Positions 1-64,000 of a stretch of DNA of 64,000 bases are shown in pieces. This DNA is from Paucibacter sp. KBW04 (GTDB taxonomy: Bacteria > Pseudomonadota > Gammaproteobacteria > Burkholderiales > Burkholderiaceae_C). The position numbers and the translations under genes are program-made. The notes under the pieces were generated by a model, which was not told where the DNA came from, made no database searches, and saw nothing but the letters and a program-made list of their open reading frames with translations. How positions within the stretch are numbered: the stretch's first letter is position 1; each line of letters begins with the position of its first letter. The stretch is taken from positions 186,001 through 250,000 of the forward strand of contig NZ_QAJN01000014.1 of NCBI RefSeq assembly GCF_003852425.1, written 5' to 3'.

Positions 1-474
1 CGCCACCATGGCCTGGGCGCAGTCCAGGGTGCGGTGGCTGTCCATATAGCCCAGGCGCATCTTGGCGGACAAGGGCATGCCCGCAGGCATGGCACGGCGC
101 ACGGCGGCGACGATCTCGTAGATCAGCTCGGGCTCGTCCAGCAGAACCGCGCCACCGCGATGGCGGTTCACGCATTTGGCTGGGCAGCCGAAATTCAGGT
201 CGATGCCCGCCGGCCCCAAGGCCGCCAGCTTGGCCGCGTTCTCGGCCATGCAGACGGGGTCGGAACCCAACAACTGCGCCCGCACCGGCACGCCCGCGGC
301 CGTCAGCCCGCCGTTCAGCAGCTCGGGCACGATGCGGGTGAAGACGCGGTTAGGCATCAACATATCCGTGATGCGTATGAACTCGGACACGCAGCGGTCG
401 ACGCCGCCCACCCGGGTCAAGGCATCGCGCAGCATGTGGTCGAGCAAGCCCTCCATGGGCGCAAGCAGAATCAT
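1..474 (-). CDS. dusC: tRNA-dihydrouridine synthase, DusC-like (3' end cut by window edge)
   Basis: FMN enzyme that reduces specific uridines of tRNA to dihydrouridine in the cytoplasm. The visible 158 codons form the N-terminal part of the TIM barrel. They begin [10 protein letters not shown], the FMN-binding start of the family, and carry [17 protein letters not shown], the Dus signature, with the catalytic cysteine at about residue 97. The C-terminal half lies outside the window. The ATG overlaps the stop of the upstream YgjP-like gene by 4 bp (ATGA), so the two are translationally coupled. Assignment to the DusC branch (U16) rather than DusA or DusB is from overall feel of the sequence and is less sure than the family. 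Confidence 0.88.
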
Positions 475-980
475 TTGCAAGCCTCGGCCGCGAGCAAGTC
501 CAGATGCGTCATGTACAGGCGCAGATCAAACTCCAGCTGGCCGTAGTTGGGCGCCATGTGATGGCAGAGCTGGTAGAAGGCCTTGTTGTGCTCCTGCTCC
601 TTCAGGTGCGCCAACTCGTGCACCACGATCATCTTCAGAAACTCAGCCGGCGCCTCGCGAAACAAGGTGGCGACGCGAATCTCCCGCTTGGCCTTGAGCT
701 TGGATCCTTGCACTCTGGAAGCGCGGGTGTGCGTGCCCAGGGCATGCTGGATGACCTTGAGCTTGGCGTCAAAACACACTTTGTTGAGCGGCTCGGAGCT
801 GCGCAGATAACGCGTTTTCAGCGCCTGCGTGTACTCGAACAAGGCCGAGTCGCTGCGCACCTCGTTGGCCTCGGGGTAACGGCGCGCCATGGTCTCACCC
901 AGGCGGCCGGCATCGATGATCTGGCGGACTTGGGCTTGCAGCTCGGGCGGGTAGCCGTTCAGGTACTTCAGGGAATTCAC
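471..980 (-). CDS. YgjP-like (SprT/DUF45 family) zinc metallohydrolase
   Basis: Putative zinc-dependent hydrolase of the YgjP/DUF45 family, function poorly known. The motif [15 protein letters not shown] near residues 121-135 supplies the two zinc histidines (about H121, H125), the catalytic glutamate E122 and a likely third ligand (H131). I chose the GTG start at 980 because it overlaps the stop codon of the preceding M3 peptidase gene as GTGA and gives a normal 169-residue protein. An upstream ATG at 1046 would add 22 low-complexity residues inside the peptidase gene. It sits in a chain M3 peptidase - YgjP - Dus, each joined by a 4-bp overlap, which argues for one transcript. Confidence 0.85.
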
Positions 981-2872
981 GAGGCGGAAACTGTTTCTGG
1001 CTGGCGGGGGAAGTGCTGAGCCACCCAGGCCTCGAAAGCCTGGCACATGGCCTCGTCACCGCCCGAATTGTCCGCGATCAGCTCGGCCCCATGCACCAGG
1101 CGGATGTGCGCGGCCAGATCATCGGCCGGCTTCAGCGCGATTTGTTCACGCTGCGCGGCCGCCGCCATGCAGGCCTGCGCCTGGGCCCAGGCCTCCTCCA
1201 CCGACTCGTTGCAGGCCTCGGCCAGGTAGCGGGCCGAGAAGCCCTCGCCGGTGAGGCTGCGCAGGGTGGCGTCGTGATCGATGCTATTGCCCGGCACCCA
1301 GTAATGCTGGCAAAGCGCAGGGCCTATGGCCGGGTTGTCGGTCAAAAACCCCTGCTCGCGCAGGAAGAAGGCGCGGGTCTGGTAGACCGCCATATGGGCC
1401 AGCAGATAGCCCTGGTAAGAGGCGGCCGACTCCTGATTGAGCAGGTGCGGGATGGCCAACATGGGCCGAGGGCTGACCACGCCCAAGACCCGCAACTCGG
1501 TGGCGCGGGCCAGGTTGAGCACGGTCTCGGCCGTCAACTCCTCATCGCTCAAGGCGTACAAGGCCGCTTCAAAGTAGGGCACGACGGCGATGGAGCGCTC
1601 CTCAAAAGCTCGCAGCGGCTGGCTGCTGGCGATGCGCGCCTGGATCAAATCGTCGGGCATGGCCTCGCCGGCGGCATTGCGGGCATAACGCTTGAGCCAG
1701 TCGGCATCATTCAAGAGGCTGTCGCAGAACATGGACTGGGTCTCGGCATAGGCCATGGAGGTCGGCGCGAACTCCTGGGCAAAGCAAGGCGAGTTCTGCG
1801 CCACATTGGACATATGGGCCGCATGCCCGCCCTCGTGGAACAAGGTGTTGATGCCGCGCAGGCCGCTGCCCATTTGATCGGGCTTAGCCGTGGCGGTGAA
1901 ATTGACCGCTGCGGCCACCCACTCGCCGCGCTCGTTCACATAGCAGGGCACGGGGCTGTGGCAGAAACCGTTTTGATACTTGCCCGGCCGCTCCAGCAGG
2001 TCCAGCTGCAAGGTGGCGCCGCGGTACTGGATGCCCAGGCGCTTGAAACTCTCCACCCAACGCCGCAGGGCGGCGGAGAAAGGCATGTACTCGTCCATGC
2101 GCCGCAACACATCGCCCGCGCTGTAGAAGCGCAGATTCCAGGGCTGCAAGGCCTGCATGCCATGCTTGGCGCTCAGCTCTCCATGGGCGCGCTGCTGCGC
2201 CGCCTGGGTGCGGGCCACAAAGTCGTCCAGGATGGCCATCAGCTGCTGGGGCGTCATGCGCTCGTTTTTGCGCAGCTTGAGCTCGAAGTAATTCGCAAAA
2301 CCCAGGGCCCGAGCCAGGCGGTTGCGCAGCTTGACCAGGTCCAGAAAACCATTGGCCAGCACCCAGCGCTCGATCGCTTGCATGCCCTCAAAAGAGCTGC
2401 GCCGATGCGCCTCCACCGGATTGCTGGCCGCATTGGTGGCCAGCATGGACAGCGAGGCCACTTCCGACTGGCCATGCTCATTGATGTGACGAATCTCCAG
2501 CCCACGCTTCTTGCTGAACAAGGCCGCCTCGGCCTCGATCAAGGCCTGCATCAAGTCACGACCTACGTCGTTGTCGATGATATTGGCCTCGAACAGCGCC
2601 AGCCAACCGCGCAATCCATGGCTTAGCGCCGCATATTCAGCGGCCTCGGCGCCAGACGGTTTGTGGTTACCCAAACGCGCCAGATGCGCTCGCGTCTCCT
2701 GCAAGGCCTGCGGGTCGGAGATGAAATTTTTGTACGCCGACTCGGCCCTCGCAAAGCCCTCGGCATCCTCGCTGGTGGCCATATAAGTGGACCAAAACAG
2801 CAGCTCCTTGCTCTTGTGGACGGCGTTGTAAGCATTGTTGAGCTGATCGAAATAGGCGCGGGCGGCATGCAT
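977..2872 (-). CDS. M3 family zinc oligopeptidase
   Basis: Cytoplasmic metallopeptidase of the M3 (thimet oligopeptidase / oligoendopeptidase F) class, 631 residues, which is normal for the family. The zinc motif HEGGH lies at about residues 346-350 in the context TLFHEGGHAAHM. The downstream EFAPTSMAYAE stretch provides the likely third, glutamate ligand. There is no signal peptide. The N-terminal two thirds are helical, as in the clam-shell fold of M3 enzymes. It is the first gene of a minus-strand unit with the YgjP-like and Dus genes, coupled by GTGA and ATGA overlaps. The exact peptide substrate cannot be read from sequence. Confidence 0.87.
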   Translation of the reverse strand: MHAARAYFDQLNNAYNAVHKSKELLFWSTYMATSEDAEGFARAESAYKNFISDPQALQETRAHLARLGNHKPSGAEAAEYAALSHGLRGWLALFEANIIDNDVGRDLMQALIEAEAALFSKKRGLEIRHINEHGQSEVASLSMLATNAASNPVEAHRRSSFEGMQAIERWVLANGFLDLVKLRNRLARALGFANYFELKLRKNERMTPQQLMAILDDFVARTQAAQQRAHGELSAKHGMQALQPWNLRFYSAGDVLRRMDEYMPFSAALRRWVESFKRLGIQYRGATLQLDLLERPGKYQNGFCHSPVPCYVNERGEWVAAAVNFTATAKPDQMGSGLRGINTLFHEGGHAAHMSNVAQNSPCFAQEFAPTSMAYAETQSMFCDSLLNDADWLKRYARNAAGEAMPDDLIQARIASSQPLRAFEERSIAVVPYFEAALYALSDEELTAETVLNLARATELRVLGVVSPRPMLAIPHLLNQESAASYQGYLLAHMAVYQTRAFFLREQGFLTDNPAIGPALCQHYWVPGNSIDHDATLRSLTGEGFSARYLAEACNESVEEAWAQAQACMAAAAQREQIALKPADDLAAHIRLVHGAELIADNSGGDEAMCQAFEAWVAQHFPRQPETVSAS

Positions 2873-3090
2873 GGCGTGGCTCTTGTGGAGTCGTCAAAGA
2901 GGGCCGCAAGCATAGCGCCAGCCGCTCTTCAAAGCCCAGGACTTGGCACAAGTCCAGCACTTTTTGCGCACAAGCTTATGTGCAGGCACGGTCGGCCGCT
3001 CCGACAGAATGCCATGAGCATCTTATTTTTTGCTCGATGAGTAGGCGCAAAAAATGCCGCGCCGATTCACGTCAAATCTCGCTACCCAAC

Positions 3091-3939
3091 ATGACACTGC
3101 CTCTGAAGACGCTCACGACGGGTCTGCTAGTGCTCAGCCTTTACGGACTTTGGCTCGCCAGCGCAGGTGAAGGCGAAGGCGCCCAAGCCACCGAAAACAC
3201 CAAGCCAGCGCCGGCCATCGCTCAACAAACAGCGGTGTCCGACCCAGTTGCGCCAACCGCCCCACATGCATCGCCCTCCGTCCCCGCAAGCTCGCATCCC
3301 GACACCGAGCCCGAAGTTGCAGGTGCCCGTTCAGCGCTGACATCGGAAAACTATGCCGAGTTGATACGCCAAGCCGCGGAAAGCAAGGACCCCAAGGATT
3401 GGCTGGCGGCCGCCAAGAGGATTGCAAATTGCCGATGGGTTCCGCGGCAGCTTGATTTCGTCCACAGCTACAAGGCCGAGCAAGCGCCGGGATCCTTCAA
3501 CGAAGAGATCACGACGCTTGAAGCGGAAGCCCGCGCCTGCCAAATCTTGGGCAGCCAGCATCTCGCCCTGGAGTTAGACCTTTTGCGGCGGGCACTTGAG
3601 CAGCGGGCTCCCGGGGCCGCCCTCAGCCTGGCCACCGCCTTGGGCAGCAAACCCGCGCCCGCGGACAAGGCGCTGGCCTTGCAAGGCTTGCGCTCAGACG
3701 CCAGGTCGGCCCACATCGACAGCTTGAATTTTTTGGCAGCCTTTGGCGACCTGCGTTTCAATTTGACGGATGTGGCGCGGCGCAGCTATGTCTTGGTGCT
3801 GCAAGCCCTGGGCACGCCCAACAAGCCCTTGCTCAAGCACCACTTTGCAGAAGTCCTGCCCAGCGCTATTGCCAAGGGCCTGCCGGCGCAGCAAGAAGCC
3901 GCTGCAGCCGAGCAAGCCCGCCTCATCTTGAGCCAATAA
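3091..3939 (+). CDS. Secreted or periplasmic protein of unknown function
   Basis: I do not recognise this 282-residue protein. The start at 3091 is preferred over an in-frame upstream ATG (2980) because it places a signal-peptide-like segment (MTLPLKTLTTGLLVLSLYGLWLASAG) at the N terminus. A Pro/Ala/Thr-rich, probably disordered stretch of about 55 residues follows, then a helical alpha-rich domain with cysteines near residues 115 and 150. It is convergent with the chemoreceptor gene downstream, 8 bp from stop to stop, and divergent from the M3 peptidase gene, with about 218 bp between their starts. Confidence 0.6.
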   Translation: MTLPLKTLTTGLLVLSLYGLWLASAGEGEGAQATENTKPAPAIAQQTAVSDPVAPTAPHASPSVPASSHPDTEPEVAGARSALTSENYAELIRQAAESKDPKDWLAAAKRIANCRWVPRQLDFVHSYKAEQAPGSFNEEITTLEAEARACQILGSQHLALELDLLRRALEQRAPGAALSLATALGSKPAPADKALALQGLRSDARSAHIDSLNFLAAFGDLRFNLTDVARRSYVLVLQALGTPNKPLLKHHFAEVLPSAIAKGLPAQQEAAAAEQARLILSQ

Positions 3940-3947
3940 ACGGGGGG

Positions 3948-5522
3948 CTAAGCCCTGGCCGAGCCCAGCTTGAAAACCCCGACCGCCCGCACCAAGTTCT
4001 GCGCCTGCTGGCTCAGGCTCTCTGCCGCGGCGGCGGACTCTTCCACCAGGGCCGCGTTTTGCTGGGTGACCTGATCCAACTGGCTCACCGCATCGCTGAC
4101 CTGGCCTATGCCCGTGGTTTGCTCCAGGGTGGCCGCGCTGATGGCGTTGATCAGCTGCGTCACCTGCTGCACCTGGGCCACGATTTCGCCCATGGTGGCG
4201 CCGGCCTCGCCCACCAGGCGGCTGCCGGCATCGACCTTGTCCACGCTATTGCCGATCAAGGCCTTGATCTCCTTGGCCGCCTCGGCGCTGCGCTGGGCCA
4301 GGCCGCGAACCTCGCTGGCCACCACCGCGAAGCCGCGGCCTTGTTCGCCGGCGCGGGCGGCTTCGACCGCCGCATTTAGGGCCAGGATATTGGTCTGGAA
4401 AGCGATGCTATCGATGACGCCGATGATGTCCGAGATCTTGCGCGACGCATTGTTGATCTCCTCCATGGTGGACACCACATCGCCCACCACCTGGCCGCCA
4501 CGGCTGGCCACCGCGCTGGCCGCGCTGGCCAAGCCGCTGGCTTGGCGGGCCACATCGGCATTGCTGCGCACGGTGCCTGAAATCTCTTCCATCGAGGCCG
4601 CCGTCTGCTGCAGATTGCTGGCCTGCTCTTCGGTGCGCTGTGAGAGGTCGGAGTTGCCGGTGGCGATCTGGCCCGCGCCCATGGCAATGCTGTCGCTGCT
4701 GCTGCGCACGGTGCTGACCACGCGGCGCAGTGAGGCCTGCATCTCATGCATGGCCGCGATCACGCTGCCAGGTTGAGCCCGAGAGGTGTCGATTTCGGTC
4801 GTCAGATCACCGGCGGCCACCGCCACCGCGACCTTGGCCACATCGGCGGGTTCACCACCGAGCTGGCGGGTCAAATTGCGAGTCAGGACCACGCCTATCG
4901 TCACACCCACGGCGAGTCCGCCCAAGGTCAGCAGAATCATCACGCCACGGATGCTGGCGTAGATCTTGTCGGTTTCCTCGTTCAAGGCACTGGCGGTGGC
5001 ATATTTGCGCTCGACCAGCTTGTCCATCAAGGCATCGGCGCGGTCCCCCGCGTCTCGCGCGCCACTCAGGGTGTTCACCGAGCCCAGGGCCTGGACATGG
5101 GCCTCATGACGCAGCTGCTCGACCACCTTGCGTATGCCTTGCTCATACTCCCGCGAAGCCGCCATCGCATCCTTCATCATGGCCTGACCGGCGTCGGTGG
5201 CGAAGGTCTTGCGAGCCGTCTCTAGCTCCTCATGCATTTCCTTCAGGTTTTCTTCCACTACGGCCAGCTGGCGGGCGCGCTCTTCGGCCGTGGTGGCGAG
5301 AATGGCGCTGCGCACATGGCGGCCGACGGCCAGCAAATGCATATTCGCCTCGGCCGTGTGGCGCAGGCCTACGGTCTCGCGCTCATACATTTGCGAGGCG
5401 AGATCGTTCAGCTCGCTGCTTTTCAAAACGCCGTGAGTGCCGATCAGGGCGCCGATGGCCGCCACGATCAGAAAGCCGCCAATCAGCTTGCTGCCGACCT
5501 TGAGGCTGTTGAGCCAATTCAT
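3948..5522 (-). CDS. Methyl-accepting chemotaxis protein
   Basis: Membrane chemoreceptor, 524 residues, with the layout of Tar/Tsr-like receptors. A first transmembrane helix lies near residues 10-30 and a periplasmic four-helix-bundle sensor domain at about 35-190. A second membrane helix (about 190-212, [19 protein letters not shown]) is followed by a HAMP domain and a long signalling coiled coil. The hairpin tip is the invariant [20 protein letters not shown]. No NWETF-type pentapeptide for CheR/CheB binding is present at the C terminus, which ends FKLGSARA. The ligand cannot be predicted. No clear sigma-28 promoter was found in its upstream gap. Confidence 0.95.
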
Positions 5523-5690
5523 GACGAAAACCCCCTGCTACCTACGCTTAGACCTTGGCCTGGACTGCGCTTCGGCTCAAACCAAGCGACCGGTTCGAGA
5601 CGAAACAGCACACCTCTTCGATGAGGTTTTATGCCTGGAAGTCTGCCTGTTTTAGGCCTTAGCTGTTCCTTTCATTGACGTGAAAAATGC

Positions 5691-6053
5691 ATGACTAATC
5701 AGCACAAACCCTCAGGCGAGAAGGAAGCGCGCCTAGCCAGGCCCAAGGCCGGGCCGGCCGGCTTTGAGGCCATCGGCACCGACTACCGCGTCGAGCTGCA
5801 GGGCCGGCTTCAAGCCATATTCCGCAGCCCAGCCGGGCAAAGCCTTTTGCAAGCCGCCCTGGCCCAGGGCGTGGCCCTGCCCAGCTCCTGCCGCAACGGC
5901 ACTTGCCGGGCCTGCCTCTGCAAGCTGGTGGCGGGCGAGATCGCCTACCGCATCGAGTGGCCGGGCCTGTCGCGGGAAGAAAAAGCCGAGGGCTGGATCC
6001 TGCCTTGCGTGGCCGAATCACGCAGCGATCTGCGCCTGTTCTTGCCCGGCTGA
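5691..6053 (+). CDS. [2Fe-2S] ferredoxin-like protein
   Basis: Small plant-type [2Fe-2S] ferredoxin, 120 residues, probably a soluble electron carrier. The four cluster cysteines are visible: C67, C72 and C75 in SSCRNGTCRACLC, and C106 in LPCVAES. This matches the C-x4-C-x2-C...C pattern of the family. The first about 25 residues are a charged extension. It is single, with about 170-bp gaps on both sides, so no reductase or oxygenase partner is suggested by its neighbours. Confidence 0.85.
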   Translation: MTNQHKPSGEKEARLARPKAGPAGFEAIGTDYRVELQGRLQAIFRSPAGQSLLQAALAQGVALPSSCRNGTCRACLCKLVAGEIAYRIEWPGLSREEKAEGWILPCVAESRSDLRLFLPG

Positions 6054-6224
6054 GGCGCAGCAAAACCGAGCCCGCCGGTCGCGCCAGGCCAAGCGCGGGA
6101 TAATCGGACCCTGACAAAGGCCCAAGAGCAGCCCGTCTGCTTTGGTCCCCCGGCCCTTGTTTCCCCCTCTCCTTGCCCTGCATCCGGCCCGCACTCCTGT
6201 GAACGGGCCGCCTCGAAGTACCTT

Positions 6225-6815
6225 ATGCACAGAACCATTTTCACGACGCCGCTTGTCAACACGGCCCTGCGTGCCTTCTCCCTGGCCTTCCTCAAGCTCA
6301 AGGGCTGGAAGCTGGACGGCAGCCTGCCGGCCGGGCAGAACAAATGCGTGTTGATTGCCGCGCCCCACACCAGCAACTGGGACCTGCCCTATACCTTGAT
6401 GGTGGCCTTTGCCCTACGCCTGAATATTTACTGGATGGGCAAGCGGCAAATCTTTCGTTTCCCTTTTGGCGGCTTGATGCGCTGGTTGGGCGGCATCGAG
6501 GTCAATCGCGAGCAGTCCAGCAATCTGGTGGCGGCCTCGGCCGCGGCCCTGGTGGCCGCCGACGGCCCGGTGCAGCTGATCGTGCCGCCCGAAGGCACGC
6601 GCAGCAAGACGCGCTACTGGAAGACGGGCTTTTACTGGATCGCCCATACCGCCCAAGTGCCCATCGTGATGGCCTATATGGACTACGAGCGCAAGCTCAG
6701 CGGCCTCGGGCCGGTGTTCCAACCCTCGGGCGATGTCGAGGCCGATATGCAGGCCATCAAAAACTTTTACGCCCAGTTCAAGGGCAAGAACTGGCAGCAG
6801 TTCGATCACGAATGA
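6225..6815 (+). CDS. 1-acyl-sn-glycerol-3-phosphate acyltransferase family protein
   Basis: Member of the PlsC-like lysophospholipid acyltransferase family, 196 residues, expected at the inner membrane. The catalytic HX4D box is H48-TSNW-D53 in APHTSNWDLPYT, and the acyl-acceptor box is PPEGTRSK. Length and motifs fit the short PlsC-like group rather than the essential PlsC. Its stop overlaps the start of the next gene (ATGA), indicating coupling to the VF530-like gene. Substrate not readable. Confidence 0.85.
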   Translation: MHRTIFTTPLVNTALRAFSLAFLKLKGWKLDGSLPAGQNKCVLIAAPHTSNWDLPYTLMVAFALRLNIYWMGKRQIFRFPFGGLMRWLGGIEVNREQSSNLVAASAAALVAADGPVQLIVPPEGTRSKTRYWKTGFYWIAHTAQVPIVMAYMDYERKLSGLGPVFQPSGDVEADMQAIKNFYAQFKGKNWQQFDHE

Positions 6816-7054
6816 ATCACAACGCCAAAGACCCTTTGCACGGCCTCACCCTGGAGGCCATCGTCACCGCCCTGGCGGACTATTTCGGCTGGCAGGAGCT
6901 GGGCGAGCGCATCGCCATCCGTTGCTTCCAGAGCGACCCCAGCGTTGCCTCCAGCCTGAAATTCCTGCGCAAGACACCTTGGGCCCGCGCCAAGGTTGAA
7001 AGCCTTTATCTCTTCATGCTGCGGGAACAAGCGCGGCAAAACGGCGGCCGTTGA
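6812..7054 (+). CDS. VF530 / DUF2132 family small DNA-binding-like protein
   Basis: An 80-residue protein recognisable as the VF530 (DUF2132) family from DPLHGLTLE near the N terminus and CFQSDPSVASSLKFLRKTPW in the middle. The family is thought to bind DNA on structural grounds; a biological role is not established. The start codon overlaps the acyltransferase stop by 4 bp, so the two are translated from the same message. Confidence 0.85.
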   Translation: MNHNAKDPLHGLTLEAIVTALADYFGWQELGERIAIRCFQSDPSVASSLKFLRKTPWARAKVESLYLFMLREQARQNGGR

Positions 7055-7216
7055 TACAAAAGGAGTCCCCGCCCACGGTCCGCTAGGAGTCTGCGCATTT
7101 TTTTGAATCCGACAACACCCTATTACCTGCCCGCCTCGGCGGCGCATATGCTGGGGCTGTGGTCAATGGGGTCAAGTCTTGCCTTGGCCCCGCTACACCA
7201 GAAGAAAGGGCTTGGC

Positions 7217-8734
7217 ATGCAGAAATGGATCTCAGCCGGAACAATCGCCATCGTCGTGTTGTGGGGCTTGATCGCCCCGCAATCCATGTCGGTCTTTTTC
7301 AGTGGCGCCTTGGCGCAGGTCACCCGCAACTTTGGCTGGCTGTATTTGTGGATCGTGCTGGGCCTGGTGCTGATGTGCGTGGTGCTGGCTTTCAGCCGCT
7401 ACGGCCAGCTCAAGCTGGGCAATGAGGACGACGAGCCCGAGTTCTCCGGCAGCGCCTGGTTTGCGATGCTGTTCTCGGCCGGCATGGGCATAGGCCTGGT
7501 GTTCTGGGGCGTGGCCGAGCCCATCTCTCACTACGTCAACCCGCCGCCCGGCGTGCTGCCACGCTCGGTGGACGCGGCCAACACGGCCATGCGCTACAGC
7601 TTCTTCCACTGGGGCATGCATCCCTGGGCGGTCTACAGCGTGGTGGGCCTGGCCATCGCCTTCTTCCAGTTCCGGCGCAACAAGCCGGCCCTGATCAGCT
7701 CGGCCACCGACGCCCTGCCCTGGCACTTCGCCCGCCGCATCGGGCCGCTGGCCAATGTGCTGGCCATCGTGGCCACGGCTTTTGGCGTGGCCGCTTCGCT
7801 GGGCGTGGGCGCTTTGCAGATCAATGCTGGCTTGAACCGACTGTTCGGCATGCCGCTGAACTTCAGCTCACAACTGATCATCATCGTGACGACCACCTCG
7901 CTCTTCCTGCTCTCGGCCGTCAGTGGCGTGGGCCGGGGCGTGAAATGGTTGTCCAGCGCCAATCTGGTCCTGGCGGCCCTGCTAGCCCTGGCAATTTTGG
8001 TGCTGGGCCCCACGGTCGCCATCATCGACACCCTGACCAACACCCTGGGCGCCTACCTGGGCGACTTTGTGCGCATGAGCTTGCGCATGACGCCCTTCCG
8101 CGACAGCGAGTGGGTGGGCAATTGGACGGTGTTTTACTGGGCCTGGTGGATCTCCTGGTCGCCTTTTGTGGGCGTCTTCATCGCCCGTGTCTCGCGCGGT
8201 CGCACGATTCGGGAATTCATCCTGGGCACGGTGCTGGCCCCCACCCTGGCCGCGGCGCTGTGGTTTTCCATCTTCGGCGGCACCGCCCTGAATCTGGAAA
8301 TCTTCAAACAGATTCCGATCGCCGATGCCGTCAAGCTTGATGTGGCCACCGCCATGTTCGCCATGTTCGACGCCCTGCCTCTGGGCGGCTTGATGAGCGT
8401 GGCGGCCACCATCCTGGTCGCCGTCTTCTTCGTCACCTCGGGCGACTCCGCCACCCTGGTTTTGAGCATGATGAGCAGCGAGGGCAAGCCCGATCCCAGC
8501 AATCAGGTCAAGATCATGTGGGGTCTGCTGGTGGCGGCGATTGCGGCCAGCTTGCTGTCGGTGGGCGGGGTGGACGCGGTGCAGACGGCCACCATCGTCT
8601 TTGCCCTGCCCTTCTCTGTGGTGCTGATCCTGATCGCCGTCTCGCTATGGCGCGGGGTGCGTGAGGACTACCAGGAGGTCGAGAGGCAAGAGCGCAAGAT
8701 GCGCCAACGCATGCGGCGCCTGATCGACGAGTAA
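7217..8734 (+). CDS. BCCT family (betaine/carnitine/choline) transporter
   Basis: Inner-membrane secondary transporter of the BCCT family, 505 residues with about twelve membrane helices. Diagnostic stretches are GMGIGLVFWGVAEPISHY and WAWWISWSPFVGVFIARVSR, the tryptophan-rich substrate site and conserved loop of BetP/OpuD-type carriers. I chose ATG 7217 because a GAAAGGG ribosome site lies just upstream and the first membrane helix then starts at the N terminus. An in-frame ORF extends to 7103. The likely role is uptake of quaternary-amine osmoprotectants. The C-terminal tail is short and basic-charged, without the long osmosensing domain of BetP. Confidence 0.9.
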   Translation: MQKWISAGTIAIVVLWGLIAPQSMSVFFSGALAQVTRNFGWLYLWIVLGLVLMCVVLAFSRYGQLKLGNEDDEPEFSGSAWFAMLFSAGMGIGLVFWGVAEPISHYVNPPPGVLPRSVDAANTAMRYSFFHWGMHPWAVYSVVGLAIAFFQFRRNKPALISSATDALPWHFARRIGPLANVLAIVATAFGVAASLGVGALQINAGLNRLFGMPLNFSSQLIIIVTTTSLFLLSAVSGVGRGVKWLSSANLVLAALLALAILVLGPTVAIIDTLTNTLGAYLGDFVRMSLRMTPFRDSEWVGNWTVFYWAWWISWSPFVGVFIARVSRGRTIREFILGTVLAPTLAAALWFSIFGGTALNLEIFKQIPIADAVKLDVATAMFAMFDALPLGGLMSVAATILVAVFFVTSGDSATLVLSMMSSEGKPDPSNQVKIMWGLLVAAIAASLLSVGGVDAVQTATIVFALPFSVVLILIAVSLWRGVREDYQEVERQERKMRQRMRRLIDE

Positions 8735-8756
8735 GCCGGCGACAAAGCAAAAGAAA

Positions 8757-8793
8757 AGGGCGCCAAGCTATGCAGCTTGGCGCCCCTTTTTTT
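8757..8793. terminator. Bidirectional rho-independent terminator
   Basis: A GGGCGCCAAGCT stem pairs with AGCTTGGCGCCC around a short loop, followed by eight T on the plus strand and preceded by an A-rich tract that gives a T-rich tail on the minus strand. It lies between convergent BCCT and minE genes and can serve both. Confidence 0.9.
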
Positions 8794-8810
8794 CGCTCGG
8801 CAACGAAGGC

Positions 8811-9071
8811 CTAGCGGGCCGAATCCGGCAGCTCGATCTTCACCTCCAGCACCTCCAGATCGCCGGAATGCTCGACATTGATCTTGAGGTCCTCGGCCTT
8901 GATATTGACGTATTTGGAGATGACGGCGATCAGCTCTTTTTGCAACTGCGGCAGATAGTCCGGCTTGGCCGAACGGCCATTGCGCTCATGCGCCAGGATC
9001 AGTTGCAGCCGCTCCTTGGCGACGCTGGCCGTGCTTTTCTTCTCGCCCAGAAAGAAACCTAGAAATCCCAT
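8811..9071 (-). CDS. minE: Cell division topological specificity factor MinE
   Basis: MinE drives pole-to-pole oscillation of MinCD by stimulating MinD ATPase, so that FtsZ rings form at midcell. The protein has 86 residues, the usual length. The N terminus [12 protein letters not shown] is the amphipathic membrane-targeting helix, followed by the MinD-interacting region ([17 protein letters not shown]) and the C-terminal dimerisation beta domain. It is third in minC-minD-minE, 12 bp after minD. Confidence 0.96.
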
Positions 9072-9083
9072 GACCCGCCCTCC

Positions 9084-9899
9084 TTATTTGCCGCCGAAGA
9101 GGCGCTTGAAGAGGCTAGGCTTGACGGCCTCGATGAATCGCATGGGCTTTTCTTCGCCAAGAAAGCGCGACACCACATCCTTGTAAGCCTCGGACACATC
9201 GGTGCCCTGCATATGGATGGCGGGCGAGCCTTGGTTGGAGGCTTGCAAGACCACCTCAGACTCCGGGATCACGCCGATCAAGGGCGTGCGCAGGATCTCG
9301 TGGATGTCTTCCAGGGACAGCATATGGCCGCCTTCGACCCGGTTGGGGTTGTAGCGGGTGATCAGCAGATGCTCTTTGATCGGCTCCTTACCCTCGATGG
9401 CCCGCTTGGTTTTGCTGTTCAGCATGCCCAGGATGCGGTCCGAATCGCGCACCGAGGAGACTTCGGGGTTGGTCACCACCAGGGCCTCGTCGGCAAAGTG
9501 CATGGCCATCAGCGCACCGGTCTCGATGCCGGCGGGTGAATCGCAGACGATGTACTCGAAGTCCATGGTCTTGAGCTCTTCCAGCACCCGCTCCACGCCC
9601 TCGACCGAGAGCGCGTCTTTGTCGCGGGTTTGCGAGGCGGCCAGGATGTAGAGCTTGTCCAGCTGCTTGTCCTTGATCAGGGCCTGGCTCAGCTTGATCT
9701 CGTCGTTGATGACATTGATCAGGTCATAGACCACGCGGCGTTCGCAGCCCATGATCAGGTCCAGATTGCGCAGACCCACGTCAAAGTCGATCACGCAGGT
9801 CTTATGGCCGCGCAGGGCCAGGCCTGTTGCAAAACTGGCGCTGGTGGTGGTCTTGCCGACGCCACCCTTGCCCGAGGTCACCACGACTATCTTGGTCAT
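9084..9899 (-). CDS. minD: Septum site-determining ATPase MinD
   Basis: Membrane-associated ATPase that recruits MinC and is displaced by MinE. 271 residues. The deviant Walker A motif GKGGVGKTT occurs at residues 10-18, and the C-terminal amphipathic membrane-targeting helix is seen as LFKRLFGGK. The start is placed at MTKIVVVTSGKGG (9899), the canonical beginning; the open frame runs upstream without support. It lies between minC and minE in one operon. Confidence 0.97.
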   Translation of the reverse strand: MTKIVVVTSGKGGVGKTTTSASFATGLALRGHKTCVIDFDVGLRNLDLIMGCERRVVYDLINVINDEIKLSQALIKDKQLDKLYILAASQTRDKDALSVEGVERVLEELKTMDFEYIVCDSPAGIETGALMAMHFADEALVVTNPEVSSVRDSDRILGMLNSKTKRAIEGKEPIKEHLLITRYNPNRVEGGHMLSLEDIHEILRTPLIGVIPESEVVLQASNQGSPAIHMQGTDVSEAYKDVVSRFLGEEKPMRFIEAVKPSLFKRLFGGK

Positions 9900-10025
9900 C
9901 GAAATCAATCCTTTCAAAAACTCGATTCGAAAGTGCCGGCCGTTCTCGCCCGGCACCTGTTCAGAACATTCTTCTTGATAAAAATTCTTGGCCGCCGCCG
10001 ATGGCGCGGCTCGCAGGCAGAGCAC

Positions 10026-10871
10026 TCACAGCTTGAGCGGCTCCATCAGCAGTTTTTCGCCCTCCAGGCGAATCTGCGCCGCACGGCCCAGCACCGCTTC
10101 GGGCAGGGGATTTTCGGTGGTTCGGTAGGTGCCGGCGATGGCAATCAGCTCGGCCTCCAAGCTCAGCGCAAAGATGCGCGCGCTGGTATCGCCCTTCGCA
10201 CCCGCGATCGCCTTGCCGCGCAGCGGGGCATAGACATGGATGCTGCCGTCCGCAATCACCTCGGCACCGGGGTTGACCACCGCCAACACCACCAGATCGC
10301 CGCCCTTGGCATAGACCTGCTGGCCCGAACGCAGGGGCTTGTCTATCACCAAGGTCTTGACCACGCCGCTATCGGCGGGCGCTGCGGGGGCTGCCGGTGC
10401 GGCGACCGGCACTTCCACAATCACCTCGCGTATCACTTCACGAATCACTTCTTGCACCGGGGCCGGCGCTGGCGCCTCGGCACGGGGCGCTTCCTTGCGC
10501 GGCGGCGCTTCGTCGGCCGGAGCCTCGGCCAGACCCAGGGCCAAAGCCTGGCTCAATTCTTCCGGCAAGGCTCCCCGCAAGGCCACGGGCTGCAAGCGGT
10601 ACTGGCGCAGCAAAGCCACCAGGGCTGCCACATCAAGTGGCGCATCGCCGCTCTCACGCTTGAGCAAGCCCAGCTCCAGCAGCAGAGGCTCCTGGCTGAA
10701 AACATCGGGGGTATCGCCCAGCTTGGCCGCCAGTTCCGCCGCCAAATCTGGCAGGCTGGCAGATTTCAGGACCAGCGCCAGCAGGCTGAGGCTGGCACTC
10801 TTCAACTCGAAAACGTCAGCCGCTCTGGAGCTAGTCCGAGCCGCCGCCCTTCCCATCTGTGCCTGAGCCAT
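10026..10871 (-). CDS. minC: Septum site-determining protein MinC
   Basis: Inhibitor of FtsZ polymerisation at the poles, 281 residues. The N-terminal domain begins about residue 18 (DVFELKSASLSLLALVL), as is usual in betaproteobacteria. A Pro/Ala/Glu-rich linker with IREVIREVIREVIVEV repeats joins it to the C-terminal beta-helix (LRSGQQVYAKGGDLVVLA, and RIFALSLEAELIAIAG near the end), which binds MinD. First gene of minCDE; 126 bp separate its stop from the minD start. Confidence 0.95.
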   Translation of the reverse strand: MAQAQMGRAAARTSSRAADVFELKSASLSLLALVLKSASLPDLAAELAAKLGDTPDVFSQEPLLLELGLLKRESGDAPLDVAALVALLRQYRLQPVALRGALPEELSQALALGLAEAPADEAPPRKEAPRAEAPAPAPVQEVIREVIREVIVEVPVAAPAAPAAPADSGVVKTLVIDKPLRSGQQVYAKGGDLVVLAVVNPGAEVIADGSIHVYAPLRGKAIAGAKGDTSARIFALSLEAELIAIAGTYRTTENPLPEAVLGRAAQIRLEGEKLLMEPLKL

Positions 10872-11001
10872 CGAATGCTTTGCTGTTGTGCGAATCGAAA
10901 GATTCTAGTGGCTCAAAAATGAGGCTGACTCAGGCATTGCCCGCAAGCCACAGAGCGAGCCCCTGTCGCGCGCATCCAGCCCCTGCCCCATTTTCACGCA
11001 T

Positions 11002-11085
11002 CCTAGGCAATAGCCTTGTAAATCAATCACTTAGACCTCGCTTTCCAACTTGGCCCACAGCGATATCCACAATCCTTGGGGATAG
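11002..11085 (+). repeat. Composite repeat, unit 1 of 3
   Basis: In order: CCTAGG (11002), AATCAATCACTTAG (11021-11034), CCCACA (11054-11059), then the 21-bp dyad TATCCAC-N7-GGGGATA (11064-11084). The 14-mer recurs as a perfect reverse complement at 11521-11534 and with one mismatch at 11171-11184. Confidence 0.7.
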
Positions 11086-11307
11086 GTTCAGAGCAGGACG
11101 ACCCGCCTTCTTGCGCGAGCCGACAGCTGTGTGCATTCAAATCACGGCGCGGCAGAAATTTTCCTAATCCAATCAAACACTTAGCTATCTTTTCGCAGGC
11201 CGCTTCAGCCTCGCCAAAAGCAGCTGGAAAACAGAAAACTCAGCTATTCGCACAAGAGAGATGGATTTATTGGGGCGCTGCACCCAATTTGAGCAGGCTA
11301 GCAAAGT

Positions 11308-11380
11308 CCTAGGCCCCACAAGCACTTAGCGAAGCTGTGGTCAGGTCACCCACAAAGATATCCACAGTCGCTGGGGATAG
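11308..11380 (+). repeat. Composite repeat, unit 2 of 3
   Basis: Same order as unit 1: CCTAGG (11308), GCACTTAG (11322-11329), CCCACAAAG, then the dyad TATCCAC-N7-GGGGATA (11359-11379). The distance from CCTAGG to the dyad is 51 bp, compared with 62 and 56 in units 1 and 3. Confidence 0.7.
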
Positions 11381-11577
11381 GCCGCCCACCAAGGCGTCGC
11401 CAAACACCAGAAAAGCCCAAAAAACTATGCTAGCCCGAGCGACTTATCCCCATTTTGAAGCGCCGTCAAGAGTTTGTAACCCACATTCGGGCAAGACCCG
11501 ATATCGACGCCAAGTCAAGGCTAAGTGATTGATTCATATAGAAAGCCCGCAAGTGCCGCGAAATGAGGCAAGCTAAG

Positions 11578-11686
11578 CCTAGGCACGGCGGGACAAGGGT
11601 TTGGGGCCTATGCAGAGGCCTTGTCCACAAAGTTATCCACAGCTGCGGTGGATAGCCTTTTCAGGCCATAAGAATCAGCAACTTAG
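11578..11686 (+). repeat. Composite repeat, unit 3 of 3
   Basis: CCTAGG (11578), TTGTCCACAAAG followed directly by the consensus DnaA box TTATCCACA (11633-11641) inside the dyad TATCCAC-N7-GTGGATA (11634-11654), whose arms are perfectly complementary for 7 bp. AATCAGCAACTTAG follows at 11673-11686, so here the CTTAG element lies after the dyad instead of before it. Confidence 0.7.
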
Positions 11687-11848
11687 CGGCGTTGTTTGAA
11701 GCAATTTTGAAGTTCCGGCGCTAACTGAAGTTCAAAGTCGGGCCGATCAGACCAAGGGTCGGCAAGGCCACGGCGAGCCGCAAGTCCCTCGCAGCGGTTA
11801 CATTGAAGGCAAACCCGCACATTGCGGGCCTCAAGCAGGAGCACGGCT

Positions 11849-12046
11849 TTGGCCACACCCAACTACTCATACGAAAAACGCCAACGCGAGCTGGCCAAGA
11901 AGCGCAAGACCGAAGAAAAACGCATGCGCAAGGCCAACAAGCCCGAAGGCGGTGACGCGTCGGGTCAGGACGAAACCCAGGACCAGGCCGAGGCCGGCAG
12001 CGAGCCCGGCGCGGCCGACACCACGCCACCCAGCACGACGGCCTGA
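11849..12046 (+). CDS. Small highly charged conserved-type protein, TTG start
   Basis: 65-residue protein whose first half is a charged helix (ATPNYSYEKRQRELAKKRK) and whose second half is acidic, Glu/Asp/Gln/Pro-rich and probably disordered. I recall similar short proteins beginning with NYSYEKRQRELAKKRK in proteobacteria, but no function. The TTG at 11849 is chosen because AGGAG (11837-11841) sits 7 bases upstream, and because the upstream extension lacks the family look. It stands alone between the repeat region and metG. Confidence 0.65.
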   Translation: MATPNYSYEKRQRELAKKRKTEEKRMRKANKPEGGDASGQDETQDQAEAGSEPGAADTTPPSTTA

Positions 12047-12337
12047 GTTTTTTGGCTCCCTGCCGGGCACTGATTGCCGCGCGAACGCACAGGGCCTGAA
12101 GCAAGGAGCCAAACAAAGCCGGGGCACCGCCTGACGCGCAAGCTCAGCGGTTGCCCGCTCGGCACTGGCAGGGCTTATCGCCACTCTGCCCCTGGCCGCC
12201 CAGACTGCGCGCCAGGCAGGGCCTGAGCGGCCCTGCGCTTGCCCGCAAATGTGATGGCCTGCCAAGGCCTAAAATGCCTCTCTTGCTCTCCCTCCCGGCG
12301 CAGCCGCTGAGCCCACCTCACCGTCGCCCCAGACACC

Positions 12338-14383
12338 ATGACTCGCAAGCTTTTCGTCACCACCGCCCTGCCCTACGCCAACGCCAACTTCCATATTGGC
12401 CACATCATGGAATACACCCAGGCCGATGTCTGGGTCCGCTTCCAACGCATGATGGGCCAGGAGGTGCATTTCGTCTGCGCCGATGACGCCCATGGTGCGC
12501 CCATCATGATTGCGGCCGAAAAGGCCGGCATCACCCCGCAGCAATTCGTGGCCAATATCGCTGCGGGCCGCAAAGCCTATCTGGACGGCTTCCATATCAG
12601 CTTTGACAACTGGCACTCGACTGACGGCGAGGAGAACCACGAGCTGTCCAAGGACGTCTACCGCGCCCTGCGTCGCCAGGAGCTGATCGATGTGAAGTCC
12701 ATCGAGCAGTTCTACGACCCCGAAAAAGGCATGTTCCTGCCCGACCGCTTCATCAAGGGCGAGTGCCCCAAATGCGGCGCCAAGGACCAGTACGGCGACT
12801 CCTGCGAGAACTGCGGCGCCGTTTACACCCCGACCGAGTTGAATAACCCCTTCTCCGTGCTGACCGGCGCCACGCCGGTGCTGAAGAGCTCGGAGCATTA
12901 CTTCTTCAAGCTCAGCGACCCGCGCTGCATCGCCTTCCTGGAAGAGTGGACGCAGAGCAGCGGCCGCCTGCAGCCCGAGGTCTTCAACAAGATCAAGGAA
13001 TGGTTTGCCAAGGACGAAGAAGGCAAGGGCGGCCTGGGTGACTGGGACATCAGCCGCGACGCGCCCTACTTCGGCATCGAGATTCCTGACGCGCCGGGCA
13101 AGTATTTCTACGTCTGGTTGGACGCGCCCATCGGCTACCTGGCCTCGCTGAAGAATTACTTCGGCAAGACCGGCCGCGACTTCGACGCCTTCATGGCCGA
13201 CGAGACGGTGGAGCAGATCCACTTCATTGGCAAAGACATCACCTACTTCCACACCTTGTTCTGGCCGGCCATGCTGCATTTCAGCGGCCGCAAGACGCCC
13301 AACCACGTCTTTGTGCACGGCTTCATGACCGTCAACAACGGCGAGAAGATGAGCAAGAGCCGCGGCACCGGCCTGGACCCGATGAAGTATCTGGGCCTGG
13401 GCCTGAACGCCGAGTGGCTGCGCTACTACATTGCCGCCAAGCTGAACAACCGGGTCGAAGACATCGACTTCAACCCCGAGGACTTCGTCGCCCGCATCAA
13501 TAGCGATCTGGTCGGCAAGTACATCAATATCGCCTCGCGCGCGGCCGGCTTCCTGGCCAAGCGCTTTGGCGGCCATCTCTCCGGCGACCTCGGCGTGGAA
13601 GGCCGCAGCCTGCTGGACGGCCTGCGCGCCCAAGCGCCCGCCATCGCCCAGCTCTACGAGGAGCGCGAGTTCGGCAAGGCCTTGCGCGAGACCATGCTCT
13701 TGGCCGACCGCGTCAACGAGTATGTGGACCAGAACAAGCCCTGGGAGCTGGCCAAGCAAGAAGGCAAGGACGCCGTGCTGCAAGACGTTTGCAGTGTCTG
13801 TATCGAGGCCTTCCGTCTGCTGACCATCTACCTCAAGCCGGTGTTGCCGGCCCTGGCCGCCAAGGTCGAGGCATTCTTGCGCGTGCAGCCTCTGCAGTTC
13901 GCCGACGCCGCCCGCGCCCTGGGCGCCCACCAGATCGGCGCCTACGAGCATCTGATGCAACGGGTGGATGCCAAGATGGTGGAGGCCTTGTTTGAAGCGC
14001 CACCTGCGCCCAAGGTCGTGCCGGGCGGTGAGGACATCGCCCCCGAGATCAAGATCGACGATTTCAGCAAGGTCGATCTGCGCATCGCCAAAATCGTCAA
14101 GGCCGAACATGTGGAAGGCTCTGACAAGCTGCTGCGCCTGACCTTGGACGCGGGCGAAGGCCGCCTGCGCAATGTGTTCAGCGGCATCAAGAGCGCCTAC
14201 AAGCCCGAAGACCTGGAAGGCAAGCTGACCGTGATGGTGGCCAATCTGGCGCCGCGCAAGATGAAGTTTGGCATCAGCGAAGGCATGGTGCTCGCCGCCA
14301 GCCACGCCGATCCCAAGGTCAACCCCGGCATCTTTGTGCTGGAGCCCTTCCCCGGCGCTCAACCCGGCATGCGTGTGGGGTAA
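12338..14383 (+). CDS. metG: Methionine--tRNA ligase
   Basis: Class I aminoacyl-tRNA synthetase charging initiator and elongator tRNA-Met, 681 residues. HIGH is at residues 19-22 ([10 protein letters not shown]) and KMSKS at 337-341 ([12 protein letters not shown]). The zinc knuckle CPKC...CENC lies around residues 144-165. The C-terminal EMAP/Trbp111-like tRNA-binding domain (from about 565, [20 protein letters not shown]) that makes the enzyme dimeric is present. This is the E. coli-type long form. About 290 bp upstream are non-coding; they contain a 9-bp inverted repeat (TTTGGCTCC at 12051, GGAGCCAAA at 12105) of unknown meaning. Confidence 0.98.
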
Positions 14384-14443
14384 ATCGAATCAGCGCGGGC
14401 CATTGACAGGGCGCAAGCACTGTTAAAAAACGCCAACAAATCA

Positions 14444-14485
14444 CGGGCCGCTCCCTGCAAATTGCAGGGGCGGCCCGTTCCCTTT
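14444..14485 (+). terminator. Probable terminator after metG
   Basis: Strong hairpin: CGGGCCGC-T-CCCTGC pairs with GCAGGG-GCGGCCCG around an AAATT loop with one bulged T. A modest T-rich tail (TTCCCTTTT) follows. It lies in the 133-bp gap before the SulP gene. Confidence 0.7.
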
Positions 14486-14516
14486 TGCGGGCTCGCGGGC
14501 GCACAATGATTCGCAC

Positions 14517-16229
14517 ATGTTGCCCTCACTCCACCGCTTTCGCCCCCGCTCCCTGGAGCTGTTGAAGGATTACTCCCGCGCGCGTTTCGTCGGGGATCTT
14601 GGGGCGGGCTTCACCGTCGGCGTGGTCGCCCTGCCCCTGGCCCTGGCCTTTGCCATTGCCTCCGGGGTCAAGCCCGAGCAGGGCTTGTTCACCGCCATCA
14701 TCGCGGGCTTTCTGATCTCGGCCCTGGGCGGCTCGAATGTGCAGATCGGCGGGCCGGCCGGTGCCTTCATCGTCATCATCTACGGCATCGTGCAGCGCTA
14801 TGGCCTGGCCAATCTGCTGATCTCCACCATGCTGGCCGGCGGCCTGCTGTTTGCGATGGGTGCCTTGAAGCTGGGGGCCCTGGTGCGCTACATCCCGGTC
14901 AGCATCGTGATCGGCTTCACCAACGGCATCGCCATCCTGATCGGCTTGTCACAGCTGAAGGACTTCATGGGGCTCAAGATCGAGAAGATGCCGGCCGACT
15001 TCTTCAGCCAGATCGGCGTGCTGATGGGCCATTGGCGGGAGTTCAATCCCTGGTCCTTGCTGGTCGGCACGGGCTGCATCCTGATCGTGCTGCTCTGGCC
15101 CAAGACCTATGCAATGGAGCGCCACGCCCCGACCCTGGGCGGCAAGGCCAAGCGCTGGATGGCCCAGCTACCCGGCACCGTTATCGCCTTGGCGGCAGCC
15201 ACCGCCGCCACCTACTTTTTGAAGCTGCCGCTGGACACGATAGGCAGCCGCTTCGGCGGCATACCGCAAGGCCTGCCCAGCTTTGCCTTGCCGGAGCTGA
15301 GCTGGGCCTCGGCGCGGCTGCTCTTCATGCCCACCTTGACCATTGCCATTTTGGGCGCGATCGAATCCCTGCTCTGCGCCCGGGTGGCCGACAACCTCAC
15401 CGAGTTCAAGCGCCACGACCCCAACCAGGAGTTGATGGCTCAGGGCATTGCCAATATCGTGACGCCCTTCTTCGGCGGCATCCCCGCCACCGGCACCATC
15501 GCCCGCACCGTCACCAATGTGAAGGCCGGAGGCAGCAGCCCGGTGGCAGGCATGGTGCATGCCCTCTGCCTGCTCATCATCGTGCTGGTAGCCGCGCCGC
15601 TGGCCTCCAACATCCCCCTGGCTGCCTTGGCCGGGCTCTTGCTGGTGGTGGCCTGGAATATGGGTGAGTGGCACGAGTTCGCCCGCCTGCGCCATTTCAG
15701 CCTGCCCTATCGCACGATTTTGCTGGGCACTTTTGTGCTGACCGTGGTGTTTGACCTGACGGTGGCGGTCGAGGCCGGCCTGGTGCTGGCCTGCGTCTTC
15801 TTCATCTACCGCATGAGCACGCTGTTCAAGGTTCAGCCCCTGGAACTGCCTTATCTGGCCAGCGATGTCGCGAGTCAGACCCGTGTCTACGAGCTGTATG
15901 GCTCGCTCTTTTTCGGCGCGGTCGGCAAGGTGGAGGGCCTGGCCGAGAATCTTGGCAGCGAGGTGCGCACCCTGGTGCTGGACACCCAACGCCTGATCTC
16001 CATCGACACCTCGGGCCTGGACGCCCTGCTGCAGCTGCAGCGCATCCTGGAACGCCAGGGCCAGAAGCTGATCCTGTGCGGGCTCAATGAGCAGCCCGCC
16101 AGCCTGGTGCAGCGCGGCGGCCTGGCGCAAGCCCTGGGCCCCAAAGGCATTTACCCCGAGCTTTCAGACTGGTTGCTGAGCCAAATGCATATCGACCGGG
16201 TCAGGGGCGATGCCAGCCCTGTAAAATGA
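14517..16229 (+). CDS. SulP family anion transporter with STAS domain
   Basis: Inner-membrane transporter of the SulP/SLC26 family, 570 residues. The N-terminal sulfate-transporter domain has about 10-14 helices. It starts with the amphipathic LLKDYSRARFVGDLGAGFTV and the family core VALPLALAFAIASGVKPEQG. The cytoplasmic STAS domain covers about residues 445-555, including the conserved phospho-site-like loop SIDTSGLDALLQLQ. The substrate could be sulfate, bicarbonate or a dicarboxylate. No carbonic anhydrase is adjacent. Confidence 0.92.
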   Translation: MLPSLHRFRPRSLELLKDYSRARFVGDLGAGFTVGVVALPLALAFAIASGVKPEQGLFTAIIAGFLISALGGSNVQIGGPAGAFIVIIYGIVQRYGLANLLISTMLAGGLLFAMGALKLGALVRYIPVSIVIGFTNGIAILIGLSQLKDFMGLKIEKMPADFFSQIGVLMGHWREFNPWSLLVGTGCILIVLLWPKTYAMERHAPTLGGKAKRWMAQLPGTVIALAAATAATYFLKLPLDTIGSRFGGIPQGLPSFALPELSWASARLLFMPTLTIAILGAIESLLCARVADNLTEFKRHDPNQELMAQGIANIVTPFFGGIPATGTIARTVTNVKAGGSSPVAGMVHALCLLIIVLVAAPLASNIPLAALAGLLLVVAWNMGEWHEFARLRHFSLPYRTILLGTFVLTVVFDLTVAVEAGLVLACVFFIYRMSTLFKVQPLELPYLASDVASQTRVYELYGSLFFGAVGKVEGLAENLGSEVRTLVLDTQRLISIDTSGLDALLQLQRILERQGQKLILCGLNEQPASLVQRGGLAQALGPKGIYPELSDWLLSQMHIDRVRGDASPVK

Positions 16230-16267
16230 AGGCTTCGTCCGTCCGTAAACCCTCATCCCACACCGCC

Positions 16268-16471
16268 ATGCCATTGTTCTGGAAAGCCTACAAGTCCGAA
16301 GCCACCACCTTCATCGACGAGCTGAAGGCAAAGCGCCCGACGCTGGAGCAAGAGCAACTGGCCGGTCGCGCCCTGCTGTGGGACAAGGCCGTGGACCGCA
16401 GCGCCCAAGCGGACTACCGCATCGCCCGCGTGGCCCAACAGCCCTACGTCTACCAGACCAAGTCTAAGTAA
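16268..16471 (+). CDS. DUF3460 family protein
   Basis: 67-residue conserved protein (MPLFWKAYKSEATTFIDELK...). I recognise it as DUF3460, a small family that in Burkholderiales commonly sits just before scpA, as here. The ATG at 16268 is the family-typical start; an in-frame ATG at 16226 overlaps the end of the SulP gene. Function unknown; conserved linkage hints at a link with chromosome segregation or simply co-transcription. Confidence 0.8.
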   Translation: MPLFWKAYKSEATTFIDELKAKRPTLEQEQLAGRALLWDKAVDRSAQADYRIARVAQQPYVYQTKSK

Positions 16472-16518
16472 GCCCTGGGCTTCACTCAGACCCCTGTCAT
16501 CGCCTCCCATTCTTCGCC

Positions 16519-17379
16519 TTGAGCCAGAAGGCTGAACTGAGCCTGCCGCCTCTGGCCGAGGCGGACCAGGACCTGCCCGGCCTGCCCGAGACGGTGGATG
16601 CCGTGGCGGTGGCCCGCCTCTACGGCGAGCCCTTGTTCCAGATGCCGCTGGACCTCTACATCCCGCCGGATGCTTTGGAGGTGTTTTTGGAGGCCTTCCA
16701 GGGGCCGCTGGATCTTTTGCTCTACCTGATTCGGCGCCAGAACTTCAATATTCTGGACATCCCCCTGGCGGATGTGACTCGCCAATACCTCAGCTACGTC
16801 GACCAGCTGCGCAAGCACAATTTGGAGCTGGCCAGCGAGTATTTGCTGATGGCGGCCATGCTGATCGAGATCAAATCTCGCATGCTGCTGCCGCCCAAGA
16901 AGACCGAGGACGGCAGCGAGCCCGAAGACCCGCGCGCCGAGTTGGTACGCCGCTTGCTGGAATACGAACAGATCAAGCTGGCTGCGGCCAAGCTGGACGC
17001 CCTGCCGGTGATGGGCCGGGATTTTCTGCGTGCCGCCGTGCATATCGAGCAGTCGCTTCAGCCGCGCTTCCCCGATGTAGAAGCGGTCGACCTGCGCGAC
17101 GCCTGGCTGGACATTCTGCGCCGCGCCAAGCTCAACCAGCATCACCGCATCAGCCGCGAGCAACTCTCGGTGCGCGAGCATATGAGCATCGTGCTGCGCC
17201 GCCTGCAGGGCCAACGCTTTGTCGAGTTCGAGTACTTATTCGACGTCAGCCGCGGCCAAGCCGTGCTGGTGGTGACCTTTATCGCCATGCTGGAGCTGGC
17301 CCGCGAACGCCTGCTGGAAATCACCCAGGCCGAGGCCTTCGCCCCTATCTACGTCCGCCTGGCTTACCAACCAAGCTAG
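16519..17379 (+). CDS. scpA: Segregation and condensation protein A
   Basis: Kleisin subunit that bridges SMC (or MksB-like) heads with ScpB in chromosome condensation, 286 residues. The core starts at about residue 60 with LEAFQGPLDLLLYLIRRQNF, the ScpA signature. A winged-helix C terminus (LRRLQGQRFVEFEYLF, VTFIAMLELARERLLEITQ) contacts the SMC head. The TTG at 16519 is the most upstream start available; no strong Shine-Dalgarno is visible, so the true start may be internal. scpB is not in the window. Confidence 0.9.
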   Translation: MSQKAELSLPPLAEADQDLPGLPETVDAVAVARLYGEPLFQMPLDLYIPPDALEVFLEAFQGPLDLLLYLIRRQNFNILDIPLADVTRQYLSYVDQLRKHNLELASEYLLMAAMLIEIKSRMLLPPKKTEDGSEPEDPRAELVRRLLEYEQIKLAAAKLDALPVMGRDFLRAAVHIEQSLQPRFPDVEAVDLRDAWLDILRRAKLNQHHRISREQLSVREHMSIVLRRLQGQRFVEFEYLFDVSRGQAVLVVTFIAMLELARERLLEITQAEAFAPIYVRLAYQPS

Positions 17380-17386
17380 AACCGAC

Positions 17387-18139
17387 TCAAGGCTGCCCGT
17401 TGCGCCAGGTGGAGAAATGCGCCTCCGGCTGCTTTTGCACCAACTGACCCACGGCCAGCACGGCCTGGGTGCGTGAACCCACGCCCAGGGCCTTGAGCAC
17501 GGCGGCGACATGGTCCTTGATGGTTTCCACCGACACCCCCAGCTCGCGCGCGATGATTTTGTTGGGCTTGCCTTGCAGCAGCAGGGCCAGCACATCGGTC
17601 TGGCGCGGAGTCAGGGACAAACCCTCCAAGCCGGTCGTCGTCTGGTAGCTGGAGGCCAGGGCCTCTTGTTGAATCTGCTGCAGCTTGTTTTGCTGAGCGG
17701 TGGCCGGACCCTTGGCCGGCGTCGGGCTGGACGCCACCGCCTCCTGGCCCAAGGTCATGGGCGGCACATAAATGCCACCGGCCATCACCAGCTTGAGCGC
17801 CTGGGCCAGCAGCTCGGTGCTATTGCGCTTGGGCACAAAACCCATGGCGCCCTGGTCGATGGAGCGGATCACATCGCTGGCCCGATCCGAGGCCGAGATC
17901 ACCACCACAGGCAGGGCCGGATAGCTCTCGCGGAACTCGTCCAGCACATCAAAACCGCTGGCGTCTCCCAGTTGCAGGTCCAGCAGCACCAGATCGAAAT
18001 CGTCGCTCTGCTGCAAGGCCAGGCGGGCGGCCGCAGCGCTGTCCGCTCCGACCACCACCACCTCCTTGTTGAGGCCCTCGATCACCGTCTTCAAAGCGGA
18101 CAAGATCAGCGGATGATCGTCAATCAACAAGACCTTCAT
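17387..18139 (-). CDS. LuxR/NarL-family response regulator
   Basis: Two-component transcription regulator, 250 residues. The REC domain covers residues 1-120, with the acidic pair in LLIDDHPLI, the phospho-accepting Asp in LVLLDLQLG and the switch Lys in FVPKRNS. A 60-residue linker rich in Ala/Gln follows. The LuxR-type HTH is at about 180-240 (LTPRQTDVLALLLQGKPNKI, ARELGVSVETIKDHV). The start at MKVLLIDDH is canonical. No kinase gene adjoins it, so its partner is elsewhere. It converges on scpA with 7 bp between stops. Confidence 0.9.
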   Translation of the reverse strand: MKVLLIDDHPLILSALKTVIEGLNKEVVVVGADSAAAARLALQQSDDFDLVLLDLQLGDASGFDVLDEFRESYPALPVVVISASDRASDVIRSIDQGAMGFVPKRNSTELLAQALKLVMAGGIYVPPMTLGQEAVASSPTPAKGPATAQQNKLQQIQQEALASSYQTTTGLEGLSLTPRQTDVLALLLQGKPNKIIARELGVSVETIKDHVAAVLKALGVGSRTQAVLAVGQLVQKQPEAHFSTWRNGQP

Positions 18140-18263
18140 GCCCACCCACCCCTGCTTTGCTTCAAATTCATCTTCATAAGGCTGGGCATGATAGGTCAGG
18201 GCCAGCGGAATTGGCACACCCACAAAGGGTGATATCGCAAGCCCAGGGGCGCCAAGCTCGCGC

Positions 18264-18716
18264 CTATTCGAACTGGTGGGTCAGCGATTCGGCAATGCAG
18301 ACCGGTTTGTCCGAACCCTCACGTTCCACAGACACCTCGATGCTGATCTGCGCGCCTCCGGCGATGGGCTCCAGGCTCCTGAGCTTGAAGCGGCCACGCA
18401 GCCGGCTGCCCACCGGCACGGGCGCCGGGAAGCGCACCCGACCCAGGCCGTAGTTGAGGCCCATGCGCACGGTCTTGATGCGAAAGCCGGTCTCGAAAAA
18501 GATGGGCAGCAGGCTCAGGGTCAGAAAACCGTGGGCAATGGTGCAGCCAAAAGGCCCGGCGGCAGCGCGCAGCGGGTCGGTATGAATCCATTGCTGATCG
18601 TCGGTGGCGTCAGCGAACTTCTGGATGCGGTCCTGATCCACCAACACCCATTCGCTGACACCGATGTCCTGCCCCACCAGAGCGGACAGTTCCGCCAGAT
18701 TCTCAAACTCACGCAT
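18264..18716 (-). CDS. MaoC family dehydratase
   Basis: Single hot-dog-fold enoyl-CoA hydratase-like protein, 150 residues. The hydratase-2 motif is visible as IHTDPLRAAAGPFGCTIAHG, with the catalytic Asp/His pair (D-x4-H spaced as in MaoC). The start at MREFENLAELSALVGQ is family-like. Its start overlaps the end of the ParA-family gene by 8 bp, so it is translated from the same message. Confidence 0.88.
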   Translation of the reverse strand: MREFENLAELSALVGQDIGVSEWVLVDQDRIQKFADATDDQQWIHTDPLRAAAGPFGCTIAHGFLTLSLLPIFFETGFRIKTVRMGLNYGLGRVRFPAPVPVGSRLRGRFKLRSLEPIAGGAQISIEVSVEREGSDKPVCIAESLTHQFE

Positions 18717-19350
18717 GCCGACGCTCCAACCAAGCCACCAAGGGCTGCCACTGCTGCAGATCCCGCTCCACCCGACCGGGCGCAACATCCCAAAGCGTCA
18801 GGCCGCGAGCGGCCAGTTGCACATAGTTTTGTGTGTCGCGCAAAAAGCCAAGAAAAGGCGCATTCATCTGGGGTAAGAAATGTTGCAGCTGATCGACTGA
18901 CAAAGTGCCTTCCTTGGCGCGCATGCCCACCAGCGCCAGCTCGGGCCGGTGCTTGGTTTGATCGGGCTGACGAAACTGTTCGTGCAAGTGGCTGACGAAG
19001 TCAAAGCTGGCCTGGATGTCGAACAAGCTGGGCTGCAAGGGGATGATGATTTTGTCGGCCAGCTTGTAGAGCAGCTTCAGCTTCTTGCCGTCCAGGCCGG
19101 CGGGAGTGTCTATCACCACATGGCTGACACCCTTGGGCGGTTTGACCGTGTCACGACCATCGAAGTCCCAACCCTGAATCTGCGGTAAATGCGGCGGGCG
19201 CAGAGCCAGCCAACGACGCGAGGATTGCTGCTTGTCCACATCGCCCAACATCACCTTGTGACCGCGCCAAGCCAGCATGCCGGCAATATTGGTGGCCAAG
19301 GTACTCTTCCCCACCCCACCCTTGGGATTCGCGACCAGGATCACGGGCAT
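18709..19350 (-). CDS. ParA/MinD-superfamily ATPase (orphan)
   Basis: 213-residue ParA-like ATPase with the deviant Walker A KGGVGKST at about residues 10-17 (ANPKGGVGKSTLATNIAG), and Walker B in VVIDTPAGLDG. It is short and lacks an N-terminal HTH, so it is not a chromosomal or plasmid ParA in the strict sense, and no parB is adjacent. The next gene (MaoC) overlaps its 3' end. Such orphan ParAs may position protein cargo; the cargo here is unknown. Confidence 0.85.
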   Translation of the reverse strand: MPVILVANPKGGVGKSTLATNIAGMLAWRGHKVMLGDVDKQQSSRRWLALRPPHLPQIQGWDFDGRDTVKPPKGVSHVVIDTPAGLDGKKLKLLYKLADKIIIPLQPSLFDIQASFDFVSHLHEQFRQPDQTKHRPELALVGMRAKEGTLSVDQLQHFLPQMNAPFLGFLRDTQNYVQLAARGLTLWDVAPGRVERDLQQWQPLVAWLERRHA

Positions 19351-19422
19351 GTTGACTCCTTGCATGAGATGCGTGCGCGCAATGGTAGCGCCCCGGTCGC
19401 CGTCTCGGGTTAGGCTAGGTGC

Positions 19423-20067
19423 ATGAGCGAGATCCTGATCCTTCAAGCCCACCCCGATCTGAACCGGTCCCGGGTCACCCGCGCGATGGCCCAAGCGGTC
19501 GCGGCGGCCGCCTCCCCGCGCATCGCGCTGAGGGACCTGTACCAGCGCTACCCCGACTACGCCCTCGATCTGGACGCCGAGCAAGCCGCCCTCGGCCAGG
19601 CCCGGCTGATCGTGCTGCTGCAGCCCTTGCACTGGTATGGCATGCCGGCCCTGCTCAAGCTCTGGGTGGACGAGGTGCTGGCTTTCGGCTGGGCCTATGG
19701 CCCCGGCGGCCGGGCGCTGGCGGGCAAGGACTGCTGGCTGGCCACATCGACCGGAGGCAGCCGCTCGGACTACAGCCCGCAAGGCCCGCACGGCCATGCC
19801 ATCGAAGATTTTCTGCTGCCCTATGCCCAGATCGCGCGGCTTTGCGGCATGCGCCAGCTGCCGCCCCTGATCCTGCACGAGGCGCACCGGGTCTCAGACG
19901 CAGAACTGCACCAGCATGCGCTGGGCTTTGTGCAAACCCTGCTGGCCTATCCGCACATTGGCGGCGGCAACGCCGAGCCCACCGCCAGCCCGGCGGAAGA
20001 GCTGAGCCTGGATGAGCGCCCGCCGCTCTTCAGCCCCCTGCCTCCCCAGCAGCTCAGGAGCCTCTGA
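19423..20067 (+). CDS. KefF-like NAD(P)H:quinone oxidoreductase
   Basis: Flavodoxin-fold (NQO1-type) FMN reductase, 214 residues, with ILQAHPDLNRSRVT at the N terminus and LQPLHWYGMPALLKLWVDEV in the middle, both typical of KefF/KefG ancillary proteins. It ends one base before the start of a KefB/KefC-like antiporter, the classic arrangement in which the reductase activates the potassium efflux channel. Predicted cytoplasmic, bound to the antiporter at the membrane. Confidence 0.88.
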   Translation: MSEILILQAHPDLNRSRVTRAMAQAVAAAASPRIALRDLYQRYPDYALDLDAEQAALGQARLIVLLQPLHWYGMPALLKLWVDEVLAFGWAYGPGGRALAGKDCWLATSTGGSRSDYSPQGPHGHAIEDFLLPYAQIARLCGMRQLPPLILHEAHRVSDAELHQHALGFVQTLLAYPHIGGGNAEPTASPAEELSLDERPPLFSPLPPQQLRSL

Positions 20068-20068
20068 A

Positions 20069-21898
20069 ATGGCCGTTGATTCCTGGTTGCATCTGCCCCT
20101 GGTCTTCCTCGCCGCGGCCGTGCTGGCCGTGCCCCTGGCGCGCTGGCTGCGCCTGGGCTCCATCCTCGGCTATCTGGTGGCCGGGGTTTTGATCGGCCCG
20201 GCCGTGCTGGGCCTGGTCAGCTCGCCTGCCACCATTCTGGAGGTGGCCGAGTTCGGCGTGGTCTTGATGATGTTTCTGGTCGGCCTGGAGTTGGAGCCCA
20301 AGCGGCTCTGGGCCATGCGGCGGCCGATTTTTGGCTGGGGCTCGGTGCAGCTGCTGGGCTCCACCGCCCTGCTATTCGGCCTGGCCCTGCTGCTGGGTGT
20401 GACTTGGAATCTGGCCCTGGTGGCCAGCCTGGGCCTGGCCATGTCCTCCACGGCCGTGGCCCTGGCGGTGCTGGCCGAGCGCAATCTGGGCCGCACCACG
20501 GCGGGCGAGAGCATTCTCAGCGTGGCCTTGCTGCAAGACATCGCCGCCATCCCCGTGCTGGCCCTGGTGCCCATCGTGGCGGCCAGCGGCGCGGCGACCG
20601 CCGCTGAGGGTTCAGGCGGCTGGCAGGCGGCCAAGGCACTGGGCGTGATCCTGGCCATCGTGTTTGGCGGTCGCCTACTCTTGCGCCCGGCCCTGCGCTG
20701 GATTGCCCAAAGCCGCACGCCCGAGATCTTCACCGCCGCCGCCTTGCTGCTGGTCTTGGGCACGGCGGCGCTGATGCATGAGGTGGGCTTGTCCATGGCC
20801 CTGGGCGCTTTCTTGGCCGGTGTGCTGCTGGCCGAGAGCGAATACCGGCGCGAGCTGGAGACCGATCTGGAACCCTTCAAAGGCCTGCTGCTGGGCCTGT
20901 TTTTCATCGCCACCGGCATGGGCCTGGATCTGAGCGTGGTGCTGACGCATGCACCCCTGGTTTTTGGCCCGCTGGCGGCCTTGCTGCTGTTCAAAGGCCT
21001 GCTGCTGACGCTGATGGCCCGCTGGATGAAGATCCCACTGCTGGAGCGGCCGGTGTTCGTAATCCTGCTGGCCCAGGGCGGCGAGTTCGGCTTTGTGGTG
21101 TTCCAGCTGGCCCAGAGCTCGGGCCTGATCAACGCCACGCAGAACTCGGCCCTGGTGGCGGCCGTGGCCCTGTCCCTGGCCTGCACACCCGCGCTTTTGC
21201 AGCTGGCCGACCGCTTGCTGCTGCCTCGTCTGGCCCGGCGCGCCTTGCCCGACGCGGCCAGCCAAGCGCCGCTCACGCCGGCACCCATCATCATTGCCGG
21301 CTTCGGCCGCTACGGCCAGATCGTCGGCCGCCTGCTCTACGCCAATGGCTATGAGGCCACGGTGCTGGACCAGGATGCCGAGATGATCGAGCTGATGCGG
21401 CAATTCGGCTGGCGGGTGTTTTACGGCGACGCCACCCGGCTCGATCTGCTGCGCAGCGCAGGTGCCGAGACCGCCAAAATCCTGGTGCTGGCGGTGGACG
21501 ATGTGGGACAAAGCCTGGAGATCGCCACCCTGGCACGCAGCCATTTCCCGCAGCTGCAAATCGTGGCGCGCGCCCGCAATGTGCAGCACTACTACCGTCT
21601 GCGCGAATTGGGCGTCACGCTGATCGAACGCGAAACCCTGGACGCCGCCCTGATGAGCGGCCGCAGCGTGCTGGAGCTGCTGGGCTTGCAAGCCCATGCC
21701 GCGCGCAAACTGGCCTGGCGTTTTCGCCAACACAATCTGCAGCAATTGGAAACGACCCTGCCCATCGCCCGTGACCGGGCGGCGCTGATCGCGGTGGCCA
21801 AGCAGGGCCGGGAGCAGTTGGAAGCCTTGTTCGCCAAGGAACGTGCCGAGGGCCAAAGCCCGGCCCAGGACTGGCATGGCGAGCAGCGGCGACAATAG
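20069..21898 (+). CDS. KefB/KefC-like potassium:proton antiporter with RCK domain
   Basis: Glutathione-gated-type potassium efflux antiporter, 609 residues. The N-terminal CPA2 sodium/hydrogen-exchanger domain has about twelve helices (residues 5-390). The RCK/TrkA-N Rossmann domain begins at about 408 (IIIAGFGRYGQIVGRLL), and the regulatory C-terminal tail follows. ATG 20069 follows the KefF-like stop by one base. In E. coli such systems protect against electrophiles by acidifying the cytoplasm; that role here is inferred. Confidence 0.92.
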   Translation: MAVDSWLHLPLVFLAAAVLAVPLARWLRLGSILGYLVAGVLIGPAVLGLVSSPATILEVAEFGVVLMMFLVGLELEPKRLWAMRRPIFGWGSVQLLGSTALLFGLALLLGVTWNLALVASLGLAMSSTAVALAVLAERNLGRTTAGESILSVALLQDIAAIPVLALVPIVAASGAATAAEGSGGWQAAKALGVILAIVFGGRLLLRPALRWIAQSRTPEIFTAAALLLVLGTAALMHEVGLSMALGAFLAGVLLAESEYRRELETDLEPFKGLLLGLFFIATGMGLDLSVVLTHAPLVFGPLAALLLFKGLLLTLMARWMKIPLLERPVFVILLAQGGEFGFVVFQLAQSSGLINATQNSALVAAVALSLACTPALLQLADRLLLPRLARRALPDAASQAPLTPAPIIIAGFGRYGQIVGRLLYANGYEATVLDQDAEMIELMRQFGWRVFYGDATRLDLLRSAGAETAKILVLAVDDVGQSLEIATLARSHFPQLQIVARARNVQHYYRLRELGVTLIERETLDAALMSGRSVLELLGLQAHAARKLAWRFRQHNLQQLETTLPIARDRAALIAVAKQGREQLEALFAKERAEGQSPAQDWHGEQRRQ

Positions 21899-21903
21899 CC
21901 CCC

Positions 21904-22335
21904 ATGTTTGCCCCCTCACAACTCGAAGTCCGGCGTTTTTTCTGCGCCACCTACCGCAAATTGCGCGATGGCGCGCCGCTGATTCCCATGGAGGTGATTG
22001 CCGCCGACTGGATCCGCGAGCATCCCGAATACCACGCCGAACTGGCCGACGAAGAGGCGGCGCTGGCGGCCGTCTACAGCGTGGAAGAAGGGCGCACCAA
22101 CCCCTTTTTGCACCTGTCCATGCATCTGACCATCAGCGAGCAGCACTCCATCGACCAGCCCCACGGCATCCGTCAGGCGGTGGACCTGCTGGCCGCCCGC
22201 CGCAACTCTTTGCACGAGGCGCATCACGCCGCCATGGACTGCCTGGGCGAAATGATCTGGGCCTCGCAGCGCAGCGGCCTGCCACCTGACGGTCACGCCT
22301 ATCTGGATTGCGTCAGCCGCAAGGCCACTCGCTGA
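21904..22335 (+). CDS. DUF1841 family protein
   Basis: 143-residue conserved protein recognised as DUF1841 by MFAPSQLEVRRFFCATYRKL at the start, the NPFLHLSMHLTISEQ core and the HEAHHAAMDCLGEMIW stretch. The histidine-rich core could bind metal, but no function is established. It starts 5 bp after the antiporter stop and is followed by a terminator, so it is likely the last gene of that operon. Confidence 0.88.
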   Translation: MFAPSQLEVRRFFCATYRKLRDGAPLIPMEVIAADWIREHPEYHAELADEEAALAAVYSVEEGRTNPFLHLSMHLTISEQHSIDQPHGIRQAVDLLAARRNSLHEAHHAAMDCLGEMIWASQRSGLPPDGHAYLDCVSRKATR

Positions 22336-22355
22336 GCTTGGCGCCGCCACAATGC

Positions 22356-22382
22356 AAAAGGCCACGCATGCGTGGCCTTTTT
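22356..22382. terminator. Bidirectional rho-independent terminator
   Basis: AAAAGGCCACG pairs with CGTGGCCTTTT around CATG, T-rich on either strand. It separates the convergent DUF1841 gene and flgN. Confidence 0.9.
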
Positions 22383-22403
22383 GCTGGGGTTGAGGCGGAT
22401 CAC

Positions 22404-22805
22404 TCAGGCCTGGATGGAGCCCCCCAGGCTCTTGCGTTCGGTCTTGCCCAGGGCGGAATAGACGGCATTGGCTTCGGCCGGCATCAACACATCGATGGCA
22501 CGGTCCAGCGCGGCGGTGGCACGGGCCAGTGACTCGCGCTGAGCGGCAACGCGGCCGCCGGCCTGCACCAGGCGATGGCGCAGATGGGCGGGCACGGCGC
22601 CGCTACGAGCGGCTTCGCTGAAGGAGTTGATGGCCAGGGCCAGGGCTTGATGCAGCTTGGCGGCGTTTTGCTCGATCGCTTGGCTGTCGCGGCGCAGCAA
22701 GGCCTCGCCCAGCAGATTCAGGCAGTTTTCCACCTCCACCAGAGGCTGTTCAAGCTGCTGACTCGCCGCAGCGGCGTTCGGTTCGGAGGGAGGCAAAGCT
22801 TGCAT
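22404..22805 (-). CDS. flgN: Flagellar export chaperone FlgN
   Basis: Chaperone for the hook-filament junction proteins FlgK and FlgL, 133 residues, all helical. Identified by position after flgM, size, and the FlgN-like central helix (EVENCLNLLGEALLRRDSQA). The start at MQALPPSEPN is preferred; a longer frame to 22862 adds 19 residues. Sequence motifs alone are weak, but the flgA-flgM-flgN order on the strand opposite flgB is conserved in this group. Confidence 0.85.
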   Translation of the reverse strand: MQALPPSEPNAAAASQQLEQPLVEVENCLNLLGEALLRRDSQAIEQNAAKLHQALALAINSFSEAARSGAVPAHLRHRLVQAGGRVAAQRESLARATAALDRAIDVLMPAEANAVYSALGKTERKSLGGSIQA

Positions 22806-22934
22806 GACTATCCCCGCCATCAGGCGTTGAGAAAGCGTGATCGAGACCGGCGAGCCCGTCAAACGGCCTCACCCATATCTTCAGTCCGGGCGGTGGCGGC
22901 AGCCCCAAGGCCTGGCCGCAACCGGGGCGAACAA

Positions 22935-23264
22935 TCAGTGAGGCGCCATCCGGCCCATCAATTCCTGCGCATTGGCGATCAGCTTGTCGGCAATCGCGTC
23001 GGCATTGACTGTGAACTTGCCGTCGGTGATGGCCTGGGAAATCCGATCGACCTTGGCCGCATCGAAGCTACCCTCTTCCGAAACGCCCGACAGCAACTTG
23101 GTCGCGGCACTGGAGAGCTGGATGGTGGCGCTGGCTTGCGGAGTATTTTTTGCTCCACTGGCCGCACCAGCCCCCGGGGCCGGCGCACGACCGGCCTGGC
23201 CGGCCGCGGATTTCTCCGTGCCAACCGCGGTCGCGGCTATGTCTGGGCTATTACCGATTTTCAT
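22935..23264 (-). CDS. flgM: Anti-sigma-28 factor FlgM
   Basis: Binds and inactivates FliA until the hook-basal body is complete, then is exported. 109 residues. The N terminus MKIGNS is typical, the central part is Ala/Gly-rich and disordered, and the C-terminal sigma-binding helices are at about residues 65-105 (VDRISQAITDGKFTVNADAI). GGAG lies 6 bases before ATG 23264, which decides the start. A sigma-28-type promoter lies about 50 bp upstream, so FlgM production is likely boosted by the sigma factor it inhibits. Confidence 0.92.
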   Translation of the reverse strand: MKIGNSPDIAATAVGTEKSAAGQAGRAPAPGAGAASGAKNTPQASATIQLSSAATKLLSGVSEEGSFDAAKVDRISQAITDGKFTVNADAIADKLIANAQELMGRMAPH

Positions 23265-23314
23265 GATGTTCTCCATAGGCTTGGGCGCACCCAAACCTCT
23301 CTACGTTGTCCGGT

Positions 23315-23341
23315 GTATCGACGCGGGGCATGAAACCTTGA
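23315..23341 (-). promoter_or_regulatory. Sigma-28 (FliA) promoter for flgM
   Basis: Read on the minus strand: TCAAGGTT, 11 bases, GTCGATAC. This matches the FliA pattern (TAAAGTTT-N11-GCCGATAA) with exact spacing and the TCAAG-type -35 also seen at motA and the flagellin gene. It lies about 50 bp before the flgM start, in the flgA-flgM gap. Confidence 0.75.
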
Positions 23342-23441
23342 GGACTTTCGACACAAAACCCGCCAGCACCGGGCATTTCATCACTGGCAGGTCGCTTGCG
23401 CAGAGCCGGGCTCTCACAAGACTGAAATTTCGTGTTCATCT

Positions 23442-24206
23442 TCACAGCAGCACCTCGACCCGTCGTTCGCCAATCGCACGACCGGTCACAACGCGACCAT
23501 TGTCAAACCGCACTTTGACGTTCTGCCCTTCCAGGCCGGCCGCCAAAGCTTGTCCTTCACCGGCCACGGAATAGCCCGGGCCGCTCGCCAAGACGGTGAC
23601 GGTGTCACCCGCCGCGAAAACTTGGCGCAGCTTCAAGCTGCTGCTGCGTACCGCCTCACCGGCCGCCACGGGGCGGGCCAGCGCGCGGCCATTCAGGCTT
23701 GTTGCGTCGGTGAACACCGCGCCCGGTTCGGCGGCTATATCTATTTCGGCCATGGACAGCTGTTCCTGAGCCAAGACCGCCCCTGCAGGCAGGGGGTCGG
23801 TCGCCACCACGGCGCGGGCGAATACCCGCACCTTGACGGGCAGGCTGACATTCCAACGTGCTCGGCCATCCACACAGCGCAGGCCGATACGGGTCTGCCC
23901 CCACATCTGCAAGCCGGCAGGCAGATAGGGCTGCACCTGCAAGCAGGGCGCCAGACGCAGGCGCGGATCCAGCTTGCCCACTTCCACATCCACCCGGGCC
24001 TGAGCCGGCATACCGGCCCGCGCACCGTTCTGGGCCAAGGACTGCACCCGGCCCAGCAACTCGGGCGCCAGCACCCCAGCCTCCTGGGCCTGGGCCTGGG
24101 CCTGGGGCAGCACCAGCCCAGCGCAGGCCAGCACAGCCAGGGCCTGGGCGGCGCTGCGCTGCCAAGCAAGGCGGCGCAACTGGGAGGGGGGGCGAATTTG
24201 GAACAT
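23442..24206 (-). CDS. flgA: Flagellar P-ring assembly chaperone FlgA
   Basis: Periplasmic chaperone for FlgI polymerisation into the P ring. 254 residues with a long signal peptide (basic start, then LAVLACAGLVLPQAQAQ, cleavage near residue 40). The C-terminal SAF/beta-clip domain is visible as VVATDPLPAGAVLAQEQL and GDTVTVLASGPGYSVAGEGQ. First gene of the minus-strand flgAMN unit and divergent from flgB, with about 190 bp between their starts. Confidence 0.93.
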   Translation of the reverse strand: MFQIRPPSQLRRLAWQRSAAQALAVLACAGLVLPQAQAQAQEAGVLAPELLGRVQSLAQNGARAGMPAQARVDVEVGKLDPRLRLAPCLQVQPYLPAGLQMWGQTRIGLRCVDGRARWNVSLPVKVRVFARAVVATDPLPAGAVLAQEQLSMAEIDIAAEPGAVFTDATSLNGRALARPVAAGEAVRSSSLKLRQVFAAGDTVTVLASGPGYSVAGEGQALAAGLEGQNVKVRFDNGRVVTGRAIGERRVEVLL

Positions 24207-24396
24207 GGCTGGACTTTAGACCGATGAACCCTGGGCCTAGCGCCGAAATGCAGGCCAAAGCACTTGTTATTCCCGCTAATGTTTTTGAAGCAGGCCAACA
24301 CAATCCGGTCACATCGTCTATTCACCCGCAGACCGAGACCCGCCATGCGCCGGGCAGGTTGGAGCGAAAGACGCAGGAATACAAGGGGTACGCATC
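24207..24396. promoter_or_regulatory. Divergent flgA/flgB promoter region
   Basis: 190-bp gap between the divergent flgAMN and flgB-L operons; it must hold promoters for both. FlhDC would be the expected activator. I see GGCCTAGCGCC (near 24232) and CCCGCTAATG (near 24272) as a loose inverted pair, but cannot place FlhDC boxes with confidence. Confidence 0.5.
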
Positions 24397-24810
24397 ATGC
24401 TGAACCGATTGACCGACTCGCTGAACTTTCAGACCCAGGCCCTGGCCTTGCGGTCGGAACGTCAGCGCATGCTCGCCAGCAATATTGCCAATGCCGACAC
24501 CCCGGGCTATCAGGCCCGCGATATGGATTTCGCCCGCGCTCTGCGCGAGGCCACCGGGAGCAGCCTGAGCTCCGGCGCTTTGAACACCACCCAGAGCGGC
24601 CATATCGCTCCGGCCGCGGGTGCGCGCAGCGAATCGCAGCTGCTTTACGCCACCTCAGCGCAAACAAATCTGGACAGCAACTCGGTGGATATGGACCGCG
24701 AGCGGGCCAATTTTGCGGACAACTCGGTCAAGTACGAGGCCACGCTGCGTTTCATCAATGGCTCGGTGCGCACCGCACTGGACGCGATGAAGTCGCCCAA
24801 CGCAGGCTAA
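24397..24810 (+). CDS. flgB: Flagellar proximal rod protein FlgB
   Basis: Rod subunit next to the MS ring, 137 residues. It has the axial-protein motif ASNIANADTPGYQARDMDF at residues 27-45 and the C-terminal amphipathic helix (RANFADNSVKYEATLRFI). First gene of flgBCDEFGHIJKL, running unbroken to 34953. Confidence 0.96.
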   Translation: MLNRLTDSLNFQTQALALRSERQRMLASNIANADTPGYQARDMDFARALREATGSSLSSGALNTTQSGHIAPAAGARSESQLLYATSAQTNLDSNSVDMDRERANFADNSVKYEATLRFINGSVRTALDAMKSPNAG

Positions 24811-24844
24811 GCCCTGAGCCGCAGAACAGGCAGGAGCCGCTCTT

Positions 24845-25261
24845 ATGTCCATGTTTCAAATCTTCAGTGTGGCGGGCAGCGCGGTCAGCGCGCAAAGCCA
24901 ACGTCTCAATGTGGTGGCCAGCAACCTGGCCAATGCCGACACCGTGGCCGGCCCCGATGGCCAACCCTACAAGGCAAGACAGGTGGTCTTCCAGACCGCC
25001 TTGATGGGTGCGGGCAATGACATCGCCTCCGCCGGCGTGCGGGTCAGCACCATCAGCGAGGACCAGACCCCCGGCCGCCGCGTGCTGGACCCCAAGCACC
25101 CCCAGGCCGATGCCGATGGCTATGTGACCTACAGCAATGTGAACACCGTGGAGGAGATGGTCAACATGATCTCGGCCTCGCGGTCCTATCAAAACAATAT
25201 CGAGGTGATGAGCACGACCAAGAACCTCTTGCTCAAGACCTTGCAGCTGGGTCAGTCCTGA
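24845..25261 (+). CDS. flgC: Flagellar proximal rod protein FlgC
   Basis: Rod subunit, 138 residues. N-terminal ASNLANADTVAGPDGQPYKA and C-terminal NTVEEMVNMISASRSYQNNI are the conserved paired helices of rod and hook proteins. Exported by the flagellar type III apparatus. It lies 34 bp after flgB. Confidence 0.96.
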   Translation: MSMFQIFSVAGSAVSAQSQRLNVVASNLANADTVAGPDGQPYKARQVVFQTALMGAGNDIASAGVRVSTISEDQTPGRRVLDPKHPQADADGYVTYSNVNTVEEMVNMISASRSYQNNIEVMSTTKNLLLKTLQLGQS

Positions 25262-25302
25262 TCTAGGCGCCTGCCGCTCATCCCTCCACAGGAGCATCCT
25301 CC

Positions 25303-25959
25303 ATGGCCATCACCACAACTTCGCCCACCACCGCCACCAACGGTTCGGTCACCAACCTCACGGGCGGCGCGACCAAGAATGCGGCCGACACGCAGGACCG
25401 CTTCCTCAAGCTGCTGGTCGCACAGATGCAGAACCAGGACCCCATGAACCCCATGGACAACGCCCAGGTGACCAGCCAGATGGCGCAAATCCAGACGGTC
25501 AGCGGCATCAGCACCCTGGACAGCAGCATCAAGTCGCTGAGCACCCAATTCAATCAGATGCAGGGCTTGCAAAGCATCTCCCTGGTGGGCCACACCGTGA
25601 CCACACCGGGCAATCAGCTGAACATCAACAACGGCGTCGGCGCCGGCAGCTACAGCCTGGATTCACCCGCCAGCGCGGTCAAGCTCGAGGTCCTCAATGC
25701 CGCCGGCATCGTGATGGACACGGTGCAGCTGGGCGCACAGGGCACGGGCCAACAAAACTTCACCTGGCCAGCCAGCAGCGTTGCAGCGAACGAAAAGATG
25801 ACCTTCCGCATCACCGCCAGCAATGGCGCCAAGGCGGTCAATTCCAGCACCTTTGCACAGGACAAGGTGGTGGCCGTCAACACCAGCGGTACCGGCCTGA
25901 AGCTGCAATTGCAGAACCTGGGCTTGGTCGACTACAGCAAGATTGCCAGCCTCAACTAA
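25303..25959 (+). CDS. flgD: Flagellar hook capping protein FlgD
   Basis: Hook-cap scaffold required for FlgE polymerisation, 218 residues. The conserved N-terminal box DRFLKLLVAQMQNQDPMNPM occurs near residues 31-50, then a Tudor/Fn-like beta domain (YSLDSPASAVKLEVLNAAG). The Thr/Asn-rich first 30 residues are the export signal region. Confidence 0.96.
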   Translation: MAITTTSPTTATNGSVTNLTGGATKNAADTQDRFLKLLVAQMQNQDPMNPMDNAQVTSQMAQIQTVSGISTLDSSIKSLSTQFNQMQGLQSISLVGHTVTTPGNQLNINNGVGAGSYSLDSPASAVKLEVLNAAGIVMDTVQLGAQGTGQQNFTWPASSVAANEKMTFRITASNGAKAVNSSTFAQDKVVAVNTSGTGLKLQLQNLGLVDYSKIASLN

Positions 25960-26013
25960 GCCCGAGACACCCCTCCCGGCGCCCGCAAGAAGAACCCACC
26001 AGGACTCCACATC

Positions 26014-27330
26014 ATGAGCTTTCAACAAGGTCTCTCCGGTCTCAATGCCTCCAGCAAGAATCTGGACGTCATCGGCAACAACATCGCCAACTCCAGCACC
26101 TACGGCTCCAAGTCCTCACGCGCGGAGTTTCAGGATGTGTATGCTGGCGCCTTGAATGGTGCGGGCTCCAATCCCGTTGGTATCGGCACCAGTCTCGCTG
26201 CGGTGGCTCAGCAATTCACCCAGGGCAATATCACCACCACCGAAAGCCCCATGGACCTGGCCATCAATGGCGGCGGTTTCTTCCAACTCAGCGACGGCGC
26301 CAACCCGGTGCAGTACAGCCGCAACGGCCAGTTCAAGGTGGACCGCGAGGGCTTTATCGTCAACAACAACCAGCTCAAGCTGATGGGCTACCCAGCCGAC
26401 GGCTCGGGCATCATCCAGCCCGGCCTGGCCCAGCCTCTCAAGCTGCCCACCTCGGGCATCGCGCCCAAGACCACCACCAAGATCACCACCGAGTTCAATC
26501 TGGACTCGCGGGTCAAGGTCACGGCCCCCAATGACGGGGTCGACACCGGCATCGACCTGAAGAGCCCGCTGACCTATAACAACGCCACCTCGCTGACGGC
26601 CTATGACGCCAAGGGTCAGGATGTCGCGGTGACCCTCTACTTCCAGAAGGGCGCGACGGCCGACGACGGCAGCACCACCTGGAATGTCTACGCCACCGCC
26701 AATGGCACGCCGTTTGACACCGACTCCGCTGGCAACGCCATCGAAATCGACGCGGCCGGCAACCCCACCACGCCCTACACCACCGTGACCTTCCCGGCCA
26801 CCGGCGGCTCACCCAGCTCGCCCACCACCGTGGTCAATATGGACATCCCGGCGGGCAAGAACGCCAAGGGTGCCGACACCCTGGCCATCCCCGGCATCAG
26901 CTTCGACATGCTGGGCGCCACCGAAAACGGGTCGGGCTTTGCCGTCACCAATCTGACCCAGGACGGCTACGCCCCGGGCCAGCTCTCCGGCATCTTGATC
27001 GACAACAGCGGCATCGTGATGGCGCGTTACTCCAACGGTCAATCCAAGCCGGCCGGTCAGGTCGAACTGGCCACCTTCCGCAATCCGCAAGGCCTGCAAC
27101 CCATGGGCGGCAATGTTTGGGCCCGCACCTTCACCTCGGGTGAGCCGGTGGTGGGTGTGGCCGGCGACGGCAATCTGGGCAAGCTGCAATCGGGCGCCTT
27201 GGAGGAATCCAATGTTGACCTGACCGCCGAGCTGGTCAATATGGTGACGGCCCAGCGTGCCTACCAGGCCAATGCGCAGACCATCAAGACCCAAGACCAG
27301 GTGCTGCAGACCATCGTCAATCTGCGCTGA
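26014..27330 (+). CDS. flgE: Flagellar hook protein FlgE
   Basis: Hook monomer, 438 residues. The D0 helices are NNIANSSTYGSKSSRAEFQ at the N terminus and AELVNMVTAQRAYQANAQT at the C terminus. The flgE/F/G core PMDLAINGGGFFQL is present, with a Thr/Asp-rich variable outer domain at about 150-290. It lies 54 bp after flgD. Confidence 0.97.
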   Translation: MSFQQGLSGLNASSKNLDVIGNNIANSSTYGSKSSRAEFQDVYAGALNGAGSNPVGIGTSLAAVAQQFTQGNITTTESPMDLAINGGGFFQLSDGANPVQYSRNGQFKVDREGFIVNNNQLKLMGYPADGSGIIQPGLAQPLKLPTSGIAPKTTTKITTEFNLDSRVKVTAPNDGVDTGIDLKSPLTYNNATSLTAYDAKGQDVAVTLYFQKGATADDGSTTWNVYATANGTPFDTDSAGNAIEIDAAGNPTTPYTTVTFPATGGSPSSPTTVVNMDIPAGKNAKGADTLAIPGISFDMLGATENGSGFAVTNLTQDGYAPGQLSGILIDNSGIVMARYSNGQSKPAGQVELATFRNPQGLQPMGGNVWARTFTSGEPVVGVAGDGNLGKLQSGALEESNVDLTAELVNMVTAQRAYQANAQTIKTQDQVLQTIVNLR

Positions 27331-27367
27331 TCTTTTCTTGCCTGACTCACACTGATCGGACGCCGCC

Positions 27368-28093
27368 ATGGACCGCATGATTTACCTCTCGATGGCCGGG
27401 GCCAAGGCCTCGATGCAGCGACAGGACGTGCTGGCCAACAATCTGGCCAATGTCTCGACCAATGGCTTTCGGGCCGAGCTGCAAGCCTTTCGCGCCGTGC
27501 CCGTACAAGGCAGCGGCGCCAGCACCCGCGCCTATGCCTTGGAGACCACCACCGGCTACAACCCGGATGGCGGCGTCATCCAGTCCACCGGCCGCAATCT
27601 CGATGTGGCCATGAAGGGCAATGCCTGGCTGTCGGTGCAAGGGCTGGACGGCACCGAGGCCTACACCCGCGCGGGCGCCCTGGACGTCAGCTCCGAGGGC
27701 CTGCTGGTGATGCGCAACGGATTGCAAGTCCTGGGTGATGGCGGGCCCATCAATGTGCCACCCAATGCCGAGCTGAGCATCGCCGGTGACGGCACCGTCA
27801 CCGCCACGCCGCCCAATGGCAAACCGACCGCGATCGGCAGGCTCAAGCTGGTCACGCCAGAAGCACCGCTGACCCGCGGCACCGACGGACTCTTCCGCGC
27901 CGCCGACGGTGACCTGCCCGCCGACGCCGCGGCGCGCTTGCAAGACGGCGCGCTGGAAGGCTCCAACGTCAGCCCGGTGGAGACCATGGTCAGCATGATT
28001 GCCGCGGCCCGCCAATTCGAACAGCAGATGAAGCTCTTGCAGATCGCCCAGACCCAAGGTCAGCAGTCCGCCAAGCTGCTCGGCACCAGTTAG
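27368..28093 (+). CDS. flgF: Flagellar rod protein FlgF
   Basis: Proximal rod protein, 241 residues. MDRMIYLSMAGAKASMQRQD is the typical FlgF start, followed by NNLANVSTNGFRAEL. The C terminus has SPVETMVSMIAAARQFEQQM. It lies 37 bp after flgE. Confidence 0.96.
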   Translation: MDRMIYLSMAGAKASMQRQDVLANNLANVSTNGFRAELQAFRAVPVQGSGASTRAYALETTTGYNPDGGVIQSTGRNLDVAMKGNAWLSVQGLDGTEAYTRAGALDVSSEGLLVMRNGLQVLGDGGPINVPPNAELSIAGDGTVTATPPNGKPTAIGRLKLVTPEAPLTRGTDGLFRAADGDLPADAAARLQDGALEGSNVSPVETMVSMIAAARQFEQQMKLLQIAQTQGQQSAKLLGTS

Positions 28094-28114
28094 ACCTTTT
28101 CATAGGAACCCACC

Positions 28115-28897
28115 ATGATCCGCTCACTCTGGATTGCCAAGACCGGCATGGAGGCCCAGCAAACCCAGCTGGACACCATCTCCCACAATCTGGCCAATGT
28201 CGGCACCAATGGCTTCAAACGCTCGCACGCGGTGTTTGAAGACCTGATCTACCAAAACCTGCGCCAAAGCGGCGCCAACAGCACCGAGCAAACGCAGTTG
28301 CCCACCGGCTTGCAACTGGGCCTGGGTGTGCGCCCCGTGGCCACCTCGCGCATCTACAGCCAGGGCAATCTGCAGCAGACCACCAACAACCTCGATCTGG
28401 CCATCAAGGGCAATGGTTTCTTCCAGGTGCAGATGCCCGATGGCACGACGGCCTATACCCGCGACGGCTCCTTCCAGCTCGATGCCAATGGCCAGATGGT
28501 GACCAACAATGGCTACACCCTCTTGCCGGGCATCACCGTGCCCAGCAATGCCACCAGCGTCACGATTGGCAATGACGGCACGGTCAGCATCACCGTGCCC
28601 GGCCAGACGACACCACAAACCTTGGGCCAAATTCAGCTGGCCAACTTCGTCAATCCGGCCGGCCTGGACCCCAAGGGCCAGAACCTGTTTGCCGAGACCG
28701 CCTCCTCCGGCACGCCCAATGCCGGCGCACCCAACGCCAATGGCCTGGGCGCCTTGCAGCAAGGCTATGTGGAAACCTCCAACGTCAATGTGGTGGAGGA
28801 GTTGGTCGCCATGATCCAGACCCAGCGCGCCTACGAGCTCAACTCCAAGGCGGTGCAGACCTCCGACCAAATGCTGCAAAAGCTGGCGCAGATCTAA
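28115..28897 (+). CDS. flgG: Flagellar distal rod protein FlgG
   Basis: Distal rod subunit, 260 residues, the usual length. [20 protein letters not shown] is the standard FlgG start. [20 protein letters not shown], the [19 protein letters not shown] core and the C-terminal [19 protein letters not shown] are all present. Confidence 0.98.
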
Positions 28898-28916
28898 GCG
28901 CCGAGTGAGGCAAGCC

Positions 28917-29603
28917 ATGACAAAACTCAAAGCCATTCCTCTGCTGCTCCTCGCCCCGCTGGCGCTAACCCTGAGCGGCTGCGGCGCGCTCTACCCGCAA
29001 CAGCATGTGGAGTTGCAGCACACCCCGGTGGTCAATCTGCCGCCCCTACCCACCCAGGCCCCGGCCAACGGCTCCATCTACCAGGCGGCCAGCTATCGGC
29101 CCTTGTTCGAGGACCACCGCGCCCGCCTGGTGGGCGACACCTTGACGGTTCAAATCGTCGAGAAGGTCTCGGCCAGCCAGTCCTCCACCAGCACCCTGGA
29201 CAAGAGCGGCTCGCTGTCCGCGGGCGTCAGCGCCATCCCCTTCGTCAGCCCCGGCGCTTTTGCGCGGTCCACGGCAACCGGCAGTTCGGCCATCAAGTCA
29301 GAAGGCAAGGGAGCCAATGAGAACACCAATGACTTCTCCGGCAGCATCACCGCCGTGGTCACGGCCGTGCTGCCCAACGGGCACCTGATGATCTCGGGCG
29401 AAAAACAGATCGGCGTCAATCACAACGTCGATGTGCTGCGCTTCTCAGGCCAGGTGGACCCGCGCGCCATCGCACAGGGCAATGTGGTGCCCTCGGCCTC
29501 GGTGGCGAATGTGCGCATCGAGCAGCGCGGCCGCGGCCCGACTTCCGATGCCCACGGAATAGGCTGGTTGTCCCGCTTCTTTTTGAACCTTTCGCCGACT
29601 TAA
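28917..29603 (+). CDS. flgH: Flagellar L-ring lipoprotein FlgH
   Basis: Outer-membrane L-ring subunit, 228 residues. A lipoprotein signal ends in LTLSGCG with the lipidated Cys at residue 22. YRPLFEDHRARLVGDTLTVQ and the ISGEKQIGVNHNVDVLRFSG box are family signatures. ATG 28917 has GAGG upstream; the frame opens 12 bases earlier. Confidence 0.96.
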   Translation: MTKLKAIPLLLLAPLALTLSGCGALYPQQHVELQHTPVVNLPPLPTQAPANGSIYQAASYRPLFEDHRARLVGDTLTVQIVEKVSASQSSTSTLDKSGSLSAGVSAIPFVSPGAFARSTATGSSAIKSEGKGANENTNDFSGSITAVVTAVLPNGHLMISGEKQIGVNHNVDVLRFSGQVDPRAIAQGNVVPSASVANVRIEQRGRGPTSDAHGIGWLSRFFLNLSPT

Positions 29604-29646
29604 GTTTGCCCAGAATCGGTCGTGAGAGTCCCTCTTCACGACCATC

Positions 29647-30789
29647 ATGCAAACCTCCTCAAAAACCCAGCCTTTTTACAGCCTCGGCCACTGCTTCGTC
29701 CTGCTGTGCGCCCTGTTCGGCTGGCTGGGCTTGAGCACCGACGCTCTCGCCGCTCGCATCAAGGAAGTCGCCGCCGTGCAAGGCGTGCGCAGCAACTCCT
29801 TGACCGGCTATGGTCTGGTGGTGGGCCTGGACGGCACCGGCGACCAGACCACCCAAGCCCCCTACACCGGCCAAAGCTTGGCCGCCATGCTGCAGCAGTT
29901 TGGCGTCATCCTGCCGCCCGGCGTGACCATGCAGCCGCGCAATATCGCGGCCGTGATGGTGACGGCCTCCCTGCCCCCCTTCGCCCAGCCCGGCCAGCCG
30001 CTGGACATCAACGTTTCCTCGGTCGGCAATGCCAAGAGCCTGCGTGGCGGCACCCTGATCGCCACCCCGCTGCGAGGTGCCGATGGCCAGGTCTACGCCA
30101 TGGCCCAGGGCAATCTGATCGTCGGCGGTGCAGGCGCCGCTGCCGGTGGCGCCAAGGTGCAGATCAACCATCTCTCGGCCGGCCGCATCCCCGGCGGCGC
30201 CACGGTGGAGCGCTCGGTGCCCACCCCACTGCAGAACAGCGAATTCGTCCAACTGGATCTGAACGCCAGCGACTACAACACCGCCCGTGCCGTCGCTGCT
30301 GCCATCAACAAGGCCAAGGGCGCAGGCCTGGCCCAGGCGGTGGACGGCCGTGTCGTGCGCGTGCGCGCGCCCAGCAACCCGGATGAGCGGGTCAATTTCC
30401 TGGCCGATATGGAGAACCTGACGCTGGAGTTGAGCGCACCCGCCGCCCGCATCGTCATCAACGCCCGCACCGGCTCGGTGGTGATGAATCAAGCCGTCAC
30501 GCTGGCCGCATGCGCGGTGGCGCATGGCAATCTGTCCGTCACCATCAGCTCCACCCCCCAGGTCAGCCAGCCCAATGCCTTGTCGGGCGGCCAGACCACG
30601 GTGACCGAAAAGACCGACATCACGATCAAGCAAGACCCCGGCTCGCTGATCCAGCTGCCGGCCGGCGCCCGCCTGGCCGATGTGGTGAAAGCGCTCAACT
30701 CCCTGGGCGCCACACCGCAAGATCTGCTGGCGATTCTGCAAGCGATGAAGAGCGCCGGCGCCCTCAACGCTGAGCTGGAGGTGATTTGA
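29647..30789 (+). CDS. flgI: Flagellar P-ring protein FlgI
   Basis: Periplasmic P-ring subunit, 380 residues. The Sec signal peptide ends near LSTDALA (about residue 35). The mature start RIKEVAAVQGVRSNSLTGYG and YGLVVGLDGTGDQTTQAPYT are almost invariant in the family. Assembly needs FlgA. Confidence 0.97.
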   Translation: MQTSSKTQPFYSLGHCFVLLCALFGWLGLSTDALAARIKEVAAVQGVRSNSLTGYGLVVGLDGTGDQTTQAPYTGQSLAAMLQQFGVILPPGVTMQPRNIAAVMVTASLPPFAQPGQPLDINVSSVGNAKSLRGGTLIATPLRGADGQVYAMAQGNLIVGGAGAAAGGAKVQINHLSAGRIPGGATVERSVPTPLQNSEFVQLDLNASDYNTARAVAAAINKAKGAGLAQAVDGRVVRVRAPSNPDERVNFLADMENLTLELSAPAARIVINARTGSVVMNQAVTLAACAVAHGNLSVTISSTPQVSQPNALSGGQTTVTEKTDITIKQDPGSLIQLPAGARLADVVKALNSLGATPQDLLAILQAMKSAGALNAELEVI

Positions 30790-30790
30790 A

Positions 30791-31702
30791 ATGGGCATCT
30801 CACCCAGCACCATGAACAGCATGAGCGCCAGCCTGAGCAGCAGCCTCAAGAGCAATCTGAGCAGCAGCAACGCCAGTGTCGGCACCGACAACCGCTCCAT
30901 CGAGGCCTTGCGCGCCGCTGCCGCACGCGACCCCAAGTCCAGCATCCGCGAGACGGCCAAGCAATTCGAATCGCTCTTCATGCAAGAGGTGATGAAGAGC
31001 ATGCGCGCCTCCACCCTGGCCTCCGGCATGCTGGACAACCCCGGCTCGCAACTGGGCACCGAGATGCTGGACACCCAGTTTGCCGGCAAGATGACCGGCC
31101 TGCCGGGCGGCCTGTCCGACGCCATCCAGCGTCAGCTGCAGCGCCAGATGGGCATCAGCGAAAAAGGCGATGCCGCCAAGACCTTGCAGCCCCTGCCGGC
31201 CCTGGCCAAGAAGGGCATCGCGCCCCATGTGCAGAGCTTTATCCAGAAGCACGATGGCGCGGCCAAGGCCGCCGAGGCTGCCACCGGCATCCCCGCCAGC
31301 TTTATGCTCGCCCAGGCCGCTCACGAGTCGGGCTGGGGCCGCCGCGAGATCACGGCCAAGGACGGCACGCCCTCGCACAATGTCTTCGGCATCAAGGCCA
31401 CGCCGGGCTGGACCGGCAAGGTCGCCGAGGTGCAGACCACCGAATTCATCGACGGCAAAGCCACCAAGGTCACGGCCAAGTTCCGCGCCTACGACAACTA
31501 CCAGGACGCCTTCAAGGACTATGCCAAGCTGATCGGCAACAACGACCGCTACCGCAATGTGGTGGCGCAGGCGCAAAACGGCAGCGCCGAAGGCTTTGCC
31601 CGCGGCCTGCAAAAAGCCGGCTATGCCACCGACCCCGAGTACGCCGACAAGCTGGCCCGGGTCATCAACACCACGGTGCGTGTGCAACGCGCCATGGCTT
31701 GA
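30791..31702 (+). CDS. flgJ: Flagellar rod assembly protein / muramidase FlgJ
   Basis: Bifunctional rod cap and peptidoglycan hydrolase, 303 residues. The N-terminal rod-binding domain is at about residues 50-115 (AKQFESLFMQEVMKSMR, LDTQFAGKMTGLPGGLSDAI). The C-terminal GH73-type glucosaminidase domain is at about 150-300, with the catalytic Glu in AAHESGWGRREI. It starts one base after the flgI stop. Confidence 0.96.
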   Translation: MGISPSTMNSMSASLSSSLKSNLSSSNASVGTDNRSIEALRAAAARDPKSSIRETAKQFESLFMQEVMKSMRASTLASGMLDNPGSQLGTEMLDTQFAGKMTGLPGGLSDAIQRQLQRQMGISEKGDAAKTLQPLPALAKKGIAPHVQSFIQKHDGAAKAAEAATGIPASFMLAQAAHESGWGRREITAKDGTPSHNVFGIKATPGWTGKVAEVQTTEFIDGKATKVTAKFRAYDNYQDAFKDYAKLIGNNDRYRNVVAQAQNGSAEGFARGLQKAGYATDPEYADKLARVINTTVRVQRAMA

Positions 31703-31728
31703 CACCACAGCACTAGGGAGCTTGCAGC

Positions 31729-33726
31729 ATGGGCGCATTGCTATCCATCGGTATCCGAGCGATGTTCGCAAACCAGGCGGCCTTGCAGACCGTGGGGCAG
31801 AACATCGCCAATGCCAATACACCGGGCTACTCCCGCCAGTCCGTGGTGCTGACCACGCCCGACGGCCAGTACACCGGCTCGGGCTATTTCGGCAAGGGTG
31901 TGGCGGTGCAGACGGTGGAGCGCTCCTACAACGCCTTCCTGACCAAGAACGCCTCGGCCACCCAGGCCACGGCCTATATGGACTCCACCCGCGCGGCCTC
32001 CTTGGCCCAGCTGGAAAAACTCTTCCCGCCCGGCGAACAAGGCATTGGCAATGCCGCGGGCCAGTTCCTCAACGCCATGGTCGATGTGGCCAGCCGCCCC
32101 GGTGACCCTTCGGCCCGCCAGGTGGTGCTGGGTCGCGCGGGCGAGTTGGCCGCGCGCTTTTCCAGCGCCGGCCAGCAGCTGGTGGACATGCAGGCCGGCG
32201 TGGTCAGCGATCTGCGCGCCAATGTGGATGTGGTCAATCAGATCACCCAACAAATCGCCGCCGCTAACGACCAAGTCGCTCGGGCCAATGGCTCGGGTCA
32301 CACGCCCAATGACTTGCTGGACAAGCGGGACGAGCTGATCGCCAATCTGAGCCAGTACATCCAGGTCACCACCCTGCCCGCGACCGACGGCACGGTCGGC
32401 GTCTTCATCGGTGGCGGCCAGCGCCTGGTACTGGGCAACAATGCCCAGACCTTGTCGGTCACGCCCGACCCTTACGACAGCAACCGTGCCCAGGTCAGCA
32501 TCAACGAATCCAACGGCAGCCGGCCGCTGGACACCAGCGTCCTGACCGGCGGCTCCATCACCGCCTTGCTGCAGTACCAAAACGTTGACCTGCAGGATGC
32601 TAAGAATCTGCTGGGCCAGATGGCGGCGGCCTTCTCTGCCCGAGTGAACGACCAACAAGCCCTGGGCCTGGACCAGTCCAATCCGCCCGGCAAAGGTCCA
32701 CCTATTTTCACGGTGGGTGCACCGCGCAGCTTGCCGGCCGCCAGCAATCAGCGCAATGCGGACGGCAGCTTCGCCGTCAATGTGGGCATCACCATCAGCA
32801 ACCCCAAGCAATTGCAGGCCAGCTCCTACAAGCTGCAGGCCGATCCTGCGGGCACGCCCGGCTCCTATCAGATCACCCGTCTGAGCGATGGCCTGGTGCG
32901 CACCGTGGCCGAGGGCGACACCATCGATGGCTTCACCTTCAGCATGGGCGGCGCCACGCCGGCCCCGGGCGACTCCTTCTTGCTGGAGCCCGTCAGCCAG
33001 GCCGCCACCAATATGAAGCGCTCGCTGGACCAAGCCACCGGCATTGCCGCGGCCTCGCCGCTGACGGCCCGCACCGAGGTCAGCAACAAGGGCTCGGTGA
33101 CGGTGGACTCCATGTACGCCGTCAACAGCAAGGTGGACCCCGGCAACGCCCCCATCAAGATCGCCTTTGGCGAGGCCGATCCGGCCGACGCCAGCAAAGT
33201 GCTCTACACCCTGACCCTGGCCGACGGCAGCGTCTACAACGGCTCCTGGAAGGCCGGCCAGCCGATTGGCAATGAACCCAACGCCAGCCCGCCCATCGAC
33301 CTGGGCTTTGAGCTCAGGCTCAACGGCGTGCCGCGCAAAGACGACCAGGTCACGGTGGAAGCCACCAAGTTCACCAATGCCAATAACGGCAATGCCAAGG
33401 CCTTTCTGAACATTCAGACCGAAACCTTTGTCGGCCAGCGCCTGCAGGCCGATGGCAGCCTCGCCCAAGGCAGCACCATCAACGACGCCTACGCCTCGGC
33501 CATGAGCGATATCGGCTCGCGGGTGCAAGGGGCCACCTATCTCTCCAGCGTTTCCACCAGCGTGGCGGCCAATGCCGAGGCCGAGCGCAGCGGCCAGGCC
33601 GGCGTCAATCTGGACGAGGAAGCCTCGCGCCTGATGCAGTATCAGCAGGGCTACCAAGCGGCCGCCAAGGTCTTGCAAGCCGCCCAATCCATCTTTGACG
33701 AGCTGCTCAAGATAGCAGCGCGATAA
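31729..33726 (+). CDS. flgK: Flagellar hook-filament junction protein FlgK (HAP1)
   Basis: Hook-associated protein 1, 665 residues. The N-terminal QNIANANTPGYSRQSVVL motif, the LLDKRDELIANLSQYI box near residues 200-215 and the C-terminal NLDEEASRLMQYQQGYQAAA are characteristic. Longer than the E. coli protein (about 550) because of an enlarged central variable region. Exported with FlgN as chaperone. Confidence 0.97.
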   Translation: MGALLSIGIRAMFANQAALQTVGQNIANANTPGYSRQSVVLTTPDGQYTGSGYFGKGVAVQTVERSYNAFLTKNASATQATAYMDSTRAASLAQLEKLFPPGEQGIGNAAGQFLNAMVDVASRPGDPSARQVVLGRAGELAARFSSAGQQLVDMQAGVVSDLRANVDVVNQITQQIAAANDQVARANGSGHTPNDLLDKRDELIANLSQYIQVTTLPATDGTVGVFIGGGQRLVLGNNAQTLSVTPDPYDSNRAQVSINESNGSRPLDTSVLTGGSITALLQYQNVDLQDAKNLLGQMAAAFSARVNDQQALGLDQSNPPGKGPPIFTVGAPRSLPAASNQRNADGSFAVNVGITISNPKQLQASSYKLQADPAGTPGSYQITRLSDGLVRTVAEGDTIDGFTFSMGGATPAPGDSFLLEPVSQAATNMKRSLDQATGIAAASPLTARTEVSNKGSVTVDSMYAVNSKVDPGNAPIKIAFGEADPADASKVLYTLTLADGSVYNGSWKAGQPIGNEPNASPPIDLGFELRLNGVPRKDDQVTVEATKFTNANNGNAKAFLNIQTETFVGQRLQADGSLAQGSTINDAYASAMSDIGSRVQGATYLSSVSTSVAANAEAERSGQAGVNLDEEASRLMQYQQGYQAAAKVLQAAQSIFDELLKIAAR

Positions 33727-33738
33727 GGAGTCGCCACC

Positions 33739-34953
33739 ATGCGCCTGTCCACCGCCAATACCTTCAACGCCTCCATCGCCAACCTCCAGCAGCGCCAGCA
33801 AAAGCTGCAGGAAGCGCAGCAGCAACTCACCTCGGGCAAGAAGATCGCTTCGGCCAGCGACGACCCCACCGGCGCAGCCCGGGCGGAGCGCGCCCTGGTC
33901 TCCATCGGCCGGGTGGACGCCAACCAGCGCGCCCTGGAAGCCAGCCGCAACAGCATGACCTTGAGCGAGTCGGCCTTGGGCGACGCCAACGAGTTGCTGC
34001 AGCAGATGCGCGAGGCCATGATCTCCGCGGGCAATGCCAGTTATAGCGATGCCGAGCGCGCCGGCATCGCCAACAAAATTGCCGGCTTGCGTGACCAACT
34101 GCTGTCCATCGCCAACCGCCCCGATGGCTCGGGCGGCTATCTGTTTTCCGGCCAGGGCTCGGCCAACCCGCCGTTTCTGGATCAAAACGGTGGCGTGGCT
34201 TTCACCGGCGTCCCCGGCTCGATACAGACCGGCAATATGGACAACTTCCCGATCTCCCTCGATGGCGAGCAGGCCTGGATGCAGGCCGCCACCGGCAATG
34301 GCAGCTTCGAAACCCTGGCCTTGCCAAACAGCCTCAGTTCGGCAGCGGCCAAGGGCTGGATCGACACCGGCCGGGTCTCCGACCCCAGCGCCCTGACCGG
34401 CCACAACTACAACATCACCGTGAACGGCAGCCCTCCGCTGCAGACCTACAACGTCACCGACAACGATCTGGGCGGCACCGTGGTCAAGAGCGACAGCTTC
34501 AAGCCCGGTCAAGCCATCACCTTCGACGGCATGAGCATGACCATCTCCGGCGCCCCGGTGGATGGCGATCAGTTCCAGATCAAGCCCTCCACCAACACCT
34601 TGAAGGTGTTTGATGTGGTCGACCGCACCGTGGCCGAGCTGCGCACCCCCTTGCGCGGCCAGGCACAAATCTCGCAAAGCAACTCGGGCCGCATCCGCGA
34701 CCTCGATGCGGTGATGGGAAATTTACAAAATGTGCGCAGCCAGGTCGGCGAACGCATGAACAATCTGGATGGCACCGAATCGCGCATGGCGGCGCTGAAG
34801 CAGTACAGCAAATCCGAGCAGTCGGCCGCCGAGGACCTGGACATGACCCAGGGCATCTCCGATTTCCAGAACCAGCAAACCGGCTACGACACGGCGCTGA
34901 AAACCTATGCCATGGTGCAGCGCATGACTTTGTTCCAATACATCAACGTTTGA
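33739..34953 (+). CDS. flgL: Flagellar hook-filament junction protein FlgL (HAP3)
   Basis: Hook-associated protein 3, 404 residues. The flagellin-like N-terminal coiled coil (LQQRQQKLQEAQQQLTSGKK), LLSIANRPDGSGGYLFSGQG and the C-terminal coiled coil (MRSQVGERMNN-type region near residue 335) identify it. Last canonical gene of the flg operon. Confidence 0.96.
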   Translation: MRLSTANTFNASIANLQQRQQKLQEAQQQLTSGKKIASASDDPTGAARAERALVSIGRVDANQRALEASRNSMTLSESALGDANELLQQMREAMISAGNASYSDAERAGIANKIAGLRDQLLSIANRPDGSGGYLFSGQGSANPPFLDQNGGVAFTGVPGSIQTGNMDNFPISLDGEQAWMQAATGNGSFETLALPNSLSSAAAKGWIDTGRVSDPSALTGHNYNITVNGSPPLQTYNVTDNDLGGTVVKSDSFKPGQAITFDGMSMTISGAPVDGDQFQIKPSTNTLKVFDVVDRTVAELRTPLRGQAQISQSNSGRIRDLDAVMGNLQNVRSQVGERMNNLDGTESRMAALKQYSKSEQSAAEDLDMTQGISDFQNQQTGYDTALKTYAMVQRMTLFQYINV

Positions 34954-34972
34954 TTTCTCTGAACCCGGCCCC

Positions 34973-36163
34973 ATGAATTACTCTGTTTTGGGCGCAGTCG
35001 CGCTCGGCTTCGCCCCCTTGATCGACCGTCAGCGCATGGTGACGGCGACTCAGCTGACCCTGATGCCGCTGCGCCCCGACGCCCGGCTGGACAGCGCCGA
35101 GGTGCTGGCCGCCGTGGCCGAGGTCTGGCCCGCCGCGGGCGGCGGCCAGCTCATCCTCAATGTGCTCAGCGAGCCCCTTTTGCGCGAGCTGCTGCAGGCA
35201 GCGCCGCCCGCCCACATCTGGCTGGAAGTGCCCAGCTTCATGGCCGCCGACCCGGCCTTGGGTGAAGCCCTGGCGGGGCTGAAACAAGCAGGCAATCGTC
35301 TGGTGCTGAAAGGCCTGCCCTCGCAAGCCCTAACGCCGGAGCTGAACGCCAGCTTCAAGAATGCCTTGCTGGAGCTGGACGAACACAGCCGTGGCGCCGC
35401 CACCCACAGCCTGCCCAAGCTGCCGCTCTTGCTCGGCGGTGTGCGCAGCGCCGAGGACATTGACGCCGCGTTCAAGCGCAATGCCGAGGGCGTCATTGGC
35501 TGGCCCATGCAAGGCGCGTTCGAGCCCCAGCCGGGCGCCGGCAAGAACGAGATTCAGGCCGATCTGCAGGTCATCGTCGAGCTGATGTCACGCGTCGACC
35601 AAGACGAGGACATCGAGCGCCTGGAACAAACCCTCAAGCGCGACCCCAGCCTGGCCTTCAAGCTGCTGCGCTACCTCAATTCAGCCGCCTTTGGCTTGCC
35701 GGTCGAGGTCTCCTCCTTCCGCCACGCCATCATGCTGCTGGGTTACCCGCGCCTGAAGCGCTGGCTGGCCCTCTTGCTGACGACGGCCAGCAAGGACCAC
35801 AGCATGCGCCCCATCATGTTCGCCGCCCTGCGCCGCGGCCTCTTGATGGAAGAGCTGGCCAAGAGCATGAGCGACAGCGAGCTGCGCGACGAGATGTTCA
35901 TCTGCGGCCTGTTCTCCCTGCTGGACCATATGCTCAAGCAGCCCTTCACCAAGCTGCTGCAATCCATCCCCATGCCCGAGCGCGTGCGCCAGGCCTTGGT
36001 GGACGAGTCCGGCCCCTATCAGCCCTATCTGGAACTGGTGCGCGCCATCGAGCAGTCCTCGGTCTATGACTACCGCGCCGCCGCCGAAGGCCTGATGTTG
36101 GGTGCAGAAGAAATCAATCAGTGCATCTTGCGGGCCCTGTCCAAGGCTGCCCAGCTCGAGTGA
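34973..36163 (+). CDS. HDOD-domain signalling protein with degenerate EAL-like N terminus
   Basis: 396-residue protein of the YuxH-like type. The N-terminal about 185 residues follow an EAL-domain fold pattern but show no E-A-L, N, D or K catalytic residues, so no c-di-GMP hydrolysis is expected. The C-terminal HDOD domain (about 195-390) is clear from LEQTLKRDPSLAFKLLRYLN, SFRHAIMLLGYPRLKRWL and the FICGLFSLLDHML stretch. It lacks a catalytic HD pair, as normal for HDOD. It starts 19 bp after flgL and is probably on the same transcript; a role in coupling flagellar output to signalling is inference. Confidence 0.88.
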   Translation: MNYSVLGAVALGFAPLIDRQRMVTATQLTLMPLRPDARLDSAEVLAAVAEVWPAAGGGQLILNVLSEPLLRELLQAAPPAHIWLEVPSFMAADPALGEALAGLKQAGNRLVLKGLPSQALTPELNASFKNALLELDEHSRGAATHSLPKLPLLLGGVRSAEDIDAAFKRNAEGVIGWPMQGAFEPQPGAGKNEIQADLQVIVELMSRVDQDEDIERLEQTLKRDPSLAFKLLRYLNSAAFGLPVEVSSFRHAIMLLGYPRLKRWLALLLTTASKDHSMRPIMFAALRRGLLMEELAKSMSDSELRDEMFICGLFSLLDHMLKQPFTKLLQSIPMPERVRQALVDESGPYQPYLELVRAIEQSSVYDYRAAAEGLMLGAEEINQCILRALSKAAQLE

Positions 36164-36171
36164 GATCCAGC

Positions 36172-39100
36172 ATGCTGCCGGGCACCGTAAACTCGGGCGC
36201 AATGCCCAACACCTTGTCCCCGCTCTCGCAGCTCTCACTCTTGCCCCAAGATCTGGCCGCCTTGCGCGGCCTTTTGCTCTTGATCAGCGATCCGGTCCTG
36301 CTGCTGGGCGAAAACCTGGAGCTATTGGAGGCCAATCCGGCCGCCCAACAGCTGCTGGGTCAAGGCCCGGGCCAGCAAGCCAAGCCGCTGCACACCCTGC
36401 AGACCAGCCATGGCGGCCGCCTGGGTGATTGGCTGCGCCTGGCCAGCCGGGCCCAGCTGGATGGCCGTCGCGGCCCACCCGCCCCCGGCCTCAAGCTGGA
36501 CAAGGGCCAACACGCCACCCTCTCCCTGGTGGCCCTGGAGGCGCAGGAAGACAATCCCGCGCGCTGGCTGCTGCACGCCCGCAGCGAAGAAAAAACCAAG
36601 CCCAAGAGCAGCCTGCCCAAAACGCCGCTGAGTGCCAAGCCCGCTACGGCAGGCGCCACGACTGAGGGGCAGGACAGCCCGCCAGCCTCGGTTGAATCCT
36701 TGACGCAGCCCGGAGAGGCGAGCGTCCCGGCAGCCACGCCAATCGCGGGCAGCCCCCCGGCCTCCAGCTTAGCCATGCCGACCGACCAGGGTCTGGCCGA
36801 ACAACTGGCACAGCAGCAAGCGCGTGAGCAAATCCTGCGCGAACAGGCCGAACGCACCCAGACCGAGTTGGCGAGCTGGCTGGCCCTGAGCCCCCTCCCC
36901 ATGGTTTTGTTCGACGAGAACGGCCTGCTGCTCAAGAGCAACGCCGCCTTCGCCGCCCTCTCCCTGCAAATGCCCGTCACCCTGCAGCAGGCCGAAGAAG
37001 CTTTGCAACAGCTGCTGGCCTGGGAGCACAAAAAACCCTCGGCCGCCCTGACCAGCGCCAGCAGCTGCCTGCTCACCCAGGCCAGCCTGATCGACCCCAG
37101 CGGCCGCACCCGCTGGTTGGCCGGCCGGGTGCAAGCCCTGGACAGCACGGCCGCCAACCGCAGCCTGCCGCGCCGCTTCATGGCCATCCTGGAAGACCGG
37201 AGCTCCGACCAGGAGCGCGATCTGGCCTACCAGCAGCTGGACGCCTTGATGGACACGGCCGGCGTCGGCCTGGCCACCTTTGCCCAGGACGCGGGCTGGC
37301 TGCGGCCGCGCACCTCGCGGGTCAACAAAAGCAGCGGTGAGGCCAAACGCAACAGCCTGGCCGGTCTGCAAGGCGTGGGCCGCGACATCGTCGAGCCCGC
37401 CTCCCTGCCCGAATTCGAGCGCCTGCAAAAAGCGCTCAAAAAAGGCGACCGGGTGGAGGTGCGCTACGCCGTGCGCCACCCCGAGCTGGGCCGTCGCTGG
37501 CTGCTGACCCGGGTGGAGCCCGGCCAGCTGGCCTCGGGCCAGCGCACCACCTCGGTCGTCACCCTGGACGTGACCGCCCAGGCCCAGGCCGAGAACCGCA
37601 GCGAGCAGTTGCTGCACGAGCTGCGCACCATCATGGACGGCGCCGGCCTTGGCCTGGCCTATTTCCGGGGTGACAAGCTGCAGCGCTGCAACCAAGGTTT
37701 TGAACAGATGTTGGGCTTGGAGGAAGCCATGCCCGCCGGGGCCACCGTGGCCCAGCTGTTTGCCGCCCTGCCCGAGCTGTCCGACAAGATCCAGGCCGTG
37801 CTCGGTGAGTTGGACGAGTTGGAACACAAACAGGGCTTTGAGGCCGAATTTCTGCAAGTGGGCAGCGAGGCCGACCAAGCACGCTGGCTCTCGCTCAGCC
37901 TGCGCCGGGTCTCCTCGGTCGACAAAGAGTTCGACGTCGGCCCCAGGCTGGAGCGCTACGAGACGATTGCCGTCATCAGCGACATCAGCCGCCTCAAGGC
38001 CCAGCAAGCCGAGCTCGAGGCCCTGGTACAGGACCGCGAGCTGATGTTCAGCCTCTCGGACGTGGGCATCGCCATTCTGCGCAACGGCCGCATCGCCCGC
38101 GCCAATGACGCCCTCGCCAGCCTGACCGGCTACCGCATCCATGAGCTCAGCGGCCTCAAGCATCAGGACTTGTTCGAAGACCCGCTGGATTACGAACACC
38201 ACAGCGCCCTGGTCAAGGAAGACCTGCAACGCCAGGGCCTCTGGCGCGGCGAGCGCCGGGTGCGCCGCCGCGACGGCTCGGCCCTGTGGATGCAGGTCAG
38301 CAAGCGGGTGATGCGCCCCGGCGCCCCCGATGAAGGCCTGATCGCCACCTACGTGAATGTGGACGACCGCTGGCGCGCCCAACAGTCGCTGATGTTGCAG
38401 ACCGAGCGCGAGCGCGCCGTGCTGGACTCGGTGCTGGTGGGCATCGTCACCGTGGGCCGTGGCGGCATCGAGTGGATGAATCGCTCGGCCCGCCGTATGT
38501 TCGGTGGCGACCTGAGCGAATTCGCGGGCCTGCCCATGAGCATGGTGGCAACACCTGACCCCGAGCATCCCTTCCGCCACACCCACTATCTGGACGAGCT
38601 GACCGAGGGCGAGACCGAGGCCTTCGAGTGCCGCCTCAAGGCCCGCGATGGTCGCGAGTTCTGGGTGGTGGGCAATGCGGTGGTGACCGGCTCACGCAGC
38701 AGCGGCCGCCAGCTCACCTATGCCTTGCTGGACATCGACCGCCGCCGCCAGGCCGAGGCGCAAACCCAGCAGGCCCAGGCCTCGCTGTCCCGCATCATCG
38801 AGGCGGCGCCCCTGGCCATCAGCTTGCATGACGCCAAGACGCTGCGGGTCGAGCAGATCAACCAGGCCGCCGCCGAGCTAGCCGGCCGCAGCGAGCAATC
38901 CCTGCTGGGCGCCAGCCCCGAGGATTTATTCGGCCGCGAGCAAGGCGAGATAATACGCCGCGACATGCTGGAAGCCCTGCAAGCCGGCGCCGTCACCCAG
39001 CGCGAGTACCGCCTCGGCGAGGGTGAGCAGATACGGGTCTGGGATGCGCGCTTCCTGCATCTGGCCGGCACCGGCGACGGGGCCGACGCCAGCAGCGACG

Positions 39101-39819
39101 GCTCGCCCGAACAGCTGCTGCTGGTGGCCAGCGATGTGACCGAGCACCGCGCCGCTGAAGAAGCGCGTTTGCACGCCGCCATCTCACAGCGCGAGCTGCT
39201 GGTGCGCGAGGTGCATCACCGCATCAAAAACAATCTACAGGGCGTGGCCGGCCTGCTGCAACAAATCGCCGCGCGCCGCCCCGAGGTGGCCAGCGTGATC
39301 AGCGAGGCCATCGGCCAGGTGCATGCCATCGCCCAGGTCTACGGCCTGCAGGTCGGCAGCTCGGGGCCCTTGATGGTGCGCCGGGTGATGGAGGCCATCA
39401 TCGGCTCGGTGCAACGCATGTCGGGCCGCAATATCTCCACCCAGGTGACGGGCGAGACGGCCGAGCAGTCCTATGCCTGGGCGCTGCCGGAGGCGGAATC
39501 CATCCCCATCGCGCTGACGCTCAATGAGTTGCTGACCAACGCCATCAAACACAGCCCGAATAGCGATGTGCATTGCACGCTGATCTGTGGCGTGGACCGG
39601 GTGGCGGTGGAGATCGTCAACCCCGGTCGCCTGCCGTCCGAGTTCAATCTGGCCCAGGTGCCCGGTGGCGTTTCGGGCCTGGGCCTGGTGCGCGCCCTGC
39701 TGCCCCGCCGCAGCGCCATTCTCAGCCTGAGCCAGCGGGGCGAGGACGTGGTCTGCCGGGTCGAGTTGCTGCCGCCCAGCGTCAGTCTCAGCGATGCCCC
39801 CCAGGCGGGGGGGCTCTGA
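36172..39819 (+). CDS. Large multi-PAS sensor histidine kinase, HisKA_2 type
   Basis: Soluble-looking sensor kinase, about 1215 residues. I count roughly seven PAS-like segments in series, for example at residues 610-660 (SLSDVGIAILRNGRIARAND), 735-780 and 860-905. The C-terminal HisKA_2 box is LLVREVHHRIKNNLQG, with the phospho-accepting His next to R-I-K-N-N near residue 1016. The ATPase N-box is LTLNELLTNAIKHS. An Ala/Pro/Ser-rich linker and a coiled coil precede the second PAS. No membrane helix is seen. The start is uncertain: 36172 (8 bp after the HDOD gene) or 36202. The likely partner is the ANTAR response regulator immediately downstream. Confidence 0.88.
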   Translation: MLPGTVNSGAMPNTLSPLSQLSLLPQDLAALRGLLLLISDPVLLLGENLELLEANPAAQQLLGQGPGQQAKPLHTLQTSHGGRLGDWLRLASRAQLDGRRGPPAPGLKLDKGQHATLSLVALEAQEDNPARWLLHARSEEKTKPKSSLPKTPLSAKPATAGATTEGQDSPPASVESLTQPGEASVPAATPIAGSPPASSLAMPTDQGLAEQLAQQQAREQILREQAERTQTELASWLALSPLPMVLFDENGLLLKSNAAFAALSLQMPVTLQQAEEALQQLLAWEHKKPSAALTSASSCLLTQASLIDPSGRTRWLAGRVQALDSTAANRSLPRRFMAILEDRSSDQERDLAYQQLDALMDTAGVGLATFAQDAGWLRPRTSRVNKSSGEAKRNSLAGLQGVGRDIVEPASLPEFERLQKALKKGDRVEVRYAVRHPELGRRWLLTRVEPGQLASGQRTTSVVTLDVTAQAQAENRSEQLLHELRTIMDGAGLGLAYFRGDKLQRCNQGFEQMLGLEEAMPAGATVAQLFAALPELSDKIQAVLGELDELEHKQGFEAEFLQVGSEADQARWLSLSLRRVSSVDKEFDVGPRLERYETIAVISDISRLKAQQAELEALVQDRELMFSLSDVGIAILRNGRIARANDALASLTGYRIHELSGLKHQDLFEDPLDYEHHSALVKEDLQRQGLWRGERRVRRRDGSALWMQVSKRVMRPGAPDEGLIATYVNVDDRWRAQQSLMLQTERERAVLDSVLVGIVTVGRGGIEWMNRSARRMFGGDLSEFAGLPMSMVATPDPEHPFRHTHYLDELTEGETEAFECRLKARDGREFWVVGNAVVTGSRSSGRQLTYALLDIDRRRQAEAQTQQAQASLSRIIEAAPLAISLHDAKTLRVEQINQAAAELAGRSEQSLLGASPEDLFGREQGEIIRRDMLEALQAGAVTQREYRLGEGEQIRVWDARFLHLAGTGDGADASSDGSPEQLLLVASDVTEHRAAEEARLHAAISQRELLVREVHHRIKNNLQGVAGLLQQIAARRPEVASVISEAIGQVHAIAQVYGLQVGSSGPLMVRRVMEAIIGSVQRMSGRNISTQVTGETAEQSYAWALPEAESIPIALTLNELLTNAIKHSPNSDVHCTLICGVDRVAVEIVNPGRLPSEFNLAQVPGGVSGLGLVRALLPRRSAILSLSQRGEDVVCRVELLPPSVSLSDAPQAGGL

Positions 39820-39899
39820 GCTTGTATGGGATGGATTGGGCGACAATGAAGCGCCACGGCCTTTACCGACAAGACCGGCAACAGGGGAGATTGGCTACA

Positions 39900-40523
39900 G
39901 TGAGCAGCAAGGGCAAGATTCTGGTTGTTGATGATGACCGACTGGTGTTGGCAACGCTGACCTATGGTTTGGCGCAGGCCGGCTTCGAGGTCATCGACGC
40001 GGACAATGGCGATGACGCCATCCTGCTGGCCCGCGAACACCGGCCCGAGCTGGCCCTGCTGGACATCCGCATGGAAGGCATGAGCGGCTTCGACGTCGCC
40101 GCCTATCTGCGCGAGTATCTGCAGATCCCCTTTATGTTCCTGTCCGCTTTTGCCGACGAGGAAACGGTGGCCAAGGTCAAGGAGCTGGGCGCGGTGGCCT
40201 ATCTGGTCAAGCCCCTGGACATCCACCAAATCGTCCCCGCCGTCGAGGCCGCTTTTGCCAATCGCAGCCTGCAAGTGGCCAGCGCGGCAGCAGGCAAACC
40301 GCTGCCCGCCACGGCCGCCAAGCCGCCGGTGCTGGACCAGGTCGCGGCCCTGGCCGTGGGCATTCTGATGCACCGTTACTCGCTGTCACGCCAGGAGGCC
40401 TTGCAGCGTTTGCAGGCCCTGTGCCAAGCCGATGGCCGGGATCTGGATGAACAGGCGCTGCGCCTGGTGGAAGCGGTGGAGCTGCTGGCCCTGCCGGCCA
40501 ATCAAGCCGCCAAGGTGAAGTAA
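39900..40523 (+). CDS. Response regulator with ANTAR RNA-binding domain
   Basis: Predicted transcription antiterminator, 207 residues. The REC domain (residues 5-122) has DDD at 11-13, the phospho-accepting D55 in LALLDIRMEG and the switch Lys in VKPLD. The C-terminal ANTAR domain is at about 148-200 (AVGILMHRYSLSRQEALQRL). ANTAR proteins of the EutV/AmiR/NasR type bind paired hairpins in nascent mRNA. The GTG start at 39900 is preferred over ATG 39846 because AGGGGAG (39883-39889) lies 10 bases upstream and the REC domain then starts normally. It follows the HisKA_2 kinase, the usual kinase class for such regulators, by 80 bp. Confidence 0.9.
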   Translation: MSSKGKILVVDDDRLVLATLTYGLAQAGFEVIDADNGDDAILLAREHRPELALLDIRMEGMSGFDVAAYLREYLQIPFMFLSAFADEETVAKVKELGAVAYLVKPLDIHQIVPAVEAAFANRSLQVASAAAGKPLPATAAKPPVLDQVAALAVGILMHRYSLSRQEALQRLQALCQADGRDLDEQALRLVEAVELLALPANQAAKVK

Positions 40524-42286
40524 AAGCGCGCGCCGGCGCCCACCTCGGCCTCGGCCCAAATCTCCCCGCCATGGCGGCGCACGATGCGCCGCACCGAGGC
40601 CAGGCCCACACCCGTGCCCTGGAAGTCGCTGGCGCTGTGCAGGCGCTGAAAAACGCCGAAGAGGCGGTCCGCAAAGCGCATATCAAAGCCGGCCCCGTTG
40701 TCGCTGACGCAGAACACCGGCTGCGAGCCACCCGCCTTGTCGGCTTGCAATTCAAAACGGATCTCTGCCTGCGCGCATTTGCCGCTGTACTTCCAGGCAT
40801 TGCCCAGCAGGTTCTCCAGCACCATGCGCAGCAAGGTCGGGTCGCCCTGCACCACCATCTGCGGCTGCACAAACACCGCAACCTGGCGCTCGGGCGCCGC
40901 GCGGGCCAACTCCTCGATCACGAACTCCGCCATCTGCGAGAGATTGACAGGCTGGCGTGCCAGCGGCTGCGAGGACAGCTGGGTGAGCGAGAGCAGCGAG
41001 TCGATCATGCTGTTCATGCGCGAGGCCGCACCCATCACCCGGTCGAGGTGGTCGTTGCCGATGCGGTCCAGCAGGCGGCCGTAGTCTTCTTTCAGAATGC
41101 GGGCAAAGCCCTCCACCACCCGCAGCGGTGCGCGCAAATCATGCGAAACGGTGTAGCTGAAGGAGGCTTGTTCATGCGCCTCATTGGCCTGCGCCTCCAT
41201 CTGTGCCTTCAGCTGTGCCGCCATCAAGGCCTGGGCGGCCACCTGCTCGGTCGCCAAGCCCACCACCTGGGCGGTTGCCGCCATGGAGCTCTGCAAGGCG
41301 CGCGCTTCCAGCTGCGCATTGGGCGAGAGGCTGACCAGGGCCAGCGGACGCGAGCCCTCCTCGAAATTGTGCGGCAGCTGTTCGGCCAAGGCCTGGTGCA
41401 GGCCGCTGGGCATGACGGTGGCCATCTGGCTCAGGCATTGCGACCAGGGCGTGCCCAGCAAGGTGCCGGCCTCGCACAGCTCGGCCGCCTTGCGGTTGAG
41501 CGCCAGCAAGGGCGAGGGCGCCTCCCCGCTGAGCAACCAGGCCGGGCCGGGCAAGGCCTCCAGCCAGGCCGGCGTGCAAGCCAGAACAGGCCCGGACGAT
41601 GCCGGCGTTGTCGGTGTGGCCTGGGGTCTTGTCATGGGCAGAGGCCGAGCCAGACCCTGGTAGCCCTGAAAGCGCCCCTGCCCGTCCAGGCAGGCCAGGC
41701 CTTGCAGCAGCCAGACCTGATCCGGCGCCTCATGCGGGCAGACCTGGCAGACCAGCTCCGGCAGTTGTTGCTGCAAGAGCTGTTGCAAACCCAGCACCGA
41801 GGGTGTGGCCGGCGCCTGGCCACTGCCTGCCCGGGTTTCGGCCAGCTTGAAGTGATCCCACAAGCTGGAGCCGGGCGTTGCCAGATCAAGAGCCGCACTT
41901 GTCTGCATCAAGGTCTGCGCGGGGCCACGCCACTGCAACAGGCGATGCTGGGCATTGCTGCGCCATTGCCAGTCGGGCTGCAGCTCCAACAGGTGCTGAA
42001 CTCTTTGATTGCTTTGCTGCAGGCCTTGCAGCGACTCACCGAAGGCCTGTCGCGTTAGGCGCTGGCCAAGGCCCCAGCCCAGGGCGCCCACCGCGCCCAC
42101 CAGAAGCAGCAGCGACCACAGGCCCAGGATCAGCGCAGCCAGGCTGCTATTGCCGTCTTTTTGCAGCAAAAGCAGCAAGCCGAACAGGCCTGGCAGCAGC
42201 AGAAGCAGCGCCAGCCAGAAGACGGGGCCAGCAAGCCTCCAACTCTTGGGGTGTAGCGTGTTGCGGGCATCACTGACACTGTTCAT
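40502..42286 (-). CDS. Membrane sensor histidine kinase (HisKA/HATPase_c)
   Basis: About 594 residues. Two N-terminal membrane helices (FWLALLLLLPGLFGLLLLLQ and LAALILGLWSLLLLVGAVGA) flank only a few residues, so there is no real periplasmic sensor. A PAS-like region spans about 90-300. HisKA has the phospho-accepting H382 in SYTVSHDLRAPLR, and the ATPase domain has MVLENLLGNAWKYSG, CVSDNGAGFD and GTGVGLASVRRIV boxes. No REC domain. The start is not settled: ATGs at 42286, 42295 and further upstream are all without good ribosome sites. Its 3' end overlaps the ANTAR regulator gene tail-to-tail by 22 bp. Confidence 0.88.
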   Translation of the reverse strand: MNSVSDARNTLHPKSWRLAGPVFWLALLLLLPGLFGLLLLLQKDGNSSLAALILGLWSLLLLVGAVGALGWGLGQRLTRQAFGESLQGLQQSNQRVQHLLELQPDWQWRSNAQHRLLQWRGPAQTLMQTSAALDLATPGSSLWDHFKLAETRAGSGQAPATPSVLGLQQLLQQQLPELVCQVCPHEAPDQVWLLQGLACLDGQGRFQGYQGLARPLPMTRPQATPTTPASSGPVLACTPAWLEALPGPAWLLSGEAPSPLLALNRKAAELCEAGTLLGTPWSQCLSQMATVMPSGLHQALAEQLPHNFEEGSRPLALVSLSPNAQLEARALQSSMAATAQVVGLATEQVAAQALMAAQLKAQMEAQANEAHEQASFSYTVSHDLRAPLRVVEGFARILKEDYGRLLDRIGNDHLDRVMGAASRMNSMIDSLLSLTQLSSQPLARQPVNLSQMAEFVIEELARAAPERQVAVFVQPQMVVQGDPTLLRMVLENLLGNAWKYSGKCAQAEIRFELQADKAGGSQPVFCVSDNGAGFDMRFADRLFGVFQRLHSASDFQGTGVGLASVRRIVRRHGGEIWAEAEVGAGARFYFTLAA

Positions 42287-42896
42287 GGCTGGCATTGTAA
42301 GGACGCTCCCGGCGCAGGCGATGGGCTGTATTTTGAACATCACAAACAAGAACAGGCAAAGGATTCGGCGGCCGGTTCGCCCGGCAGGGTGCACCCGGCG
42401 CAAGCGCGCAGGGCGGCGGATTCTGCCCAAGCCCGCAAGCCCTGCCTTTGCTTTGTCGCAATAACAGGCTTGTTTCTGGCCCTTGACCTCGTATTGAGCC
42501 CGGCGAGATCGGGCTACATTCCAGCGTGAGCTTGTCGTCTGGAATTTTTCATCCCGAGTCTCAAAACGCCTCAATGCCCAGCCCATCGCCTGATCGGCCC
42601 CGCCTTCTGCCCTCGTCACCGCCTATTGCGTCGCGCATCGCACAGGCCGGGATATGCCTTCTGGCTGGGCGCTCTGCGCATGGCAGTATCCCGCTCAGCT
42701 TTGCAGCGGCCGGAGCAAAGCGCACAAAGCGCGGTTGCCCGGTCCAGCTCGCCAGGCAAAGCCGCAATAATTTAACGCTCACCCCCTTGTTTACATCATG
42801 CTGTCGCGCCCTATGCAAGACACTGCATCGCTTGAAAAGCCAAACGATGCGAACCGCTTCAGCTCTTCCCCGCGCACATCGCTTGATGGAGGCGTC
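42287..42896. other. Gap between divergent histidine kinase and Hpt genes
   Basis: About 600 bp with no gene I can support. It must contain the promoters of both flanking units. An open frame at 42526-42900 (+) looks like chance coding (Pro/Arg/Ser-rich, no motif) and overlaps the Hpt gene. The 5' end of the kinase gene may extend some way into this gap. Confidence 0.5.
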
Positions 42897-43304
42897 ATGA
42901 CCAATCAAAACAGTGCTGTGCCCCCCCTTGCCGAAACCGCCTCGCCCGCCTGCCTGGACCCCGAGTCCCTGGCGCGCCTGCACGAGCTCGACCCGGACGG
43001 CCACAACAAATTGGTGGAGCGCGTCATCGACGCTTATCTGAAGTCCCTGGACAAGCTGGTGCCCGAGCTGCACAAGGCCCGCCAGAGTCCGCCTGATTTC
43101 AACGTCATGCGCCATGTGTGTCACACGCTCAAATCCTCCTCGGCTGCGCTCGGTGCCCTGCAGTTGTCGGAACGCTGTGCAGAAATCGAACAGATGGTGC
43201 GCAATGGTCAAACTGACGGCATCGAAGGCCGTTTAGACCTTATGCTTGCAGGCCTTGCTGAGGTGCAGCAAGCCTTGACGACGCTTTTGAAGAGTCAGCA
43301 ATGA
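42897..43304 (+). CDS. Hpt (histidine phosphotransfer) domain protein
   Basis: 135-residue phosphorelay protein. A single Hpt four-helix domain at about residues 25-130 has the phospho-accepting His in HTLKSSSAALGA. ATG 42897 has a GGAGG-type ribosome site (TGGAGGCGTC). Its stop overlaps the start of the REC-PAS-GGDEF-EAL gene as ATGA, so the two are coupled. The divergent membrane kinase, which has no REC domain, could be upstream in the same relay; this is inference. Confidence 0.9.
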   Translation: MTNQNSAVPPLAETASPACLDPESLARLHELDPDGHNKLVERVIDAYLKSLDKLVPELHKARQSPPDFNVMRHVCHTLKSSSAALGALQLSERCAEIEQMVRNGQTDGIEGRLDLMLAGLAEVQQALTTLLKSQQ

Positions 43305-45574
43305 ATCCAGCCGGACCCCCGCTCGATCTCGATCTGCCGATGCAGCCCAAGGTGCTGCTGGTCGACGACGACGAGGTCAATCTGCTGCTGACCGCCAGCG
43401 CACTGCGACAGCGCAATTTCGAGGTCACCGTCGCCCCCAGCGGCACGACGGCGCTGGGCATGCTGGCGGCCGATGCGCCCGACATCATCGTGCTCGACGC
43501 CATGATGCCCGAACTGGACGGCTTCGAGACCTGCAAGCGCCTGCGCGAGATGCCGGGCTTTGAATCCACCCCGGTGCTGATGTTGACCGGCCTGGACGAC
43601 GAGGCCTCCATCAACCACGCCTACCAGGTGGGCGCCACCGACTTCTTCGTCAAGACCCCGCAGTGGAGCTTGCTGGCGGGGCGGCTGCGCTATCTGCTGC
43701 GCTCCTCGCGCACCCGCATTGAGCTGGAGCGCAGCAAGGCCAAGCTGGCGCGCGCCCAGGATCTGGCCCGCATGGGCAGTTTCGAGTGGCAGGCCCAGCG
43801 CGGCTTTCATCTGGCGACCGAGGCCTTGCGGGTGTTTGGCCGCGGCCCGCATGAGCGCCTGGATTTCATCGGCGTCATGCGCATGGTGCCGCACGAAGAA
43901 CGCGTCATTTTTCTGCGCCTGCTGCGCGATGTGATCGCGCACAACTCGGTGCTGGTAACCGATCTCTCGGTGACTTTGGTGGACGGGCGACATCGCGTCG
44001 TCCACATCGAGGCCGAGCCCGAATTCAACGAACACGGCAATGCCAACGGCTATACCGGCGTGCTGCAGGACGTGACCGACCGCCGACAGGCCGAGGATCG
44101 CATCCGCCAACTCGCGCACTTCGACGCCCTCACCGGCCTGCCCAATCGCCGCCAGCTGATCTGGCGAGTGGAGCGCGCCATCGAGCAGGCGCGGCGCGGC
44201 AATCACGAGGTCGGCCTGCTGCTGATCGATCTGGACCGTTTCAAAATCATCAACGACACCCTGGGCCACACGGCCGGTGACGAATTGCTGATCGAGGTGG
44301 GCCGCCGCCTGCGCAGCTGTGTGCGCCATTCCGATCAGGTGATGGAAGGCATGCTGGAAACCATTGGCGGCCACTCACACCGCAGCCTGGAGGCCGTGGG
44401 CCGCCTGGGCGGTGACGAGTTCGTCGCCCTGCTGCCCGAGATTGCCGACGAGCGCGACGCCGAGCGCGTGGCCGAGCGGGTGCTGGAGGCCTTGCGCGAG
44501 CCCATCTTCATCTCCGGCCAGGAGTGTTTCGTTACCGCCAGCGTGGGCATTGCCATCTACCCGCGCGACGGCCTGACCATGGCCGATTTGCTGCGCAATT
44601 CCGACGTCGCCATGTATGCGGTGAAGTCGCAGGGCCGCAATGCCGCAGCGCTTTACACCCCCATGCTGGCCGGCCAAGGCCGCGAGAAGCTGGAGCTGGA
44701 AAGCGCCCTGCACAAGGCCCTGGAGCGCGGCGAGATCGTCCTGCACTACCAGCCCAAGATCGATGTGCGCGCCGCCCGCATGGTGGGCGCCGAGGCCTTG
44801 ATGCGCTGGAAGCGCGGTGGCAAGCTGGTGCCGCCCGGCGACTTCATCCCCCTGGCCGAGGAAACTGGCCTGATCGTGCCCCTGTCCGAGTGGGCGCTGA
44901 AGGAAGCGGCCCGCCAGGCCAAGCTTTGGCAGCTGAACTTCGGCTTTAGCGACTCCATCGCCGTCAATCTGCCCAGCCGCATGTTCGAGCGTTCGGACCT
45001 GGTCGAGCACATTCATCAATGCGTCAGCGCCTACGGCGTGCCGCATCGGGCGATCCAGCTGGAGATCACCGAAAACAATCTGATGAAGGATTTGCAAAAC
45101 GTCATTCCGGCCCTGCACCGCCTAAACGAAGTGGGGGTGGAAATCTCCATCGATGACTTCGGCACGGGCTACTCTTCGCTGGCCTATCTGACCACCCTGC
45201 CCATCTCCGAGGTCAAGATCGACCGCACTTTTGTGCGCGATCTGGGCATCACGCCGCAGAGCTCGGCCGTGGTCACCGCCATCATCGCCCTGGCCCGCGC
45301 CATGGGCTTGCGCGTCATCGCCGAGGGCGTGGAGACCCTGCGCCAAATGGACGTGCTGCACCGCCTGGGCTGCAGCCTGATGCAAGGCTTTTTGTTCAGC
45401 AAGCCACTGCCACCTGAGGAGGTGGAGCAATGGTTGTCGCAGACCGTGCTGCCGCGCAAAGCGCCTTGGATCGCCCGCGCCGATGCCGACCCGCTGGCTG
45501 AGATCGCCTCCGGCGCCATCCTGATCGACGACTTGTCCACCGGTTCGCCGCGGCCGCTTGGCAGCCGGCGCTGA
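43301..45574 (+). CDS. REC-PAS-GGDEF-EAL protein (c-di-GMP turnover)
   Basis: Cytoplasmic signalling enzyme of 757 residues. REC covers 16-135 with phospho-Asp D66 in IIVLDAMMP; a PAS fold lies at about 150-260, GGDEF at 270-450 and EAL at 455-710. The diguanylate cyclase motif RLGGDEF is at 368-374 and the phosphodiesterase motif GAEALMRWKR is intact; SIDDFGTGYSSLAYL and EGVE also favour an active EAL. The inhibitory-site-like RHSD (about 342-345) is separated from GGDEF by 24 residues instead of 5, because of an insertion. Phosphorylation via the coupled Hpt protein probably sets the net synthesis or breakdown of c-di-GMP. Confidence 0.93.
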   Translation: MNPAGPPLDLDLPMQPKVLLVDDDEVNLLLTASALRQRNFEVTVAPSGTTALGMLAADAPDIIVLDAMMPELDGFETCKRLREMPGFESTPVLMLTGLDDEASINHAYQVGATDFFVKTPQWSLLAGRLRYLLRSSRTRIELERSKAKLARAQDLARMGSFEWQAQRGFHLATEALRVFGRGPHERLDFIGVMRMVPHEERVIFLRLLRDVIAHNSVLVTDLSVTLVDGRHRVVHIEAEPEFNEHGNANGYTGVLQDVTDRRQAEDRIRQLAHFDALTGLPNRRQLIWRVERAIEQARRGNHEVGLLLIDLDRFKIINDTLGHTAGDELLIEVGRRLRSCVRHSDQVMEGMLETIGGHSHRSLEAVGRLGGDEFVALLPEIADERDAERVAERVLEALREPIFISGQECFVTASVGIAIYPRDGLTMADLLRNSDVAMYAVKSQGRNAAALYTPMLAGQGREKLELESALHKALERGEIVLHYQPKIDVRAARMVGAEALMRWKRGGKLVPPGDFIPLAEETGLIVPLSEWALKEAARQAKLWQLNFGFSDSIAVNLPSRMFERSDLVEHIHQCVSAYGVPHRAIQLEITENNLMKDLQNVIPALHRLNEVGVEISIDDFGTGYSSLAYLTTLPISEVKIDRTFVRDLGITPQSSAVVTAIIALARAMGLRVIAEGVETLRQMDVLHRLGCSLMQGFLFSKPLPPEEVEQWLSQTVLPRKAPWIARADADPLAEIASGAILIDDLSTGSPRPLGSRR

Positions 45575-45605
45575 ACCCCAAGAATCTAGAGAGAAGGCTG
45601 TACGC

Positions 45606-47537
45606 ATGGAAGAGCGCCGCCCCCCTACCGCCCGCGTCTCCCCCGGAGCCACGGCCGCGCAGATCGCCAAGGCCGCTTTTCTCCGTCTGGCCCAGGCTCA
45701 GCTGGAGCCCACCCCCGAAAACTACGCCCGCGCCTACGCGGTGGAGTCCGGCACCGAGGCCGCGCCCGTGGCCTTGCCCGAACGCGCCCAGACCTTGCTG
45801 GTCAAGCTCTTGTCGCTCGGTGTCGCCAGCGGCCAGGCGCGCCTGGACCTCCAGGTCTGCGTGCGCGAATCACGTTGGGATGAGGCCTTGCGCCAGGTCG
45901 AGCGCCTGCAGCAAACCGCCAGCCCGAGCGCCCAGGCCGAGGCCCTGGCCCAGGTGATGGAGCGCCTGGTACGCGGCCTGGAGCGTGGTGGCCGGCAATG
46001 GACGGTGGCACGCAAGAAAGACGGCCTGCAGCGCGTGCTGGAAGGCAATCGCACGGACAGCCAACGCCTGGTCAAACGCCTGCAACAGCTGGTGGCCAGC
46101 TGGGACTCCGATGTGGCCGACGCCAGCATCGCCACCCAGGACAGCGCCGAAGAGGCCGGCGGCACGCCCAGCCAGTTCTTCATGGACGAGGACCAGGGCA
46201 CGGGCAGCAATTTCGCCACGTTGGATGAGCTGAGTTTCAGTAACGCTGAGGCCTCCTTGCCCCAGGCTGCGGGTGGCGCCACGCCAGCCGCGCCCGCGCC
46301 CCTCGCCAATCTCTGGCCCGGCATCGAGACCAGCTTGCACGACACCGTGCAGCACGCCTTGCAAAGCCCCGAACGCTATGCCGACGAGTTGATGGCCGAG
46401 CTGTTGAGAGCCCAAAACCAACTCTTGATCCAAGGCCCGAACTCCGAGCGCGCCGCGCAGATGGAAAAGCTCTGCCAGCGCGCCCGCCATATGCTGGACC
46501 ATCGCCAGCATATGTTTGGCGAGCTGGGCCAACTCTGCCGCGAACTCAGCGCCAGCCTGGTCGATCTGGCCGAGGACGACTCCTGGGCCCGCGGCCAATG
46601 CGAGGCCATGAATAGCACACTGGAACTGGGCCTGAGTGGCCGAGGCGTGCGCTCGGTCACCGAGATGCTCAGCGGCACCCGTGAGCGCCAACGCGCCCTG
46701 CGCGAGGAACGCAAGAATGCCCGCGATTCCCTCAAATCCCTGATCCACCAGATGCTGGCGGAATTGGGCGAATTGGGTCAGCACACCGACCGCTTTCAAA
46801 ACAGCGTCGGCCGCTATGCCGATGTGATCGAAAAAGCCGACAGCCTGGAAAGTCTGGCCGGCGTGGTGCGCGAGATGGTGGAAGAAAGCCGCAGCGTCCA
46901 CACCCTGGTGCAGCAGACCCAGGAACGTTTGAGCCTGGAACACCAGCGCGCCAGCGATCTCAACCAAAGAGTCGGGGAGTTGGAGAGCGAGTTGCTGCGT
47001 CTGTCCAACGAGGTGCAGACCGACCAGCTGACCCAGATCGCCAATCGCCGCGGCCTGCTGGCGGCCTTTGCCACCGAGCAGGCCAAGCTGGAGCGCGGCA
47101 GCGGCGAAGCGGCCGAAGCCGCCGGCGACGCAGAGCCCAGCGGCATCGCCCTGGCCTTGCTGGACATCGACAATTTCAAAAAGCTCAACGACAGCCTGGG
47201 CCATGGCGCCGGCGACGAGGCGCTCAAATCACTGGCCGAACGGGTCTCGCAAAACCTGCGGCCCGGCGATCTGGTGGCCCGCTACGGCGGTGAAGAATTT
47301 GTGCTGATGCTGCCGGGCACTCCCCTTAGCGAGGCACAAGCCGTGCTCGCCCGCCTGCAGCGCTCTCTCTCCGCCAGCCTCTTTATGCACGAGGGCAAGG
47401 ATGTGTTCGTCACCTTCTCGGCCGGTGTGACCCTGTACCGCAACGGCGAGACCCTGGAAGCCGCCCTGGACCGCGCCGATGTGGCGCTCTACGAGGCCAA
47501 GCACACGGGCAAGAACCGGGCTTGCGTGGCGCCCTAA
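45606..47537 (+). CDS. Diguanylate cyclase (GGDEF)
   Basis: 643-residue c-di-GMP synthase. The N-terminal about 450 residues are helical with no domain I can name; the segment before the catalytic domain (about 395-480) is a coiled coil. The catalytic A-site is GGEEF at 561-565 in RYGGEEFVLML. The inhibitory I-site RPGD lies at 552-555, exactly five residues ahead. It is therefore expected to be active and product-inhibited. No membrane helices. It starts 31 bp after the REC-GGDEF-EAL gene, so the same transcript is likely. The start at MEERRPPTARV follows a weak AGAGAAGG site. Confidence 0.92.
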   Translation: MEERRPPTARVSPGATAAQIAKAAFLRLAQAQLEPTPENYARAYAVESGTEAAPVALPERAQTLLVKLLSLGVASGQARLDLQVCVRESRWDEALRQVERLQQTASPSAQAEALAQVMERLVRGLERGGRQWTVARKKDGLQRVLEGNRTDSQRLVKRLQQLVASWDSDVADASIATQDSAEEAGGTPSQFFMDEDQGTGSNFATLDELSFSNAEASLPQAAGGATPAAPAPLANLWPGIETSLHDTVQHALQSPERYADELMAELLRAQNQLLIQGPNSERAAQMEKLCQRARHMLDHRQHMFGELGQLCRELSASLVDLAEDDSWARGQCEAMNSTLELGLSGRGVRSVTEMLSGTRERQRALREERKNARDSLKSLIHQMLAELGELGQHTDRFQNSVGRYADVIEKADSLESLAGVVREMVEESRSVHTLVQQTQERLSLEHQRASDLNQRVGELESELLRLSNEVQTDQLTQIANRRGLLAAFATEQAKLERGSGEAAEAAGDAEPSGIALALLDIDNFKKLNDSLGHGAGDEALKSLAERVSQNLRPGDLVARYGGEEFVLMLPGTPLSEAQAVLARLQRSLSASLFMHEGKDVFVTFSAGVTLYRNGETLEAALDRADVALYEAKHTGKNRACVAP

Positions 47538-47558
47538 GCGCGAGTTTCAGCGGCCCAT

Positions 47559-47590
47559 AAAAAAAGCGGATCGTCTGATCCGCTTTTTCT
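47559..47590. terminator. Bidirectional rho-independent terminator
   Basis: AAAAAGCGGATC pairs with GATCCGCTTTTT around GTCT, with T tracts on both strands. It closes both the diguanylate cyclase gene (+) and fliA (-). Confidence 0.93.
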
Positions 47591-47643
47591 TTGCCCGGCG
47601 TCCGAATGCCGCTGCCGCCCAAGCCCTGCCTGGGCCGCCGGCC

Positions 47644-48357
47644 TCACCAGTCGCGCAACTTGACGCGCAGCCGGGCGATCGCCTGGCTGTGCAGCTGGCA
47701 GACGCGCGATTCGGTGACCTTGAGCACCACCGCGATCTCCTTCAGATTCATATCGTGCTCGTAGTACATGCTCATCATGAACTGCTCGCGTTCGGGCAGA
47801 TTCTTGATGGCGGCCACCAGGGCTTCGCGCATGCGATGGTCCTGCAGCTTGAGCATGGGGTTGTTGCTGTGATCGGCCACATGGCGATCCAGAAAGTCCT
47901 CATCGCCTTCGTCACCGGACATGTCTTCCAGATACACCAGCTGGGTGCCACGCACCTTGCCCAAGAGGTCTTGGTACTCGGCCAGGGGGATGCCCATCTC
48001 GGCAGCGATCTCGCTCTCGGCCGGTGCGCGGCCCAGCTTTTGTTCCAGCTTGCGCACGGCGCTTTCGATATCGCGCTGCTGGCGGCGGGTGCCGCGGCTC
48101 ATCCAGTCGCCGCCGCGCAACTCGTCCAGCATGGCGCCACGGATGCGCTGGGTGGCAAAGGTTTCGAACTGCACGCCCTGGCCGACATCGAAACGCGAGA
48201 GCGCATCGGTCAGGCCGATCAGTCCGACCTGAATCAGATCGTCGATCTCGATATTGGCGGGCAGCTTGGCGATCATCTGATGCGCCAGCCGACGCACCAG
48301 CGGGCTGTACTGCTTGATCAGCGAGGAGTTATCGAGGCGGCCTTTGGCGGTATACAT
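47644..48357 (-). CDS. fliA: RNA polymerase sigma factor FliA (sigma-28)
   Basis: Flagellar class III sigma factor, 237 residues, typical length. Region 2 is IDDLIQVGLIGLTDALSRFD and QRIRGAMLDELRGGDWM; region 3 is near SAVRKLEQKLGRAPAESEIA; region 4 is YEHDMNLKEIAVVLKVTESR. The start at MYTAKGRLDN is family-typical, 19 bp after the FlhG-like stop. It is last in the flhB-flhA-flhF-flhG-fliA unit. Its activity would be held by FlgM, and its promoters are proposed before flgM, motA and the flagellin gene. Confidence 0.97.
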   Translation of the reverse strand: MYTAKGRLDNSSLIKQYSPLVRRLAHQMIAKLPANIEIDDLIQVGLIGLTDALSRFDVGQGVQFETFATQRIRGAMLDELRGGDWMSRGTRRQQRDIESAVRKLEQKLGRAPAESEIAAEMGIPLAEYQDLLGKVRGTQLVYLEDMSGDEGDEDFLDRHVADHSNNPMLKLQDHRMREALVAAIKNLPEREQFMMSMYYEHDMNLKEIAVVLKVTESRVCQLHSQAIARLRVKLRDW

Positions 48358-48376
48358 GATCAGCTCCAGCGGCTTT

Positions 48377-49210
48377 TCAAAGAGTGGCGGCGAGGGAGGC
48401 GCGGGCAGCAGCCAAGCGCGTATTGCTGGGTCGCACAGGCGGGCGCAGCGGGCTGGCATTGACCGACGCTTCCAGCGCCGCTCCGGGAGGCGCGGCCATC
48501 AGCAGCTCGCGCGCCAGATGGCGGATTTCAGCGGAAATAGGGGCGGTGGGCGGCGTCTTGGGGTCCAGGCAGGCCCAGTCGCGCAGCACGGCGCCGAGGA
48601 AGCCGTCGGCGCAATTGCTCATCTGCTCGGCGATGCGGTCCGACAGACGCAGCTGCGGCGAGCAGGCCATCAACAGGCTGTAGACCATCAGGCCCGCGCG
48701 GTTGGCCAGCCACTTCATGCCGGCATAAGCATGGGTGACGCTTTGCGAGTCGGTGTCGGCCAGCAGCACCGGGCGCACCTCACGCAAGGCCACGACCCGG
48801 GCCAGCTCGGCGGCGCTGGCATGCAGCAAGACCACATCGGCCTGCGGTGCGGCGTCGGTCACCACCTCCAGAAACTGGGCGGCCGAGCCGTTGGCATTGA
48901 TATAGCGCATGGGCAGGCCACGCGCGGCCAGATAGGACACGTCCTTGGACAGACGCTCGATGCAGGCACCCAGATCCACCGAGGCCAGCTCGGAGGGCTG
49001 GGGCGCCGTCTCACCCGCGTCCACCACCAGGGTGTGCAGGCCCAGCTCGGCAAAGGCCGCGCACAGGCCTTCGAGCAAGACGCCACCGCCCATCACATGG
49101 GGGTTGCTGACCACGGGGATGAAGCGCACCCGTGAGCTGGCGAAGAGCCGGCGCAGCCCATGGGCCTGGTCTTGCGGAGCGAGGGTGTGAGGATTGGCGT
49201 CGCGCATCAT
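48377..49210 (-). CDS. FlhG-like (MinD/ParA superfamily) protein lacking a Walker A motif
   Basis: 277-residue protein in the flhG position, between flhF and fliA. The N terminus carries DQAHGLRRLF, the DQAxxLR motif with which FlhG activates the FlhF GTPase. The following ParA fold is recognisable (RFIPVVSNPHVMGGGVLLEG, then TLVVDAG). The P loop expected at this place (GKGGVGKT type) is absent: the stretch SNPHVMGGGVLLEG has no lysine. ATP binding and the membrane cycle of classical FlhG/FleN are therefore unlikely, leaving FlhF activation as the plausible role. The C-terminal about 45 residues are low in complexity. Confidence 0.8.
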   Translation of the reverse strand: MMRDANPHTLAPQDQAHGLRRLFASSRVRFIPVVSNPHVMGGGVLLEGLCAAFAELGLHTLVVDAGETAPQPSELASVDLGACIERLSKDVSYLAARGLPMRYINANGSAAQFLEVVTDAAPQADVVLLHASAAELARVVALREVRPVLLADTDSQSVTHAYAGMKWLANRAGLMVYSLLMACSPQLRLSDRIAEQMSNCADGFLGAVLRDWACLDPKTPPTAPISAEIRHLARELLMAAPPGAALEASVNASPLRPPVRPSNTRLAAARASLAATL

Positions 49211-49264
49211 GATGGGGTCCGTATCTTTTGTTTTCTTGAGGCTGCGGGCTGGCTGCTTGCGTGC

Positions 49265-50983
49265 TTAATGGGTGCCCATGGCGGCCGGGTGCGCGGAGGC
49301 CAGCGCGGGGCTTCCGGCAAAGATCAGGTTCACGTCGGCACTGTCCATGCGCCAGGCGCCACCGGCCGTGCTGCGCAGGGCGCGTTGCACCAGGGCCTGG
49401 GCCGAGAGGCGGTGCCAGTCTTCCGGCACGCGCTGGCCATTGGCCACGCCCAAGACCTTGAGCTTGTGGCGGATCAGGGTGTCCAGCGCCGGGGCCAGCT
49501 TGACGGCCTCGTCGATCTTGGACAGCACCACGCCATGGCATTCCTGGGCACGCCAGGCGGTGATCACGTCTTCAATCGTCTCGCCCTGTTGAGCGGCGTT
49601 GACGACCAGGATCTTGCGCACGCTGGGGTGGGCCAGCATGTCCAGCAACTCGGTGGTGCGGGTGTCGCGCTGAGCCATGCCGGCGGTGTCGATCAAGACC
49701 ATCTTCTTGCCAGACAGCAGTTCCAGCAGGTCTTCCAGCGAGGCGCGGTCATGCGCGGTATGCACAGGCACACCCAGGATGCGGCCGTAGGCGCGCAGCT
49801 GCTCGTGGGCGCCAACCCGGTAAGCGTCCAGCGTGATCAGGCCCAGATTGGCAGCGCCATAACGGGTCGCGAAAGCGGCAGCCAGCTTGGCTGTGGTGGT
49901 GGTCTTGCCCACACCGGTGGAGCCAATCAGGGCGAACACACCGCCTTGGTCTTCCAGCGCCGGCGAGCGCTCGTCGGTGATCAGATTGCGCGAGAGCACA
50001 TGGGCGGCCCAAGACGTTTCGTCCTGCGCCTCGCCCTTGGGCGCATTCAGGCCCTTGAATTCATTGGGGCAGCCTTCGACCAGCTTGCGCACCAGAGCGG
50101 GCGAGAAGCCGACTTCCAGCATCTTCTGGGTCAGGCGGGCCTGGGTGGGTTGGCGCTGCAGCTTTTCCATAAAGGCCAGGGCGCCGAAGCGCTCTTCGAT
50201 CAAGCCCTTCATGGAGCGCAGCTCGTTCATCATGTCTTGCTGGTCGCGGCGGCCCCGGCCGGGCAGATCGGGCAAGTCACCGAACTCGCTCAGGCTGGGC
50301 AGATCGCGGCTGGCAGCAGCGGCCGGCATGCGAATCTCGTCGCGCAGCACCGGTGGGGTGCGACGGGCAGGCGCCATCGGTGCTGGCGCGGGCGCTTCGG
50401 CGCGGCGCGGCTGCATGGCGGCCAGGGCGGCTTGGGCGCGTTGTTGGCGGGCCGCAGCCAGCGAGGCGGTGCCGGCGGGCAGCTCGGGCTCCAGATCGGC
50501 GGCCATGGTGCTGACCGGGTCGGGCAGACCGTCGAGCTCGGCCTGGCGGCGCTTGAGCACGCGTTCGCGCACATAGTCCTGGAAGGACAAGGTGCTCATG
50601 GCCAGGGTCTCGACATCGGCGCCCACTTCATTGGCGGGGTCGGCATAACCAAAGCTGGGTTCGGCGCGCTGACCCGCTTGCTGGCCGGTGCGAGCCGCAA
50701 AGCTGCGTGCTGCCGGGGCCGCTTGCCCCCCCGCCACGGAAGCGGCCTGGGCGGTATTGGGAGCGCCGACGGGGCGGGCCTGAACACGGCCGGGCGAGCT
50801 GATGCGCGGGGCGGTAGCCGCCACGCGTTCGATCTGCGACATGCCTTCCGGGGCCATGGCCAAGACCTCCACGCCTTCGGCGCAGGGCTTGTTGGACAAG
50901 ACGACGGCGTCGTCGCCAAAGGCCCGGCGCACCAAGGCCATGGCTTCACGCGAATTGCGGGCAGTAAAGCGCTTCACATTCAT
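49265..50983 (-). CDS. flhF: Flagellar biosynthesis GTPase FlhF
   Basis: SRP-family GTPase that sets the place and number of polar flagella, 572 residues. It has an N-terminal basic B domain (MNVKRFTARNSREAMALVRR) and a long Ala/Pro-rich variable region (about 75-230). The NG domain includes P loop GSTGVGKTTTTAK near residue 355, LITLDAYRVGAHEQLRAYG and VLIDTAGM. Start and flhA stop overlap as ATGA. Confidence 0.95.
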   Translation of the reverse strand: MNVKRFTARNSREAMALVRRAFGDDAVVLSNKPCAEGVEVLAMAPEGMSQIERVAATAPRISSPGRVQARPVGAPNTAQAASVAGGQAAPAARSFAARTGQQAGQRAEPSFGYADPANEVGADVETLAMSTLSFQDYVRERVLKRRQAELDGLPDPVSTMAADLEPELPAGTASLAAARQQRAQAALAAMQPRRAEAPAPAPMAPARRTPPVLRDEIRMPAAAASRDLPSLSEFGDLPDLPGRGRRDQQDMMNELRSMKGLIEERFGALAFMEKLQRQPTQARLTQKMLEVGFSPALVRKLVEGCPNEFKGLNAPKGEAQDETSWAAHVLSRNLITDERSPALEDQGGVFALIGSTGVGKTTTTAKLAAAFATRYGAANLGLITLDAYRVGAHEQLRAYGRILGVPVHTAHDRASLEDLLELLSGKKMVLIDTAGMAQRDTRTTELLDMLAHPSVRKILVVNAAQQGETIEDVITAWRAQECHGVVLSKIDEAVKLAPALDTLIRHKLKVLGVANGQRVPEDWHRLSAQALVQRALRSTAGGAWRMDSADVNLIFAGSPALASAHPAAMGTH

Positions 50984-53076
50984 GCTGTGCCCCCGATGAT
51001 GGAACCAATGCGGATGGAATGGGTTTCAGGAATTTCGCTATGGCCCAGCACCTTCAGGCGCGGCGCGGCGCGGCGCAGCAGGCGGGCCATGGGGGCGCGG
51101 ATCAGGTCCGGCACCAGCAGGCAGGCAGGCACACCACGGTCTTCCTGGGATTGAGCGGTTTCGGCGGCGCTGCGGGCCAGGGTGTCGGCGACACCGGGGT
51201 CCAGGGCGGCGCCGTGGGGGGAATTCAGGGCTTGGGTGACCAGACGTTCCAGCTCGGGCTCCAGCGCGATCACGTCCAGCTCCTTCACCGGGCCATAGAT
51301 CTGCTGCACGATGGCCGGGGCGATGTGGACGCGGATGCGGCGGGCCAACTCGGCCGGGTCGGTGATGTTGCTGTTCTCGGCCACGCTTTCGACGATGGAG
51401 CGCATATCGCGGATGTGCACACCCTCTTCCAGCAGCAGCTGCAGGACTTTTTGCAATGAGGCGATGCCGAGCATTTTGGGTATCACGTCTTCGATCAGTT
51501 GAGGCGCTTGTTTGGTCAGGTGTTCGACCAGCGCCTGGGTCTCCTGGCGGCCCAGCAACTTAGCTGCGTGGACCTGCATCAAGTGTGAAAGATGGGTGGC
51601 GATCACGGTCGAGCAATCAACCACGGTAAATCCGGCCATTTGCGCCATTTCCTTCTGGCGATCGTCAATCCACACCGCCGGCAGGCCGAAAGCGGGGTCG
51701 GTGGTGGTCGTGCCAATCAATTTCTGGGTGGCGCCGCCGGGGTTGATGGCCAGCCACATGCCGGGGAAGGCCTCGGCCTCGCCGATCACCGCGCCACGCA
51801 GGGACAGGCGGTACTGGCTGGGCCGCAGCTCCAGGTTGTCGCGGATATGGACCGAGGGCGGCAAGAAGCCCACTTCCTGGGCGAACTTGCGTCGCACGCC
51901 CTTGATGCGGCTGAGCAGATCGCCTTCGCGCGATTTGTCCACCAGAGCAATCAGGCGGTAGCCCACCTCCAGACCCAGGGTGTCCACCGGCACCAGATCG
52001 TCCCAGCTGGCCTCGGCATTGGGCTCGGGCGCGGCCTGGGCCGGGCTGGCCTTGGCGGCGAGCTCTTCGACCGCCTGCTTTTGCTGCTTGGTCCGCAACC
52101 ACCAGGCCAGATAGCCCAGGCCGCCCGAGATCAGCAGGAAGACCACATGAGGCATGCCGGGGATCAGGCCCAACATGCCGATCACGCCGGCCGTGATGGC
52201 CAGGGATTTGGCCGAGCCGAACACCTGCTTGCCGATCTGGCTGCCGATGTCTTTGTCCGTGCCCACGCGGGACACCACCATGGCCGCCGCCACCGAGATC
52301 AGCAGGGCCGGCACCTGGGCCACCAGGGCATCGCCCACGGCCAAGAGGATGTAAGAGTCCGCCGACTGGCCCGCGCTCAGGCCATGCTGCACCATGCCGA
52401 TGATGAAGCCGCCAACGATATTGATGAACAAAATCAAGATGCCGGCCACCGCGTCGCCGCGCACAAACTTGCTGGCACCGTCCATGGAGCCGAAGAAGTC
52501 GGCCTCGTCGCCCAGCTCGGCACGGCGGCGCTTGGCCTCTTTTTCGTCGATCAGGCCGGCGTTGAGGTCGGCGTCCACCGCCATCTGCTTGCCGGGCATG
52601 GCATCCAAGGTGAAGCGAGCGCCGACCTCGGCGATGCGCTCCGCACCCTTGGTGACCACGATGAAGTTGATCACCACCAGGATGGCGAACACGATCAGGC
52701 CAACCGCGAAATTGCCACCAATCAGGAAGTGACCAAAGGACTCGATCACCTTGCCGGCCGCGCCGGTGCCGGTGTGACCTTCCATCAACACGACGCGGGT
52801 CGAGGCCACATTGAGCGAGAGGCGCAGCAAGGTGGTCAGCAGCAGCACGGTCGGGAAGGCCGCGAAGTCCAGGGGCTTGACCATATTGGCCGCCACCATC
52901 ATCACCATCACCGCCATGGCGATATTGAAGGTGAACATCAGGTCCAGGGCGAAGGGCGGCAGGGGCAGCACCATCATGGCCAGGATCAGGATCACGGCCA
53001 CCGGGGCGCCCAGGGCGCTCAGCACGGCGGCGCGCGGGCCCAAGAGGGCCTGCAGGCGTGCGGTTATCTCATTCAT
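50980..53076 (-). CDS. flhA: Flagellar export gate protein FlhA
   Basis: Largest membrane component of the flagellar type III export gate, 698 residues. About eight helices span residues 20-320; between them is the FHIPEP-type loop with PGKQMAVDADLNAGLIDEKE. The C-terminal cytoplasmic domain (about 350-698) forms the nonameric substrate-docking ring. The start overlaps the flhB stop by 4 bp and the stop overlaps flhF by 4 bp. Confidence 0.97.
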   Translation of the reverse strand: MNEITARLQALLGPRAAVLSALGAPVAVILILAMMVLPLPPFALDLMFTFNIAMAVMVMMVAANMVKPLDFAAFPTVLLLTTLLRLSLNVASTRVVLMEGHTGTGAAGKVIESFGHFLIGGNFAVGLIVFAILVVINFIVVTKGAERIAEVGARFTLDAMPGKQMAVDADLNAGLIDEKEAKRRRAELGDEADFFGSMDGASKFVRGDAVAGILILFINIVGGFIIGMVQHGLSAGQSADSYILLAVGDALVAQVPALLISVAAAMVVSRVGTDKDIGSQIGKQVFGSAKSLAITAGVIGMLGLIPGMPHVVFLLISGGLGYLAWWLRTKQQKQAVEELAAKASPAQAAPEPNAEASWDDLVPVDTLGLEVGYRLIALVDKSREGDLLSRIKGVRRKFAQEVGFLPPSVHIRDNLELRPSQYRLSLRGAVIGEAEAFPGMWLAINPGGATQKLIGTTTTDPAFGLPAVWIDDRQKEMAQMAGFTVVDCSTVIATHLSHLMQVHAAKLLGRQETQALVEHLTKQAPQLIEDVIPKMLGIASLQKVLQLLLEEGVHIRDMRSIVESVAENSNITDPAELARRIRVHIAPAIVQQIYGPVKELDVIALEPELERLVTQALNSPHGAALDPGVADTLARSAAETAQSQEDRGVPACLLVPDLIRAPMARLLRRAAPRLKVLGHSEIPETHSIRIGSIIGGTA

Positions 53077-54260
53077 GCCGAGGCTCCAAACTCATCTTCT
53101 GGGTCCAGGTCGGCGGGCCGCCAACCGGGTTTGTTATGCGGGTCCAGCTCCGGCGGCACGACCGGATCAGGTTGCTCGGGCGCGGCCATGCGCGTGGCCA
53201 TGGCCTGCTTGAGCTGGTAGACATAGGCCAGCACCTGGGCCACGGCGCCGAACAGCACGGCGGGGATCTCGCGATCCACCTCGGCGTGGGCGTAGAGGGC
53301 ACGGGCCAGCACGGGCGACTGCAGCACCGGCACCTTGGCGTCCTTGGCCAGATCGCGGATCTTCATGGCCAGCAGATCGGCGCCCTTGGCCACCACCTTG
53401 GGGGCGGCCATGCTTTTGTCGTCGTACTTGAGGGCGACGGCATAGTGGGTGGGGTTCATCACCACCAGATCGGCCGTGGGCACGGCGGCCAACATGCGAC
53501 GCTTGGCCATCTCGCGCATCTTGGCGCGCATACGGCCCTTCATCTCCATATTGCCTTCGTTCTCCTTCATTTCCTGCTTGACCTCTTCGCGCGTCATGCG
53601 CATGCGGCGCATATACAGCTGTTGCTGCAGAGGCAGGTCGATGACGGCGAACAAAGCCAGGGTGATCGCCAGCAGGCCCAAGCCTCCCATCAGCTGCTGA
53701 CCGGCATAGGCCAAGGCGGCAGGAAGAGGCACGGACATGATGCCCACATAGGCGGCCAGGCGGTCCTTCAAAATCATGGCGCCCACAATGCCCAGCACCA
53801 GGGCCAAGGCCACGGCCTTCATGGCCTGGCCCAGGCCTTGGCCGCTGAACATGCGGCCAAGTCCGCTTAAAGGATTGAGGTGGGAGAACTTGGGCGCCAG
53901 CGGCTTCATGGTCCAGTTCCAACCACCCGAGGCGATATTGCTGGCAATGCCCACCAAGGTCAGGATCAGCGCGATGGGCAGCACGACCAACAAGAAGCTC
54001 AGCGTTAGCTCCCAGAGACGCTCCCCCATCAAGCCCGAGCGCGCCAACATCTGGGCGTCGAAATGCAGGGCATGGATCAGCATCTGCTTGAGCGTGTCGA
54101 CGATGCGCGAACCGCCGACGCTGAGGATGATGCCGCCCGCCACCATCATGGCAAAGTGGGCCAGATCACGCGAACGCGGCAGCTGGCCCTCGGCCCGAGA
54201 CCTTTCGATCTTCTTGGGCGAGGCCGGTAAATTTCTGTCCTGTGCGTCTTGGTCGGCCAT
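53073..54260 (-). CDS. flhB: Flagellar export switch protein FlhB
   Basis: Export-gate protein controlling the hook-to-filament substrate switch, 395 residues. Four membrane helices lie between about residues 30 and 215. The autocleavage site N269-P-T-H is in VVMNPTHYAVALKY, at the same residue number as in E. coli. A longer C-terminal tail (Pro/Glu-rich, about 360-395) replaces the short one of E. coli. First gene of flhB-flhA-flhF-flhG-fliA; the about 140 bp upstream should hold its class II promoter. Confidence 0.97.
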   Translation of the reverse strand: MADQDAQDRNLPASPKKIERSRAEGQLPRSRDLAHFAMMVAGGIILSVGGSRIVDTLKQMLIHALHFDAQMLARSGLMGERLWELTLSFLLVVLPIALILTLVGIASNIASGGWNWTMKPLAPKFSHLNPLSGLGRMFSGQGLGQAMKAVALALVLGIVGAMILKDRLAAYVGIMSVPLPAALAYAGQQLMGGLGLLAITLALFAVIDLPLQQQLYMRRMRMTREEVKQEMKENEGNMEMKGRMRAKMREMAKRRMLAAVPTADLVVMNPTHYAVALKYDDKSMAAPKVVAKGADLLAMKIRDLAKDAKVPVLQSPVLARALYAHAEVDREIPAVLFGAVAQVLAYVYQLKQAMATRMAAPEQPDPVVPPELDPHNKPGWRPADLDPEDEFGASA

Positions 54261-54401
54261 GGCGAATAGATGGAGACGAGCCTAGAAAAGCTCGCATCGC
54301 CATTGTTCGCGGCCCGGCGGAAAACTTAAGCGAGATAAGGGCCAGGAAAGCGCCGGTGATCCGGGCTCAACAAGCTTGACCCTCCCGCAAAAGCTGGGTG
54401 C

Positions 54402-54426
54402 AAAAAAACCCGCCGCGGCGGGTTGT
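54402..54426 (-). terminator. Rho-independent terminator after cheZ
   Basis: On the minus strand AACCCGC pairs with GCGGGTT around CGCG and is followed by seven T. It separates the motAB-cheYZ operon from flhB. Confidence 0.9.
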
Positions 54427-54463
54427 TTGCTTGCAGTGGCAGCGGCAGCTGCCCTGCGCGGGC

Positions 54464-55105
54464 TCAAAAGCCCAGGCTGGCCAGCAAGTCGTCGACCTCG
54501 CCCTGATTGGCCACCACATCGGTGCGGCCTTCGGGGTTGACCACGGGGCCTTGCAAGATATTGGGGTCCACCTTCTCGCGCTGATCGGGCGGCACCACAG
54601 ACACCAGCAGCTTGACCAGGCTGTCTTCCAGGTCATTGGCCAGGGTCACGACCTTGGCGACCACCTGGCCGGTCAGGTCGTGGAAGTCCTGCGACATCAT
54701 GATGTCGGTCAGATGCGAATCGATGCGGGCCGTGCTGGTTTCCACGTCCTTGACGAAGTTCAGCAAGGCGCCGCTGGCCACGGCCTTGACCGGGTCGGAC
54801 ATGATGGCCTCGGCCATGGCCCGGGTGGCGGTCGTGATGTGGGCGTGATCGGCCTTGGCCTGATCGACCGAGTTCAAGACCTTGTTGGCGGCCTCGGCCG
54901 TCTTGGTGGCGATATAGCTCAGGCGGCTGCGTGCGTCGGGCAGGCCATCGGTGGCGATCTGCAGCTTGGGCATCACGCCCAGTTGCTGCATGGTGTCATG
55001 CAAAACCCGGGTGATGGTGCCGATTTGCTGAAATACCTCAGGCGACACCGTGAGCGGATCGGTGCCGTGATTCAATTTGGCGAGATCTTCCAATTGCATG
55101 GCCAA
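54464..55105 (-). CDS. cheZ: CheY-phosphate phosphatase CheZ
   Basis: Dephosphorylates CheY-P to end the chemotaxis signal, 213 residues, the E. coli length. The catalytic region is QDFHDLTGQVV, containing the Asp and Gln that act on CheY-P. The C-terminal CheY-binding helix is QGEVDDLLASLGF. It starts 8 bp after cheY and is last in motA-motB-cheY-cheZ. Confidence 0.96.
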   Translation of the reverse strand: MAMQLEDLAKLNHGTDPLTVSPEVFQQIGTITRVLHDTMQQLGVMPKLQIATDGLPDARSRLSYIATKTAEAANKVLNSVDQAKADHAHITTATRAMAEAIMSDPVKAVASGALLNFVKDVETSTARIDSHLTDIMMSQDFHDLTGQVVAKVVTLANDLEDSLVKLLVSVVPPDQREKVDPNILQGPVVNPEGRTDVVANQGEVDDLLASLGF

Positions 55106-55113
55106 CTCCAGGT

Positions 55114-55506
55114 TCAGGCCGCAGCGGCCAGTTTTTGCATGATCTTCAGAACCTTTTCCTCCAAGGTGGCCTTGGTGAAGGGCTTGACGATGTAGCCAGC
55201 TGCGCCAGATTGGGCCGCCAGCACGATGTCTTCCTTGCGGGCTTCGGCGGTGACCATCAAAACCGGCAGATGCTTGAGATTGGGATCTTCCTTGATCGCC
55301 TTGAGCAGCTCAAAGCCCGTCATATTGGGCATATTGATGTCGCTCACGACGAAATCAAACTTGCTCTGCTTGAGCATATTGAGGGCTTCCACCCCATCCT
55401 CAGCTTCTTCGCAATTGTTGTAGCCGATCTCCTTGAGCAAACCACGCACGATGCGGCGCATGGTAGAAAAGTCATCGACAACCAAAAATTTCATGTCTGC
55501 GCTCAT
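55114..55506 (-). CDS. cheY: Chemotaxis response regulator CheY
   Basis: Single-domain regulator that binds the flagellar switch when phosphorylated, 130 residues. It has the acidic pair D11-D12 in [15 protein letters not shown], phospho-Asp D56 in [13 protein letters not shown], Thr in MVTAEA and Lys in IVKPFT. It lies between motB and cheZ; no cheA or cheW is in the window. Confidence 0.97.
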
Positions 55507-55533
55507 GGCAATCCTCGCTGGGGCTAAATGGTT

Positions 55534-56490
55534 TTATCGGGGCTTTGTGGGCAAACTTGAGGGGCTTTTCACCGGCTCGGCCGCTGGGGCTTCGTTGGGT
55601 GCTGCTTCTTCCTCGTCCGGAACATTCTTCAACACGGCATCCTCGGCATCGCGGTTCATCACAATAATGCTGATGCGTCGATTGATGGGACTATCGGGCT
55701 GCTTGCTGTCTAGCAGCTTGCTGGAGGCCAGGCCTTGCACACGCAAGGTCCGCGCTTCCGGCAATCCGCCAGCAATCAATTCTCGCCTGGAAGCGTTGGC
55801 CCGATCGGCTGATAACTCCCAATTGCTATACCCACGATCGCCACCCGAAAACGGCTGGGCGTCAGTATGACCTTCCAAAGTCAAACGATTCGGAACTTCC
55901 GACAAGACCGCGCCCAATTCGTGTAGCAATTCATGCATATATGGCTTCACCACGGCGCTGCCGCTGTCGAACATGGGCCGGTTACCCTCGTCAACGATCT
56001 GGATGCGCAGGCCTTCCTTGGTCATATCCAAGCGGATCTGCCCGCCCAATGCCGCCAGCTTGGCGTTATTGGCCAGCACGTCCTCGACCTTGGTCTTGAG
56101 TTGCTCCAAACGCGCCTTTTCTGCCTTGCGCTGCTCTTCCTTGAGTGCGCGCAGATTGAAGGTTCGCTTTTGTGATTCTGTCTCACCGGACTTCACCTGC
56201 CCAGTCTCGCGGCTCAAATCTCTGCCGCCGCCCTTGACCAGGCTGGAGGAGTCACCGGAACCCGAGCCGCCCTGCATGGCGATCTTCAGCGGTGAGCTGA
56301 AGTAGTCGGCAATACCTTTTTTGTCGCCCTCGGTGGTCGAACCCAGCAGCCACATCAAGAGGAAGAAGGCCATCATGGCCGTCACGAAGTCAGCGTAGGC
56401 GATCTTCCAGGCGCCGCCATGCGCTGCATGGCCCCCCTTCTTGATCTTCTTGATGATGATGGGCTGAAGCTTTTTGGCGTCACCGGCCAT
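55534..56490 (-). CDS. motB: Flagellar motor stator protein MotB
   Basis: Stator subunit anchored to peptidoglycan, 318 residues. A single membrane helix starts with WKIAYADFVTAMMAFFLLMW, where D34 is the proton-carrying Asp. A plug and linker follow. The OmpA-like peptidoglycan-binding domain spans about 175-285 (NRLTLEGHTDAQPFSGGDRG, SADRANASRRELIAGGL). The C-terminal extension is acidic. It lies 53 bp after motA. Confidence 0.97.
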   Translation of the reverse strand: MAGDAKKLQPIIIKKIKKGGHAAHGGAWKIAYADFVTAMMAFFLLMWLLGSTTEGDKKGIADYFSSPLKIAMQGGSGSGDSSSLVKGGGRDLSRETGQVKSGETESQKRTFNLRALKEEQRKAEKARLEQLKTKVEDVLANNAKLAALGGQIRLDMTKEGLRIQIVDEGNRPMFDSGSAVVKPYMHELLHELGAVLSEVPNRLTLEGHTDAQPFSGGDRGYSNWELSADRANASRRELIAGGLPEARTLRVQGLASSKLLDSKQPDSPINRRISIIVMNRDAEDAVLKNVPDEEEAAPNEAPAAEPVKSPSSLPTKPR

Positions 56491-56543
56491 GACCGACCTC
56501 CTGCCCTGCGCTTGAAATTCTCATCCTTGCCTGCGACCTTGGC

Positions 56544-57401
56544 TTACTTCTTCTTCACATGAGCTTCCAGCTCACTGAAGGTAGGGCGATCACCCGAGTA
56601 AAGCACCTTGCGGCCGAACTCGATCGCGACCTGGGGGGCGTAACCCTGCATGCTGGCCAAGAGTGTGGTCTTGATGCACTGCAGCTCCTTGCCGGCGTCT
56701 TCCACTTTTTGCTCCAGCAAGCCACCCAGGGGCTCAACAAAGCCATAGGCCAGCAAAATGCCCAGAAAGGTGCCCACCAAGGCGGAGCCGATCATGCCGC
56801 CCAGCACGGCCGGGGGCTGGCCCACCGAGCCCATGGTGTTCACCACACCCAGCACGGCCGCCACAATGCCGAATGCCGGCAGACCGCCGGCCAAACGGGC
56901 GATGGCGGCCACGGCCGCATGTTCTTCCTGGTGATGGGTTTCGATCTCGGCGTCCATCAGGGACTCGATCTCGTGCGCGTTCAGATTGCCCGACACCATC
57001 ATGCGCAGGTAATCGGTAATGAAGTCGGTCACATGGTGGTCATTGCCCACCGTGGGGTATTTTTGGAACAGCGGCGAGGAATGCGGATCCTCGACGTCTT
57101 TTTCGATGGACATCAAGCCCTCTTTGCGGGCTTTTTGCAAGATGTCATACATCAAGGCCAGCAGCTCCATATAGCGGGCCTTGCTGAACTTGCTGCCCTT
57201 GAAGCACTGCCCCAGGCCCTTCATCGAGGCCTTGACCACCTTCATCTGGTTATTGGCAAGAAAAGCGCCGGCAGCGGCGCCGAAAATGGTGATCATCTCG
57301 AAAGGCAGGGCGTGCAGAATCACGCCGATATTGCCGCCGTGGGCAATATAGACACCGAAGATACAACCGAGCGCGATGAGCCAACCAATGATGACAAACA
57401 T
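56544..57401 (-). CDS. motA: Flagellar motor stator protein MotA
   Basis: Proton-channel stator subunit, 285 residues. Four membrane helices: MFVIIGWLIALGCIFGVYIA and MITIFGAAAGAFLA in the N-terminal part, and LPAFGIVAAVLGVVNTMG and MIGSALVGTFLGILLAYGFV in the C-terminal part. The cytoplasmic loop between them contacts FliG. First gene of motAB-cheYZ, with a sigma-28 promoter 29-55 bp upstream. Confidence 0.97.
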   Translation of the reverse strand: MFVIIGWLIALGCIFGVYIAHGGNIGVILHALPFEMITIFGAAAGAFLANNQMKVVKASMKGLGQCFKGSKFSKARYMELLALMYDILQKARKEGLMSIEKDVEDPHSSPLFQKYPTVGNDHHVTDFITDYLRMMVSGNLNAHEIESLMDAEIETHHQEEHAAVAAIARLAGGLPAFGIVAAVLGVVNTMGSVGQPPAVLGGMIGSALVGTFLGILLAYGFVEPLGGLLEQKVEDAGKELQCIKTTLLASMQGYAPQVAIEFGRKVLYSGDRPTFSELEAHVKKK

Positions 57402-57429
57402 GGTGTTTTCTATAGAGACTTAAGCAGCC

Positions 57430-57456
57430 TTATCGGCCTTTGACCGACGCTCTTGA
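57430..57456 (-). promoter_or_regulatory. Sigma-28 (FliA) promoter for motAB-cheYZ
   Basis: Minus strand: TCAAGAGC, 11 bases, GCCGATAA. The -10 element is a perfect match to the FliA consensus and the spacing is exact. It ends 28 bp before the motA start codon. Confidence 0.88.
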
Positions 57457-57527
57457 GTTTGCCTGTGCGCTAGGGCGGCCAATCCACGCAAGAAGCCGGC
57501 TTTGCACCGGCTTTCATGGCCTTGCCC

Positions 57528-58262
57528 TCATGCCCGGGCTGGCATACGGTAGACCCACAGCCGATGAGCACGGGGCAGATCGATGCTGGCCAAGGCGCCC
57601 TGCCCTTGAATCTCAAAGTCCAGACTGACCAGCCAAGCCCCCGGCGCCAGCTGCTGGCAGGCCTTGGCCCAGACCCGCTCCATGGACTCCGGGCGCTGGA
57701 AGACATAAACCATCTGGAAGGGCTGCCAGTCCTGCGCCCACATATCGCCACGGCGGATGCGAGCCCAGGGGCAGAGCAGGCGCACGGCACCGGCCAGCAG
57801 CAGACTCCATTCAATCCCCTCGATGCTGGCCTGCGGATAGATGCGACGCAGCTCGCGCAAGCCATGGCCCAGGCCGCAGCCGGCGTCAAGAATGCGCGCC
57901 TGCGGCGGCAGGGGCGCCAGCTCGGCCAAGCCTTGCAAGGCGTTTTTGGGGGTTGGGAACAAGGGGGCGTCGCCCCAGCTGCGGCGCGGGTATGCCAGCG
58001 CCAGCAAGAGCAAAGGAATCAACCAGGCCCAGGCCGGCAGGTCCAGCGAGCGGGCGCTGATCAACAAAGAAAGCGGAAAACCCGCCGCCACCATCAGGCG
58101 GCGCCAGCGCGGCAGCTGCAAGAACGCCAGCGCCAGACCCAGGGCGGCTGCCATGACGAAGGCGGACAAGGCCTCAAGACCCGCCGAGCGCAGGGCCAGA
58201 AACAAGCCCCAGGCCAAGCCCCAGCTCAGCAAGGCGGGTACAGGCCAGCGCAGCAAAGGCAT
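57528..58262 (-). CDS. Class I SAM-dependent methyltransferase with N-terminal membrane helices
   Basis: 244-residue protein. The first about 85 residues hold three to four hydrophobic helices (LLRWPVPALLSWGLAWGLFL, FVMAAALGLALAFLQL, AWLIPLLLLALAY). The cytoplasmic part is a Rossmann methyltransferase with motif I ILDAGCGLGHGLRELRR at about 118-134 and an acidic motif II in IEGIEWSLLLAG. The substrate is unknown. It starts 21 bp after the flhC copy 1 stop and is thus in that operon, upstream of motA. By position it could modify a flagellar or envelope component; that is inference. Confidence 0.82.
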   Translation of the reverse strand: MPLLRWPVPALLSWGLAWGLFLALRSAGLEALSAFVMAAALGLALAFLQLPRWRRLMVAAGFPLSLLISARSLDLPAWAWLIPLLLLALAYPRRSWGDAPLFPTPKNALQGLAELAPLPPQARILDAGCGLGHGLRELRRIYPQASIEGIEWSLLLAGAVRLLCPWARIRRGDMWAQDWQPFQMVYVFQRPESMERVWAKACQQLAPGAWLVSLDFEIQGQGALASIDLPRAHRLWVYRMPARA

Positions 58263-58283
58263 GGCGAGCAGGCTCCGAGCGAT

Positions 58284-58820
58284 TTAGTGCATCTGGATGG
58301 AGCCGCTGGCGCGACCCTTGCCTGCGCGTGCCGGCGGGTTGCACATGCCGCAGACGTAGTGACGGGCGATCTCGTGCGGATGGGTCACGAAGTGGCCACC
58401 GCAGGTCGAGCACTTGGTCATGGTCAGCATGCCGTTGTCGATGAACTTCACCAAGCGCCAAGCGCGGGTGACCGACAGCATCGCCTCCAGGCCCTGGGCC
58501 TGGGTTTGTTCTTGATAGAGCTGGTAGGCCTTGATGACCGCGTCGATCTCGTCCAGCTCCGAGACCTTGTTCAGGTACTCGTGCACATTCAGGAAGAGCG
58601 AGGCATGGATATTGGGCTGCCAGGTCATGAACCAGTCCGTCGAGAAGGGCAGTTGGCCCTTGCTGGGGCTCTTGCCCGAAACTTCTTTGTACAGGCGCAG
58701 CAGGCGCTCGTAGGACAGATCGGTCTCAGACTCCAGCACTTGCAAGCGCGCACCCAGATTGATCAGGGTCACCGCACGTTCGATTTGGCGGGCTTCGGTC
58801 AGGATGCTTTTGTTGCGCAT
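58284..58820 (-). CDS. flhC: Flagellar master regulator subunit FlhC, copy 1
   Basis: Subunit of the FlhD4C2 activator of class II flagellar promoters, 178 residues. The zinc-binding cysteines C137, C140, C157 and C160 (KCSTCGGHF, YVCGMC) fall at the same positions as in E. coli. The protein is identical over all 178 residues to copy 2 at 60653-61189, while the DNA differs at about 20 places, all silent. Its stop is TAA (copy 2 uses TGA). It lies 45 bp after flhD copy 1. Confidence 0.97.
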   Translation of the reverse strand: MRNKSILTEARQIERAVTLINLGARLQVLESETDLSYERLLRLYKEVSGKSPSKGQLPFSTDWFMTWQPNIHASLFLNVHEYLNKVSELDEIDAVIKAYQLYQEQTQAQGLEAMLSVTRAWRLVKFIDNGMLTMTKCSTCGGHFVTHPHEIARHYVCGMCNPPARAGKGRASGSIQMH

Positions 58821-58865
58821 GATGGAGTCTCTCTTCTTGGGTTTCTTTTGGACGGGGCGGACGGA

Positions 58866-59189
58866 TCAGGCCGCTTCTTGGTGGCGGCCGGCCATCAGAA
58901 TGCTGGCGTGCAGGCGGCTGACGCCGTCGTTAGCGGCCGACTTGCCATGGCTGGTCAGCAGACCCCAGACCAGGTCGTCGTCCATGCGGAAGCGGCACAG
59001 CAAGGTATTGCCCGAGGCAATCTTCATCAGCTGGGCCGGGCTCAGCGTACCGATCAGGGTGGCCGTGTCTTCCGAGATGCCCAGGCGGTAAAGCGCTTGC
59101 TCACGGTCCGCACGGATCAGGCTTTGCGCCAGCATCAGATAGGACAGATTGGCTTCGCGAATCTCGGCGAGGATTTGGTCTGCGTTCAT
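58866..59189 (-). CDS. flhD: Flagellar master regulator subunit FlhD, copy 1
   Basis: 107-residue partner of FlhC. The start at MNADQILAEIREANLSYLML is conserved; GGAG lies upstream (CCGGAGCCGCAAC). C65 in NTLLCRFRMDDD matches the inter-subunit disulfide cysteine of E. coli FlhD. The protein is identical to copy 2 (61235-61558), but the DNA has about 20 silent differences, including two serines coded AGC here and TCG there. Stop TGA. Confidence 0.97.
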   Translation of the reverse strand: MNADQILAEIREANLSYLMLAQSLIRADREQALYRLGISEDTATLIGTLSPAQLMKIASGNTLLCRFRMDDDLVWGLLTSHGKSAANDGVSRLHASILMAGRHQEAA

Positions 59190-59351
59190 GTTGCGGCTCC
59201 GGTAAAAACTGTGTTGGGTGTTGAAAGCATTTGCTATCAACTTGCAACGAATTGTGAAGACCGGAAGTAATCCTCAACATCGGCGCATTTCCGTCCCTGA
59301 AGTCCTCTTTCCTCCCTCCCCTCTGTCAGGTTTCTTCCTACAAGCGAGCTG
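59190..59351 (-). promoter_or_regulatory. Upstream regulatory region of flhDC copy 1
   Basis: 162 bp that differ from the region before copy 2 by one base change and one added A. It includes a 22-base pyrimidine tract on the plus strand (59303-59324; purines on the message strand). I cannot assign -35/-10 boxes with confidence. Confidence 0.65.
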
Positions 59352-59564
59352 AAGACGGCACTTTCCTAGCCTTTTCAAGGCTCGCGAATCAGGGCGGAGG
59401 ATCGCCCACTGTCATAGGAGAAGCTGAGGCTTGGGCCTGTTTTTCAGCGCACTTCACAGCGCGCTTGGGCTTGTAAGGCTTTTTCATCGGCCCGGCCACG
59501 GACGCGCGACGCCTGCGTGCCTGACAGGCAGGTCTTAGAGCCTGTTAAGGCCATGGAAATAGGC

Positions 59565-60623
59565 CTAGGCAGCCGGCGCTTGCAGGCCAAATGCTTGCCG
59601 CAGGGCCTGGGCTTCAGGCGCCCTGCCCGTTCCTTCCAGCAACAAAGCCAGATTGTGGGCGGCAGAAAAACTGCCACGGCCGGCGACGGCGCCGCTTTGC
59701 TCCGGTCGTTCACCCAATTCCAGGCAGCGCCGCCAGGCGTCTTCGATGGTGGGCAGCAAGAGCTCGGCCTGGGCCGGCTGATCGGCCGCAAAGTCCAGCA
59801 GCAAATCGCCGAGGGTGAAGAAAAAGTCGGGCGACTCGGCGCAGATTTGCAGCTGCGTCTCGGCAAACTGGATGCCGGCCTCGTGCTGCTTCAGTTGCTT
59901 GAGGCCAAACAGACGGCGCGCGACCAGATCGGTCCACCAGGCATGGGGCAGTTCGGTCAGCTCGGCGGCGCAGGCAAAACAGCTCTCGGCCTCGGCATAG
60001 TCCTCGTAAACCGAGGCGTCCTTGCCGGTCTGGTACCAGAGATAGGCATCCCCCGGTCGGTGCGCCAGTTCCTGCCGCAAGAGCGCCTGGTTACGGCCCC
60101 GCTTGCGCTGCAAATGCTCGGGCAGATAGCCATCGTGGCCGATACGCAGGGCCAGTGGTCGCAAAGCCAGGCCGTGCAGCACTTGTTCATGCACACGCCC
60201 GGCGTAGCGCAAGGCCCCGGGCAGGATGCGAGACAGGCGGGAGATCGCTTGCTGGGTGCGCCCACCGGAGGCCGTGTCGGCAAACTGGTCCAGCAGCGCT
60301 ATCGTGCCGACGAAGTCGGGGCGTTGCTGGCGCAGCGCGGCCAGGGCCTCGCCGCCAGAGATCAGCCACTCATCTGCGTCCAGCACCACATGCCAGTCGG
60401 CAGCAGCCAAGTCCAGGGCGGTATTGCGCGCCGCCGCGAAATCATCGCACCAGACAAAGTGCTCTACCCGCGCGCCTGCGGCCTGCGCCAGGGCTGGGGT
60501 GTCATCGCTGGAGCCGGTGTCCAGCACCAGCATTTCGTCCACCCAGGGCCGCAAGCTATGCAGCAGGCGCTGGATATGCGCGGCTTCATCGCGGGCAATG
60601 ACGACGAGGCAGACTCGGTACAT
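59565..60623 (-). CDS. Family 2 glycosyltransferase with C-terminal TPR-like region
   Basis: 352 residues. The N-terminal GT-A domain (1-200) starts YRVCLVVIARDEAAHIQRLL, has VLDTGSSDDT and the nucleotide-sugar DxD-type motif VVLDADEWL near residue 95. The C-terminal half is helical and repeat-like (AYLWYQTGKDASVYEDYAEA, ESPDFFFTLGDLLLDF), resembling TPRs. It starts 29 bp after flhC copy 2, so it is probably co-transcribed. A role in flagellin or surface glycosylation is plausible from position, not shown. Confidence 0.88.
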   Translation of the reverse strand: MYRVCLVVIARDEAAHIQRLLHSLRPWVDEMLVLDTGSSDDTPALAQAAGARVEHFVWCDDFAAARNTALDLAAADWHVVLDADEWLISGGEALAALRQQRPDFVGTIALLDQFADTASGGRTQQAISRLSRILPGALRYAGRVHEQVLHGLALRPLALRIGHDGYLPEHLQRKRGRNQALLRQELAHRPGDAYLWYQTGKDASVYEDYAEAESCFACAAELTELPHAWWTDLVARRLFGLKQLKQHEAGIQFAETQLQICAESPDFFFTLGDLLLDFAADQPAQAELLLPTIEDAWRRCLELGERPEQSGAVAGRGSFSAAHNLALLLEGTGRAPEAQALRQAFGLQAPAA

Positions 60624-60652
60624 GGGCGAGACGGTGCGCGCGAAGCTTGCGA

Positions 60653-61189
60653 TCAGTGCATCTGGATGGAGCCGCTGGCGCGACCCTTGCCGGCGCGTGC
60701 CGGCGGGTTGCACATGCCGCAGACGTAATGGCGGGCGATCTCGTGCGGATGGGTCACGAAGTGCCCCCCGCAGGTCGAACACTTGGTCATGGTCAGCATG
60801 CCGTTGTCGATGAACTTCACCAAGCGCCAAGCGCGGGTGACCGACAGCATCGCCTCCAGGCCTTGGGCCTGGGTCTGCTCTTGATACAGCTGGTAGGCCT
60901 TGATGACCGCGTCGATCTCGTCCAGCTCCGAGACCTTGTTCAGATACTCGTGCACATTCAGGAAGAGCGAGGCGTGGATGTTCGGCTGCCAGGTCATGAA
61001 CCAGTCGGTCGAGAACGGCAGTTGGCCCTTGCTGGGGCTCTTGCCCGAGACTTCTTTGTACAGGCGCAGCAGGCGCTCGTAAGACAGATCGGTCTCAGAC
61101 TCCAGCACTTGCAAGCGCGCACCCAGATTGATCAGGGTCACCGCACGTTCGATTTGGCGGGCTTCGGTCAGAATGCTTTTGTTGCGCAT
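60653..61189 (-). CDS. flhC: Flagellar master regulator subunit FlhC, copy 2
   Basis: Same 178 residues as copy 1, including the four zinc cysteines, so equal function is expected. Roughly 20 silent base changes in 537 bp separate the copies; none alters the protein. Its stop is TGA. Followed 29 bp later by the glycosyltransferase gene, in contrast to copy 1, which precedes a methyltransferase gene. Confidence 0.97.
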   Translation of the reverse strand: MRNKSILTEARQIERAVTLINLGARLQVLESETDLSYERLLRLYKEVSGKSPSKGQLPFSTDWFMTWQPNIHASLFLNVHEYLNKVSELDEIDAVIKAYQLYQEQTQAQGLEAMLSVTRAWRLVKFIDNGMLTMTKCSTCGGHFVTHPHEIARHYVCGMCNPPARAGKGRASGSIQMH

Positions 61190-61234
61190 GATGGAGTCTC
61201 TCTTCTTGGGTTTCTTTTGGACGGAGCGGACGGA

Positions 61235-61558
61235 TTAGGCCGCTTCTTGGTGGCGGCCGGCCATCAGGATCGAAGCGTGCAGACGCGACACGCCGTCGTT
61301 GGCGGCCGACTTGCCGTGGCTGGTCAGCAGACCCCAGACCAGGTCGTCGTCCATGCGGAAGCGGCACAGCAAGGTGTTGCCCGAGGCAATCTTCATCAGC
61401 TGGGCCGGGCTCAGCGTGCCGATCAGGGTGGCCGTGTCTTCCGAGATGCCCAGGCGGTACAGGGCTTGTTCGCGGTCAGCGCGGATCAGGCTTTGCGCCA
61501 GCATCAGATAGGACAGATTGGCTTCGCGAATCTCGGCGAGGATTTGGTCTGCGTTCAT
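61235..61558 (-). CDS. flhD: Flagellar master regulator subunit FlhD, copy 2
   Basis: 107 residues identical to copy 1, including C65. Silent changes cluster toward the 3' end of the gene, where GTC-AGC-CGC and GCC-AGC-ATT in copy 1 read GTG-TCG-CGT and GCT-TCG-ATC here. Stop TAA (copy 1 TGA). Same ribosome site as copy 1. Confidence 0.97.
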   Translation of the reverse strand: MNADQILAEIREANLSYLMLAQSLIRADREQALYRLGISEDTATLIGTLSPAQLMKIASGNTLLCRFRMDDDLVWGLLTSHGKSAANDGVSRLHASILMAGRHQEAA

Positions 61559-61721
61559 GTTGCGGCTCCGGTAAAAAACTGTGTTGGGTGTTGAAAGCAT
61601 TTGCTATCAACTTGAAACGAATTGTGAAGACCGGAAGTAATCCTCAACATCGGCGCATTTCCGTCCCTGAAGTCCTCTTTCCTCCCTCCCCTCTGTCAGG
61701 TTTCTTCCTACAAGCGAGCTG
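61559..61721 (-). promoter_or_regulatory. Upstream regulatory region of flhDC copy 2
   Basis: 163 bp, almost identical to the copy 1 upstream region and sharing the purine-rich message-strand tract (61673-61694). DNA further upstream is unrelated between the copies, so distal control could differ. Confidence 0.65.
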
Positions 61722-62150
61722 CGAGACCTCGGCAAGCCCGCCGCCAATCGCAGGTTTTTGCGCGGTGAGCCCGCAGCCCAGAGTGGCGAGCCGCAGGCGT
61801 AAGGCAGACAGCCGCCAATTCCAGGCTGCTTTCACTTCATCGAGAACGGGGCGGATGACAAGCCGCCGACCACGCGCGGACGCTTGGAGCAAGCTCAACA
61901 TGCGTCGTGTGGTGTGCGTCTGCGGACCAAGAAGTTAGGCCGGCGAAGGCTAGGCCAATTCCCGGCGCAAGCGCTAGTGCGGGCCGATCAGCTGCGGCGG
62001 GAATACTGCTCAGCGAGGGGGCTTTGCGGCACAGGCCGACGGCGACAAAGCCAAAAGGCCCGAGAACAATTTGACAGTTCTAGGCACACGGAACTCATTG
62101 CCGATGGGGCGCGGCCTGAGGAGGCGCGCGCCCCAGCCAGGCATCAAGAC
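61722..62150. other. Gap between flhD copy 2 upstream region and TPR-like gene
   Basis: About 430 bp with no gene, hairpin terminator or repeat that I can support; short frames here have no recognisable motif. Confidence 0.5.
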
Positions 62151-62663
62151 TCAGCGATTCGCGCTGTCAAGCAGTGCGTCCAATCGCGCCAACTCGATGC
62201 GCGCGATCTCCGCAAGCTCGGGCGCTTCGTCCATCAGATTGCTCAAGGCAGGGCCTTGCAGCAAAAGCTCCAGCGCTTCCTTGCCGCGCAGGACTTGACC
62301 CTGGCCCGACAGTGCAAAGGCAAGGGTGTAGAGACTGGCACCGTGGGCAGGTTGCAAGAGCAAGGCCCGCTCGGCCGCAGCCTGGGCTTCGGCCAGCTTG
62401 CCGGCACTCAGCAACAAGGCCGCCATATCGCTGAGCAGGTCATGGGCCATGGGCTCATGGCTCAGCGCCTCATGCAAGACGCTCAGACCCAGGTCCAGAT
62501 GGCCGCGCGCCACCTCGGCGAAGGCACGGTTGCGCGCCTCGGCCAATAGCAAAGCGCCTTCGGCGCTGAGGCTTTCAATCAGGCCGCGTTCATTCGTCAT
62601 CTCACCCAAGTGCTGCTGAGCATGCAGCGTTGTAGGCGTCGTTGCTTGCGTCATGGCATGCAT
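62151..62663 (-). CDS. TPR-like helical repeat protein
   Basis: 170 residues, Ala/Leu-rich helices with TPR-like periodicity: ARNRAFAEVARGHLDLGLSV, LSAGKLAEAQAAAERALLLQ and HGASLYTLAFALSGQGQ. ATG 62663 is chosen because GGAG lies 6 bases before it. No signal peptide or membrane helix. Divergent from the flagellin gene. TPR proteins near flagellin genes often accompany glycosyltransferases or act as scaffolds; its role here is unknown. Confidence 0.72.
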   Translation of the reverse strand: MHAMTQATTPTTLHAQQHLGEMTNERGLIESLSAEGALLLAEARNRAFAEVARGHLDLGLSVLHEALSHEPMAHDLLSDMAALLLSAGKLAEAQAAAERALLLQPAHGASLYTLAFALSGQGQVLRGKEALELLLQGPALSNLMDEAPELAEIARIELARLDALLDSANR

Positions 62664-63173
62664 AAGGATCTCCAATAGCTTGAACAAATTGTTCGGTATG
62701 CGCCAGCGGCGCCAGCCTGAAGGGCGATCCCACCATTTCCCTCCACCCTTGGGGCGGGCCCACACGAGGCGAGCGAGGGGCGCAGTTTCGACTTCAGTAA
62801 AGGAAACTTTAGGGCTTGCCGGCAGGGCTATTCGTTAGAAAAGCCCGCTCTTGCGCCCTCTTCTTCAAGCCTTGTGCTTGACCCGGCAACCGAAAACAAG
62901 GACAGAGCCGCTGCAAGACACGGAGACCCCCGAGAGGGGCCCGCTTGCCCAGCCACTCTGTGACCTGACTCCTGATTTCAAACACCGCGACTTCAGCGAC
63001 AACAAAGAAGGTTCCGCCCAAGAAACAGCTCAGCCCGCCAACCCAGTAAGCGACGCACCGGCCCCTCGCCACTCGCCTCCTCTGCTCACGCGGACCCAGC
63101 GAAAAGTCGATCCAAGGAATAAGCCGAAAGCCCAGTCGCTTTTCAACAGATCAAGCCTATTGACAAACAGTCC
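62664..63173. other. Non-coding stretch between TPR-like and flagellin genes
   Basis: About 510 bp before the flagellin promoter. Open frames on both strands are Pro/Arg/Ser-rich and look like chance. It must contain the promoter of the TPR-like gene; I cannot place it. Confidence 0.5.
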
Positions 63174-63200
63174 TCAAGTTCTCTTGAGTGCTGTCCGATA
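63174..63200 (+). promoter_or_regulatory. Sigma-28 (FliA) promoter for flagellin gene
   Basis: TCAAGTTC (63174-63181), then 12 bases, then TCCGATAC (63194-63201). It matches the TCAAG...CCGATA form found at motA and flgM, spacing one base longer. It implies a leader of about 220 nt. Confidence 0.72.
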
Positions 63201-63431
63201 CCCATTTCAACGGGTCTGGAAACGGACACGTGGTCCGGTAAGTAGGCCGCAAGTTGAAGCTCCCCCGATTGGGGAGTCCAGGGTTGCAAAGCTTGACTGA
63301 GCCGGGCGGGGCGGGGGAACTTGCTCCTTAGGAATCAAGTCCCCGCGTAACGGATGTCTCTCGTTAGGGGGGTGTTCGCAACACGTCGGCGCTCAGCCGG
63401 AAAAACTTTGTAGCTGAAACAGGAGTCAATC
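63201..63431 (+). promoter_or_regulatory. Long flagellin mRNA leader with hairpins
   Basis: About 220 nt between the proposed start of transcription and the ATG. Two small hairpins are visible: CTCCCC-CGATT-GGGGAG (63260-63276) and GTGTT-CGC-AACAC (near 63372). The ribosome site AGGAG is at 63421-63425. Confidence 0.5.
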
Positions 63432-64000
63432 ATGCCCGCAATCATCAATACCAATCAGCTGTCCCTGAATGCACAGCGCAATACCTCGACCTCGCAAGGC
63501 TCCTTGGCCGTTTCCATGCAGCGCCTGTCTTCGGGTCTGCGCATCAACTCCGCCAAGGACGACGCCGCCGGTCTGGCCATCTCTGACCGCATGACCAGCC
63601 AAGTGCGCGGCATGAACGTCGCGATGCGTAACGCCAATGACGGCATCTCCATGGCACAGACCGCCGACGGCGCGCTGAGCAAGGTGACCGACGCGCTGCA
63701 ACGTATGCGTGAACTGGGCGTGCAAGCACGTAACGCCACCAACACCACCTCCGACCTGGATTCGATCGGCAAGGAATTCGCGCAACTGGGTTCGGAAATC
63801 ACCCGCGTTCTGGGTGGCACGACCTTCAACGGCAAGTCCATCCTGGCCACGGCCGGCACCTCGACTTTCCAGATCGGCGCCAACACCACGGGCAATGACT
63901 CGGTGGATGTGACCACCACCGATCTGACGGCCGACGCCAGCATCACCGCCGTCACCGGCGCCACCATCAGCAATACCGACACCGCGGCCACGCTGAAGAC
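63432..64000 (+). CDS. fliC: Flagellin (3' end cut by window edge)
   Basis: Filament subunit; 189 codons visible. The N-terminal D0/D1 region is canonical: MPAIINTNQLSLNAQRNTST, then MQRLSSGLRINSAKDDAAGL and AISDRM, and ADGALSKVTDALQRMRELGV. The variable domain begins after about residue 150. AGGAG lies 6 bases before the ATG. Expected to be transcribed by FliA from the promoter at 63174-63200. Confidence 0.97.
   Translation, partial: MPAIINTNQLSLNAQRNTSTSQGSLAVSMQRLSSGLRINSAKDDAAGLAISDRMTSQVRGMNVAMRNANDGISMAQTADGALSKVTDALQRMRELGVQARNATNTTSDLDSIGKEFAQLGSEITRVLGGTTFNGKSILATAGTSTFQIGANTTGNDSVDVTTTDLTADASITAVTGATISNTDTAATLK

Follow-up and report, generated by a model that had tools for sequence, protein, structure and literature searches.

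Two flhDC copies in Paucibacter sp. KBW04 and its relatives appear to evolve in concert through patchy gene conversion

In Escherichia coli and Salmonella, flhDC is a single class-1 operon whose products form the FlhD4C2 complex, the activator of class-2 flagellar promoters, and it is the textbook example of a single flagellar master switch. Why, then, does Paucibacter sp. KBW04 carry two complete copies of flhDC, 2.37 kb apart and both on the minus strand, that encode identical proteins? An earlier note on the 64,000-nucleotide stretch analyzed here (the window) had reported the pair, together with about 20 synonymous differences in each gene, serines written AGC in one copy and TCG in the other, and swapped stop codons. 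Pairwise alignment bears out all of these observations. FlhD (107 aa) and FlhC (178 aa) do not differ by a single amino acid between the copies, which we call slots A and B. The features of the locus, in window coordinates, are as follows.

56544..57401, minus strand: motA, downstream anchor of slot B (Pfam MotA_N and MotA_ExbB)
57431..57456, minus strand: FliA (sigma-28)-like promoter before motA (TCAAGAG...GCCGATA; pattern match, without chance estimate)
57528..58262, minus strand: methyltransferase-domain gene after flhC-B, gap of 22 bp (Pfam Methyltransf_23, E 1e-6; synteny)
58284..58820, minus strand: flhC, slot B (copy 1 of the earlier note), followed by the methyltransferase gene (alignment; PF05280, E 1.3e-85; NCBIfam NF009365 over cut-off)
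58866..59189, minus strand: flhD, slot B (alignment; PF05247, E 3.2e-40; NCBIfam NF002783 over cut-off)
59190..59351, minus strand: homogenized upstream region, slot B, in common with 61559-61721 (alignment)
59324..59342, minus strand: 19-bp dyad TGTAGGAAGAAACCTGACA, putative operator, slot B (exact match, G000:C6:245324-245342)
59565..60623, minus strand: glycosyltransferase of family 2 lying between the flhDC copies, its start 30 bp past flhC-A (Pfam Glycos_transf_2, E 1e-12; homologue similarly placed in relatives)
60653..61189, minus strand: flhC, slot A (copy 2 of the earlier note; alignment)
61235..61558, minus strand: flhD, slot A (alignment)
61559..61721, minus strand: homogenized upstream region, slot A (alignment)
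61694..61712, minus strand: 19-bp dyad TGTAGGAAGAAACCTGACA, putative operator, slot A (exact match, G000:C6:247694-247712)
62151..62654, minus strand: TPR-repeat-like gene preceding slot A, conserved in position as the upstream anchor in many relatives (Pfam TPR matches, all below curated cut-off; synteny)

The flhC copies (58284-58820 versus 60653-61189) differ at 20 bases, amounting to 19 silent codons and the stop, and the flhD copies (58866-59189 versus 61235-61558) at 21 bases, amounting to 16 silent codons and the stop, for a dS of 0.18. Copy 1 encodes serines 91 and 96 of FlhD with AGC and copy 2 with TCG, and the flhD and flhC stops are TGA and TAA in copy 1 but TAA and TGA in copy 2. 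The dN of pairs without amino acid differences may exceed zero, as the method averages paths between AGC and TCG. In all, approximately 1.07 kb can be aligned between the copies at about 96%, which, with the Pfam matches of copy 1 (FlhC, E 1.3e-85; FlhD, E 3.2e-40), rules out chance similarity. Full-length FlhD and FlhC domains lie adjacent on the same strand in both slots, scoring over the cut-off of the Pfam and NCBIfam equivalog models in slot B, with slot A encoding identical proteins. The 150 bp 5' of flhD comprise 148 matches, one mismatch, and otherwise a one-base indel. The likeness ends at the flhC stop, and the flanks of the two copies differ within one 312-kb contig. An assembly artifact is unlikely because of the 41 differing bases in that contig and because tandem copies also occur in the single-contig genomes G005, G024, G250, G312, and G319.

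The second copy was then sought in relatives, as the earlier note had proposed, and trees were built. Including that of the window, 26 of the genomes examined carry at least two complete flhDC copies, and they come from six genus groups. (At least two FlhC matches were found in 33 genomes, with 12 tandem pairs, as counted by eye from tables.) In 24 of the 26, the order flhDC-A, glycosyltransferase, flhDC-B, methyltransferase is preserved on one contig, and the duplication is therefore old. The exceptions are G024, a direct tandem pair with no glycosyltransferase or other recognized gene between the copies, and G014, which has a third, partial copy on another contig. The pairs exclude the split assemblies G010 and G011 as well as incomplete copies at the ends of contigs (G002, G006, G007, G013, G014, G016, and others). 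The spacer content is not flagellin modification throughout, as that of G278 encodes an RCC1-repeat protein; in the spacers of the window and of G024, no open frame of at least 90 aa was found. A mobile-element origin of the repeat was likewise set aside, inverted repeats of at least 20 bases (seed 12) being absent from 55000-64000.

Gene trees were constructed from 71 complete copies at 44 of 45 loci (L099, without an flhD start, was left out). Of the 26 genomes, 19 have flhC paralogs that are sisters, in 3 they split by slot, and in 4 they are unresolved; homogenization is thus not universal. The window pair joins as sisters at 99/91 for flhC and weakly, at 85/40, for flhD, and the G014 pair joins at only 88/0 in the flhC tree. 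A single clade of all A copies is rejected for both genes (approximately unbiased [AU] test, p 2.7e-5 for flhC and 2e-60 for flhD). Within genomes, dS is at most 0.30 in 22 of 26 (0.14-0.15 for the three pairs of G005), and between the window's copies and other genomes it is 0.27-0.95. The Paucibacter subclade G001/G003/G009 provides a positive control: its copies are 0.58-0.71 apart in dS, and its trees group by slot, with good support for flhC (100/95, 100/97) and weak support for flhD (83/55, 88/63). At the other extreme, the gene copies of G048, G084, and G250 show zero base differences. Similarity extends to the spacer between flhD and flhC, which is 98-100% alike within G000, G004, G014, G048, G084, G250, G115, and G202 and varies in length from 15 to 160 bp between genomes.

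Divergence also changes sharply between flhD and flhC of one pair in G312, G319, G213, G313, G316, and G024. In Mitsuaria-type genomes, the two flhC copies may be almost the same when those of flhD are not: silent codon differences amount to 37/91 in flhD versus 4/168 in flhC of G312 (p 1.5e-15), 13/94 versus 0/168 in G319 (p 9e-7), and 19/92 versus 4/167 in G213 (p 2e-6), whereas flhD and flhC show equal divergence from species to species in this group (medians 0.255 and 0.257). Left out of this codon comparison were the flhC rows of L041 and L043, which are one codon out of register. In the window, just the changed flhD codons cluster, with 7 in 12 codons (p = 0.009), and those of flhC do not (p = 0.74). 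Sister paralogs (in flhC), a duplication that predates the species, homogenized silent and noncoding sites, and conversion tracts are the marks of concerted evolution; by these sequence comparisons, the flhDC copies appear to evolve in concert via patchy gene conversion.

The unit common to both copies extends from the 19-bp dyad TGTAGGAAnnnnnCTGACA through to the flhC stop. At no more than two mismatches, the dyad lies 5' of the flhD start in 87 of 87 cases at named loci, counting only those preceded by 250 bp or more of sequence, and upstream of 71 of 71 complete copies, in 58 of them exactly. Among the eight flhD starts of L154-L170, three have the exact dyad, three have it with two mismatches, and the two of G120 have only 4- and 6-mismatch versions; the dyad is missing before the G120 starts and so is not universal. 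We considered whether it marks a genome-wide regulon and rejected this: beyond the two exact flhDC sites, its own genome holds five matches at two mismatches, versus seven (at two or fewer) for a reversed control. The dyad may resemble the boxes of NarL/LuxR-type response regulators, and its sharing may point to a class-1 flagellar regulator in the family. We know of no conserved dyad upstream of flhDC in enterics. In the literature, the matches listed for the 19-bp dyad were taken as chance word matches.

The earlier note had suggested that dose or separate control explains the second copy. Separate control would call for different promoter regions, and the window copies do not have them: the proximal 100 bp upstream are 0.98 identical with the same dyad, and the upstream regions diverge only beyond approximately 160 bp. 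Because both copies share these ~160 bp from dyad to start codon, separate control is unlikely in this genome, and the copies are probably under common control, which makes dose, or the heading of two operons, likelier. In the Mitsuaria-type group, proximal upstream regions are unlike between slots (identity, 0.46-0.61) and alike across species within a slot, and separate control is plausible there. No slot-specific residue was found in FlhD or FlhC of this group when a site had to show one residue in 9 or more of the 12 A copies and a different one in 9 or more of the 12 B copies (tables read by eye). No sigma-70 consensus promoter was found within 58200-62200. The FliA-like promoter before motA, a pattern match to the FliA consensus, means that motAB need not rely on the flhDC-B promoter.

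We consider it likely that an old duplication was followed by repeated gene conversion between the flhDC copies, with the proteins held interchangeable, a reading that draws on sequence, synteny, trees, mosaic tracts, and dyad conservation. The duplication would have set a minimal cassette (dyad operator, promoter, flhD, and flhC) at the head of two adjacent transcription units, one of flhDC-A and the glycosyltransferase and the other of flhDC-B and the methyltransferase, followed by motAB with its own promoter. Conversion would recur in tracts bounded by the ends of homology, at the dyad and the flhC stop. Selection would keep the proteins interchangeable; the most plausible reason is that FlhD and FlhC subunits made from the two loci would co-assemble in one heterohexamer. 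In the window genome, enough time would have passed since the last large conversion for 41 silent changes to accumulate. Cotranscription of each unit, a common regulator, and pressure from co-assembly would all be expected, and the benefit may lie in dose or in a class-1 promoter for each downstream modification gene.

The earlier note had read the silent-only differences as strict constraint on a second flhDC, that is, purifying selection on anciently diverged copies without exchange. Zero amino acid differences among 41 base changes fit this, as does a modest effect in the window's genus: across five genomes (one pair of copies each), a single amino acid difference stands against 107 silent codon differences, fewer per silent change than the 7 against 90 of two sister-species pairs (Fisher p = 0.028). 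What survives of the claim is that protein identity is somewhat above background and that the second flhDC is kept in six genus groups. Silent-only divergence by itself is no proof of unusual constraint, given copies that are old in position but, at a dS of 0.18, young in sequence. Silent sites and intergenic spacers, beyond the reach of protein-level selection, are homogenized too, and the zero-difference pairs of G048, G084, and G250 refute purifying selection as the sole cause, leaving this explanation very improbable. On the sequence evidence, the window copies are homogenized, not merely conserved. Recent, independent tandem duplications in each species without conversion, the window's being merely some time old, would account for paralogs that group by genome in the flhC tree and partly in the flhD tree, for the direct pair of G024, and for dispersed near-identical pairs in other genera (G047, 96.3% over 917 bp; G190, 95% over 818 bp). 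Such birth and death is nevertheless improbable, given a homologous glycosyltransferase that separates the copies in a conserved gene order across genera, the unlike ages of flhC and flhD within one pair (G312, G319, and G213), and flanks that are unrelated between slots (0.48-0.67 over 60 bp past the flhC stop in 28 pairs; upstream, beyond ~200 bp).

Two further explanations concern what recombination may have done to particular copies. Compatible with gene conversion, and possible though somewhat doubtful, is the replacement of part of one copy by DNA of another strain or species, so that some silent differences are imported polymorphism. The clustered flhD changes point that way, as do the longer flhD-tree branch of window slot B (0.069 versus 0.021) and the mixture of TCN and AGY serine codons among relatives; however, relatives match A and B mixedly at the differing codons, revealing no single donor, and the flhC changes are unclustered. 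The earlier note had also held that AGC/TCG requires more than one step and would pass through a different amino acid. At these positions, relatives have TCN, AGC, or AGT (glycine at 91 in G006), and no odd mutational route is needed because a recombined tract can bring in their codons. We regard as unlikely that the repeat serves as recombination handles, with exchange deleting the glycosyltransferase and leaving one functional flhDC. In seven single-copy loci (L041, L043, L049, L055, L079, L086, and L108), flhDC lies directly before the methyltransferase, and a glycosyltransferase search of their genomes gave no match at E 1e-20. L049/L055 nest among two-copy genomes with moderate support in the MotAB tree (41 of 45 rows, without G007, G014, L097, and L095), but an ancestral single-copy state would give the same picture, and this explanation accounts for loss, not retention. 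Such a deletion is irreversible and therefore no switch. The MotAB and flhC trees place the Mitsuaria-type group differently. The glycosyltransferase tree holds 31 rows with matches over 250 aa, G084 missing with its match in two pieces.

Returning to repeated conversion between the copies, we offer only tentatively that the Roseateles lineage holds a two-headed switch. An operator-to-stop flhDC cassette with its dedicated dyad operator would head two operons and in each of them couple the master regulator to an enzyme of surface modification. Conversion would be kept since mismatched FlhD and FlhC would poison the shared FlhD4C2, and Mitsuaria-type conversion, largely confined to flhC, would yield two FlhD variants and one common FlhC. 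Unlike the textbook single switch, flhDC is present here as a duplicate whose copies stay alike in several genera. Fully homogenized, partly homogenized, diverged, and single-copy relatives form a natural comparison set, and why bacteria keep two identical regulator copies (dose, complex poisoning, or operon heading) is therefore directly testable.

Prokaryotic paralogs of the tufA/tufB type are described as closer within a genome than orthologues are, silent sites included and lasting through speciation, with recurrent gene conversion the main force (Wang and Chen 2018, PMC6053082). The cases listed there include electron transfer flavoprotein genes in Burkholderiales and flagellin in Alteromonadales, and "flh" is absent from the main text. 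Unlike those paralogs, the present case involves a transcriptional master regulator of two genes together with its upstream region, and its homogenization is patchy, being stronger in flhC than in flhD in one group and absent in another. No report of a duplicated flhDC was found among the literature matches listed. E. coli was the sole control genome with a PF05280 match; as in E. coli and Salmonella, the same two proteins are encoded in the same order upstream of motAB, but here in two or three copies with a glycosyltransferase between and a conserved upstream dyad. Other duplicates in the family (G047, G159, G190, G205, and G120) have two or three loci for flhC, some of them 93-97% alike where they align, and no glycosyltransferase match was found near their flhDC. 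In G205, contig breaks are compatible with near or distant copies; the copies lie on different contigs in G047, G190, and G120 and 1.2 Mb apart in G159.

Two complete copies of flhDC, the gene pair for the flagellar master regulator, lie in the window, each with the same 19-bp dyad, TGTAGGAAnnnnnCTGACA, upstream of flhD:

58284-59189, minus strand: flhDC-B, complete copy
59324-59342: dyad of slot B
60653-61558, minus strand: flhDC-A, complete copy
61694-61712: dyad of slot A

Pfam and NCBIfam confirm the FlhD and FlhC family identities, and FlhC has only two matches in its own genome (5.6 Mb, 32 contigs), which are these two copies. An earlier note had described identical proteins encoded with silent differences only, and alignment bears this out: neither protein differs between copies. 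The 21 base differences in flhD fall in 16 silent codons and the stop codon, the 20 in flhC in 19 silent codons and the stop codon, and the stops are swapped exactly as described. For both Ser91 and Ser96 of FlhD, one copy uses the codon AGC where the other uses TCG, as the note had also seen, but the path between these codons is less odd than it supposed, as relatives carry TCN, AGC or AGT, and once glycine, at both positions. Its claim of strict protein-level constraint holds only in a milder form. One pair of copies from each of five genomes in the window's genus gives, within genomes, 1 amino-acid versus 107 silent codon differences, compared to 7 versus 90 between two sister-species pairs (p 0.028); thus, the lack of amino-acid differences exceeds background constraint mildly, not strikingly.

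The repeated unit in the window ends at the flhC stop on one side and approximately 160 bp before the flhD start on the other, and sequences past either end are unrelated between copies. The gene order is a TPR-like gene, flhDC-A, a family 2 glycosyltransferase, flhDC-B, a methyltransferase, motA, and motB, followed by a single-domain response regulator (cheY by place and size), cheZ, flhB, and flhA. Because only 30 bp separate flhC-A from the glycosyltransferase start and 22 bp separate flhC-B from the methyltransferase start, each of these genes is probably cotranscribed with its own flhDC. A putative FliA-like promoter, matched by its consensus, lies between the methyltransferase gene and motA (57431-57456), beginning 55 bp upstream of motA.

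The duplication is real and its arrangement is conserved. The closest named relatives of this genome belong to Roseateles (classed in Sphaerotilaceae by NCBI), Paucibacter, Mitsuaria, and Pelomonas. FlhC is present in 220 of 299 sampled family genomes, with at least two matches in 33 and two complete copies less than 5 kb apart in 12, spread over six genus groups (both manual counts). Of 18 genomes in the window's genus, 15 match FlhC and three do not. Ten have at least two complete matches (three complete flhDC copies in G005), a single complete copy accompanied by contig-end pieces is seen in G002, G006, and G007, and G013 and G016 have pieces only. Among 16 genomes of the Mitsuaria-type genus, 15 have a match and 12 have two complete copies. 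The earlier note had proposed looking for both copies in relatives, and 24 of the 26 genomes with at least two complete copies carry, on one contig, an A copy followed by the glycosyltransferase and a B copy followed by the methyltransferase. The glycosyltransferase is 61 to 88% identical to the window's over matched stretches in the two-copy loci compared, and no match was found anywhere in the G024 genome at E 1e-20. The G084 match (L122:5466-6472) is split in two pieces, and the gene in the genome of locus L040 has one internal stop; this gene may be decaying in some lineages. No report of duplicated flhDC was found among the matches listed in the literature searched, and a term search for "flh" in the main text of a 2018 survey of concerted evolution (PMC6053082) returned nothing.

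Silent divergence (dS) between the window's copies is 0.18, compared to 0.27 to 0.30 between either copy and G004, the nearest genome in trees, and 0.35 to 0.95 for all other genomes compared. Both genes are free of base differences between copies in 3 of 26 genomes and differ at a single base in one; both proteins are identical in 9 of 28 pairs. The flhC tree places paralogs as sisters in 19 of 26 genomes (weakly in G014, 88/0), separates them by slot in G001, G003, and G009, and does not resolve them in G314, G321, G322, and G323. The flhD tree joins the window pair with weak support (85/40) and groups several Mitsuaria-type copies by slot. Tree tests reject, for both genes, a grouping of every A copy into a single clade; for the Mitsuaria-type A copies, one clade is rejected with flhC (p 1e-4) but not with flhD (p 0.07). 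Within Mitsuaria-type genomes, silent codon differences are greater in flhD than in flhC in 12/12 genomes (p < 0.05 in 7/12), whereas between species the two genes diverge equally (medians 0.255 and 0.257). Neither vertical descent nor selection on the proteins would produce this contrast, but local conversion would. The mechanism with the best support is that an operator-to-stop flhDC cassette, heading two probable operons, has undergone concerted evolution. In the window pair, 7 changed flhD codons fall within a stretch of 12, a cluster (p 0.009) that would fit a recombined tract, possibly derived from another strain; flhC shows no such clustering (p 0.74). Dose, operon heading, and robustness are candidate roles for the second copy, and its role is directly testable. 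By eye, 11/12 A copies in Mitsuaria-type loci (L127, L128, and L132-L141) have K at FlhC residue 21, where 10/12 B copies have H or N; FlhD has P51/M55 in 12/12 A copies and A51/L55 in 8/12 B copies.

Were the two repeats to recombine and delete the stretch between them, a single flhDC would remain directly before the methyltransferase, without the glycosyltransferase. Seven single-copy loci (L041, L043, L049, L055, L079, L086, and L108) have this form, with no glycosyltransferase match in their genomes (5 of 14 genomes tested had one), and two-copy genomes surround L049 and L055 in the MotAB tree (enclosing branches 86/64, 94/80, 92/82, and 100/100). However, an ancestral single-copy state would look the same.

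All 71 flhD copies in one set have the dyad 122 to 233 bp upstream with up to 2 mismatches (58 exact), as do 87/87 flhD starts tested in named loci versus 2/1,740 shuffles; the two sets overlap in genomes. Exact sites in the window plus 924 kb of related DNA number 62 upstream of flhD and 1 elsewhere, and the two in the window's own genome correspond to its two flhDC copies. The exception, on a MAG contig (L074:3936-4596), lies 127 bp before flhC; no flhD match was found in this locus, where flhD may have been lost. The dyad is inverted in both G250 copies and in L079, and fails upstream of both copies of G120. In the Mitsuaria-type group, it is kept at both copies (up to 2 mismatches), with the proximal 100 bp 0.46 to 0.61 identical between slots. 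Local comparison of 250-bp upstreams there shows the slots to be still related (median score 43 versus a shuffled maximum of 24.5), and same-slot upstreams score higher across species (83 for A and 94 for B). The dyad is probably the binding site of a class-1 regulator shared by the two copies and, being upstream of nearly every flhD examined, a candidate site for such a flagellar regulator in the family.

The spacer between the glycosyltransferase and flhDC-B varies in content among relatives. The G001 spacer has a gene for a flagellin lysine-N-methylase (NCBIfam NF038110, E 5e-62, over cut-off; Pfam CxxCxxCC just below cut-off), and open frames of similar appearance are present in G003, G006, and G008; the G278 spacer codes for an RCC1-repeat protein. 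Between its extra copy and the A copy, G005 has a family 41 glycosyltransferase, a methyltransferase, and a sugar transferase. From this gene content, the inter-copy interval in some relatives resembles a site for flagellin or surface modification. Genes for flagellin lysine-N-methylase-like proteins or family 41 glycosyltransferases lie between copies in L109:8427-14202, L110:8774-11795, L142, and L144, suggesting a variable modification site between flhDC repeats.

Other near-identical flhDC pairs occur in G047 (96.3% over 917 bp) and G190 (95% over 818 bp), as short pairs at contig ends in G235 (99.5% over 195 bp), G168 (98.7% over 149 bp), and G260 (95% over 150 bp), and as three partial copies, 93 to 97% alike, in G205; duplicates are more diverged in G159 (84.5%) and G120 (about 81%). 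The family may therefore more widely maintain duplicate flhDC in similar form. Near-identical duplicates of further genera in the family are represented by loci L154-L170, and contig breaks fall within flhC in several of the assemblies.
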